From positions 1-52,502 of the forward strand of contig JAFGGA010000144.1 in assembly GCA_016930835.1 (NCBI GenBank): a stretch of 52,502 bases of DNA, written 5' to 3'. Positions 1 to 52,502 of this stretch are shown piece by piece. The first letter of the stretch is position 1; the number at the start of each line of letters is the position of its first letter. The position numbers and the translations under genes were made by a program. Under the pieces are notes generated by a model, which was given only the letters and a program-made list of their open reading frames with translations, was not told the DNA's origin and did not search any database. Source of the stretch: Deltaproteobacteria bacterium. Lineage in GTDB: Bacteria > Desulfobacterota > DSM-4660 > Desulfatiglandales > HGW-15.

Positions 1-144
1 GATAAGAAATTCAATTAATATTTGTATATATTTATCTTATCTTATGCTTTTTACGATTTTTTAAGTTTTATTAATTAATTATATTTTTCGCATTGGAAGA
101 GACCATTCCAAGCCTTATTGGGGATAGCACTATGAGGTGTTTGG

Positions 145-2250
145 ATGACCCACCATTTATCGAAAAATGATTTTAAACAGCCAAAAAATATGAAAACCGA
201 TCTTGGCACCTCAATCCCAAAAAACATGGGAGATGCACGTGCACAGATTGACCGAGCAGTAAAAGAGGAAGCATCGGAATTAAAAAAAGAAATTACAATC
301 TTACGTCAGGAAAACTCTCAACTTAAAAAATCTTCAGCACTTCTCCAGAAAATAGTCCAAAATGCACCGATTAATATTGCCGTAAGGGATCTGGAAGGTC
401 ACTATTTATTGGTCAACTCTCAATATGAAAATAATATTGGGATTGCCACACAAGATGCTCTGGGGAAAACGCCCTATGATCTATTTGATATTGAAAAAGC
501 AGAAAAAATTGTACGATATGATCACCATATTTTAGAAAAAGGCAAAAATATGCAGAATGAGACAACCTATCTCATCGACAACAAAGAACATGAATTTCTT
601 TCCATCAGAACACCTATAACGGATAAAGATCACAAGCCTTTTGCCGTTTGCGAGATGGGTGTTGATATTACAGAGTACAAAAATGCAGAAAACGCCTTAC
701 GAGAGAGTCAAACCAGGTATAGTCGGATTATTGAGTCCATTACGGATTTTATTTTTACGGTGGATGTTCAAAACGGCTGTTTACTGGAACCCGTAAAGAG
801 CCCCGCATGTTTTGCGATTACAGGTTATGAACCTGAGGCGTTTAACGCTGACCTCGATATTTGGTCCCGATTGATCCATGAGGATGATCAACCAATGGTT
901 CGAAAACATATGGATCATATATTTCAAGACCATGAAATCAGTTCCATCGAACATCGAATAGTCAGGAAAGATGGCCAGATCCGTTGGGTAAAAAATACAA
1001 TTATTCCACATCCAAATGAATATGGCGTTCTCCGGTCGTATGAAATCCTCATTCAAGAAATAACAGCGCATAAACAAGCCGAACAAGAAAAAAAGAAGCT
1101 TCAATCAGAACTTCAACAGGCCCAGAAGATGGAGGCCATCGGCACTCTAGCCGGTGGCATTGCGCATGATTTCAATAACATCTTAAGTATTATCGTGGGG
1201 AATGTGGAATTGGCCATGTTGAACATACCGGATGATTCTAAGGCCCGGCAGAATCTGGAAAAGACTTTTACTGCGGCCATGAGGGCAAGGGATTTAATCA
1301 ATCAGATTCTGGCTTTCAGCAGACAAAGCGAAAAGAGGTTGATGCCGTGCGATATCCGCCCGATTGTTAAAGAATCCATCAGATTATTAAGGGCCTTTAT
1401 TCCCTCCAGTATAGAGATTCGACAGAACATTCCGTCAAAGGTGGATTCCATCATGACTGATCCGACACAGATCAGTCAAATTCTTATAAACCTTTCTTCC
1501 AATGCAGCCCATTCAATGCGACAAAATGGCGGAATCCTGGAAATCAGAATGGAGAATGTTGAAGTTGATGAAGAAATCATTTTAAGGTCTCACACCCTAA
1601 GCCCCGGAAAGTATTTGAAATTGACCGTAAGTGACACAGGAACGGGTATGACACCGGATATTATGGAGAGGATATTTGATCCTTATTTTACCACCAAAAA
1701 GGCAGGTGAAGGCACCGGAATGGGTCTTTCGGTTGTACATGGCATTATGAAAAAGCATGGAGGAGGAATTTCAGTTTCCAGTTCAGAAGATAGAGGCAGC
1801 ATATTTGACATGTATTTTCCATGTATCGAAAAAAAATCAATAAAAATGCAACAAAGGTCATTCATAAAAATTTTAAAGGGAAATGAACATATCCTTTTCG
1901 TGGATGATGAAGAAGCTGTTGTCCAGACAGCTCGAGAAATGCTTGAACAGTTTGGGTATCATGTGACTGTAAAAACAGATAGTGTGGACGCTTTCCGAAC
2001 ATTTAAGGATGATCCCGGTTATTTTGATCTTCTCCTCACGGATCAAACCATGCCGAAGCTGACCGGTGTCAATTTGGCGGAGGAAGTGATGAAAATAAGG
2101 TCGGATATGCCCATCATTTTATCTACAGGCTACAGTGATTTGGTAAATGAAGAGGAGATCAACGCATTAGGGATCCGTGGTTATATTATGAAACCATACG
2201 CAATCAGTGAATTAACCCGGAAGATTCGCAGTGTTTTGGATTCGAATTAA
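145..2250 (+). CDS. PAS-PAS hybrid sensor histidine kinase with C-terminal receiver
   Basis: Predicted cytosolic hybrid histidine kinase, 701 residues. A coiled coil lies near residues 35-70. Two PAS domains follow at about 65-180 and 190-310, the second ending in the PAC-like IRWVKNTIIPHPN and IQEITAHKQAE. The HisKA box has phosphoacceptor H341 in GGIAHDFNNIL. The ATPase domain has an N-box near 445-458 (ILINLSSNAAHS), G1 at VSDTGTGM, and F/G2 boxes in FDPYFTTKKAGEGTGMGLS. The receiver (582-698) has acidic D587/D588, phospho-Asp D633 in TDQTMP, T661 and K683. No membrane segment is visible, so the signal is probably intracellular. There is no output domain, so phosphate would pass to another protein. 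Its closest relative here is the kinase at 11726. The family is certain; ligand and partner are unknown. Confidence 0.93.
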   Translation: MTHHLSKNDFKQPKNMKTDLGTSIPKNMGDARAQIDRAVKEEASELKKEITILRQENSQLKKSSALLQKIVQNAPINIAVRDLEGHYLLVNSQYENNIGIATQDALGKTPYDLFDIEKAEKIVRYDHHILEKGKNMQNETTYLIDNKEHEFLSIRTPITDKDHKPFAVCEMGVDITEYKNAENALRESQTRYSRIIESITDFIFTVDVQNGCLLEPVKSPACFAITGYEPEAFNADLDIWSRLIHEDDQPMVRKHMDHIFQDHEISSIEHRIVRKDGQIRWVKNTIIPHPNEYGVLRSYEILIQEITAHKQAEQEKKKLQSELQQAQKMEAIGTLAGGIAHDFNNILSIIVGNVELAMLNIPDDSKARQNLEKTFTAAMRARDLINQILAFSRQSEKRLMPCDIRPIVKESIRLLRAFIPSSIEIRQNIPSKVDSIMTDPTQISQILINLSSNAAHSMRQNGGILEIRMENVEVDEEIILRSHTLSPGKYLKLTVSDTGTGMTPDIMERIFDPYFTTKKAGEGTGMGLSVVHGIMKKHGGGISVSSSEDRGSIFDMYFPCIEKKSIKMQQRSFIKILKGNEHILFVDDEEAVVQTAREMLEQFGYHVTVKTDSVDAFRTFKDDPGYFDLLLTDQTMPKLTGVNLAEEVMKIRSDMPIILSTGYSDLVNEEEINALGIRGYIMKPYAISELTRKIRSVLDSN

Positions 2251-2499
2251 CCAAATCGACTCCAAACGGAATTTTACTTGTCTAACACACCTCGTCTCCG
2301 TATAATCTTACGTGGCATCCCTTTTCAGTTAATAAAATAAAGGAGTTGTTGACTTCCTGAATCATTTTTCGATCAGACGGGTGGGCCTGTCATAAATTCG
2401 TACGCCTTGATGCGAATGGACTAAATATTACCAAGTACACTTCGATTGATTCGCCTTCGAACCTCTGATCTCCAGAACCTTTTTCCATTATCCGGCACT

Positions 2500-3918
2500 A
2501 TGAATAAACAGCCCAACAACGGTATTTCGGGAATAGAGAGTTTTGTCCTTTTCCAGAACAGTCAAGGCGAAAACGGTCGCGGCACGCTTATTCACCTTAC
2601 GCGGAATAATGTTGTATTCGAGACCTATAATCCGTATTCCATTGTTCAATTGAGTGAAGTTCTTAAGGATTTACGTATCTTTCGAGGTGAAAGGGCTATC
2701 TATTCGGGGAAAGCCGTAGTAAGCAACCTCGTACCGACTGGCCTCATGCTTATTGTCTCAGCGACACTAATGGATCCTTGGTCTGACTTGGTTGGCCTGG
2801 AACCTGGGAAAGGCCTGGCTGAAGAAACAAAGCGGTTTGTTAAAAATTGGGAAGACAATAATAGAATTTGCCCATCATACCAGCTTGTAATCAGTGATAT
2901 ACGGAATTTTTTGGAGGAACTGAGCCGGTGGCTGCAGCAGACAGAAGTCACAAATCAAAATATCAATGAGTACGATAATAATTTAGCACTGAAGAAAGAG
3001 TTCATTGAGGAAGTAGGTGAAGAAGTTCAATATAAGCTGGATGAACTTTTTATGGACTTTGAAAAAGAGGCAAGCAAAATATCTGATTATGAATTATCCA
3101 TACATGCAGCTTTTGCCCAAAGAATGCTCCACCCGTTAATCCTATGTTCGCCATTCATTCACAGGACTTTTACCAAACCTTTAGGGTATGCAGGGGATTA
3201 TAAGATGGTGAATATGATGCTTCAAGATCCAATTCAAGGTTCCAGCAGCTATGCATGTTTATTGAATTCATTTTTCATCAATCAGGCCGCCGCTGAGGCT
3301 CACCGAAACCGCATTTCAATACTTGAAGAACAACTTGATCGTGAAATCAGGTCATCAGCTAATAAAGGGAAACCTTTTCGAGTCATGAATATTGGATGCG
3401 GCCCTGCTGTAGAGATTCAGAAATACTTGAAACGCAATAGATTGATGAATCATTGCCATTTCAAATTAATTGATTTTAATGAGGAAACGATATCCTATAC
3501 CCGAGAGAGTCTTCAAAATGTTGTAGTACCCGAATCGCAAGGACCATATTTTGAATTTGTACACAAATCCATTCATGAACTTTTAAAAGAGGCGGTATCC
3601 GGTAACAAAAATGTGAAACAAGAGACATTTGACATGATTTATTGTGCAGGACTTTTCGACTACCTAAGCGATCGTGTTTGTAAACGCCTGCTCGATATTT
3701 ACTATGATAGGTTATCTTCCGGTGGTCTATTGATTGTGACCAATGTCCATCCTCGTAATCCGTTTCGCCAGTTTATGACCTACCTTCTCGAATGGCATTT
3801 GATCTATCGCGATGAGAGTCAAATGGAAAGAATATCACCCAAAGCAAATACAAAAAGAATATATACTGATGCGACAGGCGTCAATGTTTTTCTAGAGATC
3901 CGCAAAGAGAACAATTAG
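2500..3918 (+). CDS. PhcB-like SAM-dependent methyltransferase (hydroxy fatty acid methyl ester synthesis), N-terminal PilZ-like domain
   Basis: Predicted methyltransferase of the family annotated as 'extracellular factor 3-hydroxypalmitic acid methyl ester biosynthesis protein', like Ralstonia PhcB. With the ATG at 2500 it has 472 residues. The first ~95 residues look like a divergent PilZ-type beta barrel (weak call). A helical region follows, with the characteristic block KPLGYAGDYKMVNMM. The Rossmann domain has SAM motif I GCGPAVEI (about 299-306), an acidic strand end LIDFNEE, and FDMIYCAGLFDYL. Chemistry by analogy: methyl transfer to the carboxylate of a 3-hydroxy fatty acid, giving a diffusible signal. 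Its stop (TAG, 3916-3918) is one base from the ATG of the downstream kinase, so the two are co-transcribed. An in-frame TTG at 2446 would add 18 residues; neither start has a clear ribosome site. Confidence 0.8.
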   Translation: MNKQPNNGISGIESFVLFQNSQGENGRGTLIHLTRNNVVFETYNPYSIVQLSEVLKDLRIFRGERAIYSGKAVVSNLVPTGLMLIVSATLMDPWSDLVGLEPGKGLAEETKRFVKNWEDNNRICPSYQLVISDIRNFLEELSRWLQQTEVTNQNINEYDNNLALKKEFIEEVGEEVQYKLDELFMDFEKEASKISDYELSIHAAFAQRMLHPLILCSPFIHRTFTKPLGYAGDYKMVNMMLQDPIQGSSSYACLLNSFFINQAAAEAHRNRISILEEQLDREIRSSANKGKPFRVMNIGCGPAVEIQKYLKRNRLMNHCHFKLIDFNEETISYTRESLQNVVVPESQGPYFEFVHKSIHELLKEAVSGNKNVKQETFDMIYCAGLFDYLSDRVCKRLLDIYYDRLSSGGLLIVTNVHPRNPFRQFMTYLLEWHLIYRDESQMERISPKANTKRIYTDATGVNVFLEIRKENN

Positions 3919-3919
3919 T

Positions 3920-6544
3920 ATGAAAAATGGGACACAAGATCTAACCATTGTTGAGGCGTATAACCTCCAAGACAAGAATCTGCGACTTCATTATACAAGA
4001 ATTGCATGCATCTTATCTCTTATACTTATTCCAGCTGGCATAAGTCTCGATTTTTTTATATATCCAGATTTATTGATAAAGCTTTTCCAGATCAGAATGT
4101 TGTGTGATGTGGTAACTTCTTTAATCCTTATATCAACTTATAGCAAATTTGGATATAATCACATTATTGAACTTGGACTTTCTGTAATAATTTCTGCTAA
4201 TTTCGCAATGAGTATCATGATATATCTATCAGAAGGAGCTGTTTCACCTTATTATGCAGGCCTTAATTTAGCAATATTAGCTGTTGGCGTTCTTATGCCA
4301 TGGACATTCAAAGAGACTTTATTTGTTTGTTTTACAACATTTACAATGTACTTATTGGCCTGCCTCCTCCATAAAGGCACACCTATTTCTTGGAATATCC
4401 TTTTTAATAATTTTTACTTTCTCTTTTTGACTGCTGTTATTTGTTTGACCGCGAGTTTCTACATCTCCCGCCGCCGTTTTGAAGAATTTCGCCTTCGATA
4501 TGAGCTGAATATCCGGAACAAAGAACTCGCAAGGTCTTATGAACAATTGGAGGAAATGGATCGGCTCAAGACGGAATTTTTCGCCAATGTCAGCCATGAA
4601 CTCCGAACTCCGTTGACCTTAATTATTTCTCCCGTTCAGGACCTACTTCACAGGGAAGATATACTTCCCGGCGGAGCAAAGAACCCTTTAAAGATGGTTG
4701 AACAAAACGCCCTGCGACTTCTAAAGCTGATTAATGACCTCTTGGAGATCGTCCGTCTGGAGGAGGGCGGTTCTGCAATGAAGCGTCAGCCTATCAATCT
4801 GGTTTCCTTTATTTCGGGATTGATGGAATCGATAAGGCATTTGGCCGAGGCGAAAAATTTATCCATCAATCTTCAAGGCGACGAAGATAGCCTATGTATA
4901 CAAGGAGATCCTGAAAGACTGGAAAAGGTTTTTTTAAACCTTTTCACAAATGCCATAAAATTTACACCTGAAGGCGGTTCAATCACAACCAGATGGACTA
5001 ATGGTGACAATTCAGCTATAATAGAAGTTGAGGATACGGGTATTGGAATATCCGATAAGGATCTGCCTTATATATTCGACCGTTTCCGTCAGGCAGACGG
5101 TTCTTCAACGCGACGCTTTCAGGGATTGGGAATAGGGCTTTCATTAGCCAGGGCAGTGGTGGAAGAACATGAAGGAACCCTAACCGTCCAGAGCAAAGTG
5201 GGAAAGGGAACTATTTTTCGCATTGCATTACCGGCGGATATGAGCGCCGTTTCTTGCGAACAGACAGCCACTGATGAAGTCCACGAAAAAGATCCCATAG
5301 TCCATGTATATCAAGCCGCGGAGCGCGCGATAAGGATACCGTCCAGTAGTTCCGAAAAGATTCCCGGGATAGTGGGGACCGGTGAGTTTACGATCTTGAT
5401 CGTTGAAGATGAATCGGATATGCGGCAATTTTTGGTTTCCAAGTTGGCAATCCACTATCGTGTGATACAAACAGGGGACGGGAATGTTGGCCTAGATATG
5501 GTGAAACAGCATCGGCCGGATCTCGTGCTTCTGGATTTGATGCTCCCGGGTATGGATGGTTTGACCCTATGTTCAGTCATAAAAACCGACCCCGAGATGC
5601 GTCAGATCAAGGTAATCTTGCTTACGGCCCGTTTGGATGAGGAATCCAAGATCTCGGCCCTAGAGCGTGGTGCAGATGATTTCATCACCAAGCCTTTTAG
5701 TACAATGGAGGTGAAAACCCGTATCCATAATCTTTTAAAAACCGCAAGGTTGGAGCAGGATCTACGCAAACAAAATATGGAACTTGAAGATACCTTATCC
5801 CAGTTGAAAGATACCGAGGCCCAACTGGTTCAAAGTGAAAAGATGGGTGCCTTGGGCACATTGGCGGCCGGGCTCTTGCATGAGATCAACAACCCCTTAA
5901 ATTTTACGCTGACTGCGCTTCATGTGGCCATGAATCAAATCAATCACGCTGATAATGAAATAAAAGAGACCCTGGAAGATATTGATATGGGGATGACTCG
6001 GATACGTGATATTGTATCGGATTTAAGGTCTTTTACCCGTTCCCCGGGCGAAAACGAGCGTCAACCGTTTATGTTGTCGGAGGCCTATCAGACGGCCTTA
6101 AACCTTGTTTCTCATGAAATCAAGGATTTTCGGATCAATACCTCTATTTACCCGGATTATCGAGTGGTCGGTTCACGGACACAAGTGACACACGTATTTA
6201 TGAATTTACTGGTCAATTCGGCAAAGGCATTAAAGAAGATTTTGCAGGCGCGAGATCCGGAGATTCGAGTCACGGTCCTATCTCAAAACAATAAGGTTTT
6301 GATAAAGGTCTGGGATAACGGGAGCGGGATCAGCGCATGGGATCTGCCTCGAGTATTTGATCCTTTTTTTACGACCCAGGATGTGGGTCAAGGCACAGGA
6401 CTTGGTTTGAGTATTTGCCATACGATTATTAAAAATCATAACGGCAGGATTACCATCCAGAGTCAAGAAGGAGAATGGACGGAGGTCTGTTTTGATCTTC
6501 CGCTTTTTCAAAAGGAGAAAGACGCGTCAGGACCTACTGGATAG
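3920..6544 (+). CDS. Membrane hybrid kinase resembling PhcS and PhcR fused (6TM-HK-REC-HK)
   Basis: 874-residue membrane signalling protein. About six hydrophobic helices lie between residues 27 and 182. A linker coiled coil (about 195-217) leads to the first HisKA, H226 in NVSHELRTPL, and a complete ATPase domain (N335-349 LEKVFLNLFTNAIKF, G1 EDTGIGI, G2 GLGIGLSLA). A receiver follows at 490-607 (D497/E498 region, phospho-Asp D539, K591). A second HisKA has H654 in GLLHEINNPLN, and a second ATPase domain has N-box FMNLLVNSAKA, G1 WDNGSGI and FDPFFTT..GTGLGLS. In Ralstonia, PhcS is a membrane kinase and PhcR a receiver with a C-terminal kinase domain; this protein has both arrangements in that order in one chain. 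Placement one base after the PhcB-like gene supports a signal-sensing role. The signal itself is inferred. Confidence 0.88.
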   Translation: MKNGTQDLTIVEAYNLQDKNLRLHYTRIACILSLILIPAGISLDFFIYPDLLIKLFQIRMLCDVVTSLILISTYSKFGYNHIIELGLSVIISANFAMSIMIYLSEGAVSPYYAGLNLAILAVGVLMPWTFKETLFVCFTTFTMYLLACLLHKGTPISWNILFNNFYFLFLTAVICLTASFYISRRRFEEFRLRYELNIRNKELARSYEQLEEMDRLKTEFFANVSHELRTPLTLIISPVQDLLHREDILPGGAKNPLKMVEQNALRLLKLINDLLEIVRLEEGGSAMKRQPINLVSFISGLMESIRHLAEAKNLSINLQGDEDSLCIQGDPERLEKVFLNLFTNAIKFTPEGGSITTRWTNGDNSAIIEVEDTGIGISDKDLPYIFDRFRQADGSSTRRFQGLGIGLSLARAVVEEHEGTLTVQSKVGKGTIFRIALPADMSAVSCEQTATDEVHEKDPIVHVYQAAERAIRIPSSSSEKIPGIVGTGEFTILIVEDESDMRQFLVSKLAIHYRVIQTGDGNVGLDMVKQHRPDLVLLDLMLPGMDGLTLCSVIKTDPEMRQIKVILLTARLDEESKISALERGADDFITKPFSTMEVKTRIHNLLKTARLEQDLRKQNMELEDTLSQLKDTEAQLVQSEKMGALGTLAAGLLHEINNPLNFTLTALHVAMNQINHADNEIKETLEDIDMGMTRIRDIVSDLRSFTRSPGENERQPFMLSEAYQTALNLVSHEIKDFRINTSIYPDYRVVGSRTQVTHVFMNLLVNSAKALKKILQARDPEIRVTVLSQNNKVLIKVWDNGSGISAWDLPRVFDPFFTTQDVGQGTGLGLSICHTIIKNHNGRITIQSQEGEWTEVCFDLPLFQKEKDASGPTG

Positions 6545-6630
6545 AAGGGATCAAAAACCAATTCAGACACTAAATTTTTACATTCAAAATCACTCTTGGC
6601 CTGTTGGTGTTACATAAAAATAATGTTAAT

Positions 6631-6646
6631 TATTCAACCTTGAATA
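6631..6646. promoter_or_regulatory. Imperfect palindrome upstream of receiver-kinase gene
   Basis: TATTCAACCTTGAATA is a 16-bp dyad with one mismatched central pair, lying about 90 bp upstream of the start at 6739 in an otherwise featureless 194-bp gap. It could be a protein-binding operator. Its four-base loop and lack of a T tract argue against a terminator. No factor is known; the call rests on symmetry only. Confidence 0.2.
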
Positions 6647-6725
6647 GAGTGTAGAATCATTTTATAAGGTTCGAGCATTGCCAGGATATCGGAGGATATT
6701 TATTTCCAAAATGGTGAGCCTTTAT

Positions 6726-6731
6726 GGAGGG
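6726..6731 (+). promoter_or_regulatory. Ribosome binding site deciding the start at 6739
   Basis: GGAGGG lies seven bases upstream of ATG 6739. It overlaps the alternative upstream ATG at 6724, which has no comparable site. This favours 6739 as the true start. Confidence 0.7.
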
Positions 6732-6738
6732 ATCCATC

Positions 6739-7992
6739 ATGTATGACTATAAAAAATATGCAATTCTCTTTGTAGACGACGAAGAAAAGGCCCTTAAATA
6801 TTTTAAAAAGGCTTTTGAGAATGAGTTTCGCGTTTTAACCGCTTTGAGTGTAAAAGAGGCGGAAAAGATTATCGAAAACGAGGACGGCAAAATCGGAATC
6901 GTCATAACGGATCAACGGATGCCGGGTGAGACGGGTGTTGATTTGTTGGGACGCATACGCCGCTTGAAACCAAATATCATACGCATGCTCACAACCGCCT
7001 ATTCAGATCTGGATAGTGCCATTGAATCAGTTAATTCTGGAGCTATTTTCAAGTACATCGTCAAACCTTGGGACCTACGGGACCTTCGTGGTTGTCTTAT
7101 GCGCGGAATGGAATTTTTTTTGATACAAGAGGAGCGAGACATCCTTCTTCGAGAAAAATTCAGCATGCTGGAACGGCTCATTGTTATGGATCGCGTGCGC
7201 AGCTTGGCCGTGCTCGTGGCTGGCTTGGGACATCATATTCGAAATCCAATGACCGCATTAAAGACATTCCTGGATTTGATTCCAAAAAAGCTGAGCGATG
7301 AATTATCGCATGCACGTGATCTCAAAAATCCGGAATTTTGGGATGATTTCTGGACATTGGCGGCTAGAGAGAGTGAACATATTCTAAAAATAATCGATAA
7401 TGTGGGAGAGGCCGTTGTTCAACCATCCGATTATTTTAGCGGTCCTTATGGCCTTAATGAATTAATCAGTGAGGGTGTATCATGGGTAAAAGATAAGTCC
7501 AGCATGACGGGAGGATCTATTTTTGTTGATATCTCCGGGGATATGCCGCCTTTTTTGGCGGACGAAAGAATGTTGAAACGCTTTTTTCTGAATATTCTGA
7601 GAGGTATGATGACCATCAATCCTCTTGGCATGAATATAACCCTCAAGGCAGTTGAAAAAACCCGGGTGTGGGGAACGGAAGGGATTAGAATCTGGATTAC
7701 TGAAGATGGGCCGGCATGGACGGATACTCAAACGGAGTCCCTCTTCACCCCATTTTCCATAACGGTCGGCAACCTTCAGGATCCAGGGCTGGATCTTCTG
7801 GCCGCTTTTTTCATCATTCACCACCACAGTGGCGATATTCAGGTCCATAGAATATCCCCATTTGGTCCCGGATTTGAGATCTTATTGCCGTTTAATCCGG
7901 AGGCCGCGCAACATCCTTCCATGGATGAAGACTACCTGAAAAAGATCATGATGCATTCTGAAACATGGGATGAAATGAGAGGAGGCCTATAA
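6739..7992 (+). CDS. Receiver domain fused to a degenerate histidine-kinase module (PhcQ/PhcR-like)
   Basis: 417 residues from the ATG at 6739. The N-terminal receiver (about 5-125) has acidic VDDEEK, phospho-Asp D58 in ITDQRMPGETG and K109 in YIVKPW, with the WD after the Lys typical of RpfG/HD-GYP-type receivers. A DHp-like helix carries two adjacent histidines (H165/H166, in GLGHHIRNPMTALK). The ATPase-like region (about 250-390) is eroded. The N-box position reads FFLNILRGM without the second Asn, the G1 box reads EDGPAW instead of DxGxG, and the G2 glycine run is missing. It may therefore bind a partner or act as a phosphatase rather than a kinase. As the third gene after the PhcB-like and PhcS/R-like genes, it sits where phcQ lies in Ralstonia. 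It could equally be a PhcR counterpart. Confidence 0.8.
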   Translation: MYDYKKYAILFVDDEEKALKYFKKAFENEFRVLTALSVKEAEKIIENEDGKIGIVITDQRMPGETGVDLLGRIRRLKPNIIRMLTTAYSDLDSAIESVNSGAIFKYIVKPWDLRDLRGCLMRGMEFFLIQEERDILLREKFSMLERLIVMDRVRSLAVLVAGLGHHIRNPMTALKTFLDLIPKKLSDELSHARDLKNPEFWDDFWTLAARESEHILKIIDNVGEAVVQPSDYFSGPYGLNELISEGVSWVKDKSSMTGGSIFVDISGDMPPFLADERMLKRFFLNILRGMMTINPLGMNITLKAVEKTRVWGTEGIRIWITEDGPAWTDTQTESLFTPFSITVGNLQDPGLDLLAAFFIIHHHSGDIQVHRISPFGPGFEILLPFNPEAAQHPSMDEDYLKKIMMHSETWDEMRGGL

Positions 7993-7997
7993 GGTTC

Positions 7998-8254
7998 GTG
8001 AGAATCGTCCTGGTCACCTATGGTTCCCGTGGTGATGTTCAACCCATGTTGGCAATTTTTTTGGCCCTTCAAAGAGAAGGACATCAAGTCCTCCTGGTAG
8101 GCCCGCCGGAGAGAGCGCAATGGGCGAAAGAATATCATTGCACTTTTTTCCTTTGGGGACAATTTAAGCGCTTTCATCGATAGCATTTATCAGACTTATA
8201 CCTGAGGATAGTTTGGCAATGACGATTAAGGAGGTATTGAGAGCTGCAGACTGA
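7998..8254 (+). pseudogene. Remnant of a MurG/UGT-type glycosyltransferase (frameshift plus internal deletion)
   Basis: A GTG at 7998, six bases after the previous stop, opens MRIVLVTYGSRGDVQPMLAI, the typical N-terminus of GT1/GT28 sterol- or macrolide-type glycosyltransferases. The frame stops at 8183 after 61 codons; the family is normally about 400 residues. Moving to another frame within the T tract at 8144-8149 restores family-like sequence (FSFGDNLSAFIDSIYQTYT) to a TGA at 8203. A third frame, from about 8195 to the TGA at 8252, reads IPEDSLAMTIKEVLRAAD, which resembles the helical C-terminus of such enzymes. I read this as a glycosyltransferase that lost its middle and picked up a frameshift. 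The N-terminal assignment is firm; the C-terminal piece is an inference. Confidence 0.6.
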
Positions 8255-8467
8255 ATAACGTATAAAAATAGAATAGACATTAAGATTTTTCTTAGACGTC
8301 GAACATATAATTTCAAATCTATATGCCAATGGTGGGCAATCTTTCTATTTTATGTAATGTCTAACCTTGATTTTTTCGCGCTATGTGTTTTCTCAGAGGA
8401 TAGATTTTTTTGACAAGGTTTTATATTTCCGACTATCTTATGCGGCTCCCGATTTCCGCTTGACCCT

Positions 8468-8553
8468 GGCGGGAGATTCCGGTATGTATCCCGCCAATGA
8501 GTTATGAACTAGGCAAAGCCACCCAGACTCGCATAGCTGGAGTGGCTTTTTTT
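8468..8553 (+). ncRNA. Possible structured RNA, faintly GEMM (c-di-GMP-I)-like
   Basis: Three stacked elements: a perfect 7-bp stem GGCGGGA/TCCCGCC (8468-8474 with 8489-8495); a small AGTT/AACT hairpin near 8501-8511; and GGCAAAGCCACC (8513-8524) leading into the terminator hairpin. The GCAAAGCCAC block after a small hairpin recalls the 3' half of GEMM riboswitches. The 5' GGCAAACC element and GNRA loop are not evident, so this is only a weak candidate. Confidence 0.2.
8515..8553 (+). terminator. Rho-independent terminator
   Basis: AAGCCAC pairs with GTGGCTT and CAG with CTG inside, followed directly by a T7 run at 8547-8553. It would end transcription coming from the signalling genes, or attenuate transcription into pabA about 100 bp downstream. 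Confidence 0.7.
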
Positions 8554-8565
8554 ATGCTGAACCAG

Positions 8566-8629
8566 TGTCCACCAATTAATCCCCCTCCCCAGCGGGAGAG
8601 GGCGAGGGGGAGGGTATTTCTGGATGGAC
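8566..8629. repeat. GTGTCCA-ended palindromic intergenic repeat, copy 1
   Basis: Starts GTGTCCACCAATTAATCC, has a CCCCCTCCCC / GAGGGGGAGGG core hairpin, and ends TATTTCTGGATGGAC. The same end sequences recur, sometimes inverted, at 24602, 25971, 39315 and 41329. This is consistent with a small non-autonomous mobile or REP-like element. Confidence 0.65.
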
Positions 8630-8635
8630 GCCTTT

Positions 8636-8640
8636 GAGGA
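8636..8640 (+). promoter_or_regulatory. Ribosome binding site deciding the pabA start
   Basis: GAGGA ends one base before ATG 8641, too close for initiation there, but six bases before ATG 8647. The second ATG is therefore preferred. Confidence 0.55.
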
Positions 8641-8646
8641 ATGACC

Positions 8647-9231
8647 ATGGTAACATTACTCGTCATCGATAATTATGATTCTTTTACCTACAACCTTGTA
8701 CAGATGTTTATGTTGTATGATCTCCGGATCAAGGTTATTCGCTGTGATCAAATCTCTCTTAAGCAGGTTGAATCCCTGTCCCCCGATTATGTCCTCATCA
8801 GTCCGGGACCAAAGGACCCTCAGCACGCAGGGATATCCATCCAACTGGTCCGAACCTTTTTTAAAAAGATTCCCATTTTGGGTATATGTCTGGGGATGCA
8901 ATGCATTAATGAGGCTTTCGGGGGTAAGACGATTCGTGCGCCCGTTCCCATGCATGGAAAAACAAGTATTATCAGCCATATTCAACAGGGGATTTTTAAA
9001 AATATTCCATCACCGTTCACAGCAGCCCGTTATCATTCCTTGGTTGCTCAGTTAAACGGTAATAAAGGTCTCATGATAACATCTCAAACGCAAGATGGTA
9101 TCATTATGGGGCTTTCCCATCCGTCATACCCTCTCCATGGTCTTCAATTTCATCCTGAGAGTTTTTTAACGGAATATGGTTTTGAGTTGGTGGAAAATTT
9201 TTTTGCCTTAGGACCCTATAAAAAGGCTTAG
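8647..9231 (+). CDS. pabA: Aminodeoxychorismate/anthranilate synthase glutamine amidotransferase component
   Basis: Class I (triad) glutamine amidotransferase of the TrpG/PabA family, 194 residues, normal length. It opens LLVIDNYDSFTYNLVQMF. The oxyanion strand is SPGPKDP. The nucleophile is C81 in GICLGMQCI. The remaining triad members are H169 and E171 in LQFHPESFLTEYG. It releases ammonia from glutamine for its synthase partner. The adjacent gene 33 bp downstream is a PabB-PabC fusion, so the pair makes 4-aminobenzoate for folate. A shared role in tryptophan synthesis cannot be excluded, but no other trp gene is in the window. Confidence 0.92.
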   Translation: MVTLLVIDNYDSFTYNLVQMFMLYDLRIKVIRCDQISLKQVESLSPDYVLISPGPKDPQHAGISIQLVRTFFKKIPILGICLGMQCINEAFGGKTIRAPVPMHGKTSIISHIQQGIFKNIPSPFTAARYHSLVAQLNGNKGLMITSQTQDGIIMGLSHPSYPLHGLQFHPESFLTEYGFELVENFFALGPYKKA

Positions 9232-9264
9232 AGCGCGAGACGCGGGGTAATATAAAGATTTTTT

Positions 9265-11502
9265 ATGCATGATATTCATGAAACCTCAGGCGAAATAAGA
9301 GACATTCACATAGAACAAATGGAAATTCGGGAAGAATTCTTGGAATTTGGTTCACGATTCGCGGCCATGCCGGGGACGGTTTTGTTGATGAGTGGTGGAG
9401 ATCTGGATTGCGCTAGATATCATATACTTGGCGTAAAACCGTGGCTTACTTTTGCGGGTAGAGGCTATGCCATGAATATTTCCGTAAATGGCCGGTGCTT
9501 CCAGCTTGACCAAGACCCCTTTGATACCCTCCGTATGATACTGAAGGCATATACCCTGGTTGGCATAAATCATACACTCCCCATCATCGCTGGTCTTATG
9601 GGGTATCTTTCCTATGACTTGAAAGATTATATTGAAAAGCTTCCGCGGACATCCATTGATGATCTGGTTCTTCCTCATATTTGCCTTTACGCACCATCCA
9701 TCATTGTTATTCGGGATAAGCTTCAAAAACAGGACTGGTTGTGTATTCCCGATCGATTTGTAAATGGACGGAGCTTTTATCATCAGGATCATGAATGGTT
9801 TCTTACCGCCTTACACTCAAAACCGCCTATGCTTGAATCATTCCAGGGAAATATACAGGGACTCCGGTCCAATTTTTCCAAAAACGATTATATCTCCTCC
9901 ATTGAAAAAATACGGGATTATATTGTTTCCGGTCATGCATATCAGGTCAATATGTCTCAAAGGTTTCAAACGGATTTTAGAGGGGATGCCTTCTCCCTAT
10001 TTTCTTCATTATATAAAAAAAACCCGGCGCCATTTTTTGCCTTTTTAAATGCCGGCGATCATCAGATCATATCCACATCTCCCGAACGCTTTCTGAAACG
10101 CGTGGGCGACCGGATAGAGACACGACCCATTAAAGGAACCAAGCCAAGGGGACAAAACAAGGCGGAAGACCACGTATTCAGGCGTCAACTGGAACAAAGC
10201 AACAAGGATGATGCAGAACTGTCCATGATCGTGGATCTGTTGCGTAATGACCTGGGTAAGGTATGCAAGGCAGGCACGGTTCGCGTCACTGAGCATAAAC
10301 GGGTTGAAGCATATGAGAATGTTTTTCACCTGGTATCCATTGTGGAAGGTTTGCTGGAAGACCGATGCGATACCACAGACCTTATCAAAGCGGCATTTCC
10401 AGGCGGTTCCATCACCGGTTGCCCCAAGATAAGGGCTATGGAAATCATAGATGAATTGGAACCTCACAGACGTCATATCTATACTGGTTCCATCGGTTAT
10501 ATGAGCTTTCATCAGACTCTGGATTTATCCATCGCCATTCGAACAGCTACCCTCCATAACGGTAAGATCTTGTTTTCCGTTGGTGGCGGGATCGTTCATG
10601 ATTCCGATCCAGAAGATGAATTTCATGAAACCTTGCATAAAGGAAAAACGTTGATGAATGTTTTTCAAGGAATTCATGAAATGACCGTTGAACCTCAAAA
10701 GGCCTGGGTGAATGGGAGGATACAAGCCTTGGATCAATCCCATATAAAGATTATGGATCCGGGATTCCAATATGGATATGGGTTTTTTGAAACCATACGT
10801 GTGGATCATGGGCATATCAAGTTTCTGGATGCCCATATGGATAGATTTAACAGGACTTGGAGGCACATTTTTGATCAAATCATCCCTGACCTTTCTTGGG
10901 ATGATATTCTTCTTCAAGTCATTCGAGAGAATAGATTGGAAAACGAGGTCGCCGCAGTCAAGCTAATCGCGGCCCGGGGTACGAGACATGAACCACCTTT
11001 TGATCATAACATCATTGTTTTTCCAAGGCCATATAAGCATCGTTTGGATGGTAAAAATGAATGTGGACTTAAACTCGCCACCTATCCCGAAGCGAGGCAC
11101 ACACCCTTGGCGGATCATAAGACCCTCAATTACCTTTATTATTATTTGGCTGGCCAATGGGCAATGCATCAAGGTTATGATGAGGCCTTGATCTTGAATC
11201 CAAACGGCAGCATCTCTGAGACCAATAGCGCAAATATCTTCCTGGTCAACGGAAGCAAATGCATCAAACCCGCTTCTTCCCATGTCCTGCCGGGCATTAT
11301 GGAACAAAAGGTCGAAGAACTGCTTCTTCAATGGGGATATATAATGGAAAAAAAGATCTTATTTCCTCATGACCTGTTTTATGCGGATGCTGTCATTATC
11401 ACCAATTCGCTCATGGGAGCAGCCCCGGTTTCGGCGATGAATGGGCAAGCGTTAAAGCACTTAAAGGGCCTTTGCGAAAGCATTAATGAGGCCCTGCTTT
11501 AG
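9265..11502 (+). CDS. pabBC: Aminodeoxychorismate synthase component I fused to aminodeoxychorismate lyase (PabB-PabC)
   Basis: 745-residue fusion. Residues 1-470 are PabB. An N-terminal domain is followed by the chorismate-binding domain, with AYQVNMSQRF, the PabB-type Lys K290 in RPIKGTKPRG, DDAELSMIVDLLRNDLG, AFPGGSITGCPKIRAM and the C-terminal GGGIVHDSDPEDEFHET. Residues ~475-745 are a class IV PLP fold like PabC: FQYGYGFFETIR, Schiff-base Lys K619 in DHKTLNYL, and cofactor-site SETNSANIF around 651-659. Together the two halves convert chorismate plus PabA-derived ammonia to 4-amino-4-deoxychorismate and then to 4-aminobenzoate and pyruvate. The start at 9265 lacks a strong ribosome site; ATG 9322 (M20) is an alternative. 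All catalytic residues appear intact. Confidence 0.93.
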   Translation: MHDIHETSGEIRDIHIEQMEIREEFLEFGSRFAAMPGTVLLMSGGDLDCARYHILGVKPWLTFAGRGYAMNISVNGRCFQLDQDPFDTLRMILKAYTLVGINHTLPIIAGLMGYLSYDLKDYIEKLPRTSIDDLVLPHICLYAPSIIVIRDKLQKQDWLCIPDRFVNGRSFYHQDHEWFLTALHSKPPMLESFQGNIQGLRSNFSKNDYISSIEKIRDYIVSGHAYQVNMSQRFQTDFRGDAFSLFSSLYKKNPAPFFAFLNAGDHQIISTSPERFLKRVGDRIETRPIKGTKPRGQNKAEDHVFRRQLEQSNKDDAELSMIVDLLRNDLGKVCKAGTVRVTEHKRVEAYENVFHLVSIVEGLLEDRCDTTDLIKAAFPGGSITGCPKIRAMEIIDELEPHRRHIYTGSIGYMSFHQTLDLSIAIRTATLHNGKILFSVGGGIVHDSDPEDEFHETLHKGKTLMNVFQGIHEMTVEPQKAWVNGRIQALDQSHIKIMDPGFQYGYGFFETIRVDHGHIKFLDAHMDRFNRTWRHIFDQIIPDLSWDDILLQVIRENRLENEVAAVKLIAARGTRHEPPFDHNIIVFPRPYKHRLDGKNECGLKLATYPEARHTPLADHKTLNYLYYYLAGQWAMHQGYDEALILNPNGSISETNSANIFLVNGSKCIKPASSHVLPGIMEQKVEELLLQWGYIMEKKILFPHDLFYADAVIITNSLMGAAPVSAMNGQALKHLKGLCESINEALL

Positions 11503-11544
11503 GATAATCCTTCAGGCTCATGATAACGATCATTTTCATTGTCC

Positions 11545-11573
11545 TTGACATCTATTTGTTGTTTTTTTAGACT
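11545..11573 (+). promoter_or_regulatory. Sigma-70-type promoter for the second hybrid kinase
   Basis: A perfect TTGACA (11545-11550) and a 17-bp spacer precede TAGACT (11568-11573). This lies in the 223-bp gap upstream of the kinase gene and gives a leader of about 150 bases. Confidence 0.5.
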
Positions 11574-11725
11574 TTATCGCAAAACGTTTGCTCTCCGTCG
11601 TGATCAGCCTTTCTTCACAATTTTTATCGATTTTGTGGTACGAGTCCATCTATTGGGAATTACAGGTGAATAGAACCTCGATCCAATTCTGATAACCTTT
11701 TGTTTTCGATTCATGGAGTGTCTTC

Positions 11726-13834
11726 ATGCCAAAAAAGCCATCTCATAAGGAATTGGAAGAAAAAAAGAAGGTCTTAAGACGAGATGCAATCCCGGTTAAA
11801 AAACCAAGCCAACCCTCATTCATCAAAGAAAAAATCCATCGCCATTTTTTTGAAAAAGAAATATTTGAAAAGATCTTTAGATGCCAAAAAGACGCCATTT
11901 TTATTATGGATTCCAGCCAACCTCCCATCATTATAGACTGCAACCCTGCTGCATCTGAAGTATTCGGATATGATTACTCGGAACTGGTTGGACAACCAAT
12001 GACAAAAATATACGCGAACAAGGAATCTTATGAAGCGTTTCGCGAAAAGCTATATTCCAAACTTGACAGAAAAAAGCCTTTTTATCTATCCGATTTTTTT
12101 ATGAAGCGCAAAAACGGGACCATGGTACCCGTGGATCGAACCGTTCTGGCCTTAACGGATGAAACAGGCGAACAAATCGGATGGATAGGGGTTATTCAAG
12201 ATATATCTGAAAAAAAAATCGTTGAAGCATCGGTATTAAAAGAACGAGAGCGATTTAAGGCCCTAGTTGAGGAGTTCCCGTTTGGGGTATCCCTCGTGAG
12301 TCAGGATGGAAAATGGGAATATTTAAATACCAAATTCACGGAGATCTTCGGCTATACCCTAGAGGATATCCCCAGCGGAAGAGATTGGTTTAAAAAGGCC
12401 CATCCGGATAGTAGATATCGAGAGCACGTGATTTCAACTTGGATCAACGATCAACATGAATCCAAGGTGGGCGAAGCCAGGGAGAGGACATTTCCCGTTA
12501 CCTGTAAAGACGGTTCTGAAAAACTTATTCACTTTCGTCCGGTCGGCATGGAGACCGGTGAGCGATTTGTTATCTTTGAAGATATTACCGAGAAAAAGCA
12601 GCATGAGGCCCGGCTTAAGCAGATGGAAAAATTGGAGGCCATCGGAACATTGGCAGGCGGTATTGCTCATGATTTCAATAATATTCTTGGAATCATCCTT
12701 GGCAACGCAGAATTGGCCATTGATGATATCCCGGAATGGCATGTGGCCAAACAAAATTTAAAGCAGATACGCGAAGCTTGTTTAAGGGCCAGGGATTTGG
12801 TGAGTCAGATCCTAAGCGTTAGTCGAAAAACGGAAAAAGTGCTTGCCCCCATTAAACTGGATACCATCATCAAAGAATCCATCAAGTTATTGCGTGCCTC
12901 CATACCTACAAGCATAGAATTTCATCAGGACATCGGGCCTTCGGTGGACACGATTCGTGCCGACCCCATCCAGATTAATCAGATCCTGATCAATCTTTTT
13001 ACAAACGCAGCCCATGCCATGAAAGAGAAAGGAGGTTTGCTGAGTATAAGTCTAACCAACGTTGATATTTCAGAGGAGAATGTCTGCCGAATTCACGGTA
13101 TTAAACTTGGACGTTATGTTAAATTAACAGTAACCGACACCGGCCACGGAATCCCGGAGGACATTATCTCTAAGATTTTTGACCCTTATTTCACGACAAA
13201 GGATACGGGTGAGGGTACGGGTATGGGCTTGGCAGTGGTTCAGGGGATTGTCAAGAATCACGGCGGTTATATTCATGTGCAAAGTGAACCGGGAAAAGGT
13301 AGTGCCTTTCATATATTTTTCCCGAGTAAACAAGAAGATGTCATATTGCTTACCGACATCCAGGAAAAGATTCCCAAAGGGAACGAAAGGCTTCTTTTTG
13401 TGGATGATGAAAAAGGAATTATTGAGGTGATTACACCGATGCTGAGACGCCTCGGTTACAAAGTCATGGTCAACAATAACGGTCTTGACGCCTTGGATAC
13501 CTTTCGCGAAAATCCGAATGGATTTGATTTGGTCATTACGGATCAAACCATGCCAAAGATGACGGGTGCGGAGCTATCCAAAGAGATCCTAAAAATCCGA
13601 CCGGATCTTCCCATTATCCTTTGCACCGGTTACAGCGAGACGATCACTAAAGATGAGGCCAAGGCCATTGGAATTCGGGAATTTCTGATCAAGCCTATCA
13701 TCATGAGCAAGATGGCCAAAACCATCCGAGAGGTGTTGGAAAAAGCTATGCAAAACGAGACTTACTCTCCCGAAAACACCGGCTCCCGCTTTTCCAAAAA
13801 AGCGTTGAATCCTTCAATACGATCCTTGGATTGA
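11726..13834 (+). CDS. PAS-PAS hybrid sensor histidine kinase with receiver
   Basis: 702-residue cytosolic hybrid kinase with a basic N-terminus. PAS 1 is at ~45-165 (DCNPAASEVFGYDYSELVG) and PAS 2 at ~172-290 (EYLNTKFTEIFGYTLEDI). HisKA has H315 in GGIAHDFNNILGIILGN. The ATPase domain has N-box ILINLFTNAAHAM, G1 VTDTGHGI and FDPYFTTKDTGEGTGMGLA. The receiver (554-672) has D560/D561, phospho-Asp D606 in TDQTMP and K656. Layout and wording match the kinase at 145, so the two are paralogues. The last ~25 codons, beyond the normal receiver end near EVLEKA, are read on the strand opposite the 3' end of the convergent enoyl-CoA hydratase gene. They look like tail sequence acquired from that overlap. 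Ligand and phosphotransfer partner are unknown. Confidence 0.93.
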   Translation: MPKKPSHKELEEKKKVLRRDAIPVKKPSQPSFIKEKIHRHFFEKEIFEKIFRCQKDAIFIMDSSQPPIIIDCNPAASEVFGYDYSELVGQPMTKIYANKESYEAFREKLYSKLDRKKPFYLSDFFMKRKNGTMVPVDRTVLALTDETGEQIGWIGVIQDISEKKIVEASVLKERERFKALVEEFPFGVSLVSQDGKWEYLNTKFTEIFGYTLEDIPSGRDWFKKAHPDSRYREHVISTWINDQHESKVGEARERTFPVTCKDGSEKLIHFRPVGMETGERFVIFEDITEKKQHEARLKQMEKLEAIGTLAGGIAHDFNNILGIILGNAELAIDDIPEWHVAKQNLKQIREACLRARDLVSQILSVSRKTEKVLAPIKLDTIIKESIKLLRASIPTSIEFHQDIGPSVDTIRADPIQINQILINLFTNAAHAMKEKGGLLSISLTNVDISEENVCRIHGIKLGRYVKLTVTDTGHGIPEDIISKIFDPYFTTKDTGEGTGMGLAVVQGIVKNHGGYIHVQSEPGKGSAFHIFFPSKQEDVILLTDIQEKIPKGNERLLFVDDEKGIIEVITPMLRRLGYKVMVNNNGLDALDTFRENPNGFDLVITDQTMPKMTGAELSKEILKIRPDLPIILCTGYSETITKDEAKAIGIREFLIKPIIMSKMAKTIREVLEKAMQNETYSPENTGSRFSKKALNPSIRSLD

Positions 13835-14532
13835 GCCACTATGGCTGCCCCTTCCCTTTCCATCTCAAGTCCTTTATCGATTCCCTCATAGGCACCGGCG
13901 GACATGGCTCTTAACACGCAAGCAACGGCGATAGGAGGACGCTTTGCCAATTTTTGAGCCAATGCCAAGGCATCATCCATCAAATGTTCCGGCGATGAGA
14001 TTCGGTTGATCAGTCCGATTTCAAGGGCCTCTTGGGCACTGAGGCGCTTGCTGAAAAGGATCATATCCAAGGCCTTGGCTTTCCCTACCACATTCATTAA
14101 TCGTTGCGTACCCCCCCATCCGGGAATAATACCTAGATTCAGTTCCGTCAAACCAACCATAGCCTTTGGTGCATCCACCATGATCCTGAAATGACAGCTC
14201 AAGGCCAACTCCAAGCCGCCGCCCATGGCAAAACCGTTGATTGCGGCTATGACGGGCTTTGAAAAACGATCCAGTTTGGTCCATACCTCACAACCTTTTG
14301 GACTGGTGATATGGGAATTCCCCGCGTCGCTGACATCAAATCCGGCCGAAAAACACTTATCACCCGCGCCGGTGATGATGACCACCCGCACATCTTTGTC
14401 GTTTTCCACATCATTCACGGCTTTTTCAAAATCGAGCATGGTGGCCATGTTCCAGGCGTTGACCGGCGGATGGTCAATGGTGATGGTGCAAATAAAATCC
14501 TTCTTTTCCATTTTGATATTGTCATACGGCAT
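13762..14532 (-). CDS. Enoyl-CoA hydratase/isomerase family protein
   Basis: Crotonase-fold enzyme of 256 residues, normal length. The oxyanion-hole segments are CFSAGFDVSD (about 60-69) and AINGFAMGGGLELALSC (97-113). Both glutamates used by hydratases are present: E108 (GGGLELA) and E130 (LTELNLGIIPG), matching E144 and E164 of rat crotonase. Hydration of 2-enoyl-CoA is therefore plausible, rather than isomerase-only activity. GAGG precedes the ATG at good spacing. It is the last gene of the minus-strand group with the 4-hydroxybutyryl-CoA dehydratase homologue and an acyl-CoA dehydrogenase. Its 3' end overlaps the convergent kinase gene by 73 bp. The substrate chain length cannot be read from the sequence. 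Confidence 0.92.
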   Translation of the reverse strand: MPYDNIKMEKKDFICTITIDHPPVNAWNMATMLDFEKAVNDVENDKDVRVVIITGAGDKCFSAGFDVSDAGNSHITSPKGCEVWTKLDRFSKPVIAAINGFAMGGGLELALSCHFRIMVDAPKAMVGLTELNLGIIPGWGGTQRLMNVVGKAKALDMILFSKRLSAQEALEIGLINRISSPEHLMDDALALAQKLAKRPPIAVACVLRAMSAGAYEGIDKGLEMEREGAAIVAQSKDRIEGFNAFLEKREPVFSGE

Positions 14533-14758
14533 GTTGGGTCCTCCTCATGGATTTGAGTCTGGGAAACACGATCTCCTGGATCAAGATATTCTCGCTGCCA
14601 TTATCAAGCGTTGTAAGGTGTACGACGGTATGCGGTAGACGGGTCTATTCAATTTATTGTTTTTGATTTTTTCCCGTAACCCAAAATCCCTGAGCCGTAA
14701 ACCTTTTATTAAACCTCTTACGAGTAAACCAAGTCCAGGTTTTCAGGACTCAAAAGTT

Positions 14759-16204
14759 TTAACCTTCAATTCCACACAGCCTTTTTGCCAATCTTTGTTT
14801 TTCCGCTATGTTCACCTGGCGGGCTATCATGATGCGTTGGGCCTGCGGGGAGCCCGCGCCGTGCATGGACTCGGTCAAATACCCAACCGCGGCTGTTCCC
14901 AGGGTTAGGTTCTCGATCAGACGAAGCATGCGAAATCGATGTTCAACAGGAACATCGCTCTGTCCTTTGCAATATTTTTCTATGTACTTCCCCACGTCCT
15001 TTGATTTGAGATCGGCGGCTGAAGGGAGTGTAACCATCAAGCCTCCCGCAATATCCTGGGCCAAACGTGAGATCTCAAAAGGGAACCGGGTGACATTTTG
15101 TTTAGAAACATTGGCTAGCAACGTATTTACACAGTAGGTCCCGCTGGGCTCTTTGTGACCTTCGGCCGCGCATGCCAATGATCCGCAAAAAAGTGTTTCA
15201 TTCAAGTGATTCATTTCAATGATTTTGTCCTTTATATGCGAGGCCTTTTGTGTGCCGTTATATTCGGCAATGGTTTGCGCCGCTCCGATCAATACATCGC
15301 CGACCCCTGCTTTACAGGCATAGCTCTGCCGATGATAGGATGCAAAGGTTTCAACCAGCCGACCTGAAAATTCATATTCTTTATACATGAATACGCGGTC
15401 CCACGGAACAAATACGTTATCCAATACGACCAGTGCCTCATGCCCTCCAAAGAAAAGGTTTCCACGGTCAAGAACGAGTTTTTCCGTCTTGCGGGTGTCA
15501 CAGGATTGTCTGCCCATAATGTAGGTAATTCCCTCGGCATCGCTCGGCAGGGCGAAGGAGATGGCGTAATCTTTATCCGGCTCCCGCATGGAGATGGTCG
15601 GCATGATAATGATTTCATGCGAATTCACCGCACCGGTCTGATGGGCCTTGGCCCCGCGAACGACAATACCATCTTTTTTTTCCTCGACCACATGGACGTA
15701 CATATCCGGGTCGGGTTGTTGATGGGGCGCAAGGGAACGGTCGCCCTTTGGATCTGTCATGGCCCCGTCGCACGTGAGATCGTTTTCTTGGACATAGGCC
15801 AAATATTTCATAAAACGTCGATAATATTCAGTCCCGTATTTTTGATCAATATCATAGGTGACAATAGAGAGGGCATTCAGGGAATCAAAACCCACACAGC
15901 GCTGAAAACAGCAACCAGTATGGGCGCCCAGCAAACGTCCCATCTTGGTTTTTCTTAGCAGGTCGTCCGTGCTTTGATGAATATGCGTGAACCGGTTGAT
16001 TTTTTGGCCTGTCAAATGGGATGTAGTGGTCATAATATCTTCGTGTTCCGGGCGGTGGGCCATCTCATAGGTCTTGGCCACGGCGTTCATGGACGGCCGG
16101 ATAATAGGATCGTCCACCACGTTGCTGATTTTTTCGCCGAACATGTAGACCTTCAGATTTAACTTCCTCAAGCTTTCCTCATATTGTTCCGGGGTCATCA
16201 ACAT
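14759..16204 (-). CDS. 4-hydroxybutyryl-CoA dehydratase / vinylacetyl-CoA isomerase family flavoprotein
   Basis: 481 residues, the usual length for the AbfD family: FAD- and [4Fe-4S]-containing enzymes with an acyl-CoA dehydrogenase fold. They dehydrate 4-hydroxybutyryl-CoA by a radical route and isomerise vinylacetyl-CoA to crotonyl-CoA. Cluster ligands are visible: C99 and C103 in TGCCFQRCVGFD, and H291 and C297 in SYHRQSYACKAG. The Clostridium enzyme uses C99, C103, H292 and C299, so the His-Cys gap appears one residue shorter here. Conserved E256 (GGHEALVV) and E445 (TESMHGAGSPQA) correspond to functional glutamates. AAGGAGG precedes the ATG. Between an enoyl-CoA hydratase and an acyl-CoA dehydrogenase gene, a role in handling 3-enoyl- or 4-hydroxyacyl-CoA during acid degradation is likely. 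The exact substrate is uncertain. Confidence 0.88.
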   Translation of the reverse strand: MLMTPEQYEESLRKLNLKVYMFGEKISNVVDDPIIRPSMNAVAKTYEMAHRPEHEDIMTTTSHLTGQKINRFTHIHQSTDDLLRKTKMGRLLGAHTGCCFQRCVGFDSLNALSIVTYDIDQKYGTEYYRRFMKYLAYVQENDLTCDGAMTDPKGDRSLAPHQQPDPDMYVHVVEEKKDGIVVRGAKAHQTGAVNSHEIIIMPTISMREPDKDYAISFALPSDAEGITYIMGRQSCDTRKTEKLVLDRGNLFFGGHEALVVLDNVFVPWDRVFMYKEYEFSGRLVETFASYHRQSYACKAGVGDVLIGAAQTIAEYNGTQKASHIKDKIIEMNHLNETLFCGSLACAAEGHKEPSGTYCVNTLLANVSKQNVTRFPFEISRLAQDIAGGLMVTLPSAADLKSKDVGKYIEKYCKGQSDVPVEHRFRMLRLIENLTLGTAAVGYLTESMHGAGSPQAQRIMIARQVNIAEKQRLAKRLCGIEG

Positions 16205-16311
16205 GACAAATCCTCCTTGAAAAATAGGCTTCCAGCGATAAGATCAAAACATTCAGTGTTTTGGCGTTAGCTGAGTGATAAGAGCTGATGCCCGATCGCT
16301 GTTTTTGACAT

Positions 16312-18120
16312 TTAATCTTTAAAATAATCCGTCTTCATCTCCACTGTCAAGCCATCACATTCCATTAAACGTTGAGACAACCACAATATCTTTGGGAGTT
16401 CATATCGATAGAAGAAACGCAGGGTGAACATCTTTCCTTCATAAAAATTCCGGTCCCCTGTTCGCGTACCTTCGATCAAGGCCTTTTGGATGGCCACTCC
16501 CTGGAGCAGCCATTGCCATGCAATGGTGATAATGCTGAAAAATTCAAGATATAGGGTCGCATCAGCCAAAAAAAGCTCAATCCCTTTTTGTTGTGAGATT
16601 GAGATCAAATGGTGGGTCACTGCCTGTAATCGTTTTATAGCTTTATTGAGTTCGTCAATATATATTTTTAGTTCAGGGTACCTTTCAGCGCGTTCAATAG
16701 TATGTCTGAGTTCATCAAGAAAAAGAGCAAACGGCTGGCCATCTTCCAGAATGACTTTTCTTCCTAATAAATCAATACCTTGGATGCCCGTGGTGCCTTC
16801 ATGAATGGGATGAATTCGACAGTCGCGATAATATTGTTCCAAAGGGTAATCGGCACAGTATCCCGATCCTCCCAAACACTGGAGCCCCTGGCTGACGGAA
16901 AGGATCCCCATTTCCGATGGATAGCTCTTGGCTATCGGCGTTAATAACTCCAAAAGAAGATTGTATTTCTTTTTGTCTTTTATATCATTGGACACCTTCA
17001 TTAAATCCACATACCTGCTACACTGCGTGAGGAGGGATTGCGCGCCTTCCACAACAGCCCTTTGAAACAGTAGTATGCGTTTTACGTCCGCATGTTGGAT
17101 AATAGGGATGGGCGGAAGGGTTGGATCTTTATCGGTCAATTTTCGTCCCTGATGTCGCGTTTTTGCGTATTCCAGGGATGCATAATAGGCTGCAGTGGCC
17201 ATGGCCGTCGCACCCATGCCAACCCCTATCCGGGCCTCATTCATCATTTGGAACATATAAGCCAGCCCGCGGTGGGGCTCCCCCACAAGCCAACCTCGAC
17301 AATCTTTTTTATCTCCCATACTGAGTTGAACAATGGGACAGCCTCTGTAACCGAGCTTATGATAAATCCCGGAGCAGATCACATCATTGAACTCCAGGTT
17401 GCCGGTTTGATTGATCCTCTTTTTCGGAACGACAAACAAGGATATGCCTTTCACACCGGGCGGACCACCAGGGATCTTGGCCAGCATCAGGTGGATCACA
17501 TTTTCAACCCCGTCATGGTCTCCCGCGGAAATGAATGTTTTTTGTTCCTTGATTAAATAATAATCTCCATTCGTAGGTTCCGCCGTCGTGACGATATCCG
17601 CAAGGGAAGATCCGGCTTCAGGCTCGGTGAGGGCCATGGTGCCTTGCCACTTCCCGGCCAGCATATTGGGTACATATATTTCAAAAAGGTCTTGACTTCC
17701 AAAGGACTCGATCAAGTGAGCCGCACCGTGCGTAAGACCTGGATAAGCATGGGTTGAATAATTCGCTGCGGCAAATATTAGCTCACAGATTTCGGCCAGC
17801 ATATGCGGGAGTTGCTCACCTTCATGTTCATAGGGAAATGTAGCGGAAATCCACCCGCCCTCGCCGAATTCCTTCATCAGGTCTCTAATAGATGGATGCA
17901 CCTTGACTTCGCCTTGGACCAGCCCTGGTGGATTACGATCCATTTCTTCAAAAAGCGGATATAGTAAATCTTTAGCCAGTCGCATGGCTTCTTTCAGCAC
18001 CATGTCAAAAACCTTTCGGTTATGATCCTTGTAATAATCGTATTTTGTCAAAGACTCAATATCAAAGACCTCGTATAATAAAAAGCGGATATTCCGTTCA
18101 CTAATGAATTTGGCTGCCAT
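16312..18120 (-). CDS. Acyl-CoA dehydrogenase, 600-residue type with C-terminal extension
   Basis: 602-residue flavoprotein, longer than the ~380 of short/medium-chain enzymes. It belongs to the group with an extra C-terminal helical domain. Motifs: TMALTEPEAGSSLADI (FAD/substrate loop, 161-176), MMNEARIGVG, QCLGGSGYCADYPLEQYYRD, and HEGTTGIQ with catalytic base candidate E441. It would introduce the alpha-beta double bond into acyl-CoA, passing electrons to ETF. The start at 18120 (MAAKFISERN) was chosen because it aligns with the paralogue at 20588 (MTQLIADRRD). The frame extends 26 codons further upstream without such similarity. It shares length and domain order with that paralogue but is clearly diverged, suggesting a different chain-length preference. 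Confidence 0.92.
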   Translation of the reverse strand: MAAKFISERNIRFLLYEVFDIESLTKYDYYKDHNRKVFDMVLKEAMRLAKDLLYPLFEEMDRNPPGLVQGEVKVHPSIRDLMKEFGEGGWISATFPYEHEGEQLPHMLAEICELIFAAANYSTHAYPGLTHGAAHLIESFGSQDLFEIYVPNMLAGKWQGTMALTEPEAGSSLADIVTTAEPTNGDYYLIKEQKTFISAGDHDGVENVIHLMLAKIPGGPPGVKGISLFVVPKKRINQTGNLEFNDVICSGIYHKLGYRGCPIVQLSMGDKKDCRGWLVGEPHRGLAYMFQMMNEARIGVGMGATAMATAAYYASLEYAKTRHQGRKLTDKDPTLPPIPIIQHADVKRILLFQRAVVEGAQSLLTQCSRYVDLMKVSNDIKDKKKYNLLLELLTPIAKSYPSEMGILSVSQGLQCLGGSGYCADYPLEQYYRDCRIHPIHEGTTGIQGIDLLGRKVILEDGQPFALFLDELRHTIERAERYPELKIYIDELNKAIKRLQAVTHHLISISQQKGIELFLADATLYLEFFSIITIAWQWLLQGVAIQKALIEGTRTGDRNFYEGKMFTLRFFYRYELPKILWLSQRLMECDGLTVEMKTDYFKD

Positions 18121-18197
18121 TCTAGATTTCCATAAATAGATATTTTCAAAAAAAGACGCTTCTTTTCCCTGATTTGGTGCTTGTCCAGAAACACCCA

Positions 18198-18330
18198 AAT
18201 CCCCTCCTTCTCGAAGGGGGAGGTTTAGAGCCTGTCCCGAACTTGATACGGGAGTGGGATGGAAAAGCCGGGGGTGTCAAAGACATCCGTATCCATAACC
18301 CTTCCTGCGTGGAAGAGGAGGGATTGTAAA
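18198..18330. repeat. GC-rich inverted intergenic repeats
   Basis: The gap between the acyl-CoA dehydrogenase and MaoC genes carries a CCCCTCCTT/AAGGGGGAGG hairpin (about 18199-18226) and a second CCCTTCCTGC..AGGAGGGATTGTA element (about 18300-18330). The latter resembles elements near 19237 and 37283. No promoter or gene is seen. Confidence 0.5.
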
Positions 18331-18354
18331 GATAGCCCGGGATTCCTTCATCAT

Positions 18355-19188
18355 TCACTCAATCACAGCCAAAGCATTTTTCAACACCATTGATCGCTCG
18401 GTCTTCACCTGAACGATAATATCATGACCGGATTTCCAACCTTGTGTGGTGAGAGTATCTCCCGGATAGACGATGTCCGCAAAACGGGCCTTGAACATTT
18501 TCAGGCGAGAGACCTCGCCATCTAATAAGCCATTGATAATAGCACGGGTGGCGAATCCATAGGTGCACAGGCCATGAAGGACAGGCTTGTCAAAACCAAC
18601 GCGTTGCGCTTCTTCGGGTACCAGGTGCAAAGGATTGAGATCGCCATTGAGCCGATAAAGTATGGCCTGATTTTCCGCGACCTTTTCAGTGATCATAAAA
18701 TCCGGACCGCGCCCTTCCGGCGGATTTATGTTGACAGTCTTTGGTCCGGGATCACCACCGAATCCACCGGCACCCAAATAAAAAAGAAACCATTCCGCAT
18801 CATAGAGATGATCACCTTCCGGCATTCGACCGGTCATCTTAACATGGAACAAGGCGCCGCTTCCCTTATCAAAAATATCAACCACTTCACCTGTCTGGAT
18901 GATTTTACCTTCCGGGGGAAATGGTTTGGAGAGTCGGATCACCTGTTCGCCGTGGATCATAAAGGGCCAGTCAATGTCTTCGTCGAATAAGGGGAAAATT
19001 TGTGCGGCCGGTACCACGCAGAAACTGGGGATGACCTTCAACCTCCCCTGAGCTTCTTCATAAACAAACGATAATTCACGGGGCGTCGCTCCTACACTAA
19101 TGGCATAAAGGACTACATCCTTCCATGTATATTCACATATAGTGGGCCCTGTTCTTTTCCCGATCAGACGTCGATCCGCTATTGGCAT
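18355..19188 (-). CDS. MaoC-like (R)-specific enoyl-CoA hydratase, double hot-dog
   Basis: 277 residues from ATG 19188, which has GGAG seven bases upstream; upstream codons in the same frame read through repeat DNA and are not counted. The N-terminal half is a degenerate hot-dog (about 1-125). The C-terminal half carries the hydratase-2 signature YRLNGDLNPLHLVPEEA (catalytic Asp and His within NGDxNPLH) and PVLHGLCTYGFATRA. These enzymes add water to trans-2-enoyl-CoA giving the R-3-hydroxyacyl-CoA, the stereochemistry opposite to crotonase-type hydratases. First gene of the minus-strand group, divergent from the TetR gene. It could serve R-3-hydroxyacyl-CoA supply or epimerisation. Confidence 0.88.
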   Translation of the reverse strand: MPIADRRLIGKRTGPTICEYTWKDVVLYAISVGATPRELSFVYEEAQGRLKVIPSFCVVPAAQIFPLFDEDIDWPFMIHGEQVIRLSKPFPPEGKIIQTGEVVDIFDKGSGALFHVKMTGRMPEGDHLYDAEWFLFYLGAGGFGGDPGPKTVNINPPEGRGPDFMITEKVAENQAILYRLNGDLNPLHLVPEEAQRVGFDKPVLHGLCTYGFATRAIINGLLDGEVSRLKMFKARFADIVYPGDTLTTQGWKSGHDIIVQVKTERSMVLKNALAVIE

Positions 19189-19278
19189 TTTTTTCTCCGA
19201 ATGAATATATCCATCCCTAAATATCCCCCCTGACCCCTCCCTTCCTGCAAGGAGGTTGTATTTTAATATGTAAAACCC

Positions 19279-19397
19279 GTCATTCCGGACGAGTGGAGCA
19301 TAGCGAAGCGAGATCCGGAATCCAGGAATGCGTAGCAATTTCAAAAATTTCTGGATTCCGACTCAAGCTCCGTTTCAAGGGGCTTGGCCGGAATGAC
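19279..19397. mobile_element. MITE-like repeat with GTCATTCCGG terminal inverted repeats, copy 1
   Basis: 119 bp bounded by perfect 10-bp inverted repeats GTCATTCCGG and CCGGAATGAC, with an inner 9-bp inverted pair GGAATCCAG and CTGGATTCC. There is no coding capacity. Related elements lie at 37752-37904 and 41176-41303. The structure fits a non-autonomous miniature element or long REP-type palindrome. Confidence 0.65.
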
Positions 19398-19435
19398 GAA
19401 TTGTGACGCAATCTCAAGGTGAGGGGGGAGTAATG

Positions 19436-19552
19436 ACCTGCCGCGCCTTTTATGCACAATATTTGATTATCCTTGACATGTAATTGCATCGGGCAACATC
19501 TCCCGCAATCAAAGGCGGATGTGGGATAGGTAATCTTTACATCGCATTTCAT
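19436..19552 (-). pseudogene. Possible remnant of a molybdopterin oxidoreductase N-terminus
   Basis: Reading leftwards from an ATG at 19552, the peptide contains FDCGRCCPMQLHVKDNQIL followed by CIKGA. This recalls the iron-sulfur-binding N-terminus of molybdopterin oxidoreductases (C-x-x-C pattern, then VKDGxVxxIxG). The similarity fades near 19440, and the frame then enters the 19279-19397 repeat. There is no ribosome site. It is likely a decayed fragment cut off at the repeat. The match rests on some 35 residues, so it stays tentative. Confidence 0.35.
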
Positions 19553-19645
19553 GATTTTCGCTTTTTTTGGTTTTGATCAATGCCTGTTTAGCAACACGAT
19601 CTTGTTATACATCTCATAAAAATGGATACTTTTTTCCATACGTGA

Positions 19646-19675
19646 TTGAAAAAGTCAATGTATATATTTTAATAT
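19646..19675 (+). promoter_or_regulatory. Sigma-70-like promoter for the tetR-acyl-CoA dehydrogenase operon
   Basis: TTGAAA (19646-19651), an 18-bp spacer and TAATAT (19670-19675) in an AT-rich stretch about 150 bp upstream of the TetR start. This is plausible but not unique in such AT-rich DNA. Confidence 0.35.
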
Positions 19676-19821
19676 TAAGTGTTTAAGGGATTTTTTTTAT
19701 AATGATACAATTATTTTTTCCATTTTTTTTTAGAATCATTATATTTTTCCCTTGATTTTTGACAGGAAGTTTTTTAAAAGAAGGGTATTCAACTGTTATT
19801 CGGATAAACATAAGGAAACAC

Positions 19822-20505
19822 ATGACGAAACAAAAACGTATTGGTGCTCGCAAGGAGCAGATCCTTAAGGCAGCAGAACAGGTTTTTGCGAAGAAAGGCT
19901 TCCAACAGGCCACTATCTCTGAAATCGCCCGGGAGGCAAATGTATCCGATGCCACGATTTATGAATATTTTCCGACCAAAGAAGAGCTTCTCTTCACCAT
20001 CCCCTTTGAAACCACCCGAAAAGGGAAAAAAGATTTATTATTGCATTTAAGTCTCATACGTGGTGCCGCCAATAAAATGCGCGCGCTCATCTATTGGTAT
20101 TTACATTTCTTTGAGCACCACCCTGATTACGGCGCGGTCGTTTTGCTGATCCTTAAATCCAATCGTGAATTCCTTAAAACCGATACCTATCAGGTCGTTC
20201 GTGAGTGGGCTCGATTATTTGTTGATATTATCAAGGAGGGCATGGAATCCGGGGAATTTAAAAAGGATATTGATCCCTATCTCGTAAGGTCCGTCATTCT
20301 CGGTACGATTGAACATAGTGTGATCAGCTGGCTATTAATTGGAAGACCGAAAGATCTTCTCTCACTTGTTGATCCTTTGACGGATCTGGTTGTTAACGGG
20401 ATTAATAAGGAAGACGCCATGGATACGAGTCGATGGAATATCAATATTTCCTTGGAACGACCCCAAGAAAAAAAAATTTCCGATATGCCAGCTGAAAACG
20501 AATAA
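19822..20505 (+). CDS. TetR/AcrR family transcriptional regulator
   Basis: 227 residues from ATG 19822, with AAGGA five bases upstream; a longer frame from a TTG at 19759 has no ribosome site. The N-terminal HTH has the classic TetR layout: REQILxAAxxxFAKKGF-like helix 1, TISEIAREANVSDATIYEYF (recognition region, about residues 30-50) and KEELL. The C-terminal ligand domain is all-helical. Many such regulators in beta-oxidation operons release DNA on binding long-chain acyl-CoA (FadR/PsrA-like). Its position at the head of the operon and opposite the minus-strand group makes it the likely repressor of both. Ligand and operator are inferred. Confidence 0.9.
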   Translation: MTKQKRIGARKEQILKAAEQVFAKKGFQQATISEIAREANVSDATIYEYFPTKEELLFTIPFETTRKGKKDLLLHLSLIRGAANKMRALIYWYLHFFEHHPDYGAVVLLILKSNREFLKTDTYQVVREWARLFVDIIKEGMESGEFKKDIDPYLVRSVILGTIEHSVISWLLIGRPKDLLSLVDPLTDLVVNGINKEDAMDTSRWNINISLERPQEKKISDMPAENE

Positions 20506-20587
20506 TTATTGTTTACATTAGAGAAGAATTTCCCCTTAGTGATGTTCTTTTTTTTAAAAAAATGAAAAAATGAGTGAGGTAATAAAT

Positions 20588-22393
20588 ATGACACAACTTA
20601 TTGCAGATCGACGAGATATTGATTTTGTCCTTTATGAACAGCTTGATACTGAGGCACTGACCCGCCATAAACGTTTTGCGGGCTATAATAAAAAGACTTT
20701 TGATATGATCATCACTGAGGCCCGAAATTTCGCCATCAAGGAGCTCCTGCCCGTGAATCCGGAAGGAGATCGTATTGGGGTACGCCTGGAAAACGGTCAG
20801 GTCAAGGTTCCGGAATGCTTTCATCGGCCTTATAAGCTTTTTCTGGAAGGGGAATGGACGTCGCTTACTGAAGATCCTGAATTGGGCGGTCAAGGATTAC
20901 CGGTCAGTATTGCACGGGCCGTCGCCGAGTATATGGTCGGCGCTAACAACAGCCTGGTTAATTACGGTTTATTCGGACATGGAACCGGTAAGATGATCGA
21001 GTTATTTGGAACCGAGGAACTCAAATCTCTTTTTTTGAAAAAACTTTATACCGCTGAGTGGGGCGGAACCATGTTATTAACAGAGGCCGAAGCCGGATCG
21101 GATCTGAATCTATTAACCTCAACGGCGGAGAAACAACCGGACGGCACTTATCACCTTAACGGAACCAAAATATTTATCACTAATGGTGACCACGATCTTG
21201 CCGAGAACATTATTCATCCGGTACTGGCTCGTCTTGAAGGGGCGCCTAAAGGGACCAAGGGCATTTCCATATTCATTGTACCCAAGATCTGGGTCAATCC
21301 GGATGGGACCCTGGGTGAACGCAATGGCATTGCATGTACCGGTATTGAAGAAAAAATGGGTATCCATGCCAGCTCCACTTGTACGTTGGCGATGGGAGGC
21401 AAGACACCGTGCCGGGGGTTTTTGCTGGGAGAAGAAAATCAAGGAATGAAGATTATGTTCCATATGATGAATGAGGCCCGCCTGGCTGTCGGCTTCCAGG
21501 GTTTTGCCTTTGCTTCGGCTGCCTATCTATATGCATTGAATTATGCCAGGGAACGTATTCAGGGCTATGATATTGAAGCAGGGAAAGGTTCGGATCCGGT
21601 CACCATTATTCAGCATCCTGATGTCCGGCGAATGCTGCTGTGGATGAAGGCCCATGTGGATGGTATGCGAAGCTTTATGTATTATGCTGGTGAATGTCTG
21701 GAAAATATCGGTTTAGCCGAAACAGATGAAAAAAGGGCATTTTACCAAGGGCTGGCGGATTTGTTTATCCCCGTGGTAAAGGCCTATTCCAGCGACCGCG
21801 GCTTTGAAATATGTGCTCAGGCTATGCAGGTCTATGGCGGTTATGGGTACAGCAAAGAATATCCTGTTGAGCAGTATACCAGAGACGCTAAAATCGCATC
21901 CATCTATGAAGGGACCAATGGTATTCAGGCCATGGATCTGTTGGGCAGAAAGATGACCATGAACAACGGGAAGGCGTTCATGGATTTTTTGGGTGAACTA
22001 AAAAAGACCGTCGCCATGGCTAAAGAGATAGACGCAACAAAGGCCATGGCCGATGAGGTTGAAAAAGCGGCCAATAAATTGGGAAAGTCGGCCATGCATC
22101 TGGGATCCGTCGCTATGGCAGGGGGAATAAAAAGGGCCTTTGCCTATGCAACCCCGTTCCTTGAGGTCATGGGTGATGTGATCATGGCATGGATGCTTTT
22201 ATGGCGGGCAGCCGTTGCATCGAAGAAGCTGGCTGAAGGGCCTAAAAAGGATATGGATTTTTATCAAGGTCAACTCAAGACCGCTGAATTCTTTATTTAT
22301 ACAATACTTCCCGGGACATTCGGTAAAATGGATGCCATTAACATAGCCAATAATGCCGTCAATGAGATAACCGAGGCCCAATTCGGGGGGTAG
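20588..22393 (+). CDS. Acyl-CoA dehydrogenase, 600-residue type with C-terminal extension
   Basis: 601 residues. ATG 20588 is chosen because GAGG lies about nine bases upstream and it matches the paralogue at 18120; an ATG at 20570 would add six residues. Motifs: TMLLTEAEAGSDLNLL (161-176), MMNEARLAVG, MQVYGGYGYSKEYPVEQY, and YEGTNGIQ with catalytic E441. It would oxidise acyl-CoA to 2-enoyl-CoA with FAD, feeding ETF. The C-terminal ~130 residues form the extra helical domain of this subfamily. It follows the TetR gene by 82 bp and precedes the transporter genes, so it is the first catabolic gene of the plus-strand operon. Confidence 0.93.
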   Translation: MTQLIADRRDIDFVLYEQLDTEALTRHKRFAGYNKKTFDMIITEARNFAIKELLPVNPEGDRIGVRLENGQVKVPECFHRPYKLFLEGEWTSLTEDPELGGQGLPVSIARAVAEYMVGANNSLVNYGLFGHGTGKMIELFGTEELKSLFLKKLYTAEWGGTMLLTEAEAGSDLNLLTSTAEKQPDGTYHLNGTKIFITNGDHDLAENIIHPVLARLEGAPKGTKGISIFIVPKIWVNPDGTLGERNGIACTGIEEKMGIHASSTCTLAMGGKTPCRGFLLGEENQGMKIMFHMMNEARLAVGFQGFAFASAAYLYALNYARERIQGYDIEAGKGSDPVTIIQHPDVRRMLLWMKAHVDGMRSFMYYAGECLENIGLAETDEKRAFYQGLADLFIPVVKAYSSDRGFEICAQAMQVYGGYGYSKEYPVEQYTRDAKIASIYEGTNGIQAMDLLGRKMTMNNGKAFMDFLGELKKTVAMAKEIDATKAMADEVEKAANKLGKSAMHLGSVAMAGGIKRAFAYATPFLEVMGDVIMAWMLLWRAAVASKKLAEGPKKDMDFYQGQLKTAEFFIYTILPGTFGKMDAINIANNAVNEITEAQFGG

Positions 22394-22510
22394 TTATGCC
22401 CGGGGATGACTCATTTCCGGATGGGGTTTTCAATGACCATCCGGGAATGCCCGTCTTTGCTTTCCGCTATCTTCTTTTACAACCAAATCAAGTCTAGAGG
22501 TGCAGATACC

Positions 22511-23560
22511 ATGGATATGAAGCGCGACTATTATGAAGACATCCAGTTATTCAGCTCCGGCGTTGTCATATTCTGGTTTGTTGCCATGATGGTTTTCCTT
22601 GCAGTTGTTCCGTTTATCTTCAAGAATTATTATATATATGTCATTAATTTCATGGCCATCAATGTCATTGTGGTCTTGGGATTAAATCTCCTTGTGGGAT
22701 ATACAGGCTTGATCTCCTTGGGCCACGCCGGTTTTTTTGCCATCGGCGCCTATGGGACCGTGGTATTGATAACCCAAGCCCACTTGCCTTTTCTTCTTGC
22801 TCTCCTTGTTGCCGGTCTGATTGCGGCGATTTTCGGTTTTTTATTGGGACTGCCCGCCCTCCGTCTGGAAGGACCCTATCTGGCCATTGCGACTCTTGGC
22901 TTTGGGGTGACCGTTACTCAGGTCATTGGAAAAATAAAGATATTGGGTGAGCGTCAAGGCCTGCATGCACCGGACTTGATCATTGGACCTTGGCATTTCG
23001 ATACGGATAAAGACTTTTATTTTCTTTTAATCCCCATAGCGATCATTTTGGCCTTTGCGGCGCGTAATATTACCAAAACGAAGGTGGGTCGAGCCTTTAT
23101 CTCCATCCGTGATGCTGAAATCGCGGCGGAGACCATGGGCGTCAATTTAACCTTTTATAAAACGTTGGCCTTTGCCTTAAGCGCATTTTATGCAGGTATT
23201 GGAGGGGGACTCTACGCCTTTGTGCTGAGGTTTATTGAACCGGAGCTTTTTAGCCTTTCTCTATCCATTATGTTTCTAACCATGGCTGTTGTCGGCGGCT
23301 TAGGATCTATGATGGGCCCCATTGCCGGGGCTTGCCTCCTTAGCTGGTTGGATTTACAACTTAGGAACATATTGGATATCCCTTATCTGGGTGAGTGGCT
23401 CAGGTCCTTATCTCAAAGTTACTTTTCGCTGACAGGGGTATCCAACATCCAGTACATTGTATTCGGTGGAATATTGCTTTTCATAATGTTGTTTGAACCC
23501 CTCGGTATTTTCGGGATCTGGATCCGGACGAAAAAATATTGGAAAACATGGCCCTTCTAG
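22511..23560 (+). CDS. livM: LIV-type ABC transporter inner-membrane permease (LivM family)
   Basis: 349 residues from ATG 22511, preceded by AGAGG; in-frame codons upstream to 22406 read unlike a LivM start. It has about nine to ten hydrophobic helices and the LivM signature GLNLLVGYTGLISLGHAGFFAIGAY (split here as GLNLLVGYTG then LISLGHAGFFAIGAY), plus the cytoplasmic loop GRAFISIRDAEIAAETMGVN that docks the ATPase. It would form the translocation pore with the LivH homologue. The substrate is probably not a branched-chain amino acid: the genes are embedded between an acyl-CoA dehydrogenase and an acyl-CoA synthetase. That context points to a carboxylic or fatty acid. Confidence 0.88.
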   Translation: MDMKRDYYEDIQLFSSGVVIFWFVAMMVFLAVVPFIFKNYYIYVINFMAINVIVVLGLNLLVGYTGLISLGHAGFFAIGAYGTVVLITQAHLPFLLALLVAGLIAAIFGFLLGLPALRLEGPYLAIATLGFGVTVTQVIGKIKILGERQGLHAPDLIIGPWHFDTDKDFYFLLIPIAIILAFAARNITKTKVGRAFISIRDAEIAAETMGVNLTFYKTLAFALSAFYAGIGGGLYAFVLRFIEPELFSLSLSIMFLTMAVVGGLGSMMGPIAGACLLSWLDLQLRNILDIPYLGEWLRSLSQSYFSLTGVSNIQYIVFGGILLFIMLFEPLGIFGIWIRTKKYWKTWPF

Positions 23561-23576
23561 TGTTTGAAGGCACAAG

Positions 23577-23722
23577 GCGCAGCCGCTGTCGTCTAAATGT
23601 TTTGGCGGGCCAGGGGGCTCAGGGCTCAAGGAATCATTATTTGTTGGATAACATCCATTCCTCCATTTTCCCTCAGCTCGTGAGAGGGGGATAGGGGGAG
23701 GCGGCTAAAGGTTAAAAAAAAT
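23577..23722. repeat. GC-rich hairpin in the livM-livH gap
   Basis: The 162-bp gap holds a CCCTC..GAGAGGGGGATAGGGGGAGG element (23669-23700, core CCCTC/GAGGG) like those at other junctions of this operon. The livH ribosome site is weak (AAGG near 23706). Confidence 0.45.
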
Positions 23723-24598
23723 ATGATTGATTTTTTACAGATGGTCCTTAACGGTATCGCGGCAGGCAGTTCATATGCCTTGGTGGGTCTTGGGATGGTA
23801 CTCATTTATAAGGCTTCGGAAGTACCCAATTTTGTGCAAGGTGAAATGGCACTCCTGCCGGTCTTTGTGGCCTTTATGTTGCTTGAATCCTATGGAGTTC
23901 CCCCATACATGGCTTTCCCCATAACCCTGATCTTCGCCTTTTTTCTGGGATGCTTTTTGGAATTTGCTATCCTTCGACGTGCAAAAGATCCGAATATTTT
24001 GGGCCTTATCATCATTACCATTGGCATGGAAATGATTTTATTGGGTCTGGTTTCTTGGAAGTTCGGCGCTGATCAACGGGTTATGCCCTTTCCCATTTCT
24101 GAATATGATAGCATCGCCATCGGCAATCTTTTTATCAGCTCTTTAAACATGCTTACGTTGGTAGCCGCATTATTCATCATGTTGGTCCTATTTTTGTTTT
24201 TCCGATATTCAAAGATTGGAGTGGCCATGAAGGCCTCTCAGCAAAATGAAACGGCCGCCCGGCTAATGGGTATCAAGACCAAGCAAGTCAGGATGCTCAC
24301 ATGGGGAATATCCGCAATGGTCGGTACTGTCGCAGGTCTTCTCCTCGCGCCGGTCATCATGGAGCCTTTTATGATGTGGAACCCCATGATGAAAGGATTT
24401 GCAGGTGCCGTGGTAGGTGGAATGACATCGCTACCCGGTGCTGTTATCGGGGCGTACATCATTGGTGTCATAGAGAACCTTTTTGGAGGTTACGTGTCTA
24501 TTGAATTTAAATCAGTTGTGGCCTTTGCCGTCATTGTTTTGGTGCTTTGTGTCAGGCCTAGTGGTTTATTCGCGAGACATTATGTGAAAAAGGTTTAG
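23723..24598 (+). CDS. livH: LIV-type ABC transporter inner-membrane permease (LivH family)
   Basis: 291 residues, normal length. It starts MIDFLQMVLNGIAAGSSYAL with the typical LivH GLxxGxxYALVGLGM-like segment, and has about eight hydrophobic helices. The conserved loop KIGVAMKASQQNETAARLMG is the ATPase-coupling region, followed by MVGTVAGLLLAP and GAVVGGMTSLPGAVIGA. It partners the LivM homologue upstream. The stop at 24596-24598 is followed after three bases by a GTGTCCA-type repeat. Confidence 0.9.
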   Translation: MIDFLQMVLNGIAAGSSYALVGLGMVLIYKASEVPNFVQGEMALLPVFVAFMLLESYGVPPYMAFPITLIFAFFLGCFLEFAILRRAKDPNILGLIIITIGMEMILLGLVSWKFGADQRVMPFPISEYDSIAIGNLFISSLNMLTLVAALFIMLVLFLFFRYSKIGVAMKASQQNETAARLMGIKTKQVRMLTWGISAMVGTVAGLLLAPVIMEPFMMWNPMMKGFAGAVVGGMTSLPGAVIGAYIIGVIENLFGGYVSIEFKSVVAFAVIVLVLCVRPSGLFARHYVKKV

Positions 24599-24601
24599 AC
24601 A

Positions 24602-24668
24602 GTGTCCATCCAGAAATAACCCGAATCCCCTCACGCGCGGGAAGGGGGGGGGACGAATGGCTAGACAC
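24602..24668. repeat. GTGTCCA-ended repeat, copy 2 (inverted), between livH and livK
   Basis: Begins GTGTCCATCCAGAAATAACC, the reverse complement of the right end of copy 1 at 8566-8629. It has a CCCCTC..GGGGGGG core and ends TAGACAC. It lies three bases after the livH stop. Confidence 0.6.
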
Positions 24669-24713
24669 TAGGCGGTTTTATTGTCAATAATCAATCAAAA
24701 ATGGAATGAAAAT

Positions 24714-24720
24714 GGAGGGA
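24714..24720 (+). promoter_or_regulatory. Ribosome binding site deciding the livK start
   Basis: GGAGGGA ends three bases before ATG 24724. The in-frame ATG at 24706 lacks a site, and starting at 24724 gives a standard signal peptide (MKKKSLSIAA...). Confidence 0.75.
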
Positions 24721-24723
24721 GCA

Positions 24724-25971
24724 ATGAAAAAGAAAAGTCTGAGTATCGCAGCAATCATGTTTTTGTTGGTTTTTGGATTGGCATTAAATGGATCAGCAGA
24801 ACAAGGTGTGACGGATACGGAGATCCATATCGGCCAATGGAGTCCCCAAACCGGTCCGGCAGCCCCATGGGGTGCCGTGGCGCGCGGAACCGATGCCTAT
24901 TTTAAAATGATTAATGCAGAGGGTGGCATTCACGGTCGTAAGATCATACACCATTATTTTGATGACGGTTACAATCCAGCTAAAACCGTGGCAGGCGTCA
25001 AGCAACTCCAGGAAGACGTGGGTATGTTCGGATGGGTTTCCGGTGTGGGAACCGCATGTGGGCTAGCAGTAAAAGATTACCTCATGGGACGTAAGATCCC
25101 TTGGGTCGGTCCTTCTTCGGGGTCATCTCACTGGGTGGATCCACCCCAAAAATATCTATTTAATGACTATCCCCTGTATTCAGGTGATGCCCAGATTCTT
25201 GTCAAGGTTGCAGCCGAAAAATTAGGGCTTAAACGCATTGCCATCACCTATCAAAACGACGATTACGGCAAATTAGGCCTGGCGGGAGCCAGAAAACAGG
25301 CGGCGAAAGAGGGCCTAAGCCTCGTTGCCGAGATTCCCATGAATGTAGCGGATACGGATATGGCTCCTTTTGTCATGGAACTTAAAAAGGCCAACGCGGA
25401 TTCCGTTCTGATGTTTATCGGTGTGGGACAAGTCGCGCGCCTGATTGGTACCGGCAAGGCCATGAAATTCGATCCCAGATGGATGACCACCACAACATGC
25501 GCGGATGCGCCTCTCATGATCGCCATCACCAAAGGTCTTTTTGCAGGAACCATTGTGGCCAACTTCGGTCTATTTGAACCCCAAGTAGTGGGTATCGGCA
25601 ATACGGAAGACGTGAATAATCCATCACATCCGGTGGTTAAAAAATATTATGAAGATGCCTTTAAAAAATTTGCGGCCAAGGAAGAACGTTGGGGCCTGAC
25701 CTTTGTGGCGGGCATGGCTTATGCGGAGCCCATGCTTGAAGGGTTAAAGCGAGCCGGCCGCGATCTGACTCGTGAAAAATTCGTGGCCGCTATGGAGACA
25801 ATCAAAGATTTCAAGGGATCCATGGGTCGCGTCAGTTATGGGTCTTTTGACCCCAATGATCCGCATTGCAGGGTGGGACAGACAGAAATCTTTGCCAGTG
25901 AGGTCACTGCTGATGGTAAATACAAAGTCCTGATGGACTGGACTGAGATGCCTTATGTAAAAATCGATTAG
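24724..25971 (+). CDS. livK: LIV-type ABC transporter periplasmic substrate-binding protein
   Basis: 415 residues. It has a Sec signal peptide, MKKKSLSIAAIMFLLVFGLA with cleavage probably after NGSAE or just before it, then a Peripla_BP_6 two-lobed fold. Early signature: VTDTEIHIGQWSPQTGPAAP, the ligand-binding loop of LivJ/LivK relatives (normally SGP or TGP). Next come AYFKMINAEGGIHGRKI, an almost universal family block, and later QNDDYGKLGLAGARK. The protein captures the substrate in the periplasm for the LivMHGF pore. It is flanked on both sides by palindromic repeats, and the last base of its stop codon begins one of them. Confidence 0.92.
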   Translation: MKKKSLSIAAIMFLLVFGLALNGSAEQGVTDTEIHIGQWSPQTGPAAPWGAVARGTDAYFKMINAEGGIHGRKIIHHYFDDGYNPAKTVAGVKQLQEDVGMFGWVSGVGTACGLAVKDYLMGRKIPWVGPSSGSSHWVDPPQKYLFNDYPLYSGDAQILVKVAAEKLGLKRIAITYQNDDYGKLGLAGARKQAAKEGLSLVAEIPMNVADTDMAPFVMELKKANADSVLMFIGVGQVARLIGTGKAMKFDPRWMTTTTCADAPLMIAITKGLFAGTIVANFGLFEPQVVGIGNTEDVNNPSHPVVKKYYEDAFKKFAAKEERWGLTFVAGMAYAEPMLEGLKRAGRDLTREKFVAAMETIKDFKGSMGRVSYGSFDPNDPHCRVGQTEIFASEVTADGKYKVLMDWTEMPYVKID

Positions 25972-26030
25972 TGTCCACTATTCATCCCTCCTCCCCATGC
26001 GGGAGGGGGGTTAGGGGAAGTTGGGGAAAC
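25971..26030. repeat. GTGTCCA-ended repeat, copy 3, starting in the livK stop codon
   Basis: GTGTCCACTATTCATCCC starts at the G of the livK TAG. A hairpin CCCTCCTCCCC / GGGAGGGGGG follows, then TTAGGGG. The right end appears absent. The element supplies part of the sequence upstream of livG. Confidence 0.55.
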
Positions 26031-26035
26031 GATTC

Positions 26036-26824
26036 ATGGCCTTTTTTGAAGTCAAAAATCTGTCTATATATTTTGGTGGCTTGGTTGCCCTTGACGGCAT
26101 ATCCTTTACATTGAATCAAGGGGAGATCTACGCCATCATTGGGCCCAACGGAGCAGGGAAGACCACGTTGTTTAACTGCATCAACGGTATTTATCATCCG
26201 AGCCATGGGGATATTCTTTTTAAGGGACAAAGCATTCGGGGGAAAAAACCAGACAAAGTGGCCAGGATGGGTATTGCGCGGACGTTTCAGAATATCGAGC
26301 TTTTTAACAATATGAACACCATGGAAAACATCATGCTGGGTCGTCATCTGCGTATGAAGACCGGCCTGTTCCGGGGGGCGTTCCTGTGGGGAAAAAGGTC
26401 ATTTGCCGGTTTGGAGGAAGTCGCGCATCGACGTAAGGTGGAAGAGATCATCGATTTCCTGGATCTTCAGTCAAGTCGCAACAAACTGGTCGGAGGTCTT
26501 CCATACGGGACCCAGAAACAGATTGAGCTTGCCAGGGCATTGGCCCTGGAACCGGAATTGCTCTTATTGGACGAGCCTTGTGCCGGCATGAACGCAGAAG
26601 AAAAGCAGGATATGATATTTTGGGTGAAAGATGTACAAGATGAACTAGGCGTGACGGTTCTGTTGATCGAACATGATATGCAGATGGTCATGGATATCTC
26701 CGACCGTATCTTGGTGATCAATTTCGGCCGACCCATCACTGAAGGAACACCCTCGGAGGTCCAGAGACACCCGGAGGTACTGAAGGCCTATCTTGGAGAG
26801 AATGAAGGTGTCTGTGCTGCTTGA
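26036..26824 (+). CDS. livG: LIV-type ABC transporter ATP-binding protein (LivG family)
   Basis: 262 residues from ATG 26036 (GGGGA eight bases upstream); an in-frame TTG at 26021 is discarded. Walker A is GPNGAGKTTLFNCI, the Q-loop region is GIARTFQNIELF, and the signature position is LPYGTQKQIELARAL, the LivG variant. Walker B is LLLLDEPCAGMN and the H-loop is LIEHDMQMVM. It hydrolyses ATP to drive import together with LivF. Its 3' end overlaps the livF start by 23 bp, so translation is likely coupled. Confidence 0.94.
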   Translation: MAFFEVKNLSIYFGGLVALDGISFTLNQGEIYAIIGPNGAGKTTLFNCINGIYHPSHGDILFKGQSIRGKKPDKVARMGIARTFQNIELFNNMNTMENIMLGRHLRMKTGLFRGAFLWGKRSFAGLEEVAHRRKVEEIIDFLDLQSSRNKLVGGLPYGTQKQIELARALALEPELLLLDEPCAGMNAEEKQDMIFWVKDVQDELGVTVLLIEHDMQMVMDISDRILVINFGRPITEGTPSEVQRHPEVLKAYLGENEGVCAA

Positions 26825-27584
26825 AATAAAGAATATTGAGACATATTACGATTTGATCTACGCCATTCGTGGGGCTTCTCTGACAGTGGAAGAAAGGACC
26901 ATCACTGCTATACTGGGAAATAATGGCGCAGGCAAATCCACATTGCTCAAAACCGTAATGGGACTGATTGAGGATCAACCGGATAAAGGTACGATAGAAT
27001 TTATGGGAACGCGCATTGACGGTATGGATACGGATAAGATTGTACGCATGGGAATCACATATGTCCCCGAAGGACGTGAGGTATTCCCGGAATTGTCCGT
27101 CCGTGAGAACCTAATGATGGGCGCCTATACACGCCATAACAAGCATGAAATAGAAGAAGATTTTCAAAGAATCTTCCAATTTTTTCCCGTATTAAAAAAA
27201 AGGATTAGCCAATGGGCCGGAACCCTTTCCGGTGGGGAACAACAGATGTTGGCCATCGGTCGAGCCATGATGAGCCGTCCCCGTTTGCTCCTGTTGGATG
27301 AGCCATCCCTTGGGCTATCACCGATTTTGGTAAAAGACATCTTTGAGATCATTAAGACCATCAATCAAGAAGGGGTTACAATCTTATTGGTGGAGCAGAA
27401 TGCCAGAATGGCCTTGAGTTATTCAAATACGGGATTGATATTAGAGAATGGGCGCTTTGTCATGAAGGGGAAATGTTGCGATCTTATGGAAGACAAGGAT
27501 GTGAGAGAATTCTATATGGGTGTGCGCTCGGAGGCGTCCGCAAAGGGATATCAGCGATGGAAGCGGAAGAAGGCGTGGAGATGA
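26802..27584 (+). CDS. livF: LIV-type ABC transporter ATP-binding protein (LivF family)
   Basis: 260 residues from ATG 26802; GTG 26814 is an alternative closer to the usual LivF start. Walker A is GNNGAGKSTLLKTV, the signature LSGGEQQMLAIGRAMM, Walker B LLLLDEPSLGLSP and the H-loop LLVEQNARMAL. The basic C-terminal extension (about 20 residues, KGYQRWKRKKAW) goes beyond classic LivF. I recall similar tails in LivF proteins coded next to acyl-CoA ligases. Together with context this suggests a carboxylate-type importer. Confidence 0.93.
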   Translation: MKVSVLLEIKNIETYYDLIYAIRGASLTVEERTITAILGNNGAGKSTLLKTVMGLIEDQPDKGTIEFMGTRIDGMDTDKIVRMGITYVPEGREVFPELSVRENLMMGAYTRHNKHEIEEDFQRIFQFFPVLKKRISQWAGTLSGGEQQMLAIGRAMMSRPRLLLLDEPSLGLSPILVKDIFEIIKTINQEGVTILLVEQNARMALSYSNTGLILENGRFVMKGKCCDLMEDKDVREFYMGVRSEASAKGYQRWKRKKAWR

Positions 27585-27685
27585 GGAAGGAAGGCTTAAG
27601 GCTCATGGTGCAAGGTTAGCAAAAATGAAATTAATGGTTTAACAAGCCCTGGGCCTAATTCCCATATTTAAAATATTCATTCAAT

Positions 27686-29503
27686 ATGGTTAACATCATG
27701 TCCGAAGATCAAAACAAAACCATTCCCGTCAAGTTCAAAGAGGCCGTGGCCAAATGGGGCGACAGGGTCGCCATGAGGAAAAAAGAATACGGCTTGTGGC
27801 ACGATATCTCTTGGAATGAATATTACGATAAAGCCAAGAATGTTGCTTATGGTCTGATGGCCATGGGATTTGAAAAGGGTGAGGGTGGAGCTATTATCGG
27901 AGAAAATTCACCGGAATGGGTGTATGCCTATATCGGTATTCAATGCTGCGGTGGTGTGGCCACAGGTGTTTATGCCACCAATGCCTGGCAGCAGGTGGAA
28001 TATGTGGTTAACCATTGTGAGGCCAAGTATTTTTTCCTAGAAAATGAAGAGCAGCTGGATAAATGGCTTCATTTTAGAGATAATGCGCCCAACCTGAAGA
28101 AGGTCATTGTGTGGGACATGGAGGGATTAAGGCATTTTAAAGACCCCATGGTCATGACCTTAGAAGAATTATTTAAGCTGGGTCAGGATTTCTCACAAAA
28201 AAATCTGGCATTGTTGGGTGAACGTATAGCACAAATTGCCCCGGATGACACGTCCATGCTCATTTATACATCGGGTACCACAGGCCCTCCCAAAGGTGCC
28301 ATGCTAACGCATCGAAACGGCGTCTGGATGGGATGGGCCATTACGCAGATGAATCCCGTGTACCTGGATGATGAAATCATGTCTTTCCTGCCCTTGTGCC
28401 ATATTTTTGAGCAGCTGTTTACGATCCTCCTACATTATCAAATCGGTCATATTGTCAATTTTGTTGAGAGCCTGGATACCATCACGGAGAATATGACGGA
28501 GATTTCTCCAACGGTCGGTCACGCCGTTCCGCGTATTTGGGAAAAATATTATTCTTCCATTTTGATACGCATGTCGGACGCCACGTGGTTCAAAAAATTG
28601 GTTTTTTTTACGGCCCTTAATATTGGGAAAAAGCGGGCCAAATTGAGGATGGATTTTAGACCCGTACCCATCACACTCGAATTACTTTACAAGGTGGCTT
28701 ACTTTGTCGTGTTTCGTAAGCTCAAGGAGAGGATGGGCTTTGATCGGATAAGGGTCGCCTATTCAGGTGCGGCGCCCATTGCGCCGGAAATCCTCCATGG
28801 GTTCCAGTCCATGGGTATAAATTTAGTAGAAGGCTACGGACAGACCGAAGGGACTGGCGTTACCACCACCGCAAAACTAGGCCGGGTCAAATTCGGCACA
28901 GTGGGTGAACCCCTTCCAGGTATCCAACTGAAGATTGCCGATGATGGCGAGATCCTGGTGAAGTCTCCTGGTGTGTTTAAAGGCTATTATAATAATCCGG
29001 AGGCCACGGAGGAGACCATTATCGATGGGTGGCTCCATTCCGGCGACGTGGGCGAAATGGATGAAGACGGATATTTGAGGATAACCGACCGGAAGAAAGA
29101 TATTATCGTAACGGCCGGTGGTAAAAATATTACCCCCCAATTTATTGAAAATAAGCTCAAGGCAAGTCTATATATTAATGATGCGGTCGTTATTGGTGAT
29201 CGGCGTAAATATCTGACCTGCCTGATCATGATTGATGAAGATAACGTCGTTAAATATGCCCAGGACCATAAGGTCCAATTCTCCACCTATAAAGACCTGA
29301 CCCAAAATCCTGAGATCAAGGGGTTGATAGGCAAGGAAGTCAAGGCGGTTAATGAAGCCCTCTCCCGTGTGGAGCAGGTCAAAAAATTTACGATCTTACC
29401 TAAGAAACTTTATGAAGAAGATGGTGAAGTCACCCCCACCATGAAAGTGAAACGAAAATTTATCAACGATGCCTTTGGTGATCTGATCGAGGCGATGTAC
29501 TGA
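27686..29503 (+). CDS. Long-chain acyl-CoA synthetase (AMP-forming)
   Basis: 605 residues. ATP-dependent CoA ligase of the ANL superfamily, long-chain type: the P-loop MLIYTSGTTGPPKGAMLTHR (191-210, K203), GYGQTEGT (A5), WLHSGDVGEMDEDGYLRITD (A7/A8) and GGKNITPQFIENKLK. It would activate imported fatty acids to acyl-CoA for the dehydrogenases. M1 at 27686 and M5 at 27698 are both possible; neither has a strong ribosome site. Its position straight after the transporter fits vectorial uptake and activation. Chain length cannot be decided. Confidence 0.92.
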   Translation: MVNIMSEDQNKTIPVKFKEAVAKWGDRVAMRKKEYGLWHDISWNEYYDKAKNVAYGLMAMGFEKGEGGAIIGENSPEWVYAYIGIQCCGGVATGVYATNAWQQVEYVVNHCEAKYFFLENEEQLDKWLHFRDNAPNLKKVIVWDMEGLRHFKDPMVMTLEELFKLGQDFSQKNLALLGERIAQIAPDDTSMLIYTSGTTGPPKGAMLTHRNGVWMGWAITQMNPVYLDDEIMSFLPLCHIFEQLFTILLHYQIGHIVNFVESLDTITENMTEISPTVGHAVPRIWEKYYSSILIRMSDATWFKKLVFFTALNIGKKRAKLRMDFRPVPITLELLYKVAYFVVFRKLKERMGFDRIRVAYSGAAPIAPEILHGFQSMGINLVEGYGQTEGTGVTTTAKLGRVKFGTVGEPLPGIQLKIADDGEILVKSPGVFKGYYNNPEATEETIIDGWLHSGDVGEMDEDGYLRITDRKKDIIVTAGGKNITPQFIENKLKASLYINDAVVIGDRRKYLTCLIMIDEDNVVKYAQDHKVQFSTYKDLTQNPEIKGLIGKEVKAVNEALSRVEQVKKFTILPKKLYEEDGEVTPTMKVKRKFINDAFGDLIEAMY

Positions 29504-29551
29504 ACACTCATGAAAAGTAAGCGATTTTGAATGAATGGAGTCGCAATCTAA

Positions 29552-30886
29552 ATGAAGAAATTAGCTGTCGCGATTGTTCAATATGAAAAACCTTTGGAAT
29601 CCGTCAGGCGGGTCGTAGCCCTTTCCAATGGCTTGGATCAATTAAAACCTCACTCAAAGGTCTTCATCAAGCCCAACATTGTATTCTGGGCGCGAACCGC
29701 GGTATTTCCAAAGTGGGGGGTGATTACCACGTCCCGAGTGGTGGAAGACATGGTGGTATTGCTCAAGGAGCGGGGTATTGATGACATCACCATCAGCGAC
29801 GGAATGGTGGTGGAACCGAATGATACCGAGACCCCCGCCCACGCATTTGAGAGCCTGGGATATGCGAAGCTGAAAAAACGATATGGGGTTCGATTTTTCC
29901 CCATGATGGCGCATCCCTTTGAAAAGGTAGACCTGGGTGACGGGGTGGTCCTTAATTTTAATGAAGATATCCTCCACAGTGATTTCATCGTCAATCTGCC
30001 GGTTTTAAAGACCCATAGCCAGACCGTGGTCAGTCTGGGGATCAAGAACCTTAAGGGAACCATTGATATCGCCTCACGCAAGAAATGCCACAATGCCGAT
30101 CCCGGAAAGGACTTACACTATATGGTGGCCAGGTTAGCGGATAAAATGCCGTCCATGCTGACCCTTATCGACGGTATTTATTCCAATGAAAGAGGGCCGG
30201 GATTTGACGGCCATATACACAGGACCAATCTGCTGGTGGCCTCATCCGATGTCCTGGCCGCTGATATGGTCGGGGCCCAATTACTCGGCCAGGACCCAAT
30301 GGATGTCCCTCATCTAGTCTATGCGGCCAAGAATCGAAAACGGCCGTTGGACATGTCTGATATTGAAGTGAAAGGTGAAACGATTGAGGATCTTGCCAAA
30401 CACCGTGAAACCACGTTTGAATTCTCGCAGGCCGATGATGGCTCGTGGCTGCCCGCGCCTCTGGTCAAGAAAGGCATGAAAGGCATATCCTATCGCCGCT
30501 TCGACCTGAGTCTCTGTACTTATTGCGTGGAGGCCTATAGTCGTATTTTGGCCGCAGTTATAGACGCGTGGCGAAAGGGTCAGCGATGGGACAAGGTTGA
30601 AATCCTTTCCGGCAAATCCATGAAGCCGACCCCCGGCATGAAAAAAACCATCTTACTCGGGAAATGTATCTACCAAGCGAATAAGGACAATCCGGCCATT
30701 GAAGAAATGATCGCCGTTAAAGGCTGCCCGCCAAAAGCCGAAAATATCGTCAAAGCGCTTGAACAAGCCGGCATCAAGATCAATCCTGTGCTCATTCAAG
30801 ATCCAGCCTTTCTACCCGAGCTTCTCATGAAACAATATCAGGATCGCCCTGATTTTGACGAGCAATTTTACATGGTGGGAGAATAA
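29552..30886 (+). CDS. DUF362 family protein, possible iron-sulfur protein
   Basis: 444 residues of the DUF362 family. Recognisable blocks: VFIKPNIVFW near the N-terminus, TTSRVVEDMVVLLKERGIDDITISDG, NLPVLKTHSQTVVSLGIKNLKG and the ADMVGAQLLGQDP segment. The C-terminal part has a CxxC pair (C322, C325 in SLCTYCVEAY) plus C372 and C392, spaced as a possible [4Fe-4S] site. The biochemical role of this family is not settled. DUF362 genes commonly sit in beta-oxidation operons of sulfate reducers, so an electron-transfer or assembly function is a reasonable guess only. No signal peptide is seen, so it is probably cytoplasmic. The next gene starts right after its stop. Confidence 0.85.
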   Translation: MKKLAVAIVQYEKPLESVRRVVALSNGLDQLKPHSKVFIKPNIVFWARTAVFPKWGVITTSRVVEDMVVLLKERGIDDITISDGMVVEPNDTETPAHAFESLGYAKLKKRYGVRFFPMMAHPFEKVDLGDGVVLNFNEDILHSDFIVNLPVLKTHSQTVVSLGIKNLKGTIDIASRKKCHNADPGKDLHYMVARLADKMPSMLTLIDGIYSNERGPGFDGHIHRTNLLVASSDVLAADMVGAQLLGQDPMDVPHLVYAAKNRKRPLDMSDIEVKGETIEDLAKHRETTFEFSQADDGSWLPAPLVKKGMKGISYRRFDLSLCTYCVEAYSRILAAVIDAWRKGQRWDKVEILSGKSMKPTPGMKKTILLGKCIYQANKDNPAIEEMIAVKGCPPKAENIVKALEQAGIKINPVLIQDPAFLPELLMKQYQDRPDFDEQFYMVGE

Positions 30887-31348
30887 ATGCTTACAAGACC
30901 TTGGCAACGACATTATCATTTTGACGTTACCACCCCAATTCGTTATCCCAGGGTCCCCAACCGAGAATTTTTGCAGGCATCTGCAAAGGCATTCCCTGAT
31001 AAAACGGCCTTACATTTTTTCGGGACTGCAATGACCTTTTGGGATCTCAGGATACATATCCTTCCTATGACCAACGCCCTTGGGTCCCTAGGCGTCCAAA
31101 AGGGCGACCGAGTCGATATCCATCTTCCCACACGCCCTCAATTGGTTGTTGCCCCCAAAGCGGTGGTATCCTTGGGCGGCATTGTGGTTGACCTCAATCC
31201 CATGTACACGGCGGAAGAACCCAATGCCTTGGTTACTACGAATACGGGAATTTCAACCTTCATTACATTGGATACGGTCCTTTCCAATATTCGTGTTTTG
31301 GACCGAGTTGAACCGATAATACCTTTTGAAAAGGGAGTCATCACATGA
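30887..31348 (+). pseudogene. Truncated AMP-dependent acyl-CoA synthetase (N-terminal fragment)
   Basis: 153 codons. The first ~130 match the N-terminus of FadD-type ligases: RPWQRHYHFDV, FLQASAKAFPDKTALHFFG, LGVQKGDRVDIHLPTRPQ and GGIVVDLNPMYTAEE. Everything with catalytic motifs (P-loop, A5, A7, A8) is missing, and full-length relatives have about 500-560 residues. It starts at the base after the DUF362 stop and ends in an ATGA overlap with the next gene, so operon spacing is intact. The last ~12 residues (IIPFEKGVIT) may be the original C-terminus joined by an in-frame deletion. It cannot be an active ligase. It is either decaying or kept for translational coupling. Confidence 0.75.
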
Positions 31349-33474
31349 AGACAGATTATAGGACGATCAACGTGGAAGTGATAGAGGGTGTTGTCATTCT
31401 CACCTTAAACAACCCGCCCGTTAACCAATTGTCTCCCGCTTTTGCTGAGGAATTGAGGGCGGCCGTTGAAGATGCCTTTGGGGATGAAGCCATCAAGGCC
31501 CTTGTTTTAACCGGGACAGGGGCGAATTTTATTGCCGGGGCGGATATCACAAGACTTCAGACCGTGAAGACCCGTGATGATGTATTTCCCATGGCCTTGG
31601 AATTCGCCCAATTTCTCAATAAGGTTGAGACCGGTCCTAAACCGGTTATCGCCGCCATTAACGGGAACTGCCTGGGAGGAGGCCTGGAAACCGCCATGGC
31701 ATGTCATTATCGGGTGGCTGTTAAGGACGCGAATCTGGGTCAGCCTGAGGTACAGATCGGGCTTATTCCGGGTGCTGGCGGCACACAAAGGTTACCGCGC
31801 CTTATCGGTCTGCTCAATGCCATAGAGATGATCACCACGGGTAATCCCATCAAAGCGGAGAAGGCGTTTTCCCGAGGACTGGTGGATGAGGTTGTAGAAC
31901 CCGAAAAGCTTATCGAAACCGCGCTAAAGGCGGCGAAGCGTTTTATTTCGGGCCGATTGAGTGTCAAATTAAGGATGACACGTAGCCTTAATTACCGTCT
32001 TCCCAGTGCCGCTGAGAAAAAACCCTTTTTGGGTTATGCCAAGATGATGACGGCCATGAAGGCAAAAGGTTATATAGCGCCTTTGAAGGCTATCGAAGCC
32101 TTTGAAAAGGGTCTTGGTTTTGATATTGAGAAGGATATTGAGACGGAAGTGGGCCTGTTTGCTGATTGCGCCCTATCCGAAGTGGCCAAGAACCTGATCG
32201 ATATCTTCCTCAACACCCGTTCGGCGGGCAGACTTCCCCGTATCGAAGGCATTCAACCGGCCAAGATCAAAAAGGTGGCCATGTTGGGCGGCGGGGTCAT
32301 GGGTTCCGGGATCGTGAATCTATTACTAAAGGGAAGATTTGAGGCCGTGCTTTGGGATATCAATGACCAGGCCATTGAGAAGGGTGTAGCCACTGTAAAA
32401 AAGACCTTTGCCTATCCCATCAAGAAGAAAAAGATGACCCAGGCCGATCTTGACCACATGATCAAGGATCAATTGACCACCACCACTTCGTTGGATGACC
32501 TGAAGGATGTGGATCTGGTGATAGAGGCTGTCTTGGAAGACATGAGGATCAAGCAGGACATCTGGAAAAGGTTAGAGAGTATCTGCGGACCGGATACGGT
32601 CTTCGCCACCAACACATCGGCCCTACCCATCACGGAGATGGCTTCTGTTTTAAGTGATCCGGGACGGATGATCGGACTGCACTTTTTCAATCCTGCTGAG
32701 CGAATGCAACTATTAGAGATTATTTGTGCTGAAAAGACATCCAACCAAACCCTGGCCACGAGTGTGGCCTTTGCACGCGCCATTAAAAAGATCCCCATAG
32801 TAGTCAATGATGGGCCGGGATTCTACGTGTCCAGACAGCTCGGCGGGCTTTTTGGCGGCGCTGTCTATCTCATGGCGGACGGTGTAAGTGCCAAAACCAT
32901 TGAAGATGCCATGTTGGAGTTCGGGATGCCTATGGGACCTGCCACGTTATCGGATTTAACGGGTATTGATATCAATTACCATGTGAATAAGACCTTTGAA
33001 CGAGCATTGGGCGAACGGTATAAGGTTCACCCATTGACTGAGGCCATCTATCGAACCGGCTGTTATGGAAGAAAGACAGGTGCCGGATTCATGGACTATA
33101 GTGTGGATCCGCCTGTTCCCAACCCAAAGGTCGTTGATGTGATCACGGCATATCTGAAAGACAATCAGGTGGCCCCAAAAAAGATGTCTGAGCAAGAGAT
33201 TATTGATGTAATGCTTGCGCTTGGCATTAATGAAGCCGCCCTCATGATGGAAGAGGGTATTTGTGACCGGCCCCAGGATATGGACCTGGCCATGATTTAC
33301 GGCACGGGATTTCCTCCTTATCGGGGCGGCATCTTTAAATACGCCGATGCATGGGGAATTAAAAATGTCTATGAAAAATTAAAAGCGTTTGAAAAACAAT
33401 ACGGGCCGCGCTTTAAACCAGCGGATATGATCAAGGAAATGGCCGAGTCCGGAAAGCGGTTTTATCCGGCTTAA
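31345..33474 (+). CDS. fadJ: Bifunctional enoyl-CoA hydratase / 3-hydroxyacyl-CoA dehydrogenase (FadB/FadJ type)
   Basis: 709 residues, the usual length. Residues 1-200 are crotonase-like, with oxyanion segments NFIAGADITRL and AINGNCLGGGLETAMAC and both catalytic glutamates E115 and E135 (LGQPEVQIGLIPGAGG). From ~305, the NAD-binding domain has GGGVMG (315-320) and VLWDIN. The 3-hydroxyacyl-CoA dehydrogenase signature contains catalytic H446 in GLHFFNP and VVNDGPGFYVSR. The C-terminal helical domain ends with GTGFPPYRGGIFKYAD. It hydrates 2-enoyl-CoA and oxidises the S-3-hydroxyacyl-CoA with NAD. Its ATG overlaps the stop of the preceding fragment. With the thiolase 86 bp downstream it forms the core beta-oxidation pair. 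Confidence 0.95.
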   Translation: MKTDYRTINVEVIEGVVILTLNNPPVNQLSPAFAEELRAAVEDAFGDEAIKALVLTGTGANFIAGADITRLQTVKTRDDVFPMALEFAQFLNKVETGPKPVIAAINGNCLGGGLETAMACHYRVAVKDANLGQPEVQIGLIPGAGGTQRLPRLIGLLNAIEMITTGNPIKAEKAFSRGLVDEVVEPEKLIETALKAAKRFISGRLSVKLRMTRSLNYRLPSAAEKKPFLGYAKMMTAMKAKGYIAPLKAIEAFEKGLGFDIEKDIETEVGLFADCALSEVAKNLIDIFLNTRSAGRLPRIEGIQPAKIKKVAMLGGGVMGSGIVNLLLKGRFEAVLWDINDQAIEKGVATVKKTFAYPIKKKKMTQADLDHMIKDQLTTTTSLDDLKDVDLVIEAVLEDMRIKQDIWKRLESICGPDTVFATNTSALPITEMASVLSDPGRMIGLHFFNPAERMQLLEIICAEKTSNQTLATSVAFARAIKKIPIVVNDGPGFYVSRQLGGLFGGAVYLMADGVSAKTIEDAMLEFGMPMGPATLSDLTGIDINYHVNKTFERALGERYKVHPLTEAIYRTGCYGRKTGAGFMDYSVDPPVPNPKVVDVITAYLKDNQVAPKKMSEQEIIDVMLALGINEAALMMEEGICDRPQDMDLAMIYGTGFPPYRGGIFKYADAWGIKNVYEKLKAFEKQYGPRFKPADMIKEMAESGKRFYPA

Positions 33475-33560
33475 ATGATTTCACCACAGGGGCATAGAGG
33501 ATACTGAGATAATGATTTTGATTATTCAGATTATATCAATCAAAAAATGGAGGCATAGTC

Positions 33561-34772
33561 ATGAAAGAAGTCGTAATTGCAGGATACTTAAGGACGGCCC
33601 AATCCCGCTCCAGGCCCAATGATCCGGCCAGGGATTGGTTCTGCAACATGAGAGCGGATGAATTGTTGAATGAAATATTACCGGAGGTCGTCAAACGCAC
33701 GGGAATAGAACCAAAAGAGATCGATGATTTTCTGCTCGGGTGTGCGACGGCTGTGGGAGAGCAGTGGGCGTACGGCGCACGAACCCCTATTTTTATGGCG
33801 AACTTTCCGGAGACCATCCCTGCCAAGTTTATTGATCAACAATGCGGTTCATCCATGGGGGCCATTCATGTGGGATTCATGGAAATCGTTCAGGAGTATG
33901 CAGACATCGTTCTAACAGCCGGTTTTGAACATATGACCCGAATACCCATGGGTGGAGTTACCCAGGATAGAGGGCTTGTGGCCCCGAACCTGGCCCTTTA
34001 CACGGACCCTAAATATAGGCACTGGGATATGATGACCGTTGTGAATATGGGGTTAACGGCCGAAAAGCTTTTTACTCAAACCGATTTCACAAAAGAGGAT
34101 ATGGATAAATGGGGAGTCCGTTCCCACAACCTCGCATCTAAGGCCCAGAAAGAGGGATTTTTCGATGGCGAGATCATGCCCATTAAGGCGCCGCAGGCGG
34201 ATGGCACCATGATGACCGTGGACAAAGACCAGGCGGTACGGGACGATGCGACTGTGGAAGGCATGGGGGAGCTTAAGCCTGCCTTTAAAAAGGATGGGGT
34301 CATTACGGCCGGTAATTCATCGCCCCTTAATGCAGCGGCCACAAGTATGGTGCTCATGTCCAAAGAGACCGCTAAGAAGAAGGGCATCAAGCCCCTTGCC
34401 ACCATTCGTTCCATCGGGTTTGCCGGTGTGGACCCCACCATCATGGGCGCCGGACCCGTCCCGGCGAGTAAAATGGCCTTGGAAAAGGCCGGTCTTAAGG
34501 CGTCGGAGATTGATTTCTGGGAGATCAATGAAGCCTTTTGTATCGTAGCGCTCAATTGCATCAAAGAGCTTGGATTGGATCCTGAAAAGGTCAATGTCAT
34601 GGGTGGAGGCACCGCCATTGGTCATCCACTGGGTGCGACCGGGATTCGTTTGACCGGAACCCTGGCCCGTATTCTGAATCTCAAAGGCGGGCGTTATGGT
34701 TGTGCGAATGCCTGTGTCGGCGGCGGGCAAGGTGTAGCGACCATTATTGAGAGGGAAAATTACGACTGGTAG
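33561..34772 (+). CDS. Acetyl-CoA acyltransferase / thiolase
   Basis: 403 residues, usual length. The nucleophile is C95 in DQQCGSSMGA. NEAF lies near 335, the catalytic His is H355 in GGGTAIGHPLGATG, and the second catalytic Cys is C385 in NACVGGGQG. It cleaves 3-ketoacyl-CoA with CoA to acetyl-CoA and a shortened acyl-CoA. A GGAGG site precedes the ATG. The N-terminus (AGYLRTAQSRSRPNDPARD) is slightly unusual but conserved in shape. It is the partner of the FadB/FadJ-type protein. Confidence 0.94.
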   Translation: MKEVVIAGYLRTAQSRSRPNDPARDWFCNMRADELLNEILPEVVKRTGIEPKEIDDFLLGCATAVGEQWAYGARTPIFMANFPETIPAKFIDQQCGSSMGAIHVGFMEIVQEYADIVLTAGFEHMTRIPMGGVTQDRGLVAPNLALYTDPKYRHWDMMTVVNMGLTAEKLFTQTDFTKEDMDKWGVRSHNLASKAQKEGFFDGEIMPIKAPQADGTMMTVDKDQAVRDDATVEGMGELKPAFKKDGVITAGNSSPLNAAATSMVLMSKETAKKKGIKPLATIRSIGFAGVDPTIMGAGPVPASKMALEKAGLKASEIDFWEINEAFCIVALNCIKELGLDPEKVNVMGGGTAIGHPLGATGIRLTGTLARILNLKGGRYGCANACVGGGQGVATIIERENYDW

Positions 34773-34782
34773 TTTAGGTTGG

Positions 34783-34846
34783 TTCCACCCTAAAACCCTT
34801 TCAATTCCCTCCTCCTTAATAGGGGAGGGCTAGGGTGGGGGTGGAA
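34783..34846. repeat. GC-rich inverted repeat after the thiolase gene
   Basis: Outer arms TTCCACC (34783-34789) and GGTGGAA (34840-34846) enclose an inner CCCTCC/GGGGAGGG hairpin. It may stabilise or partly end the mRNA before the short-chain dehydrogenase gene. Confidence 0.5.
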
Positions 34847-34956
34847 AAGCCTGGCCCCCCGCGAGGGGAGGGGCTTAGTGGATGGGCAATAACTACTGAA
34901 TTTTTGATGTTGAATAGATATGCGTTAGAAAAGGATTACCAAAAAGGTAAGTAGCC

Positions 34957-35721
34957 ATGTCAACCAATCTTTTTGATCTAACCGATAAAATAGCCCTGGT
35001 CACCGGTGCCAGCCGTGGTATTGGCGAGGCGATTGCCGGACTTTTGGCGGAGCAGGGTGCTCATGTGATCATCGCTAGTCGCAAGATCGACGGCTGCCGC
35101 GCCGTTGCTGATGAGATAATTCATAAAGGCGGCAGCGCGGAACCATTTGCCTGCAATACAGGAAATATGGAAGATATTGCTGCCATCTTTGCTTATGTTC
35201 GAGAAAAACACGGTCGACTGGACATCCTGGTCAATAATGCCGCTACGAACCCCTATTTCGGCGATATTCTGGATACCTCGTTATCGGCCTTTGAGAAGAC
35301 CGTGGATGTGAATCTGCGAGGTTATTTTTTCATGTCCATCAATGCCTGCAGGTTGATGAAAGAAAAAGGAGGCGGCGCCATGGTGAATGTGTCCTCCGTC
35401 AATGCCTTTCAGCCCGGCGTAAATCAAGGTATCTATTCCATTACCAAGGCGGCCGTGGTCAATATGACTCGGACCTTTGCCAAGGCATGCGCCGTCCATC
35501 ATATTCGAGTCAATGCCATATTACCCGGCCTGACTCGGACCCAATTCTCCGAGGCATTATTCCAGCATGAAGAGCTTCACAGAGAGGCTATCGAGACGAT
35601 CCCCATGCGCCGTCATGCCGAACCGCGTGAAATGGCCGGAACCGTCCTTTATCTGGTCTCCGACGCGGCCAGCTATACCAATGGTGAATGCATTGTGGTG
35701 GATGGGGGATTGACCATTTGA
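34957..35721 (+). CDS. Short-chain dehydrogenase/reductase (FabG-like)
   Basis: 254 residues, classical SDR. The nucleotide motif TGASRGIG is at 16-23 and NNAA at 93-96. The active-site tetrad is N119, S147, Y160 and K164 (YSITK). The C-terminal SDAASYTNGECIVVDGG is typical of FabG-like 3-oxoacyl reductases and 3-hydroxyacyl-CoA dehydrogenases. No acidic residue obvious enough to fix NAD rather than NADP was identified; S41-R42 after beta 2 leans to NADP. In a beta-oxidation operon, with a MaoC R-hydratase nearby, oxidation of R-3-hydroxyacyl-CoA is a reasonable guess. Confidence 0.9.
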   Translation: MSTNLFDLTDKIALVTGASRGIGEAIAGLLAEQGAHVIIASRKIDGCRAVADEIIHKGGSAEPFACNTGNMEDIAAIFAYVREKHGRLDILVNNAATNPYFGDILDTSLSAFEKTVDVNLRGYFFMSINACRLMKEKGGGAMVNVSSVNAFQPGVNQGIYSITKAAVVNMTRTFAKACAVHHIRVNAILPGLTRTQFSEALFQHEELHREAIETIPMRRHAEPREMAGTVLYLVSDAASYTNGECIVVDGGLTI

Positions 35722-35818
35722 TTCGGCTTTTATGATGTGGATACCCCTTCCATGCTTCTGCCCCAAATATGCTGATGACTATGAAAAAGGAGGATCGGTG
35801 GGCTGTCCGATAACCTTA

Positions 35819-35853
35819 GATCCTTCTCCCACTTCAGGGGGGAGAGGTTAGGT
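35819..35853. repeat. GC-rich hairpin in the SDR-flavoprotein gap
   Basis: CCTTCTCCC and GGGGAGAGG (35821-35849) form a hairpin like those at other junctions of the operon. The rest of the 219-bp gap is unremarkable up to the AAGGAG site at 35929. Confidence 0.45.
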
Positions 35854-35940
35854 AAACGGGGTGTCAGTCCGTTATCCAGATGCTTCAAAGTACCATTTTT
35901 TGAAATCCTGATTTTCCGTATATTCAATAAGGAGACAACC

Positions 35941-37095
35941 GTGGCAAAGCGAATCCTGAAAACGAGACTATGTGACATGCTCGGGATCGAATATCCGATC
36001 CTCAGTGCCGGAATGGGCCCTACGCTGATCGGTGAAAACACCGGTGCCCCCGTTGAACTCGTCGTCGCCGTGTCCGAAGCCGGTGGCCTGGGTGTATTGG
36101 GAGGAAGCGGATTTACGGTGGATGAGCTTCGCGATGCCATTCGAGAGATTAAAAGGCAGACCGATAAACCATTCGGCGTGGACCTCCTACTTCCCAAAAA
36201 ACTCAGTTTGGGTGGACCTTTGGAATCGGATACGATTCAGGAGATACCGCTTCGCAAGGCCATAAAAGAATTACCCAAGCCTTACCTGGATTGGTTGCAT
36301 AAGGTCATGGAAGAGCTTAACCTGCCGGATACGAATGTCACGTTAAAACTGAACACCACCACCATGCGCCCCAAAGAATCCGTTCAGGTTTGTATCGAAG
36401 AAAAGGTCCCTCTCTTTTGCGCGGGCTTGGGCAACCCCGGTTTCATGGTTGAAGAAGCACACGCTGTCGGAATGAAGGTCTTGGGCATCACCGGCAATGC
36501 GAAAAACGCCAAACGCATGGCTGAATCCGGCATTGACCTTTTGGTGGCCCAGGGGCACGAAGGGGGAGGGCACACCGGCCGGATCGGGACCATGGCATTG
36601 GTGCCTGCCGCCATTGATGCGGCAATACCTGTTCCTGTTTTGGCCGCGGGTGGCATCGGTGATGGCCGGGGGCTGGCTGCCGCCTTGGCCTTGGGTTGTG
36701 TCGGTGTTTGGGTGGGCACACGATTTTTGACCACAAATGAGGGAGGGGCCTTGGAAGTCAATAAGCAACGCATTATTGATTCCGCCGATGAAGGCACCCG
36801 CGTCAGTACGGCCTATACGGGTAAGACCTTAAGGGCCAGCCTAAATAAATTCCATCAACTTTGGGATGAATCCGGGCTTGATCCGCTCCCGTTCCCCATA
36901 CAGGTCTTAATATCATCCACACTTCAATGGAGCTTTATTGAGGCCAATCAGGTTGACTATATTGGAGGTTTGGCAGGGCAAATCTCCGGTATCATCCATG
37001 AAATCAAGCCGGCCCGCCAGGTCCTGGAAGACATGGTGGAAGAGGCCGTGGATATTCTGACTCGAAAATTGCCGCAGACCGTAATCACCAAGTAG
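35941..37095 (+). CDS. Nitronate monooxygenase / FabK-like flavoprotein
   Basis: 384 residues starting at GTG 35941, with AAGGAG seven bases upstream. It is an FMN TIM-barrel of the 2-nitropropane dioxygenase family. The N-terminus is GIEYPILSAGMGP, followed by SEAGGLGVLGGSGF. The active-site loop is AQGHEGGGHTG, with H206 and H211. The phosphate-binding end has VLAAGGIGDGRGLAAALALG and GVWVGTRFL. The family includes nitronate monooxygenases and flavin enoyl reductases (FabK). At the end of a beta-oxidation operon, reduction or isomerisation of unsaturated acyl-CoA is plausible. A segment of some 60 residues (~88-150) separates the first strands from the rest. Confidence 0.85.
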   Translation: MAKRILKTRLCDMLGIEYPILSAGMGPTLIGENTGAPVELVVAVSEAGGLGVLGGSGFTVDELRDAIREIKRQTDKPFGVDLLLPKKLSLGGPLESDTIQEIPLRKAIKELPKPYLDWLHKVMEELNLPDTNVTLKLNTTTMRPKESVQVCIEEKVPLFCAGLGNPGFMVEEAHAVGMKVLGITGNAKNAKRMAESGIDLLVAQGHEGGGHTGRIGTMALVPAAIDAAIPVPVLAAGGIGDGRGLAAALALGCVGVWVGTRFLTTNEGGALEVNKQRIIDSADEGTRVSTAYTGKTLRASLNKFHQLWDESGLDPLPFPIQVLISSTLQWSFIEANQVDYIGGLAGQISGIIHEIKPARQVLEDMVEEAVDILTRKLPQTVITK

Positions 37096-37120
37096 CGCTC
37101 GTCCGGAAATGGCCACCCAA

Positions 37121-37148
37121 CCCTCTCCTCGGTTTCTCTGGGAGAGGG
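37121..37148. terminator. Hairpin at the end of the beta-oxidation operon
   Basis: CCCTCTCC (37121-37128) pairs perfectly with GGAGAGGG (37141-37148), 25 bases after the last stop. There is no T tract, so it may be a REP-type stabiliser or a rho-dependent boundary rather than a classic terminator. Transcription from the minus-strand gene converges here. Confidence 0.45.
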
Positions 37149-37240
37149 CAGGGTGACGGGGGAGCAACAAAAGGTTATGTCGTTAAAAAAACGGATGTTC
37201 TTAATAGGTTATGGCGTGAACCTCACGTGGTTGGCCATCG

Positions 37241-37573
37241 CTAACGCCCACTCCTGCCTCTTCCGGAAATATCCCTTCCTGCAAGAGGATTGTATAGTTT
37301 TATGATTGCAAATTTCATAACATCTAGGGATTTCATATCCAATATAATATTCATTAAGATATTATTTCCTTCTTCAGGAAGTACGCAAGCATTGTTGGCA
37401 TCAAAGGTTAACCCCTCAAACCCCTTTACCAATTTTTTTTGGTCCTTGTTCGTCATGCCTACTCGGACTGCTTTTTTCCCATCGATTTCTTGAACCTGGT
37501 CGGCCAATCCAGCAGCTTCGATTTTTTTGAGTTTTTCGTCATCCAAAAATACATTAATGTAAAAATCCGCCAT
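37241..37573 (-). CDS. Small cytoplasmic protein of unknown function
   Basis: 110 residues, acidic and lysine-rich N-terminal two thirds (MADFYINVFLDDEKLKKIEA). AAGGAGG six bases before the ATG supports real translation. No family was recognised, and there is no signal peptide or membrane helix. The last ~18 residues are rich in G and R (AGRDISGRGRSGR) and are encoded by DNA resembling the intergenic repeats near 18300 and 19237 (shared TTGCAGGAAGGGA). The present C-terminus may therefore be a read-through into inserted repeat DNA; the ancestral protein may have been ~90 residues. Confidence 0.65.
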   Translation of the reverse strand: MADFYINVFLDDEKLKKIEAAGLADQVQEIDGKKAVRVGMTNKDQKKLVKGFEGLTFDANNACVLPEEGNNILMNIILDMKSLDVMKFAIIKLYNPLAGRDISGRGRSGR

Positions 37574-37914
37574 AAAAAACCTCCTTCAAAATGAAATGTT
37601 GTTGATTCAGTAATGTCCGTTTACTATTTTGTTTGAAACTGTAATCAGCCCCTTAATGTCTTGGTTTTTTCGTTTGTCGAATTTCAATCTTATAATTGCA
37701 TGGATAATATACATGAATGATATCTGTTGTCAATTTTGATTATCTCATAAAAAGCCATCACACCGGTCCCATGTCAAGTACGGGATAGACTGCGGCCGGG
37801 GTCCAGATATCTTGTAACTATCTGAAAAGACTGAATTCTGGCCTTCACCTCTCTGCGTGGGGACGCGCACGGGCAGGCCGGAATGAGAAAAATAGGTGTT
37901 TTCAGATTACCCGG
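37574..37914. other. Intergenic region containing a MITE-like copy
   Basis: 341 bp between two minus-strand genes. The half next to the small gene is AT-rich and presumably holds its promoter. The other half is the repeat listed at 37752-37904. No gene was found. Confidence 0.55.
37752..37904. mobile_element. MITE-like repeat, copy 2, with internal insertion
   Basis: Aligns along its length with 41176-41303: shared CACCGGTCCC-like start, CGGGATAGACTGCG, GGGTCCAGA, TGTAACT-like and TCTGAAAAGACT blocks, and GGCCGGAATGA end. About 30 extra bases (acctctctgcgtggggacg region) sit where copy 3 has the compact TTCGCC loop. Confidence 0.65.
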
Positions 37915-38409
37915 TTAGACATCTAAGTCTGAGACCTTTTTACTCAACATTTCGATGGTACGATGTCTTCCTTTATTTGGGCCTCGCTTCTCAATCTCTT
38001 GGATCTTGTCTTCTAATTTATTTTTTAGGATCAATTTCTGCTTCTTTGCAATTCTTATTTCCATAATAATCAAGGGAAATTGAATGATGAACACACCCAT
38101 CCAGGCCCAAAGAATCCACTTCCCAATCTTGCCGTGATTTTCAACCGCATATATCAACATCAAAAGCGACATAAACCAAAACAAAAATAAAACTACATGC
38201 ATGGGCCATGAATATTCACATGCCTCGATTTTTAGAACCCGTCGATTCCACTCGGGAGATAAACGAAGAAAAAAATAAAAACTCACCAAAGGAATTGCCA
38301 TGAAAGGGCCAAAACACAATGCAATACCGAAAGTCAGGATAGCCTGCGCAATGATGATCGCTGTTCTGTCAGAAGTGCTTCGATAAAGAAAAATTCCCCG
38401 AACTGGCAT
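37915..38409 (-). CDS. Small integral membrane protein of unknown function
   Basis: 164 residues from ATG 38409 (AGGTG upstream); a GTG at 38442 would add 11. About four hydrophobic helices are seen at 16-34, 35-50, 69-88 and 97-117. A charged C-terminal coiled coil (120-150, rich in K and E) would be cytoplasmic. No catalytic motif or known family was recognised. Neighbours share no clear function. The stop lies ten bases from a MITE-like repeat. Confidence 0.65.
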   Translation of the reverse strand: MPVRGIFLYRSTSDRTAIIIAQAILTFGIALCFGPFMAIPLVSFYFFLRLSPEWNRRVLKIEACEYSWPMHVVLFLFWFMSLLMLIYAVENHGKIGKWILWAWMGVFIIQFPLIIMEIRIAKKQKLILKNKLEDKIQEIEKRGPNKGRHRTIEMLSKKVSDLDV

Positions 38410-38531
38410 CAGATCACCTGGATATCTAGCGGTGTGGCTCACAGACCTTGAGATGCGAGCTGGCCTGTATGAAGCTGTTTGATATAGGTTCTAATGAATA
38501 CCACCTGTTTACTGGTGATATTTATTTTTTC

Positions 38532-38978
38532 TCAGTTATAGGCTAGGCGGGTCTTTTCATCAACCAATGTCGGTTTAATGATAGCCTGCCATTCGTTACT
38601 GTTCCATGTTCCCATTATTTTGTGCATCTTCAAGTATTTTTCCGGTATAGGATGTGTTCCGTATACGACTTCAAGGCCATATTTCGCTTTGATATAGTCA
38701 TGAAAATATGTGATATGAGGACATGGCGGATATCCAACAATAAGGCCGGTGGCCAGATGAATAATCTCTGCTCCGTTTGTTATCATTTCATCCACGGCAT
38801 ATTCAATATTACCCCCGGGACACCCATCGCAACTGGTGTATCCAACAACCTCGATTTCCATATCCTTGTATCTGCTGAATGCACCTTCACGGTCTTTTAA
38901 GGACCGAAAACATTTTCCTCCGGCACATCTCCGATAACGGTCACAAATCATGATCCCAATCTTGTTTGTTTCCTTCAT
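38532..38978 (-). CDS. CGGC domain protein (metal-binding)
   Basis: 148 residues, matching the CGGC-domain family of small cysteine-rich proteins from anaerobes. Cysteines are C12, C18 and C23 in CDRYRRCAGGKC, C50 and C53 in YTSCDGCPGGN, and C86 in GYPPCPH. They look like a metal or cluster site. AAGGAG precedes the ATG. The family's function is not established; a role in metal sensing, storage or redox is possible. It is encoded alone on the minus strand, 122 bp upstream of the membrane-protein gene. Confidence 0.85.
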   Translation of the reverse strand: MKETNKIGIMICDRYRRCAGGKCFRSLKDREGAFSRYKDMEIEVVGYTSCDGCPGGNIEYAVDEMITNGAEIIHLATGLIVGYPPCPHITYFHDYIKAKYGLEVVYGTHPIPEKYLKMHKIMGTWNSNEWQAIIKPTLVDEKTRLAYN

Positions 38979-39421
38979 TTATTCTCCTTTATCATTATGA
39001 TGATAATTGCCGGAAGTACAAAAGTTATCCATGATACCGAACCGCAAGGATTAAGTTTAGATCAAATGAGTGATGCTACTAAAATTCCCCATGTAGAACA
39101 ATAATAAAAATGTATTTGAGCAAACTACTCGCTAAGAGGATTTAAAAATTTTTCGGTTTTACTACGGAGAAACACACGCTTCCTGTCCAAGATGATTAAC
39201 ACTGGTAGATTTCGCCACCCAAAAAAGACGCAAGGCTTCAAATGCCAACCATAAATTTTGTTGAGATGAGACGCTCTATTATCGGGTAGATAATAGACTG
39301 ATCAATGCGATATGGTGTTCATCCATTCATCACCCCCCCCCTCGCGGGAGGGTTTAGGGGGAGGGATTTTATCCGGTAGCCCCTATCTTTTTATCGCATT
39401 TGGGGCTCCTGAAGACCGTAT
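38979..39421. other. Non-coding gap with one repeat
   Basis: 443 bp. The promoter of the CGGC gene is expected near 38990-39100. A GTGTCCA-type repeat copy is at 39315-39371. Nothing else recognisable was seen. Confidence 0.5.
39315..39371. repeat. GTGTCCA-type repeat, copy 4
   Basis: Begins GTGTTCATCCATTCATC, with a CCCCCCCTCGCGGGAGGG core and TTTAGGGGGAGGGATTTTAT. Same order as copies at 25971 and 41329. The right end (TCTGGATGGAC) is not present. Confidence 0.55.
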
Positions 39422-40474
39422 TTATTTGTTAAACAGTTTTAAAAATTCCCCATAGCCTTCTTTTTCCAAATCCTCCACAGGAACAAATCGTAACGCGGCT
39501 GAATTCATGCAATATCTTAAGCCCGTGGGCGGCGGTCCGTCATCAAACACATGGCCGAGATGGGAGTCGGCCTCTTTACTACGAACCTCCGTCCTGACCA
39601 TGAATAATGTCCGGTCTTCCTTTTCCACGATGTTTTCAGGTACCAGCGGTTTGGTGAAACTCGGCCAACCCGTACCGGAATCGTATTTATCTAAAGAACT
39701 GAAAAGGGGCTCTCCGGATACGATGTCCACATAGATGCCGGGTTGCTTATTATCCCAGTATTCATTATCAAACGGGTTTTCCGTTCCGTCTTCCCGGGTC
39801 ACGTGATATTGGAGCGGGGTCAATCTTGATTTCAGGTCCCCTAGGTCTTTCTTGCTTCCGCTGTCGCGCCAAATCTCATCCAGGAATTGATCACGCCCTG
39901 AGCCATTCCGATAGTACCCGTAACGAATCGGGTTTTCCTGATAATAATCCTGGTGGTACTCCTCAGCTTTGTAAAAGGTCGACGCCGGAATAATGGGCGT
40001 GATAATGGGCTTGCTAAAGATCTTTTTTTCAGCCAGGGCCTGTTTGGATTTTTCAGCCAGGAGCTTTTGCTCTTCATTCAGATAAAATATGGCGGAGGAA
40101 TATTCTTTTCCCCTGTCCACGAACTGCCCACCGGGGTCAGTGGGGTTGATCTGTCGCCAGAACACATCCAATAACTTCTCGTAAGTGATTTTTCGGGGGT
40201 CATACACGATTTCAATGGCTTCGAGATGACCGCCTTCTGCATAATTATTATAGTTCGGGTTTTTGCCGGTGCCCCCTGTATAACCGGATGTTACAGATAT
40301 CACACCGTCCAGTTCTTCAAAGGGTTTTTCCATGCACCAGAAACACCCGCCAGCGAAAATGGCTTTTTCCTGAGAGATCGCGTCCTTTGCCTGAGTCGAA
40401 TCTGTCTTCAACCAAACAAGTAAAAATCCCAACAAAAAGACGATGCTTACAATGTATATGTATAAGGTTTTCAT
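39422..40474 (-). CDS. msrAB: Membrane-anchored methionine sulfoxide reductase MsrA-MsrB fusion
   Basis: 350 residues from ATG 40474 (GGAGG seven bases upstream; an ATG 21 bases earlier lacks a site). An N-terminal hydrophobic helix (5-23) anchors or exports it. The MsrA domain (about 35-195) has nucleophile C44 in [13 protein letters not shown], and reduces methionine-S-sulfoxide. The MsrB domain (about 210-345) has [10 protein letters not shown] and catalytic C322 in [11 protein letters not shown], and reduces the R-epimer. The zinc CxxC pairs of many MsrB proteins are absent. Position outside the cytoplasmic membrane suggests repair of exported proteins. No thioredoxin-like reducing partner is coded nearby. 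Confidence 0.93.
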
Positions 40475-40804
40475 GATGGAACCTCCATTTTTCATTCTCT
40501 TGTTTTTCTTAAGGGCAATATAAGCACGATATCCGGGATGGGAAGGGGAAGGGGTATTTATTTCCAGTGTGTCTGATGTCGGGTCTGGGAGTTATTGGGA
40601 TCAGAAAAAAATAAAGCGAAATTTTTCTGAAAAGTCCGCCTCCATTTTAGCGCATTTGAATGACTTTTTCCGCCTCGGCCCTTCTGAGTTTCCGATGTCC
40701 AGAACAGGATAATGAGGATTTGCAAGGATCAGGAATCGAGAACTCTAATGTAGTTTCAGAATCAGCAAGAAATGACATTCAAATAGCATTATTTAAAAAA
40801 ATGC

Positions 40805-40833
40805 TTGACATCATTTTTGTAAATGGTTAATTG
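40805..40833 (+). promoter_or_regulatory. Candidate promoter far upstream of the giant gene
   Basis: TTGACA (40805-40810), 17 bp, then TAATTG (40828-40833), at the edge of the AT-rich stretch. If used, it would give a leader of about 660 bases crossing the palindrome and both repeats. Confidence 0.22.
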
Positions 40834-40895
40834 AATATTTCATTTTACTATTTTTATACCTCCATATATATGTCAATATTTTCCAAATCTTTGAT

Positions 40896-40915
40896 GATAT
40901 TATTAAATGATAATA
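40896..40915. repeat. AT hairpin
   Basis: ATATTAT and ATAATAT (7 bp) around the loop TAAATG, 30 bases upstream of the large palindrome. Confidence 0.4.
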
Positions 40916-40944
40916 TTATTTAAGGATATTAGATGAATAAATAG

Positions 40945-40978
40945 GTTATAAATATAATGAATTCATTATATTTATAAC
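40945..40978. repeat. 34-bp perfect palindrome
   Basis: A fully self-complementary sequence of 17 bp per arm with no spacer, centred on GAATTC at 40959-40964. The left arm is GTTATAAATATAATGAA. It could be a dimeric or tetrameric protein site or extrude a cruciform. It lies about 525 bp upstream of the giant gene. Confidence 0.85.
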
Positions 40979-41175
40979 AATATTTTAAATATTAAATCAT
41001 TTTCAAAACATATTCTGTAGTATTAATGAGTTATTTATACGTTATTAATATAGTATCATTCCATGATTGTTATTAAAGATACTATTGATATTGGAAATTG
41101 GCATAGTCCGTCTTTTCATTTCTTAACGGTATTAACTTAAAGCTTCTTCAGCTTTGATAAGGTTGACGAACCCGT

Positions 41176-41303
41176 AAAAAGTCGTCACCCCGGTCCCGTA
41201 TCCAGTGCGGGATAGACTGCGACATGGGTCCAGAACTCATGTAACTGTCTGAAAAGACTGGATTCCGGCCTTCGCCGGAATGACAAAAACGCATGTTTTC
41301 CGA
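41176..41303. mobile_element. MITE-like repeat, copy 3
   Basis: Compact copy related to 37752-37904: GTCGTCACCCCGG at one end and TTCGCCGGAATGAC at the other, with CGGGATAGACTGCGAC and CTGAAAAGACTGGATTCC inside. The ends form an imperfect GTCAxxCCGG inverted repeat. Confidence 0.65.
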
Positions 41304-41328
41304 CTATTTACAAGACCATCAAGGTTGG

Positions 41329-41409
41329 TTCCCATCCATTAATCCCTCCTCGCCGGGCATGAGAGGGCTAGGGGGAGGGATTTTCGGATATTTCTGGATG
41401 AGCTAGACC
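41329..41409. repeat. GTGTCCA-type repeat, copy 5
   Basis: TTCCCATCCATTAATCCC at the left, a core of CCCTCC..GAGAGGG, then GGGGGAGGGATTTT, and TATTTCTGGATGAGCTAGAC at the right. It is the same order as copy 1 at 8566-8629, with extra bases before the right end. Confidence 0.6.
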
Positions 41410-41489
41410 AGGCATCATGCTGGGGTAATTGTTTGGTTTTTCCTCCCGACTCCGGAGGAAACCTGGCGCTAACACTCCTAAAATCATAC

Positions 41490-41495
41490 GGAGGA
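41490..41495 (+). promoter_or_regulatory. Ribosome binding site deciding the giant-gene start
   Basis: GGAGGA ends two bases before ATG 41498 but eight bases before ATG 41504. The latter spacing is standard, and it starts a good signal peptide. Confidence 0.65.
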
Positions 41496-41503
41496 AGATG
41501 AAA

Positions 41504-44500
41504 ATGAACAGAACAAGGCCCATTCCCAGAGTTATCTTTATGATCCTTTCTTGGGTTATCCTTCACCTCGCTGTTTTCATGGTCTCTCCTGGAGAAGCCC
41601 TTGCAGATGCATCGCCGCTCGATGTGACCATGACCTCGACACCAGCAGGTCCGGTCGGTCCGGACACAATCGTCATATTTACGGCCAGTGCCACCGGGGG
41701 CACCGGATCCTATGAATACCGATTTCTTCTTAAAGGGCCCTCTACCAATAACACCTTAGAGATTGTTCAGGATTACTCTACATTCAGCACCTGGACATGG
41801 ATAACGCGGGACACTGATTTTTGCCAGAATATGATCAAGGTTTATGCCCGGGACACGGATCTTTCTTCCACAACATCCACTTATATTTACTTCACGGTCA
41901 GGCCGACTCCTGCAGCCGAAGTCATCCTGACGACCGATCCTGAGAACAGCGTAGAACCGGGCAGTACCGTCATTTTCACCGCAGCCGCTCAGGGCGGAAC
42001 CGGCGAGTATGAGTACAAGTTCATGCACTACGGGCCTGCCGCGGGAGGAGAGTGGGAGATCGTGCAGGACTATTCCACCCTGGATACCTGGACCTGGACA
42101 ACCGGAACCAACGATCTTTGCGATAACAAGATCAAGGTCTATGCGCGAAGCATAGGCTCATGCGACGGCTTTGATGCCTATGCAGGCATTTATAATTACA
42201 AGGTTACACCGGCGCCGACCGAGGGAGTCACTCTCACCGCCTCGCCTGAAAACAGCGTGGGGCCGGGTAATACCGTTGTGTTCGCGGCCGAAGCCCATGG
42301 CGGAAGCGGCGAGTATGAGCACAAGTTCATGCATTACGGGCCTGCCACGGGAGGAGAGTGGGAGATCGTGCAGGATTATTCCACCCTGGATACCTGGACG
42401 TGGACAACGGAGAGCGATGATCTTTGTGATAATCAAATCAGGGTTTACGTGAGGAGTATGGGCTCTTGTGAAAGCCTGGAGGCCGTGGCCAGTATTTACG
42501 GCTACAAGGTTACGCCGGCTCCGGCCGGGGAAGTTACACTCACCGTTACGCCTGAAAACAGCGTCGAGCCAGGTGGTACCGTTATGTTCCGGGGCACGGC
42601 CCAAGGCGGGAGCGGCGTATATGAATATAAGTTTCTGCAATATGGGCCTGCCACTAATGGAGAATGGGAGACCGTCCAGGACTACTCCACCCTGGACATC
42701 TGGACGTGGACAACCGGAACCGACGATCTTTGTGATAACAAGATCAAGGTCTATGCGCGGAGTCTGGGCTCATGTGAAAGTTATGAAGCCCATGCCGCCA
42801 TCTACGGGTATCATGTTACACCGGCCCCTGTAACGGCGGTTACGCTGGATGCAAGCCTTACCAGTCCCATGGCTTCCGGAACCAACGTCGCGGTTGCTGC
42901 CTCGGCGGTTGGAGGGACCGGGCAATATGAATATCAATTTTTTCACCAAAGCCCTGCAACCGGTGAATATCAGCTTGTTCAAGATTATTCATCTTTAAGC
43001 ATATGGGCGTGGGATGTACAAGCAGATGATGAAGGCATGAATGCCATCAAAGTATATTCAAGGAGTCAAGGGTCATGCGCCGTGTATGAAGCCAAGGTAT
43101 ATGCGTTTTATGAGGTGACCACGGGCACATCAAATCATCCACCTGATGCAATATATGATGAAGTGACAACCTTTGAGGATACTCCAGTCGAAAACTATGA
43201 TGTTCTCTTGAATGATCTAGATCCGGACCTGGATATCGTAACCGTATTTGATTATACCCAACCGAATAATGGATTGGTTATCTTTTTGCCGAATGGAACA
43301 TTCGTTTATACTCCCTATCCGGACTTTAACGGACCGGATATGTTCACCTATACCATAACCGATGGAAGCGGCGGATATGACAGTGCAGTGGTCAGCATCA
43401 CCGTGATGGCTATAAATGATCCTCCCGCAGTGGCGGATGATTCCGCAACAGCCATTATGGATACATCCATCATCATTCATTTTTCTGATTTGCTCATGAA
43501 TGACACGGATATTGATCATGATTTATTGATTATCTCGAACCTTACCCAACCCGCCAATGGCACAGTCACGAATAATGGAGACAACACACTTACATACACA
43601 CCAAACACCGGGTTCTTTGGTGATGATTGCTTTACCTATACAGCAGATGACGGAAATAGCGGTCAGGCCACAGCCAATGTTACAGTGACCGTTTTTCATC
43701 CGCCCACAGTCACGATGACAGCTAACCCAGGAACAATCAATATTGGAGAGTCAACCACATTATCCTGGGATTCGTCCTTTGCGGATACGGTGACCATTGA
43801 TCAGGGGATCGGGAATGTCGTCCTAAGTGGCACCACCACGATCTCAATTACGGAAACCACTACCTACACCATCACAGCGATAGGCCCCGGTGGCATTGCC
43901 TTTGCCGGCACCTTGGTTACGGTTATTACCAGCATGCCACCTTGCATTACCATCATAGAACCGGATGGAATCGAGGATTCAACGGATTGCACCTATACTA
44001 TTGAATGGTCGGATGAAGATCCGGATGATAATGCAACCATCTCGCTTTACTATGACACCGACGACAGCGGTGCGGACGGAATCTTGATCGTGAGTGGATT
44101 GAGCGAAGATCCTGACGGACCTGACGATCAGTACCAATGGGATACGACCCTAATCCCGGAAGATAATTACCATGTATATGCGATCATTGATGATGGCACA
44201 AGTGATCCGGTCGTGGATTATAGCGATGGCCTGATAACCATCAACCATGTCATTCTCGATGAACAAAAAGTCTCGGCCAGCGATGCCAAGGAATGGGCCA
44301 ATTACGGCGCCGCGGTATCCATCAGCGGTGATTACGCTGCTGTGGGTGCTCCAAGGGATTATGGGCTCAATAATCAAATTGGGGCCGCATATATCCTTAA
44401 ACGCCATTGCCATACCTGGGTTGAGCAGGCCAAACTCCTTCCGAATGAGATAACGGATTACGCCGCGTTTGGGGCATCCGTCGCTATGGATGGCATTTAT

Positions 44501-47500
44501 GCCATTGTCGGTGCCCCTGGTGATGGAAGTGGAAATCAAACCGGTAGCGCCTTTGTCTTCAAAAAGGAGGATGATACATGGGTCGAACATTTCAAGCTAA
44601 CCGCCGGCGATGAACCGGAAAACGCCGGATTCGGCTTCATTGTTTCCATTAGCGGTGATTACGCGGTTGTAGGGGCACCATGGGATTCTCATGGATATTA
44701 TTGGGGTTCAGCCTATGTCTTCAAACGGGAAGGGGATATTTGGACCGAGCAGGCCAAACTTATTCCCGGTGAAATCAATGAGGAATATTTTTTCGGCTGG
44801 TCCGTCTCCATCCATGATGATCATGTCATCGTAGGTGCACTGGGCAATGAACAATATTGGGGGCAAGCCGGTCAATCCGGTTCTGCCTATATTTATAAAC
44901 GCGAGGGAGATGATTGGATTGAACAGACCATGCTATCCGCCCCAACCGCTGCATTCATGTATCGCTTTGGATATTCCGTCGCTATTCATGATAATTATGC
45001 TGTTGTGGGTTCCCTTGGACAAGCATATGAGGTGGCCTTTCCAGGATCTGCTTTTGTTTATAAACAAGAGGGAGAGACTTGGTCTTTGTTTTCGAAAACC
45101 TCAGTGCTTCCAGATGATCAGATCTACAATAATGAAGAAATTTTTGGATTATTAAATTTTGGAATATCGGTTTCGATCAATGATCATCATTTCATTGTAG
45201 GATCAAATGGCATATCAGGCCATCAGAGTCTGACAGCTTATGTGTATGAGCTCGAAGAACAAGGCGTGCTTTATCGCGCTATGCTTTCATCGGATGGTGC
45301 CAGTGAAAACCAGCACGGCTTTTCAGTCGGCCTGAGCAGTGATTTTGCCATTGTAGGTGCCCCATCCGATAACGAAGCAGAAGATCAAGCCGGAGCGGTA
45401 TATATCTATACCCTTGATCCTTACATGCTAAAGCCATCCATGGATATGATCGAACCCGCCGGAATGGATGATGCTGATGGTTGCGGCTTTACCATCCGAT
45501 GGATAGATGCGGATCCGGATGATAATGCAACCATCTCGCTTTATTATGACACGGATGATTCAGGTGAAGATGGGACATTAATCGTAAACGGTCTTCCCGA
45601 AGACCCGGATGGTTCCGGCAATGAATATATATGGGATACTGCCGGTATGGCGGAAGGGAGGTACTATATTTATGCGGTCATAGATGACGGCGATAATGCT
45701 CCGGTTGCAGCATACAGCAAAGGCATTGTATACATCCATAGTCTGAACAGTATTCATAAAATCACGGCCGGAGATGCAACCGAAAGTGCCCGTTTTGGTG
45801 AGTCGGTTGCCATAAGCGGAGATGAGGCCATTGTGGGGGCCCAGTTGGATGCTCACGCCGGGTATGGAACCGGTGCGGCATATATACTCGTCCGTAATGG
45901 CGATGTTTGGGTTGAGAAGGTAAAGCTCACGGCCGGTGATGCCGCCGAAACCAATTATTTTGGCTGTTCCGTCTCCATGGATGATGATTATGCTATTATC
46001 GGTGCTGAAGGTGACGATGATAAGGGGGATTTTTCCGGTTCAGCCTATATCTTTAAGCGTGAAAATGATATTTGGACCGAGCAGGCCAAACTCACAGCCG
46101 GTGATGGGGCAGATTCCGACTATTTCGGTTACTCCGTATCCATAAAGGGGGATTATGCTGTCGTGGGCGCCTATGGTGATGATGACGATGGAGACCGTTC
46201 CGGCTCGGCCTATATATTTAAACGCGAAAATGATAACTGGATCGAGCAGGCCAAACTCACGGCCGGTGATGCCGCGCAACGGGATTTTTTTGGATATTCC
46301 GTGGCCATGGACGGTGATTATGTTATCGTCGGGGCATATGGTAATGACGACAATGGCAATGATTCCGGATCTGCTTATATCTTTAAGCGTGAAAATGATA
46401 CCTGGAATGAGCAAACCAAGCTCATCGCAAGCGATGCCGAGTTAGCCGACTATTTTGGTGAGTCCGTCGCCATAAGCGGCGATCATGTCATAGTGGGCGC
46501 AATGAATAATGACAATAGGGGTGCGGCCTATATCTTTAAAAATACCGGTGATGAATGGGTTGAGGAAACAAAGCTCACACCCGATGAACCGGTGGAATAT
46601 TCTAATTTTGGGCAGTCCGTATCCATCAGCAGCAATTATATTGCAGTAGGATCTAAATATGGGGGCGCAGGACCCTCGGTTTATGTTTTTAAACGAGATG
46701 GGGCCTCTTGGATTGAGCGCATTCATCTAAATGGCATCCCCGCACCGGAATTCAGCTCCACCAATTATGGATCAGCCTTAGGTGTTGAGGGCTATGACGT
46801 AATAGTGGGTGCTTCCAGTGAAGATGGTGATGCCTCCGAGTCCGGATCAGTCTATATCTATTCCATCGCGCCAGGGTACATCAAGGCCGAACAAGAAATC
46901 CTTTCAATCGGAGAATCCACCACCCTTTCATGGAGCTTTCCCAATGCCCTGTCCGTTATCATCGATAACGGTATAGGTGTAGTAGCGGCGGAAGGTTCAA
47001 TGAGTGTGACACTGAATGAGACGACGACATTCACAGCCACAATAGAAACTTGTTATGGAACAACCACATCCAGCATCACCGTGGCTATCGCCGAACCGAC
47101 GATCATCTTCACTGCCGAACCGATACTCCTCTCATTGGGAGGCTCATCAACCTTAACATGGTCAACCACGGATGCGACCTCCTGCACGATCAATCCGGAT
47201 ATCGGCAGTGTCAATCCAAGCGGCTCTATCACTGTGTCACCTACTGCGCCTACAACCTATACCCTCACGGCTACTGGTCCGGGTGGAAACGCTGAATCAA
47301 AGGTTACGGTCAGTTTTAACAGTCCGACAGCAAGCCTGAGCGCTGATCCAACAATCCTTCAATTGGGAGAATCAACCACTTTAGCGTGGTCCACCACCAA
47401 TGCTGTTTCTTGTTCAATTGAACCGGATATTGACGATGTGGAATTAAGCGGATCGATCACGGTTTCGCCAACTGAGCCGACGACCTATGTTATTACAGCT

Positions 47501-48847
47501 ATTGGACCAGGCGGAACAGATATGTCTTCAGTAGCCATCAGTTTTGTCGCCCCCACGGTCAACCTCAGTGCAAGCCCTGAGATTATTCAGGTGGGAGAAT
47601 CCTCCACATTAACCTGGTCTTCCACCCAAGCTGTTTCTTGTGAAATCCAACCGGATATCGGCAGCGTGAATGTAATTGGATCTATTTTAGTTTCACCCAC
47701 CGAGTCCACCACTTATACTATAATAGCCACCGGTCCTGGGGGAACGGCCACGGATAATATGACTATTACGGCAGGATATCTGCCGACTGTCAGCATCAGC
47801 GCTAATCCAGAGATTATCCAAGTGGGAGAAGCATCCATCTTAACATGGTCATCAATCGATGCGACTTCATGTTCTATTGAACCCGGTATCGGGAGTGTGG
47901 GATTAAACGGCTCCATCACGGTTTCACCAACTGAGCCGACGACCTATGTTATTACGGCCGAAAATATATTTGGGACAGCCACTACCGATGCGACAGTTAA
48001 TATCATCACATTTGGTATTTCCATTACAACCCCATCTAGTGGAGATGTGATTGATCGGCCTGATATTAGTGTCACAGGTAATGTGATTCATATCGCGGGT
48101 AATGAGATTGGTGTGAATGTCAATGGGGTAGTGGCCGCAATAGAAGGCAACCAATTTACCGCAAACCATGTCCCAATGACTGATGGTGATAATGTCATTA
48201 CTGCGACGATGGTGGATAGCGAAGGGAATATGGCAGAGTCATCAATTACCATTTTTGCGGACCTGAGTGGAGATTATATCAGGATTATATCGGATATGGA
48301 AGCGGGTATCTCACCATTGGAGACGACCTTAAGAGTCGAAGGATCATTTCCCTTTCAAGATCCTTATATTACCTATATCGGCCCTGGAGATGTGGAATTC
48401 CTTGCGAGTCCAAATGAAAATGAATACAATGTCAGGATGACTGCATTGGGGATTTACTGCTTTACAGCCGAGGTTTACTATGAGGGCGTGATGTATGAGG
48501 ATTCGATTACAGTTCAGGTTATAGATCAGGCTATTATAGATGCTCTGTTACATGCCGTATGGACCGGGATGAAAACTGCATTAATTAATGGTGATATCGA
48601 TGGGGCATTAGGTTATCATCATCCGATAGGGCGAGATAAATATCAGACTATTTATGAATTTTTGGGCGATACTCTTTCAATTGAAGCACAACAAATGCAA
48701 AACATTGAAATCATCTTTATTGAGGGTGATCGGGCAAAATACAGAATCAGGAGAAATCATATTATTGATGGAGAAACAATAACCATCACATATTATATTT
48801 ATTACAGCAAAGACAAAGATGGATTATGGAAGATAGAACGATATTAA
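41504..48847 (+). CDS. Giant secreted modular protein with Ig-like repeats and two FG-GAP propellers
   Basis: 2447 residues, exported: signal peptide MNRTRPIPRVIFMILSWVIL with cleavage near GEALA-DAS. Modules in order (nucleotide positions): five Ig/PKD-like repeats of ~102 residues (41624-43130; GGxGxYEYKF and YSTLDTWTW motifs); two cadherin-like repeats with NDPP linkers and YTITDGSG (43130-43690); one GESTTLSW Ig-like module (43700-43925); a SLYYDTDDSG module (43930-44255) and a seven-bladed FG-GAP-like propeller (44262-45415; FGxSVxxxxDYAIVGA); a second copy of both (45425-46866); five ~76-residue Ig-like modules (46900-48000); a further Ig-like module; and an NTF2/DUF4878-like C-terminus (48530-48844). 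No LPXTG, PEP-CTERM or autotransporter end is seen. Surface binding or adhesion is likely, but the ligand is unknown. Cysteines pair within several modules, consistent with an oxidising compartment. Confidence 0.9.
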   Translation: MNRTRPIPRVIFMILSWVILHLAVFMVSPGEALADASPLDVTMTSTPAGPVGPDTIVIFTASATGGTGSYEYRFLLKGPSTNNTLEIVQDYSTFSTWTWITRDTDFCQNMIKVYARDTDLSSTTSTYIYFTVRPTPAAEVILTTDPENSVEPGSTVIFTAAAQGGTGEYEYKFMHYGPAAGGEWEIVQDYSTLDTWTWTTGTNDLCDNKIKVYARSIGSCDGFDAYAGIYNYKVTPAPTEGVTLTASPENSVGPGNTVVFAAEAHGGSGEYEHKFMHYGPATGGEWEIVQDYSTLDTWTWTTESDDLCDNQIRVYVRSMGSCESLEAVASIYGYKVTPAPAGEVTLTVTPENSVEPGGTVMFRGTAQGGSGVYEYKFLQYGPATNGEWETVQDYSTLDIWTWTTGTDDLCDNKIKVYARSLGSCESYEAHAAIYGYHVTPAPVTAVTLDASLTSPMASGTNVAVAASAVGGTGQYEYQFFHQSPATGEYQLVQDYSSLSIWAWDVQADDEGMNAIKVYSRSQGSCAVYEAKVYAFYEVTTGTSNHPPDAIYDEVTTFEDTPVENYDVLLNDLDPDLDIVTVFDYTQPNNGLVIFLPNGTFVYTPYPDFNGPDMFTYTITDGSGGYDSAVVSITVMAINDPPAVADDSATAIMDTSIIIHFSDLLMNDTDIDHDLLIISNLTQPANGTVTNNGDNTLTYTPNTGFFGDDCFTYTADDGNSGQATANVTVTVFHPPTVTMTANPGTINIGESTTLSWDSSFADTVTIDQGIGNVVLSGTTTISITETTTYTITAIGPGGIAFAGTLVTVITSMPPCITIIEPDGIEDSTDCTYTIEWSDEDPDDNATISLYYDTDDSGADGILIVSGLSEDPDGPDDQYQWDTTLIPEDNYHVYAIIDDGTSDPVVDYSDGLITINHVILDEQKVSASDAKEWANYGAAVSISGDYAAVGAPRDYGLNNQIGAAYILKRHCHTWVEQAKLLPNEITDYAAFGASVAMDGIYAIVGAPGDGSGNQTGSAFVFKKEDDTWVEHFKLTAGDEPENAGFGFIVSISGDYAVVGAPWDSHGYYWGSAYVFKREGDIWTEQAKLIPGEINEEYFFGWSVSIHDDHVIVGALGNEQYWGQAGQSGSAYIYKREGDDWIEQTMLSAPTAAFMYRFGYSVAIHDNYAVVGSLGQAYEVAFPGSAFVYKQEGETWSLFSKTSVLPDDQIYNNEEIFGLLNFGISVSINDHHFIVGSNGISGHQSLTAYVYELEEQGVLYRAMLSSDGASENQHGFSVGLSSDFAIVGAPSDNEAEDQAGAVYIYTLDPYMLKPSMDMIEPAGMDDADGCGFTIRWIDADPDDNATISLYYDTDDSGEDGTLIVNGLPEDPDGSGNEYIWDTAGMAEGRYYIYAVIDDGDNAPVAAYSKGIVYIHSLNSIHKITAGDATESARFGESVAISGDEAIVGAQLDAHAGYGTGAAYILVRNGDVWVEKVKLTAGDAAETNYFGCSVSMDDDYAIIGAEGDDDKGDFSGSAYIFKRENDIWTEQAKLTAGDGADSDYFGYSVSIKGDYAVVGAYGDDDDGDRSGSAYIFKRENDNWIEQAKLTAGDAAQRDFFGYSVAMDGDYVIVGAYGNDDNGNDSGSAYIFKRENDTWNEQTKLIASDAELADYFGESVAISGDHVIVGAMNNDNRGAAYIFKNTGDEWVEETKLTPDEPVEYSNFGQSVSISSNYIAVGSKYGGAGPSVYVFKRDGASWIERIHLNGIPAPEFSSTNYGSALGVEGYDVIVGASSEDGDASESGSVYIYSIAPGYIKAEQEILSIGESTTLSWSFPNALSVIIDNGIGVVAAEGSMSVTLNETTTFTATIETCYGTTTSSITVAIAEPTIIFTAEPILLSLGGSSTLTWSTTDATSCTINPDIGSVNPSGSITVSPTAPTTYTLTATGPGGNAESKVTVSFNSPTASLSADPTILQLGESTTLAWSTTNAVSCSIEPDIDDVELSGSITVSPTEPTTYVITAIGPGGTDMSSVAISFVAPTVNLSASPEIIQVGESSTLTWSSTQAVSCEIQPDIGSVNVIGSILVSPTESTTYTIIATGPGGTATDNMTITAGYLPTVSISANPEIIQVGEASILTWSSIDATSCSIEPGIGSVGLNGSITVSPTEPTTYVITAENIFGTATTDATVNIITFGISITTPSSGDVIDRPDISVTGNVIHIAGNEIGVNVNGVVAAIEGNQFTANHVPMTDGDNVITATMVDSEGNMAESSITIFADLSGDYIRIISDMEAGISPLETTLRVEGSFPFQDPYITYIGPGDVEFLASPNENEYNVRMTALGIYCFTAEVYYEGVMYEDSITVQVIDQAIIDALLHAVWTGMKTALINGDIDGALGYHHPIGRDKYQTIYEFLGDTLSIEAQQMQNIEIIFIEGDRAKYRIRRNHIIDGETITITYYIYYSKDKDGLWKIERY
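41624..43130 (+). repeat. Five tandem ~306-bp coding repeats
   Basis: Unit starts at 41624, 41921, 42227, 42533 and 42839; the spacing is 297 then exactly 306 bp three times. Units 2 and 3 share long near-identical DNA (for example 42031-42110 against 42337-42416), a sign of recent duplication or gene conversion. Unit 5 is most diverged. Confidence 0.85.
43969..46866 (+). repeat. Duplicated module pair (YYDTDDSG module plus FG-GAP propeller)
   Basis: The stretch CCGGATGATAATGCAACC recurs at 44021 and 45515, 1494 bp (498 codons) apart, within otherwise similar modules. Each copy is followed by a full propeller, so the cassette duplicated as one piece. Confidence 0.75.
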
Positions 48848-48868
48848 TTTGAAAAGAGACTGAAATTT

Positions 48869-49468
48869 ATGAAAAGTAAAATATGGAAGAAAGGGTTATT
48901 TGTTTTATTGGGGATACTTCTCCTTTTTGTATTATTCATAATCGGGGATGGTATATTTAGCCCCATTCCTTTCAGACAATTGGATTCCTTCTCTGGAATA
49001 GTAATTGATTCAGATAGTAAAAAGCCTTTAACTGGAGCTGCAGTTTTGGCAATTTATTATCATGAGTCGTATTCGATAGCAGGGGCTAACTTGTGGGCAA
49101 CGGATGGACAGGAAACTCTAACAGATGAGAATGGAAAATTTTACATTCCGAGCAAAAAACGATGGTTCGTTTTATATCGGGGATATACTCAAGGAAAGCT
49201 AATTATTTTTAAACCAGGGTATGGTGTATTTCCAAGCCATAAATTTTCAAAAGCCGTTGGTGTGAATAAAACATGGCCCCCTCCTGAGAAGTCTGTTGTC
49301 TATAAATTGCCAAAATTAAGCACAAAGGAAGAACGAAAAGCTAATATGTATTTTAATGATTTTTATGACCTGCCACATCAAAAGATAATAAATTTTTTAA
49401 ACATACTTAACGAAGAATACAAATACCTGGGAATTAGACCGTATTCAATCAAGGAGCAGGAGAAATAG
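48869..49468 (+). CDS. Membrane-anchored protein with carboxypeptidase-regulatory-like domain
   Basis: 199 residues. One N-terminal hydrophobic helix (about 9-26) after a basic MKSKIWKK, so it is anchored in the inner membrane facing out, or exported. Residues ~40-150 look like a CarboxypepD_reg/TTR-type beta sandwich: SGIVIDSDSKKPLTGAAV, then LTDENGKFYIPSK. The C-terminus is charged and probably helical. It lies 21 bases after the giant gene and two bases before the next, so the three are one operon. Function is unknown; a structural or surface-binding role is likely. No lipobox is seen. Confidence 0.72.
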   Translation: MKSKIWKKGLFVLLGILLLFVLFIIGDGIFSPIPFRQLDSFSGIVIDSDSKKPLTGAAVLAIYYHESYSIAGANLWATDGQETLTDENGKFYIPSKKRWFVLYRGYTQGKLIIFKPGYGVFPSHKFSKAVGVNKTWPPPEKSVVYKLPKLSTKEERKANMYFNDFYDLPHQKIINFLNILNEEYKYLGIRPYSIKEQEK

Positions 49469-49470
49469 AA

Positions 49471-51609
49471 ATGAAAAAGATGGTTATTGTTTTATTATTC
49501 GTCATTTTCACTTTGAGTATGAATATTTCATGGGCCTATGACGGGAAGACTCATTCAAAAATCAATGAAAAGGCTACTAGAGTTTCTCAATTGGATTCTT
49601 TGTTGCTCAAATTGGGCTTTGATCAAGGAATTGATTCATTCGTGAGCGGAAATTCGGGAGAAAGAAGGGTATGGCAATGGATTGGTTATGGTGGTGAAGC
49701 CGAAGACTTTGGCTTGCCACCTTTTAAGAATGACCCTACAAGTACACGGGCTTTTAACCATTTTCATGATCCTCTAGAAGAATGGGATGAAGCTCGATTA
49801 AATAACCCTATAACTACTGCATTGTATATGGCAAGGTACTTGAGATACCCTGTCTCAGCAATACTTTGGGGACTCGATTCGGGGAGGCAAGATTTTTTAA
49901 AGAATTATACGGGTGACTGGTCTTGGGGCAAAGCTAGGGATTATTATTATAAAGCTTTAGCAAAACGAACAGAAGGTGAAAGAAATCAAAACTTAGCCGA
50001 TTGTTTTAGGGCGGTTGGACAGGTGATGCATTTGTTACAAGATATGAGTATCCCGCTTCATACTCGAAACGATGTTCATATTTTTCCATTAAATGACCGG
50101 CCTTTATCATTATGGACTTATGAGACCTATGTTAAGCATAATATTGACGCCCATTTGTATAAATCCGTTATTTTCCCACCATCTGTTTTGCTAACAGACC
50201 CTCAACCCGACCAGAACTATACAGGTATAACGCCTGCAAGCGGCCTATTTGACAGAGATCAATATCATTCCAATAGCGTCCTTCCAGATGTTAATGATGC
50301 AATAGGGCTTTCTGAGTTTTCAAACGCCTTTTTTTTGACGCAAGATACTATGTGGATATATCCAAATCCGGCAATTAATGACACAAACATAAGCGAGATT
50401 GCCTGGACTCATCCGGAATTAATAATGGCAGAGGATGGAACATCTGATAACCGTGTATATATAAGATATAAAGATGGTATAGGTTTAGATATCGAACATT
50501 TAGCCTCAGTCGATTATTTTACTATTAACTATCAAAGTCAAATAACTACAATACTTCACGCAGCGCTTTCTTTGGATGAAGAGTGCTGGAAAGATTATGC
50601 CGATCTACTGATACCCCGTGCAGTGGGTTACTCTGCAGATCTTTTGGATTATTTTTTCCGAGGAAGTATCGAAATCACCATTGCGGATGACGGCTTTTAT
50701 GCCCTTACTGACGATCCAACAGCCGGCTTTACAGGCCTAAAACTCAAGGCTATGAATACCACGGAGGATAATGAAGTGATGGAAGATGGTACCGTGGATC
50801 TTGTTGTCAAATACAGACTGTCATCAGGTGATCCATTTACAAATGCGCATCCACCTACATCTTGGGACTTTTATTATAAGGTTGTTCCTGAACAAAATAA
50901 TATCAGCTCTGTACCCCGAGATACACCCGTTGAGCTTACATTCGATTTGGGCGGTGAAAATGCTATTCCTCTATGGGCGACAGATGTCTATTTATACGTT
51001 GTGTTTAGAGGAAAGCTTGGAAATGAGGAAAATGCAATTGCCGTTGGATTCAAGGATATCAGTGAACCCACACCCATCGATGTGTTTAATAACATGGATA
51101 AGATCTGTTTTAACGGTGTATGGGAGGATGCCGGTGATCCGGATCTTATTGATTATGTGGACAATCCTCTGAATGGCGGGAATAACAATGGGATAGCGGA
51201 TGAGTATGATGTCTATGCGCATAATTTAACAGATATTTATTTCAGGTTTTCACCTATGGACCAACCGGCTTTTTGGCCTTCTGAAACTGATTATCATTAT
51301 ACAGTTGACCGAATCAATGGCGGTGAGTTTAGTCGAAGTTTTTATGTTCTTGCCGATTATGACATGGTCTATACCTTCCGGGCCACACCGGAAGCGCTTG
51401 CCGGTGATCCGTTTGGCCATCCTTATATGTATGGATATGAAGATTATCAAGCCGTTAAAAATCAGATTGAATGGACAGGATCATATTATACCAGATGGGT
51501 GCCTCCATTTTATGATTTTCGGGGTGTGGAGATGTATGGTGGGATATTCATTATCAATGAACCTTACCCGGACCCGGATGATCTTTATGCTTGTCCGTAT
51601 GATTTATGA
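49471..51609 (+). CDS. Secreted protein with zinc-dependent phospholipase C / S1-P1-like N-terminal domain
   Basis: 712 residues with a signal peptide (MKKMVIVLLFVIFTLSMNIS, cleavage near SWA-YDG). The N-terminal ~380 residues are mostly helical, with potential zinc ligands H28 (DGKTHSKIN), H97/H99 (FNHFHDP) and HLLQDMSIPLH with H187, D191 and H197. The H-x3-D-x5-H spacing equals H118/D122/H128 of Bacillus cereus phospholipase C. E218 in WTYETYVKHN may complete the site. The C-terminal ~300 residues are beta-rich, with a calcium-like GNNNGIADEYD stretch, and may be a binding module. Fold and metal site are inferred; activity on phospholipid or nucleic acid cannot be told. AGGAG precedes the ATG at 49471. 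Confidence 0.72.
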   Translation: MKKMVIVLLFVIFTLSMNISWAYDGKTHSKINEKATRVSQLDSLLLKLGFDQGIDSFVSGNSGERRVWQWIGYGGEAEDFGLPPFKNDPTSTRAFNHFHDPLEEWDEARLNNPITTALYMARYLRYPVSAILWGLDSGRQDFLKNYTGDWSWGKARDYYYKALAKRTEGERNQNLADCFRAVGQVMHLLQDMSIPLHTRNDVHIFPLNDRPLSLWTYETYVKHNIDAHLYKSVIFPPSVLLTDPQPDQNYTGITPASGLFDRDQYHSNSVLPDVNDAIGLSEFSNAFFLTQDTMWIYPNPAINDTNISEIAWTHPELIMAEDGTSDNRVYIRYKDGIGLDIEHLASVDYFTINYQSQITTILHAALSLDEECWKDYADLLIPRAVGYSADLLDYFFRGSIEITIADDGFYALTDDPTAGFTGLKLKAMNTTEDNEVMEDGTVDLVVKYRLSSGDPFTNAHPPTSWDFYYKVVPEQNNISSVPRDTPVELTFDLGGENAIPLWATDVYLYVVFRGKLGNEENAIAVGFKDISEPTPIDVFNNMDKICFNGVWEDAGDPDLIDYVDNPLNGGNNNGIADEYDVYAHNLTDIYFRFSPMDQPAFWPSETDYHYTVDRINGGEFSRSFYVLADYDMVYTFRATPEALAGDPFGHPYMYGYEDYQAVKNQIEWTGSYYTRWVPPFYDFRGVEMYGGIFIINEPYPDPDDLYACPYDL

Positions 51610-51702
51610 TTCGAGTAAGGCTGTCAACAAGAAATTCTACTTAATATAGGTGCAATCATCTATTGATGGATATGACAATTATTCAATATTTTAGGAGGAA
51701 AC

Positions 51703-52002
51703 ATGTATAAATTTCTAATAATAACGATTTGCGCCATTTTAATATCTGCCCAATCCTTATCTGCCCAAAACTTTAAGGTGGTTTCAATCAATACGGATCT
51801 TGAGGTCGAATTGTTGGATAAAGAAACAGGTCTGGAATACATAGTGGTTGAAGGGGACAAGATAGAAAGCTGGACCATAACCGAGGTAATGGAGAACAAG
51901 GTTGTGATCATGAAAGACCCGGAAGGTGATCCTCCTATCGCGATTATGAAAACAATAAATTTCCCTGAAAAAATTGACATTATTCCTTTACCAAGACAAT
52001 AA
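51703..52002 (+). CDS. Small exported protein of unknown function
   Basis: 99 residues with a signal peptide (MYKFLIITICAILISAQSLS, cleavage near SAQ-NFK). AGGAGG precedes the ATG at normal spacing, so translation is credible. The mature part is ~75 residues and beta-rich (VVEGDKIESWTITEVMENKV), loosely like the small GspC/PilP-type periplasmic domains of secretion systems. That likeness is too weak to assign. It lies 93 bp after the phospholipase-like gene, on the same strand. Confidence 0.65.
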   Translation: MYKFLIITICAILISAQSLSAQNFKVVSINTDLEVELLDKETGLEYIVVEGDKIESWTITEVMENKVVIMKDPEGDPPIAIMKTINFPEKIDIIPLPRQ

Positions 52003-52031
52003 AGCTCTCCACAGCAATTGGTGGGGTATCG

Positions 52032-52067
52032 AGCGAAATTGCGCCATAGCTAATCCGCTTTCGCTCT
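52032..52067. repeat. Inverted repeat GAGCGAAA/TTTCGCTC
   Basis: Eight-bp perfect arms (52032-52039, 52060-52067) with a 20-base spacer, 30 bases after the small exported-protein gene. This may be a transcript end or the edge of an inserted element. Confidence 0.4.
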
Positions 52068-52104
52068 TCGAACTATGACGCGGTAAAAGTGATATGGGAC
52101 GCTG

Positions 52105-52138
52105 GTAAAAAAATAAGTTAACGTTTCTTATTTTTTAC
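52105..52138. terminator. AT-rich hairpin with T and A tracts
   Basis: GTAAAAAAATAAG pairs with CTTATTTTTTAC (one bulged A) around a 9-base loop. It could act as a bidirectional terminator. The T tract is inside the stem, so confidence is limited. Confidence 0.4.
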
Positions 52139-52502
52139 TTGCGTCCCCTTCGACTTTGGAGATGAATCATACAGAATCAAAGATCATTCAAATCTTAAAA
52201 ACGCCATATTCCAAGGTCTTAGTGACTGGTATGCGGCAAAAACAAAGACCCTGTCAATTCAACTTCCTACGGTAGACACTCCCGGTTTTGCCACAGGTGA
52301 GTTCGAGATAGAGTATAATGTATATGGTCGTGATATTGATAAGCTGGCGGTTGTTATGTACGCCAGCGATTCAACCACTGCTAATGATGGCAAAGGCAAT
52401 TGGCATATTGTTGCCGGTGATGCGGATGCCCAAGGGAACCTTATCGAATCCCGTGTAAAATATATTTCAGGAAATTCAGGAGAAAGGGATCCAAACATCC
52501 CA
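52122..52502 (+). pseudogene. Coding fragment without visible start, running off the window
   Basis: An open frame from the TAA at 52119-52121 to the window end reads like a real extracellular protein: LSIQLPTVDTPGFATGEFEI, then EYNVYGRDIDKLAVVMYASD and GNWHIVAGDADAQGNLI. The coding-like part begins near 52150 (PFDFGDESYRIKDHSN). There is no ATG, GTG or TTG with a ribosome site upstream in this frame. Either the 5' end is lost or a frameshift separates it, and the inverted repeats just upstream hint at a rearrangement. It could also be the intact rest of a gene with an unusual start. No family was recognised. Confidence 0.4.

Follow-up and report, generated by a model that had tools for sequence, protein, structure and literature searches.

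A Phc-type signalling locus in Desulfobacterota with a predicted additional kinase–receiver module in its PhcS sensor

The window analysed here, a 52,502-bp stretch of a Desulfobacterota genome (assembly GCA_016930835.1, contig JAFGGA010000144.1), carries three genes that we interpret as a PhcB–PhcS–PhcQ signalling locus in which PhcS would hold an extra kinase–receiver module between the membrane sensor and its own kinase. We put the probability of this reading, including its proposed wiring, at approximately 0.7. Alignments, trees and genome searches establish orthology of the methyltransferase, the transmembrane (TM) sensor and the second kinase (HK2), a PhcQ affinity of the third gene, intact predicted phosphorylation sites and recurrence in other phyla; a relationship to the Ralstonia phc quorum-sensing system is supported at the sequence level. 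The first-pass annotation had already called the locus Phc-type, and this call stands, with a methyltransferase in the PhcB clade, a kinase that has the TM part and kinase of PhcS, and a PhcQ-like gene downstream.

Most work on signalling by hydroxy-fatty-acid methyl esters has so far dealt with plant pathogens and their relatives. A 2023 survey covering Proteobacteria reported phc clusters from Betaproteobacteria alone (PMC10653808), and our full-text searches of open-access literature returned nothing for phcB in Planctomycetes and, for Verrucomicrobia, four papers with titles and abstracts on other subjects. Here, the core of the Phc system is found in Planctomycetota, Verrucomicrobiota and a sulfite-reducing relative, beyond the Betaproteobacteria. 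Hence, this type of signalling may be a widespread language among soil and water bacteria.

Genes and domains of the locus

The open reading frames of the three genes, their spacing and the end of the third gene were confirmed as first annotated, as were the positions of H226, D539 and H654, and the Pfam domains agree (Table 1). In the list of open reading frames the kinase gene starts one base past the methyltransferase stop, and a 194-bp gap separates it from the PhcQ-like gene. For the latter, a start at 6739 rather than 6724 is most likely, because GGAGG lies 8 bases upstream and the ortholog in the related genome G355 also begins with MYDY. Promoter and terminator scans of the locus gave matches at chance level only. 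Reference PhcB, PhcS, PhcR and PhcQ sequences came from Ralstonia pickettii, Cupriavidus, Paraburkholderia and relatives rather than from R. solanacearum; the phc genes of R. pickettii (L110) encode 470, 442, 368 and 339 aa, close to the published R. solanacearum sizes of 464–468 (PhcB), 368–374 (PhcR) and 336–337 aa (PhcQ) (PMC8578825).

Table 1 Features of the locus in window coordinates.
Feature	Position	Strand	Remarks
PhcB-type SAM-dependent methyltransferase	2500..3918	+	472 aa; ATG start; Pfam Methyltransf_25
N-terminal six-stranded beta domain	2542..2769	+	residues 15-90; AlphaFold2 model; common to PhcB; no Pfam family
KPLGYAGDY block	3175..3201	+	residues 226-234; present in nearly the whole PhcB clade
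Class I SAM-methyltransferase domain	3376..3903	+	residues 293-468; Pfam 294-417; Foldseek class I methyltransferase matches
Hybrid PhcS, 6TM-HK1-REC-HK2	3920..6544	+	874 aa; Pfam HisKA x2, HATPase_c x2, one receiver
PhcS-type 6TM sensor domain	3920..4519	+	residues 1-200; alignment with PhcS TM
Inserted kinase HK1 (HisKA H226 + HATPase)	4568..5236	+	H226 codon 4595-4597; Pfam
Inserted receiver REC (D539)	5393..5725	+	D539 codon 5534-5536; Pfam 492-602
PhcS-orthologous kinase HK2 (HisKA H654 + HATPase)	5837..6523	+	H654 codon 5879-5881; clade with PhcS
PhcQ-like protein	6739..7992	+	417 aa; receiver (D58) + degenerate histidine-kinase domain
Receiver domain of PhcQ-like protein	6763..7089	+	TDQRMPG, KPW; Pfam 9-117

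A plasmid search with the methyltransferase METHYLTRANSFERASE gave a single strong match, Paraburkholderia graminis PhcB (46% identity over 96% of the query), which is followed by genes for a 445-aa kinase, a 134-aa receiver and a 344-aa receiver protein, a phc-type operon. Identity to Burkholderiales PhcB is 42–46% over the full length. In a 51-row tree the window methyltransferase and all Burkholderiales PhcB form one clade with 100% support, outside which fall 28 other methyltransferases of the window's phylum, and the clade holds at 99% in a wider 58-row tree (all trees reported here come from quick searches, except the receiver tree that gave 82/87 for PhcQ). The first-pass annotation had taken the KPLGYAGDY block as the PhcB-family signal, but we rejected it as a marker because GYAGD also occurs in every methyltransferase compared from outside that clade (14/14); the block belongs to the core of the wider family, and the clade-specific signal is the N-terminal domain together with full-length similarity. 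P45, Q50 and W94 in the N-terminal region are conserved in the PhcB clade and in none of its cousins. A PilZ fold was suspected for the N-terminal beta domain from its strand order, but a Pfam search matched no family among 25 members and a whole-chain fold search returned methyltransferases only. No solved structure related to the methyltransferase was retrieved by PDB sequence search. In relatives of the window's genome, the wider methyltransferase family adjoins 6TM–SpoIIE phosphatases and other kinases.

The TM sensor is 22–32% identical to Burkholderiales PhcS and 35–40% identical to other hybrids. Its structural model (pLDDT 94.6) is a bundle of long helices with a signalling helix and has weak fold matches in the PDB to ImcA, Rv1625c/Cya and the AC9/AC5 TM domains (E ≥ 0.009, TM up to 0.69), while a PDB sequence search found no solved relative of the domain. 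The 6TM-HK1-REC-HK2 architecture occurs in 26 other loci. H226, E227 and D539 are kept in 27/27 hybrids and H654 in all 26 that reach that position; in every hybrid HK1 lies right behind the sensor helix and REC right ahead of HK2.

The receiver of the third protein clusters with PhcQ at moderate support (82/87), with the same grouping in a second tree, and its phospho-acceptor aspartate is kept in 20/20 aligned sequences. In the C-terminal half, Pfam detects HisKA at 28.7 bits and no HATPase, with GHHIRNP as the H-box. Across the alignment this motif is lost stepwise from the window, G355 and the planctomycetes to Burkholderiales PhcQ, which suggests that the C-terminal half of PhcQ descends from a histidine kinase. 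The decayed kinase domain may thus hint at the past nature of this unexplained half of PhcQ. The PhcQ-like protein lacks a DNA-binding domain, and its kinase domain has decayed. It therefore probably works through contact with a partner protein, much as PhcQ in R. pseudosolanacearum binds PhcA and stabilizes it (PMC13320629).

Distribution and direction of change

Among 85 genomes of the window's order, searches with the methyltransferase recovered PhcB-clade members in two, the window's own and G355 from another genus of the same family, and among 297 sampled genomes of the window's phylum only in the window's own. Genomes from three other phyla yielded 16 members in 289 (the phylum of an Opitutaceae MAG, with one further match at 29% identity that has no kinase), 9 in 294 (the phylum of a 'Planctomyces' MAG) and 7 in 398 (the phylum of the 'Proteobacteria' MAG G370). 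The groups are named here after the record titles of these anchor MAGs. All non-Burkholderiales loci except the one at 29% identity carry the hybrid, 27 fused and one split, whereas Burkholderiales loci have a short PhcS without the module in 76 counted cases and in four fetched from the sample. The phcB–hybrid phcS–phcQ set is present in sampled Planctomycetota and Verrucomicrobiota, in G355 and in one non-Burkholderiales 'Proteobacteria' MAG. The order B-S-Q is found in the window, G355, Opitutaceae, 'Planctomyces' and the sampled Verrucomicrobiota and Planctomycetota loci; in G370 the genes lie on different contig ends, with the methyltransferase within about 150 bp of an end and the kinase cut by the contig start. 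A GTDB pattern scan, from which the named references were taken, overlooked most members outside Burkholderiales, as the two peptide patterns it used were too restrictive, and the searches of sampled phyla recovered them. An apparent hybrid of 1569 aa in L112 was rejected as an over-extended reading frame.

In G355 the three genes are 52, 57 and 58% identical to those of the window, and no other window gene has an ortholog nearby. The trio has thus been kept together where synteny is otherwise absent, which, with its recurrence across phyla, is more than chance would give.

Burkholderiales are nested among the hybrids in the methyltransferase tree and in a concatenated methyltransferase–TM–HK2 tree, next to G370 in both and with a support of 97 in the latter, but AU tests do not reject the hybrids as one clade (p 0.45, 0.58 and 0.13). 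Loss of HK1-REC in Burkholderiales from an ancestral hybrid is the direction favoured by these trees, though unproven. We see even odds for the broader view that, in an ester-based quorum-sensing lineage spanning Planctomycetota, Verrucomicrobiota and the window's phylum, hybrid PhcS with PhcQ came first, and that Ralstonia PhcS arose from it by loss of HK1-REC and uses a separate PhcR in its place.

Origin of the sensor and proposed signal flow

The first-pass annotation had read the 874-aa protein as PhcS fused to PhcR, with HK1 as the PhcS kinase and REC-HK2 as PhcR. Such a fusion would indeed yield the observed order of domains, the window locus has no separate PhcR gene, and in G494 of the Verrucomicrobiota group the hybrid is split in exactly this way, into TM-HK1 (485 aa) and REC-HK2 (395 aa). 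However, HK2 matches the R. pickettii PhcS kinase at 44% identity and 200 bits compared with 49 bits for R. pickettii PhcR, and it clusters with PhcS kinases and not with the PhcR kinase (support 99 and 96 in two trees, 61 in a smaller set). H654 aligns with R. pickettii PhcS H230, both in an AGLLHEINNP motif, and H230 is the autophosphorylation site of R. pseudosolanacearum PhcS (PMC11960443). The HK1s form their own clade (18 HK1s), separate from PhcS and PhcR kinases, and the internal receiver separates from PhcR and PhcQ receivers in two receiver trees. Separate PhcR-like REC-HK genes also coexist with hybrid PhcS in G370, G371, G504, G412 and G421, and the long-branched one in G370 joins the PhcR kinases with a support of 93. 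We rejected the fusion, now very improbable, on the kinase trees, the receiver trees and this coexistence: the PhcS part of the claim holds for the TM domain and HK2, and the PhcR part does not hold for HK2, REC or HK1. With HK2 on the side of PhcS, HK1 in a separate clade and the internal receiver apart, the predicted domains describe a PhcS with an HK1-REC module added between sensor and kinase. The residue numbers of HK1 H226 and PhcS H230 are similar, yet HK1 is not the PhcS kinase. An artefact of assembly or contamination, or a single recent transfer, could be suspected because the window, like several of the comparators, comes from a draft assembly or MAG, but it is contradicted by the distribution and hardly credible: the locus also lies on multi-megabase contigs (6.4 Mb in G625, 4.9 Mb in G628 and 3.1 Mb in G494), two genera of the window's family carry the set, identities are 45–60%, and the base composition of the locus resembles that of neighbouring genes.

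For signalling through the PhcS with its added module, we propose that PhcB would form a diffusible methyl ester from a 3-hydroxy fatty acid, and that the 6TM domain of PhcS would bind this ester and switch HK1. HK1 (H226) would then phosphorylate the internal receiver at D539, and the phosphorylated receiver would gate HK2 (H654), in the manner of LvrB and other receiver-controlled kinases. From HK2 the phosphate could move on to D58 in the receiver of the third, PhcQ-like protein, and this protein would then act on a partner. We infer the hydroxy-fatty-acid methyl ester product, and the order of phosphotransfer is read from the architecture. As all sites of the possible relay lie in one protein and one partner, the hybrid sensor makes the poorly understood PhcS–PhcR–PhcQ wiring testable.

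Two other readings concern function. The methyltransferase and sensor could be a signalling pair outside quorum sensing, in which a membrane lipid or protein is methylated and the 6TM kinase senses membrane state. The neighbours of the wider methyltransferase family in the window's relatives, 6TM–SpoIIE phosphatases and other kinases that come without a known signal, fit this reading, but we consider it unlikely, since the enzyme is orthologous to PhcB along its whole length, N-terminal domain included, and is paired with the PhcS sensor, which in Ralstonia has the product of PhcB as its ligand. Somewhat less doubtful, although still improbable, is a parallel wiring, with HK1-REC as an independent input from other kinases or as a phosphate sink and HK2 answering the membrane sensor itself. 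Burkholderiales PhcS, in which the sensor is joined straight to HK2, works without HK1-REC, and in the Leptospira LvrAB system His218 of LvrA passes phosphate directly to LvrB (PMC5863495). The fixed placement of HK1 and REC between sensor and HK2 in 27/27 hybrids, with conserved sites, argues instead for the serial relay proposed above.

The partner of the PhcQ-like protein appears not to be a recognizable PhcA. With a 68-residue N-terminal stretch of PhcA as query, R. pickettii gave a 100% match some 13 kb from phcS, and no match at E ≤ 1e-5 was obtained in the window's genome (G000; 95.5% complete) or in four other hybrid genomes. The first-pass annotation had observed that a PhcA-like regulator is absent from the window, and as far as tested this extends to the genome, in which the only two LysR-type proteins show no BLAST similarity to PhcA. 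Given that neither resembles PhcA, another partner must be assumed. The genome also encodes dsrA, which fits a sulfite- or sulfate-reducing anaerobe.

Comparison with known systems

The kinase–receiver–kinase order followed by a receiver/kinase partner resembles Leptospira LvrA and LvrB. LvrA is a PAS-HK-REC-HK protein with H218, D524 and H616 (PMC5863495), a spacing very similar to that of the window kinase, and LvrB is a REC-HK protein whose kinase is switched on by the phosphorylated receiver ahead of it (PMC13269768). However, LvrA has a soluble PAS sensor in place of the 6TM PhcS domain, and the described Lvr pair has no methyltransferase. The window kinase scores 317 bits against the LvrA family NF047465, below the curated cut-off of 1200, and is by sequence LvrA-like in architecture, not a member of the family.

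A six-helix membrane sensor is shared with the CqsS/LqsS quorum receptors and with 6TM adenylyl cyclase anchors, which have this design in common (PMC4821796). The ligands and synthases of the CqsS/LqsS systems are different, and LqsA, which depends on PLP, has no relation to PhcB (PMC10653808). The first-pass annotation had named LqsA as a family to check, a suggestion that falls away with the Pfam and Foldseek assignments: the synthase candidate is a SAM methyltransferase and not a PLP-dependent enzyme of the LqsA/CqsA type.

A further comparison is with the PhcB cousins of the window's order that lie beside 6TM–SpoIIE genes. They are about 30% identical, carry the GYAGD block and have a partner with a PhcS-like 6TM domain, but they form a separate clade (99–100% support) and have as output a SpoIIE phosphatase and a SiaC-like protein instead of the PhcS kinase and PhcQ.

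The last comparison is with the phc system of Ralstonia and Cupriavidus (phcBSRQ and phcA). The window locus differs from it in lying outside Betaproteobacteria, in lacking a separate PhcR and a detected PhcA in its genome, in the kinase-domain remnants that its PhcQ-like protein retains and Burkholderiales PhcQ has lost, and in the additional HK1-REC module of its sensor. It shares with that system a methyltransferase of the PhcB clade that agrees in length and in its N-terminal domain, the PhcS TM sensor and kinase, a PhcQ-like receiver protein and the order B-S-Q.

A split hybrid PhcS and possible methyltransferase-receptor pairs in other genomes

In a Verrucomicrobiota-group genome (locus L163), the hybrid PhcS is divided between a gene for TM-HK1, of 485 aa, and another for REC-HK2, of 395 aa. 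Four loci from other genomes of the window's order (L123, L124, L125 and L129) carry a distant PhcB-like methyltransferase (about 30%) adjoined by a protein of ~450 aa, in which a PhcS-like 6TM domain is fused to a SpoIIE phosphatase; the Pfam check of this protein covered L123, L125 and L129. Near these pairs lie PAS hybrid kinases or a cyclase, and at L123 there is also a SiaC-like small protein. The two proteins possibly constitute a second kind of methyltransferase-receptor pair.

Other genes of the window and its genome

The short frame directly behind the PhcQ-like gene resembles a UGT-type glycosyltransferase of which just the N-terminal part is left. Further on, the 745-aa protein joins a chorismate-binding enzyme to an aminotransferase class IV (PabB-PabC type). 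The 153-aa ORF, whose match to an AMP-binding enzyme is confined to that enzyme's first quarter, is a frameshifted or truncated gene, and Pfam returned no match for the 712-aa ORF. Elsewhere, the window's genome carries dsrA.

Features in the window, its genome (G000) and other loci
Feature	Position	Remark
Split hybrid PhcS	L163:4589-7306	one genome
Distant PhcB-like methyltransferase loci	L123:5671-12710; L124:1353-8177; L125:2427-7978; L129:4298-9371	
Short reading frame, FVRIVLVTYGSRGDVQPMLAIFLALQREGHQVLLVGPPERAQWAKEYHC...	window 7996-8178	ends in stop
PabA-like glutamine amidotransferase, then 745-aa fusion protein	window 8641-11502	
153-aa ORF	window 30887-31348	between DUF362 protein and fatty-acid oxidation protein
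712-aa ORF	window 49471-51609	behind 2472-aa FG-GAP/cadherin-repeat protein
dsrA, dissimilatory sulfite reductase	G000:C187:61712-62971	569 bits, above cut-off

Likeness of the 6TM sensor to known domains

ImcA, Mycobacterium Rv1625c/Cya and the adenylyl cyclases of mammals have 6TM domains whose ligands are under study; the predicted model of the PhcS-type 6TM sensor (window 3920-4519) bears a weak likeness to these domains.
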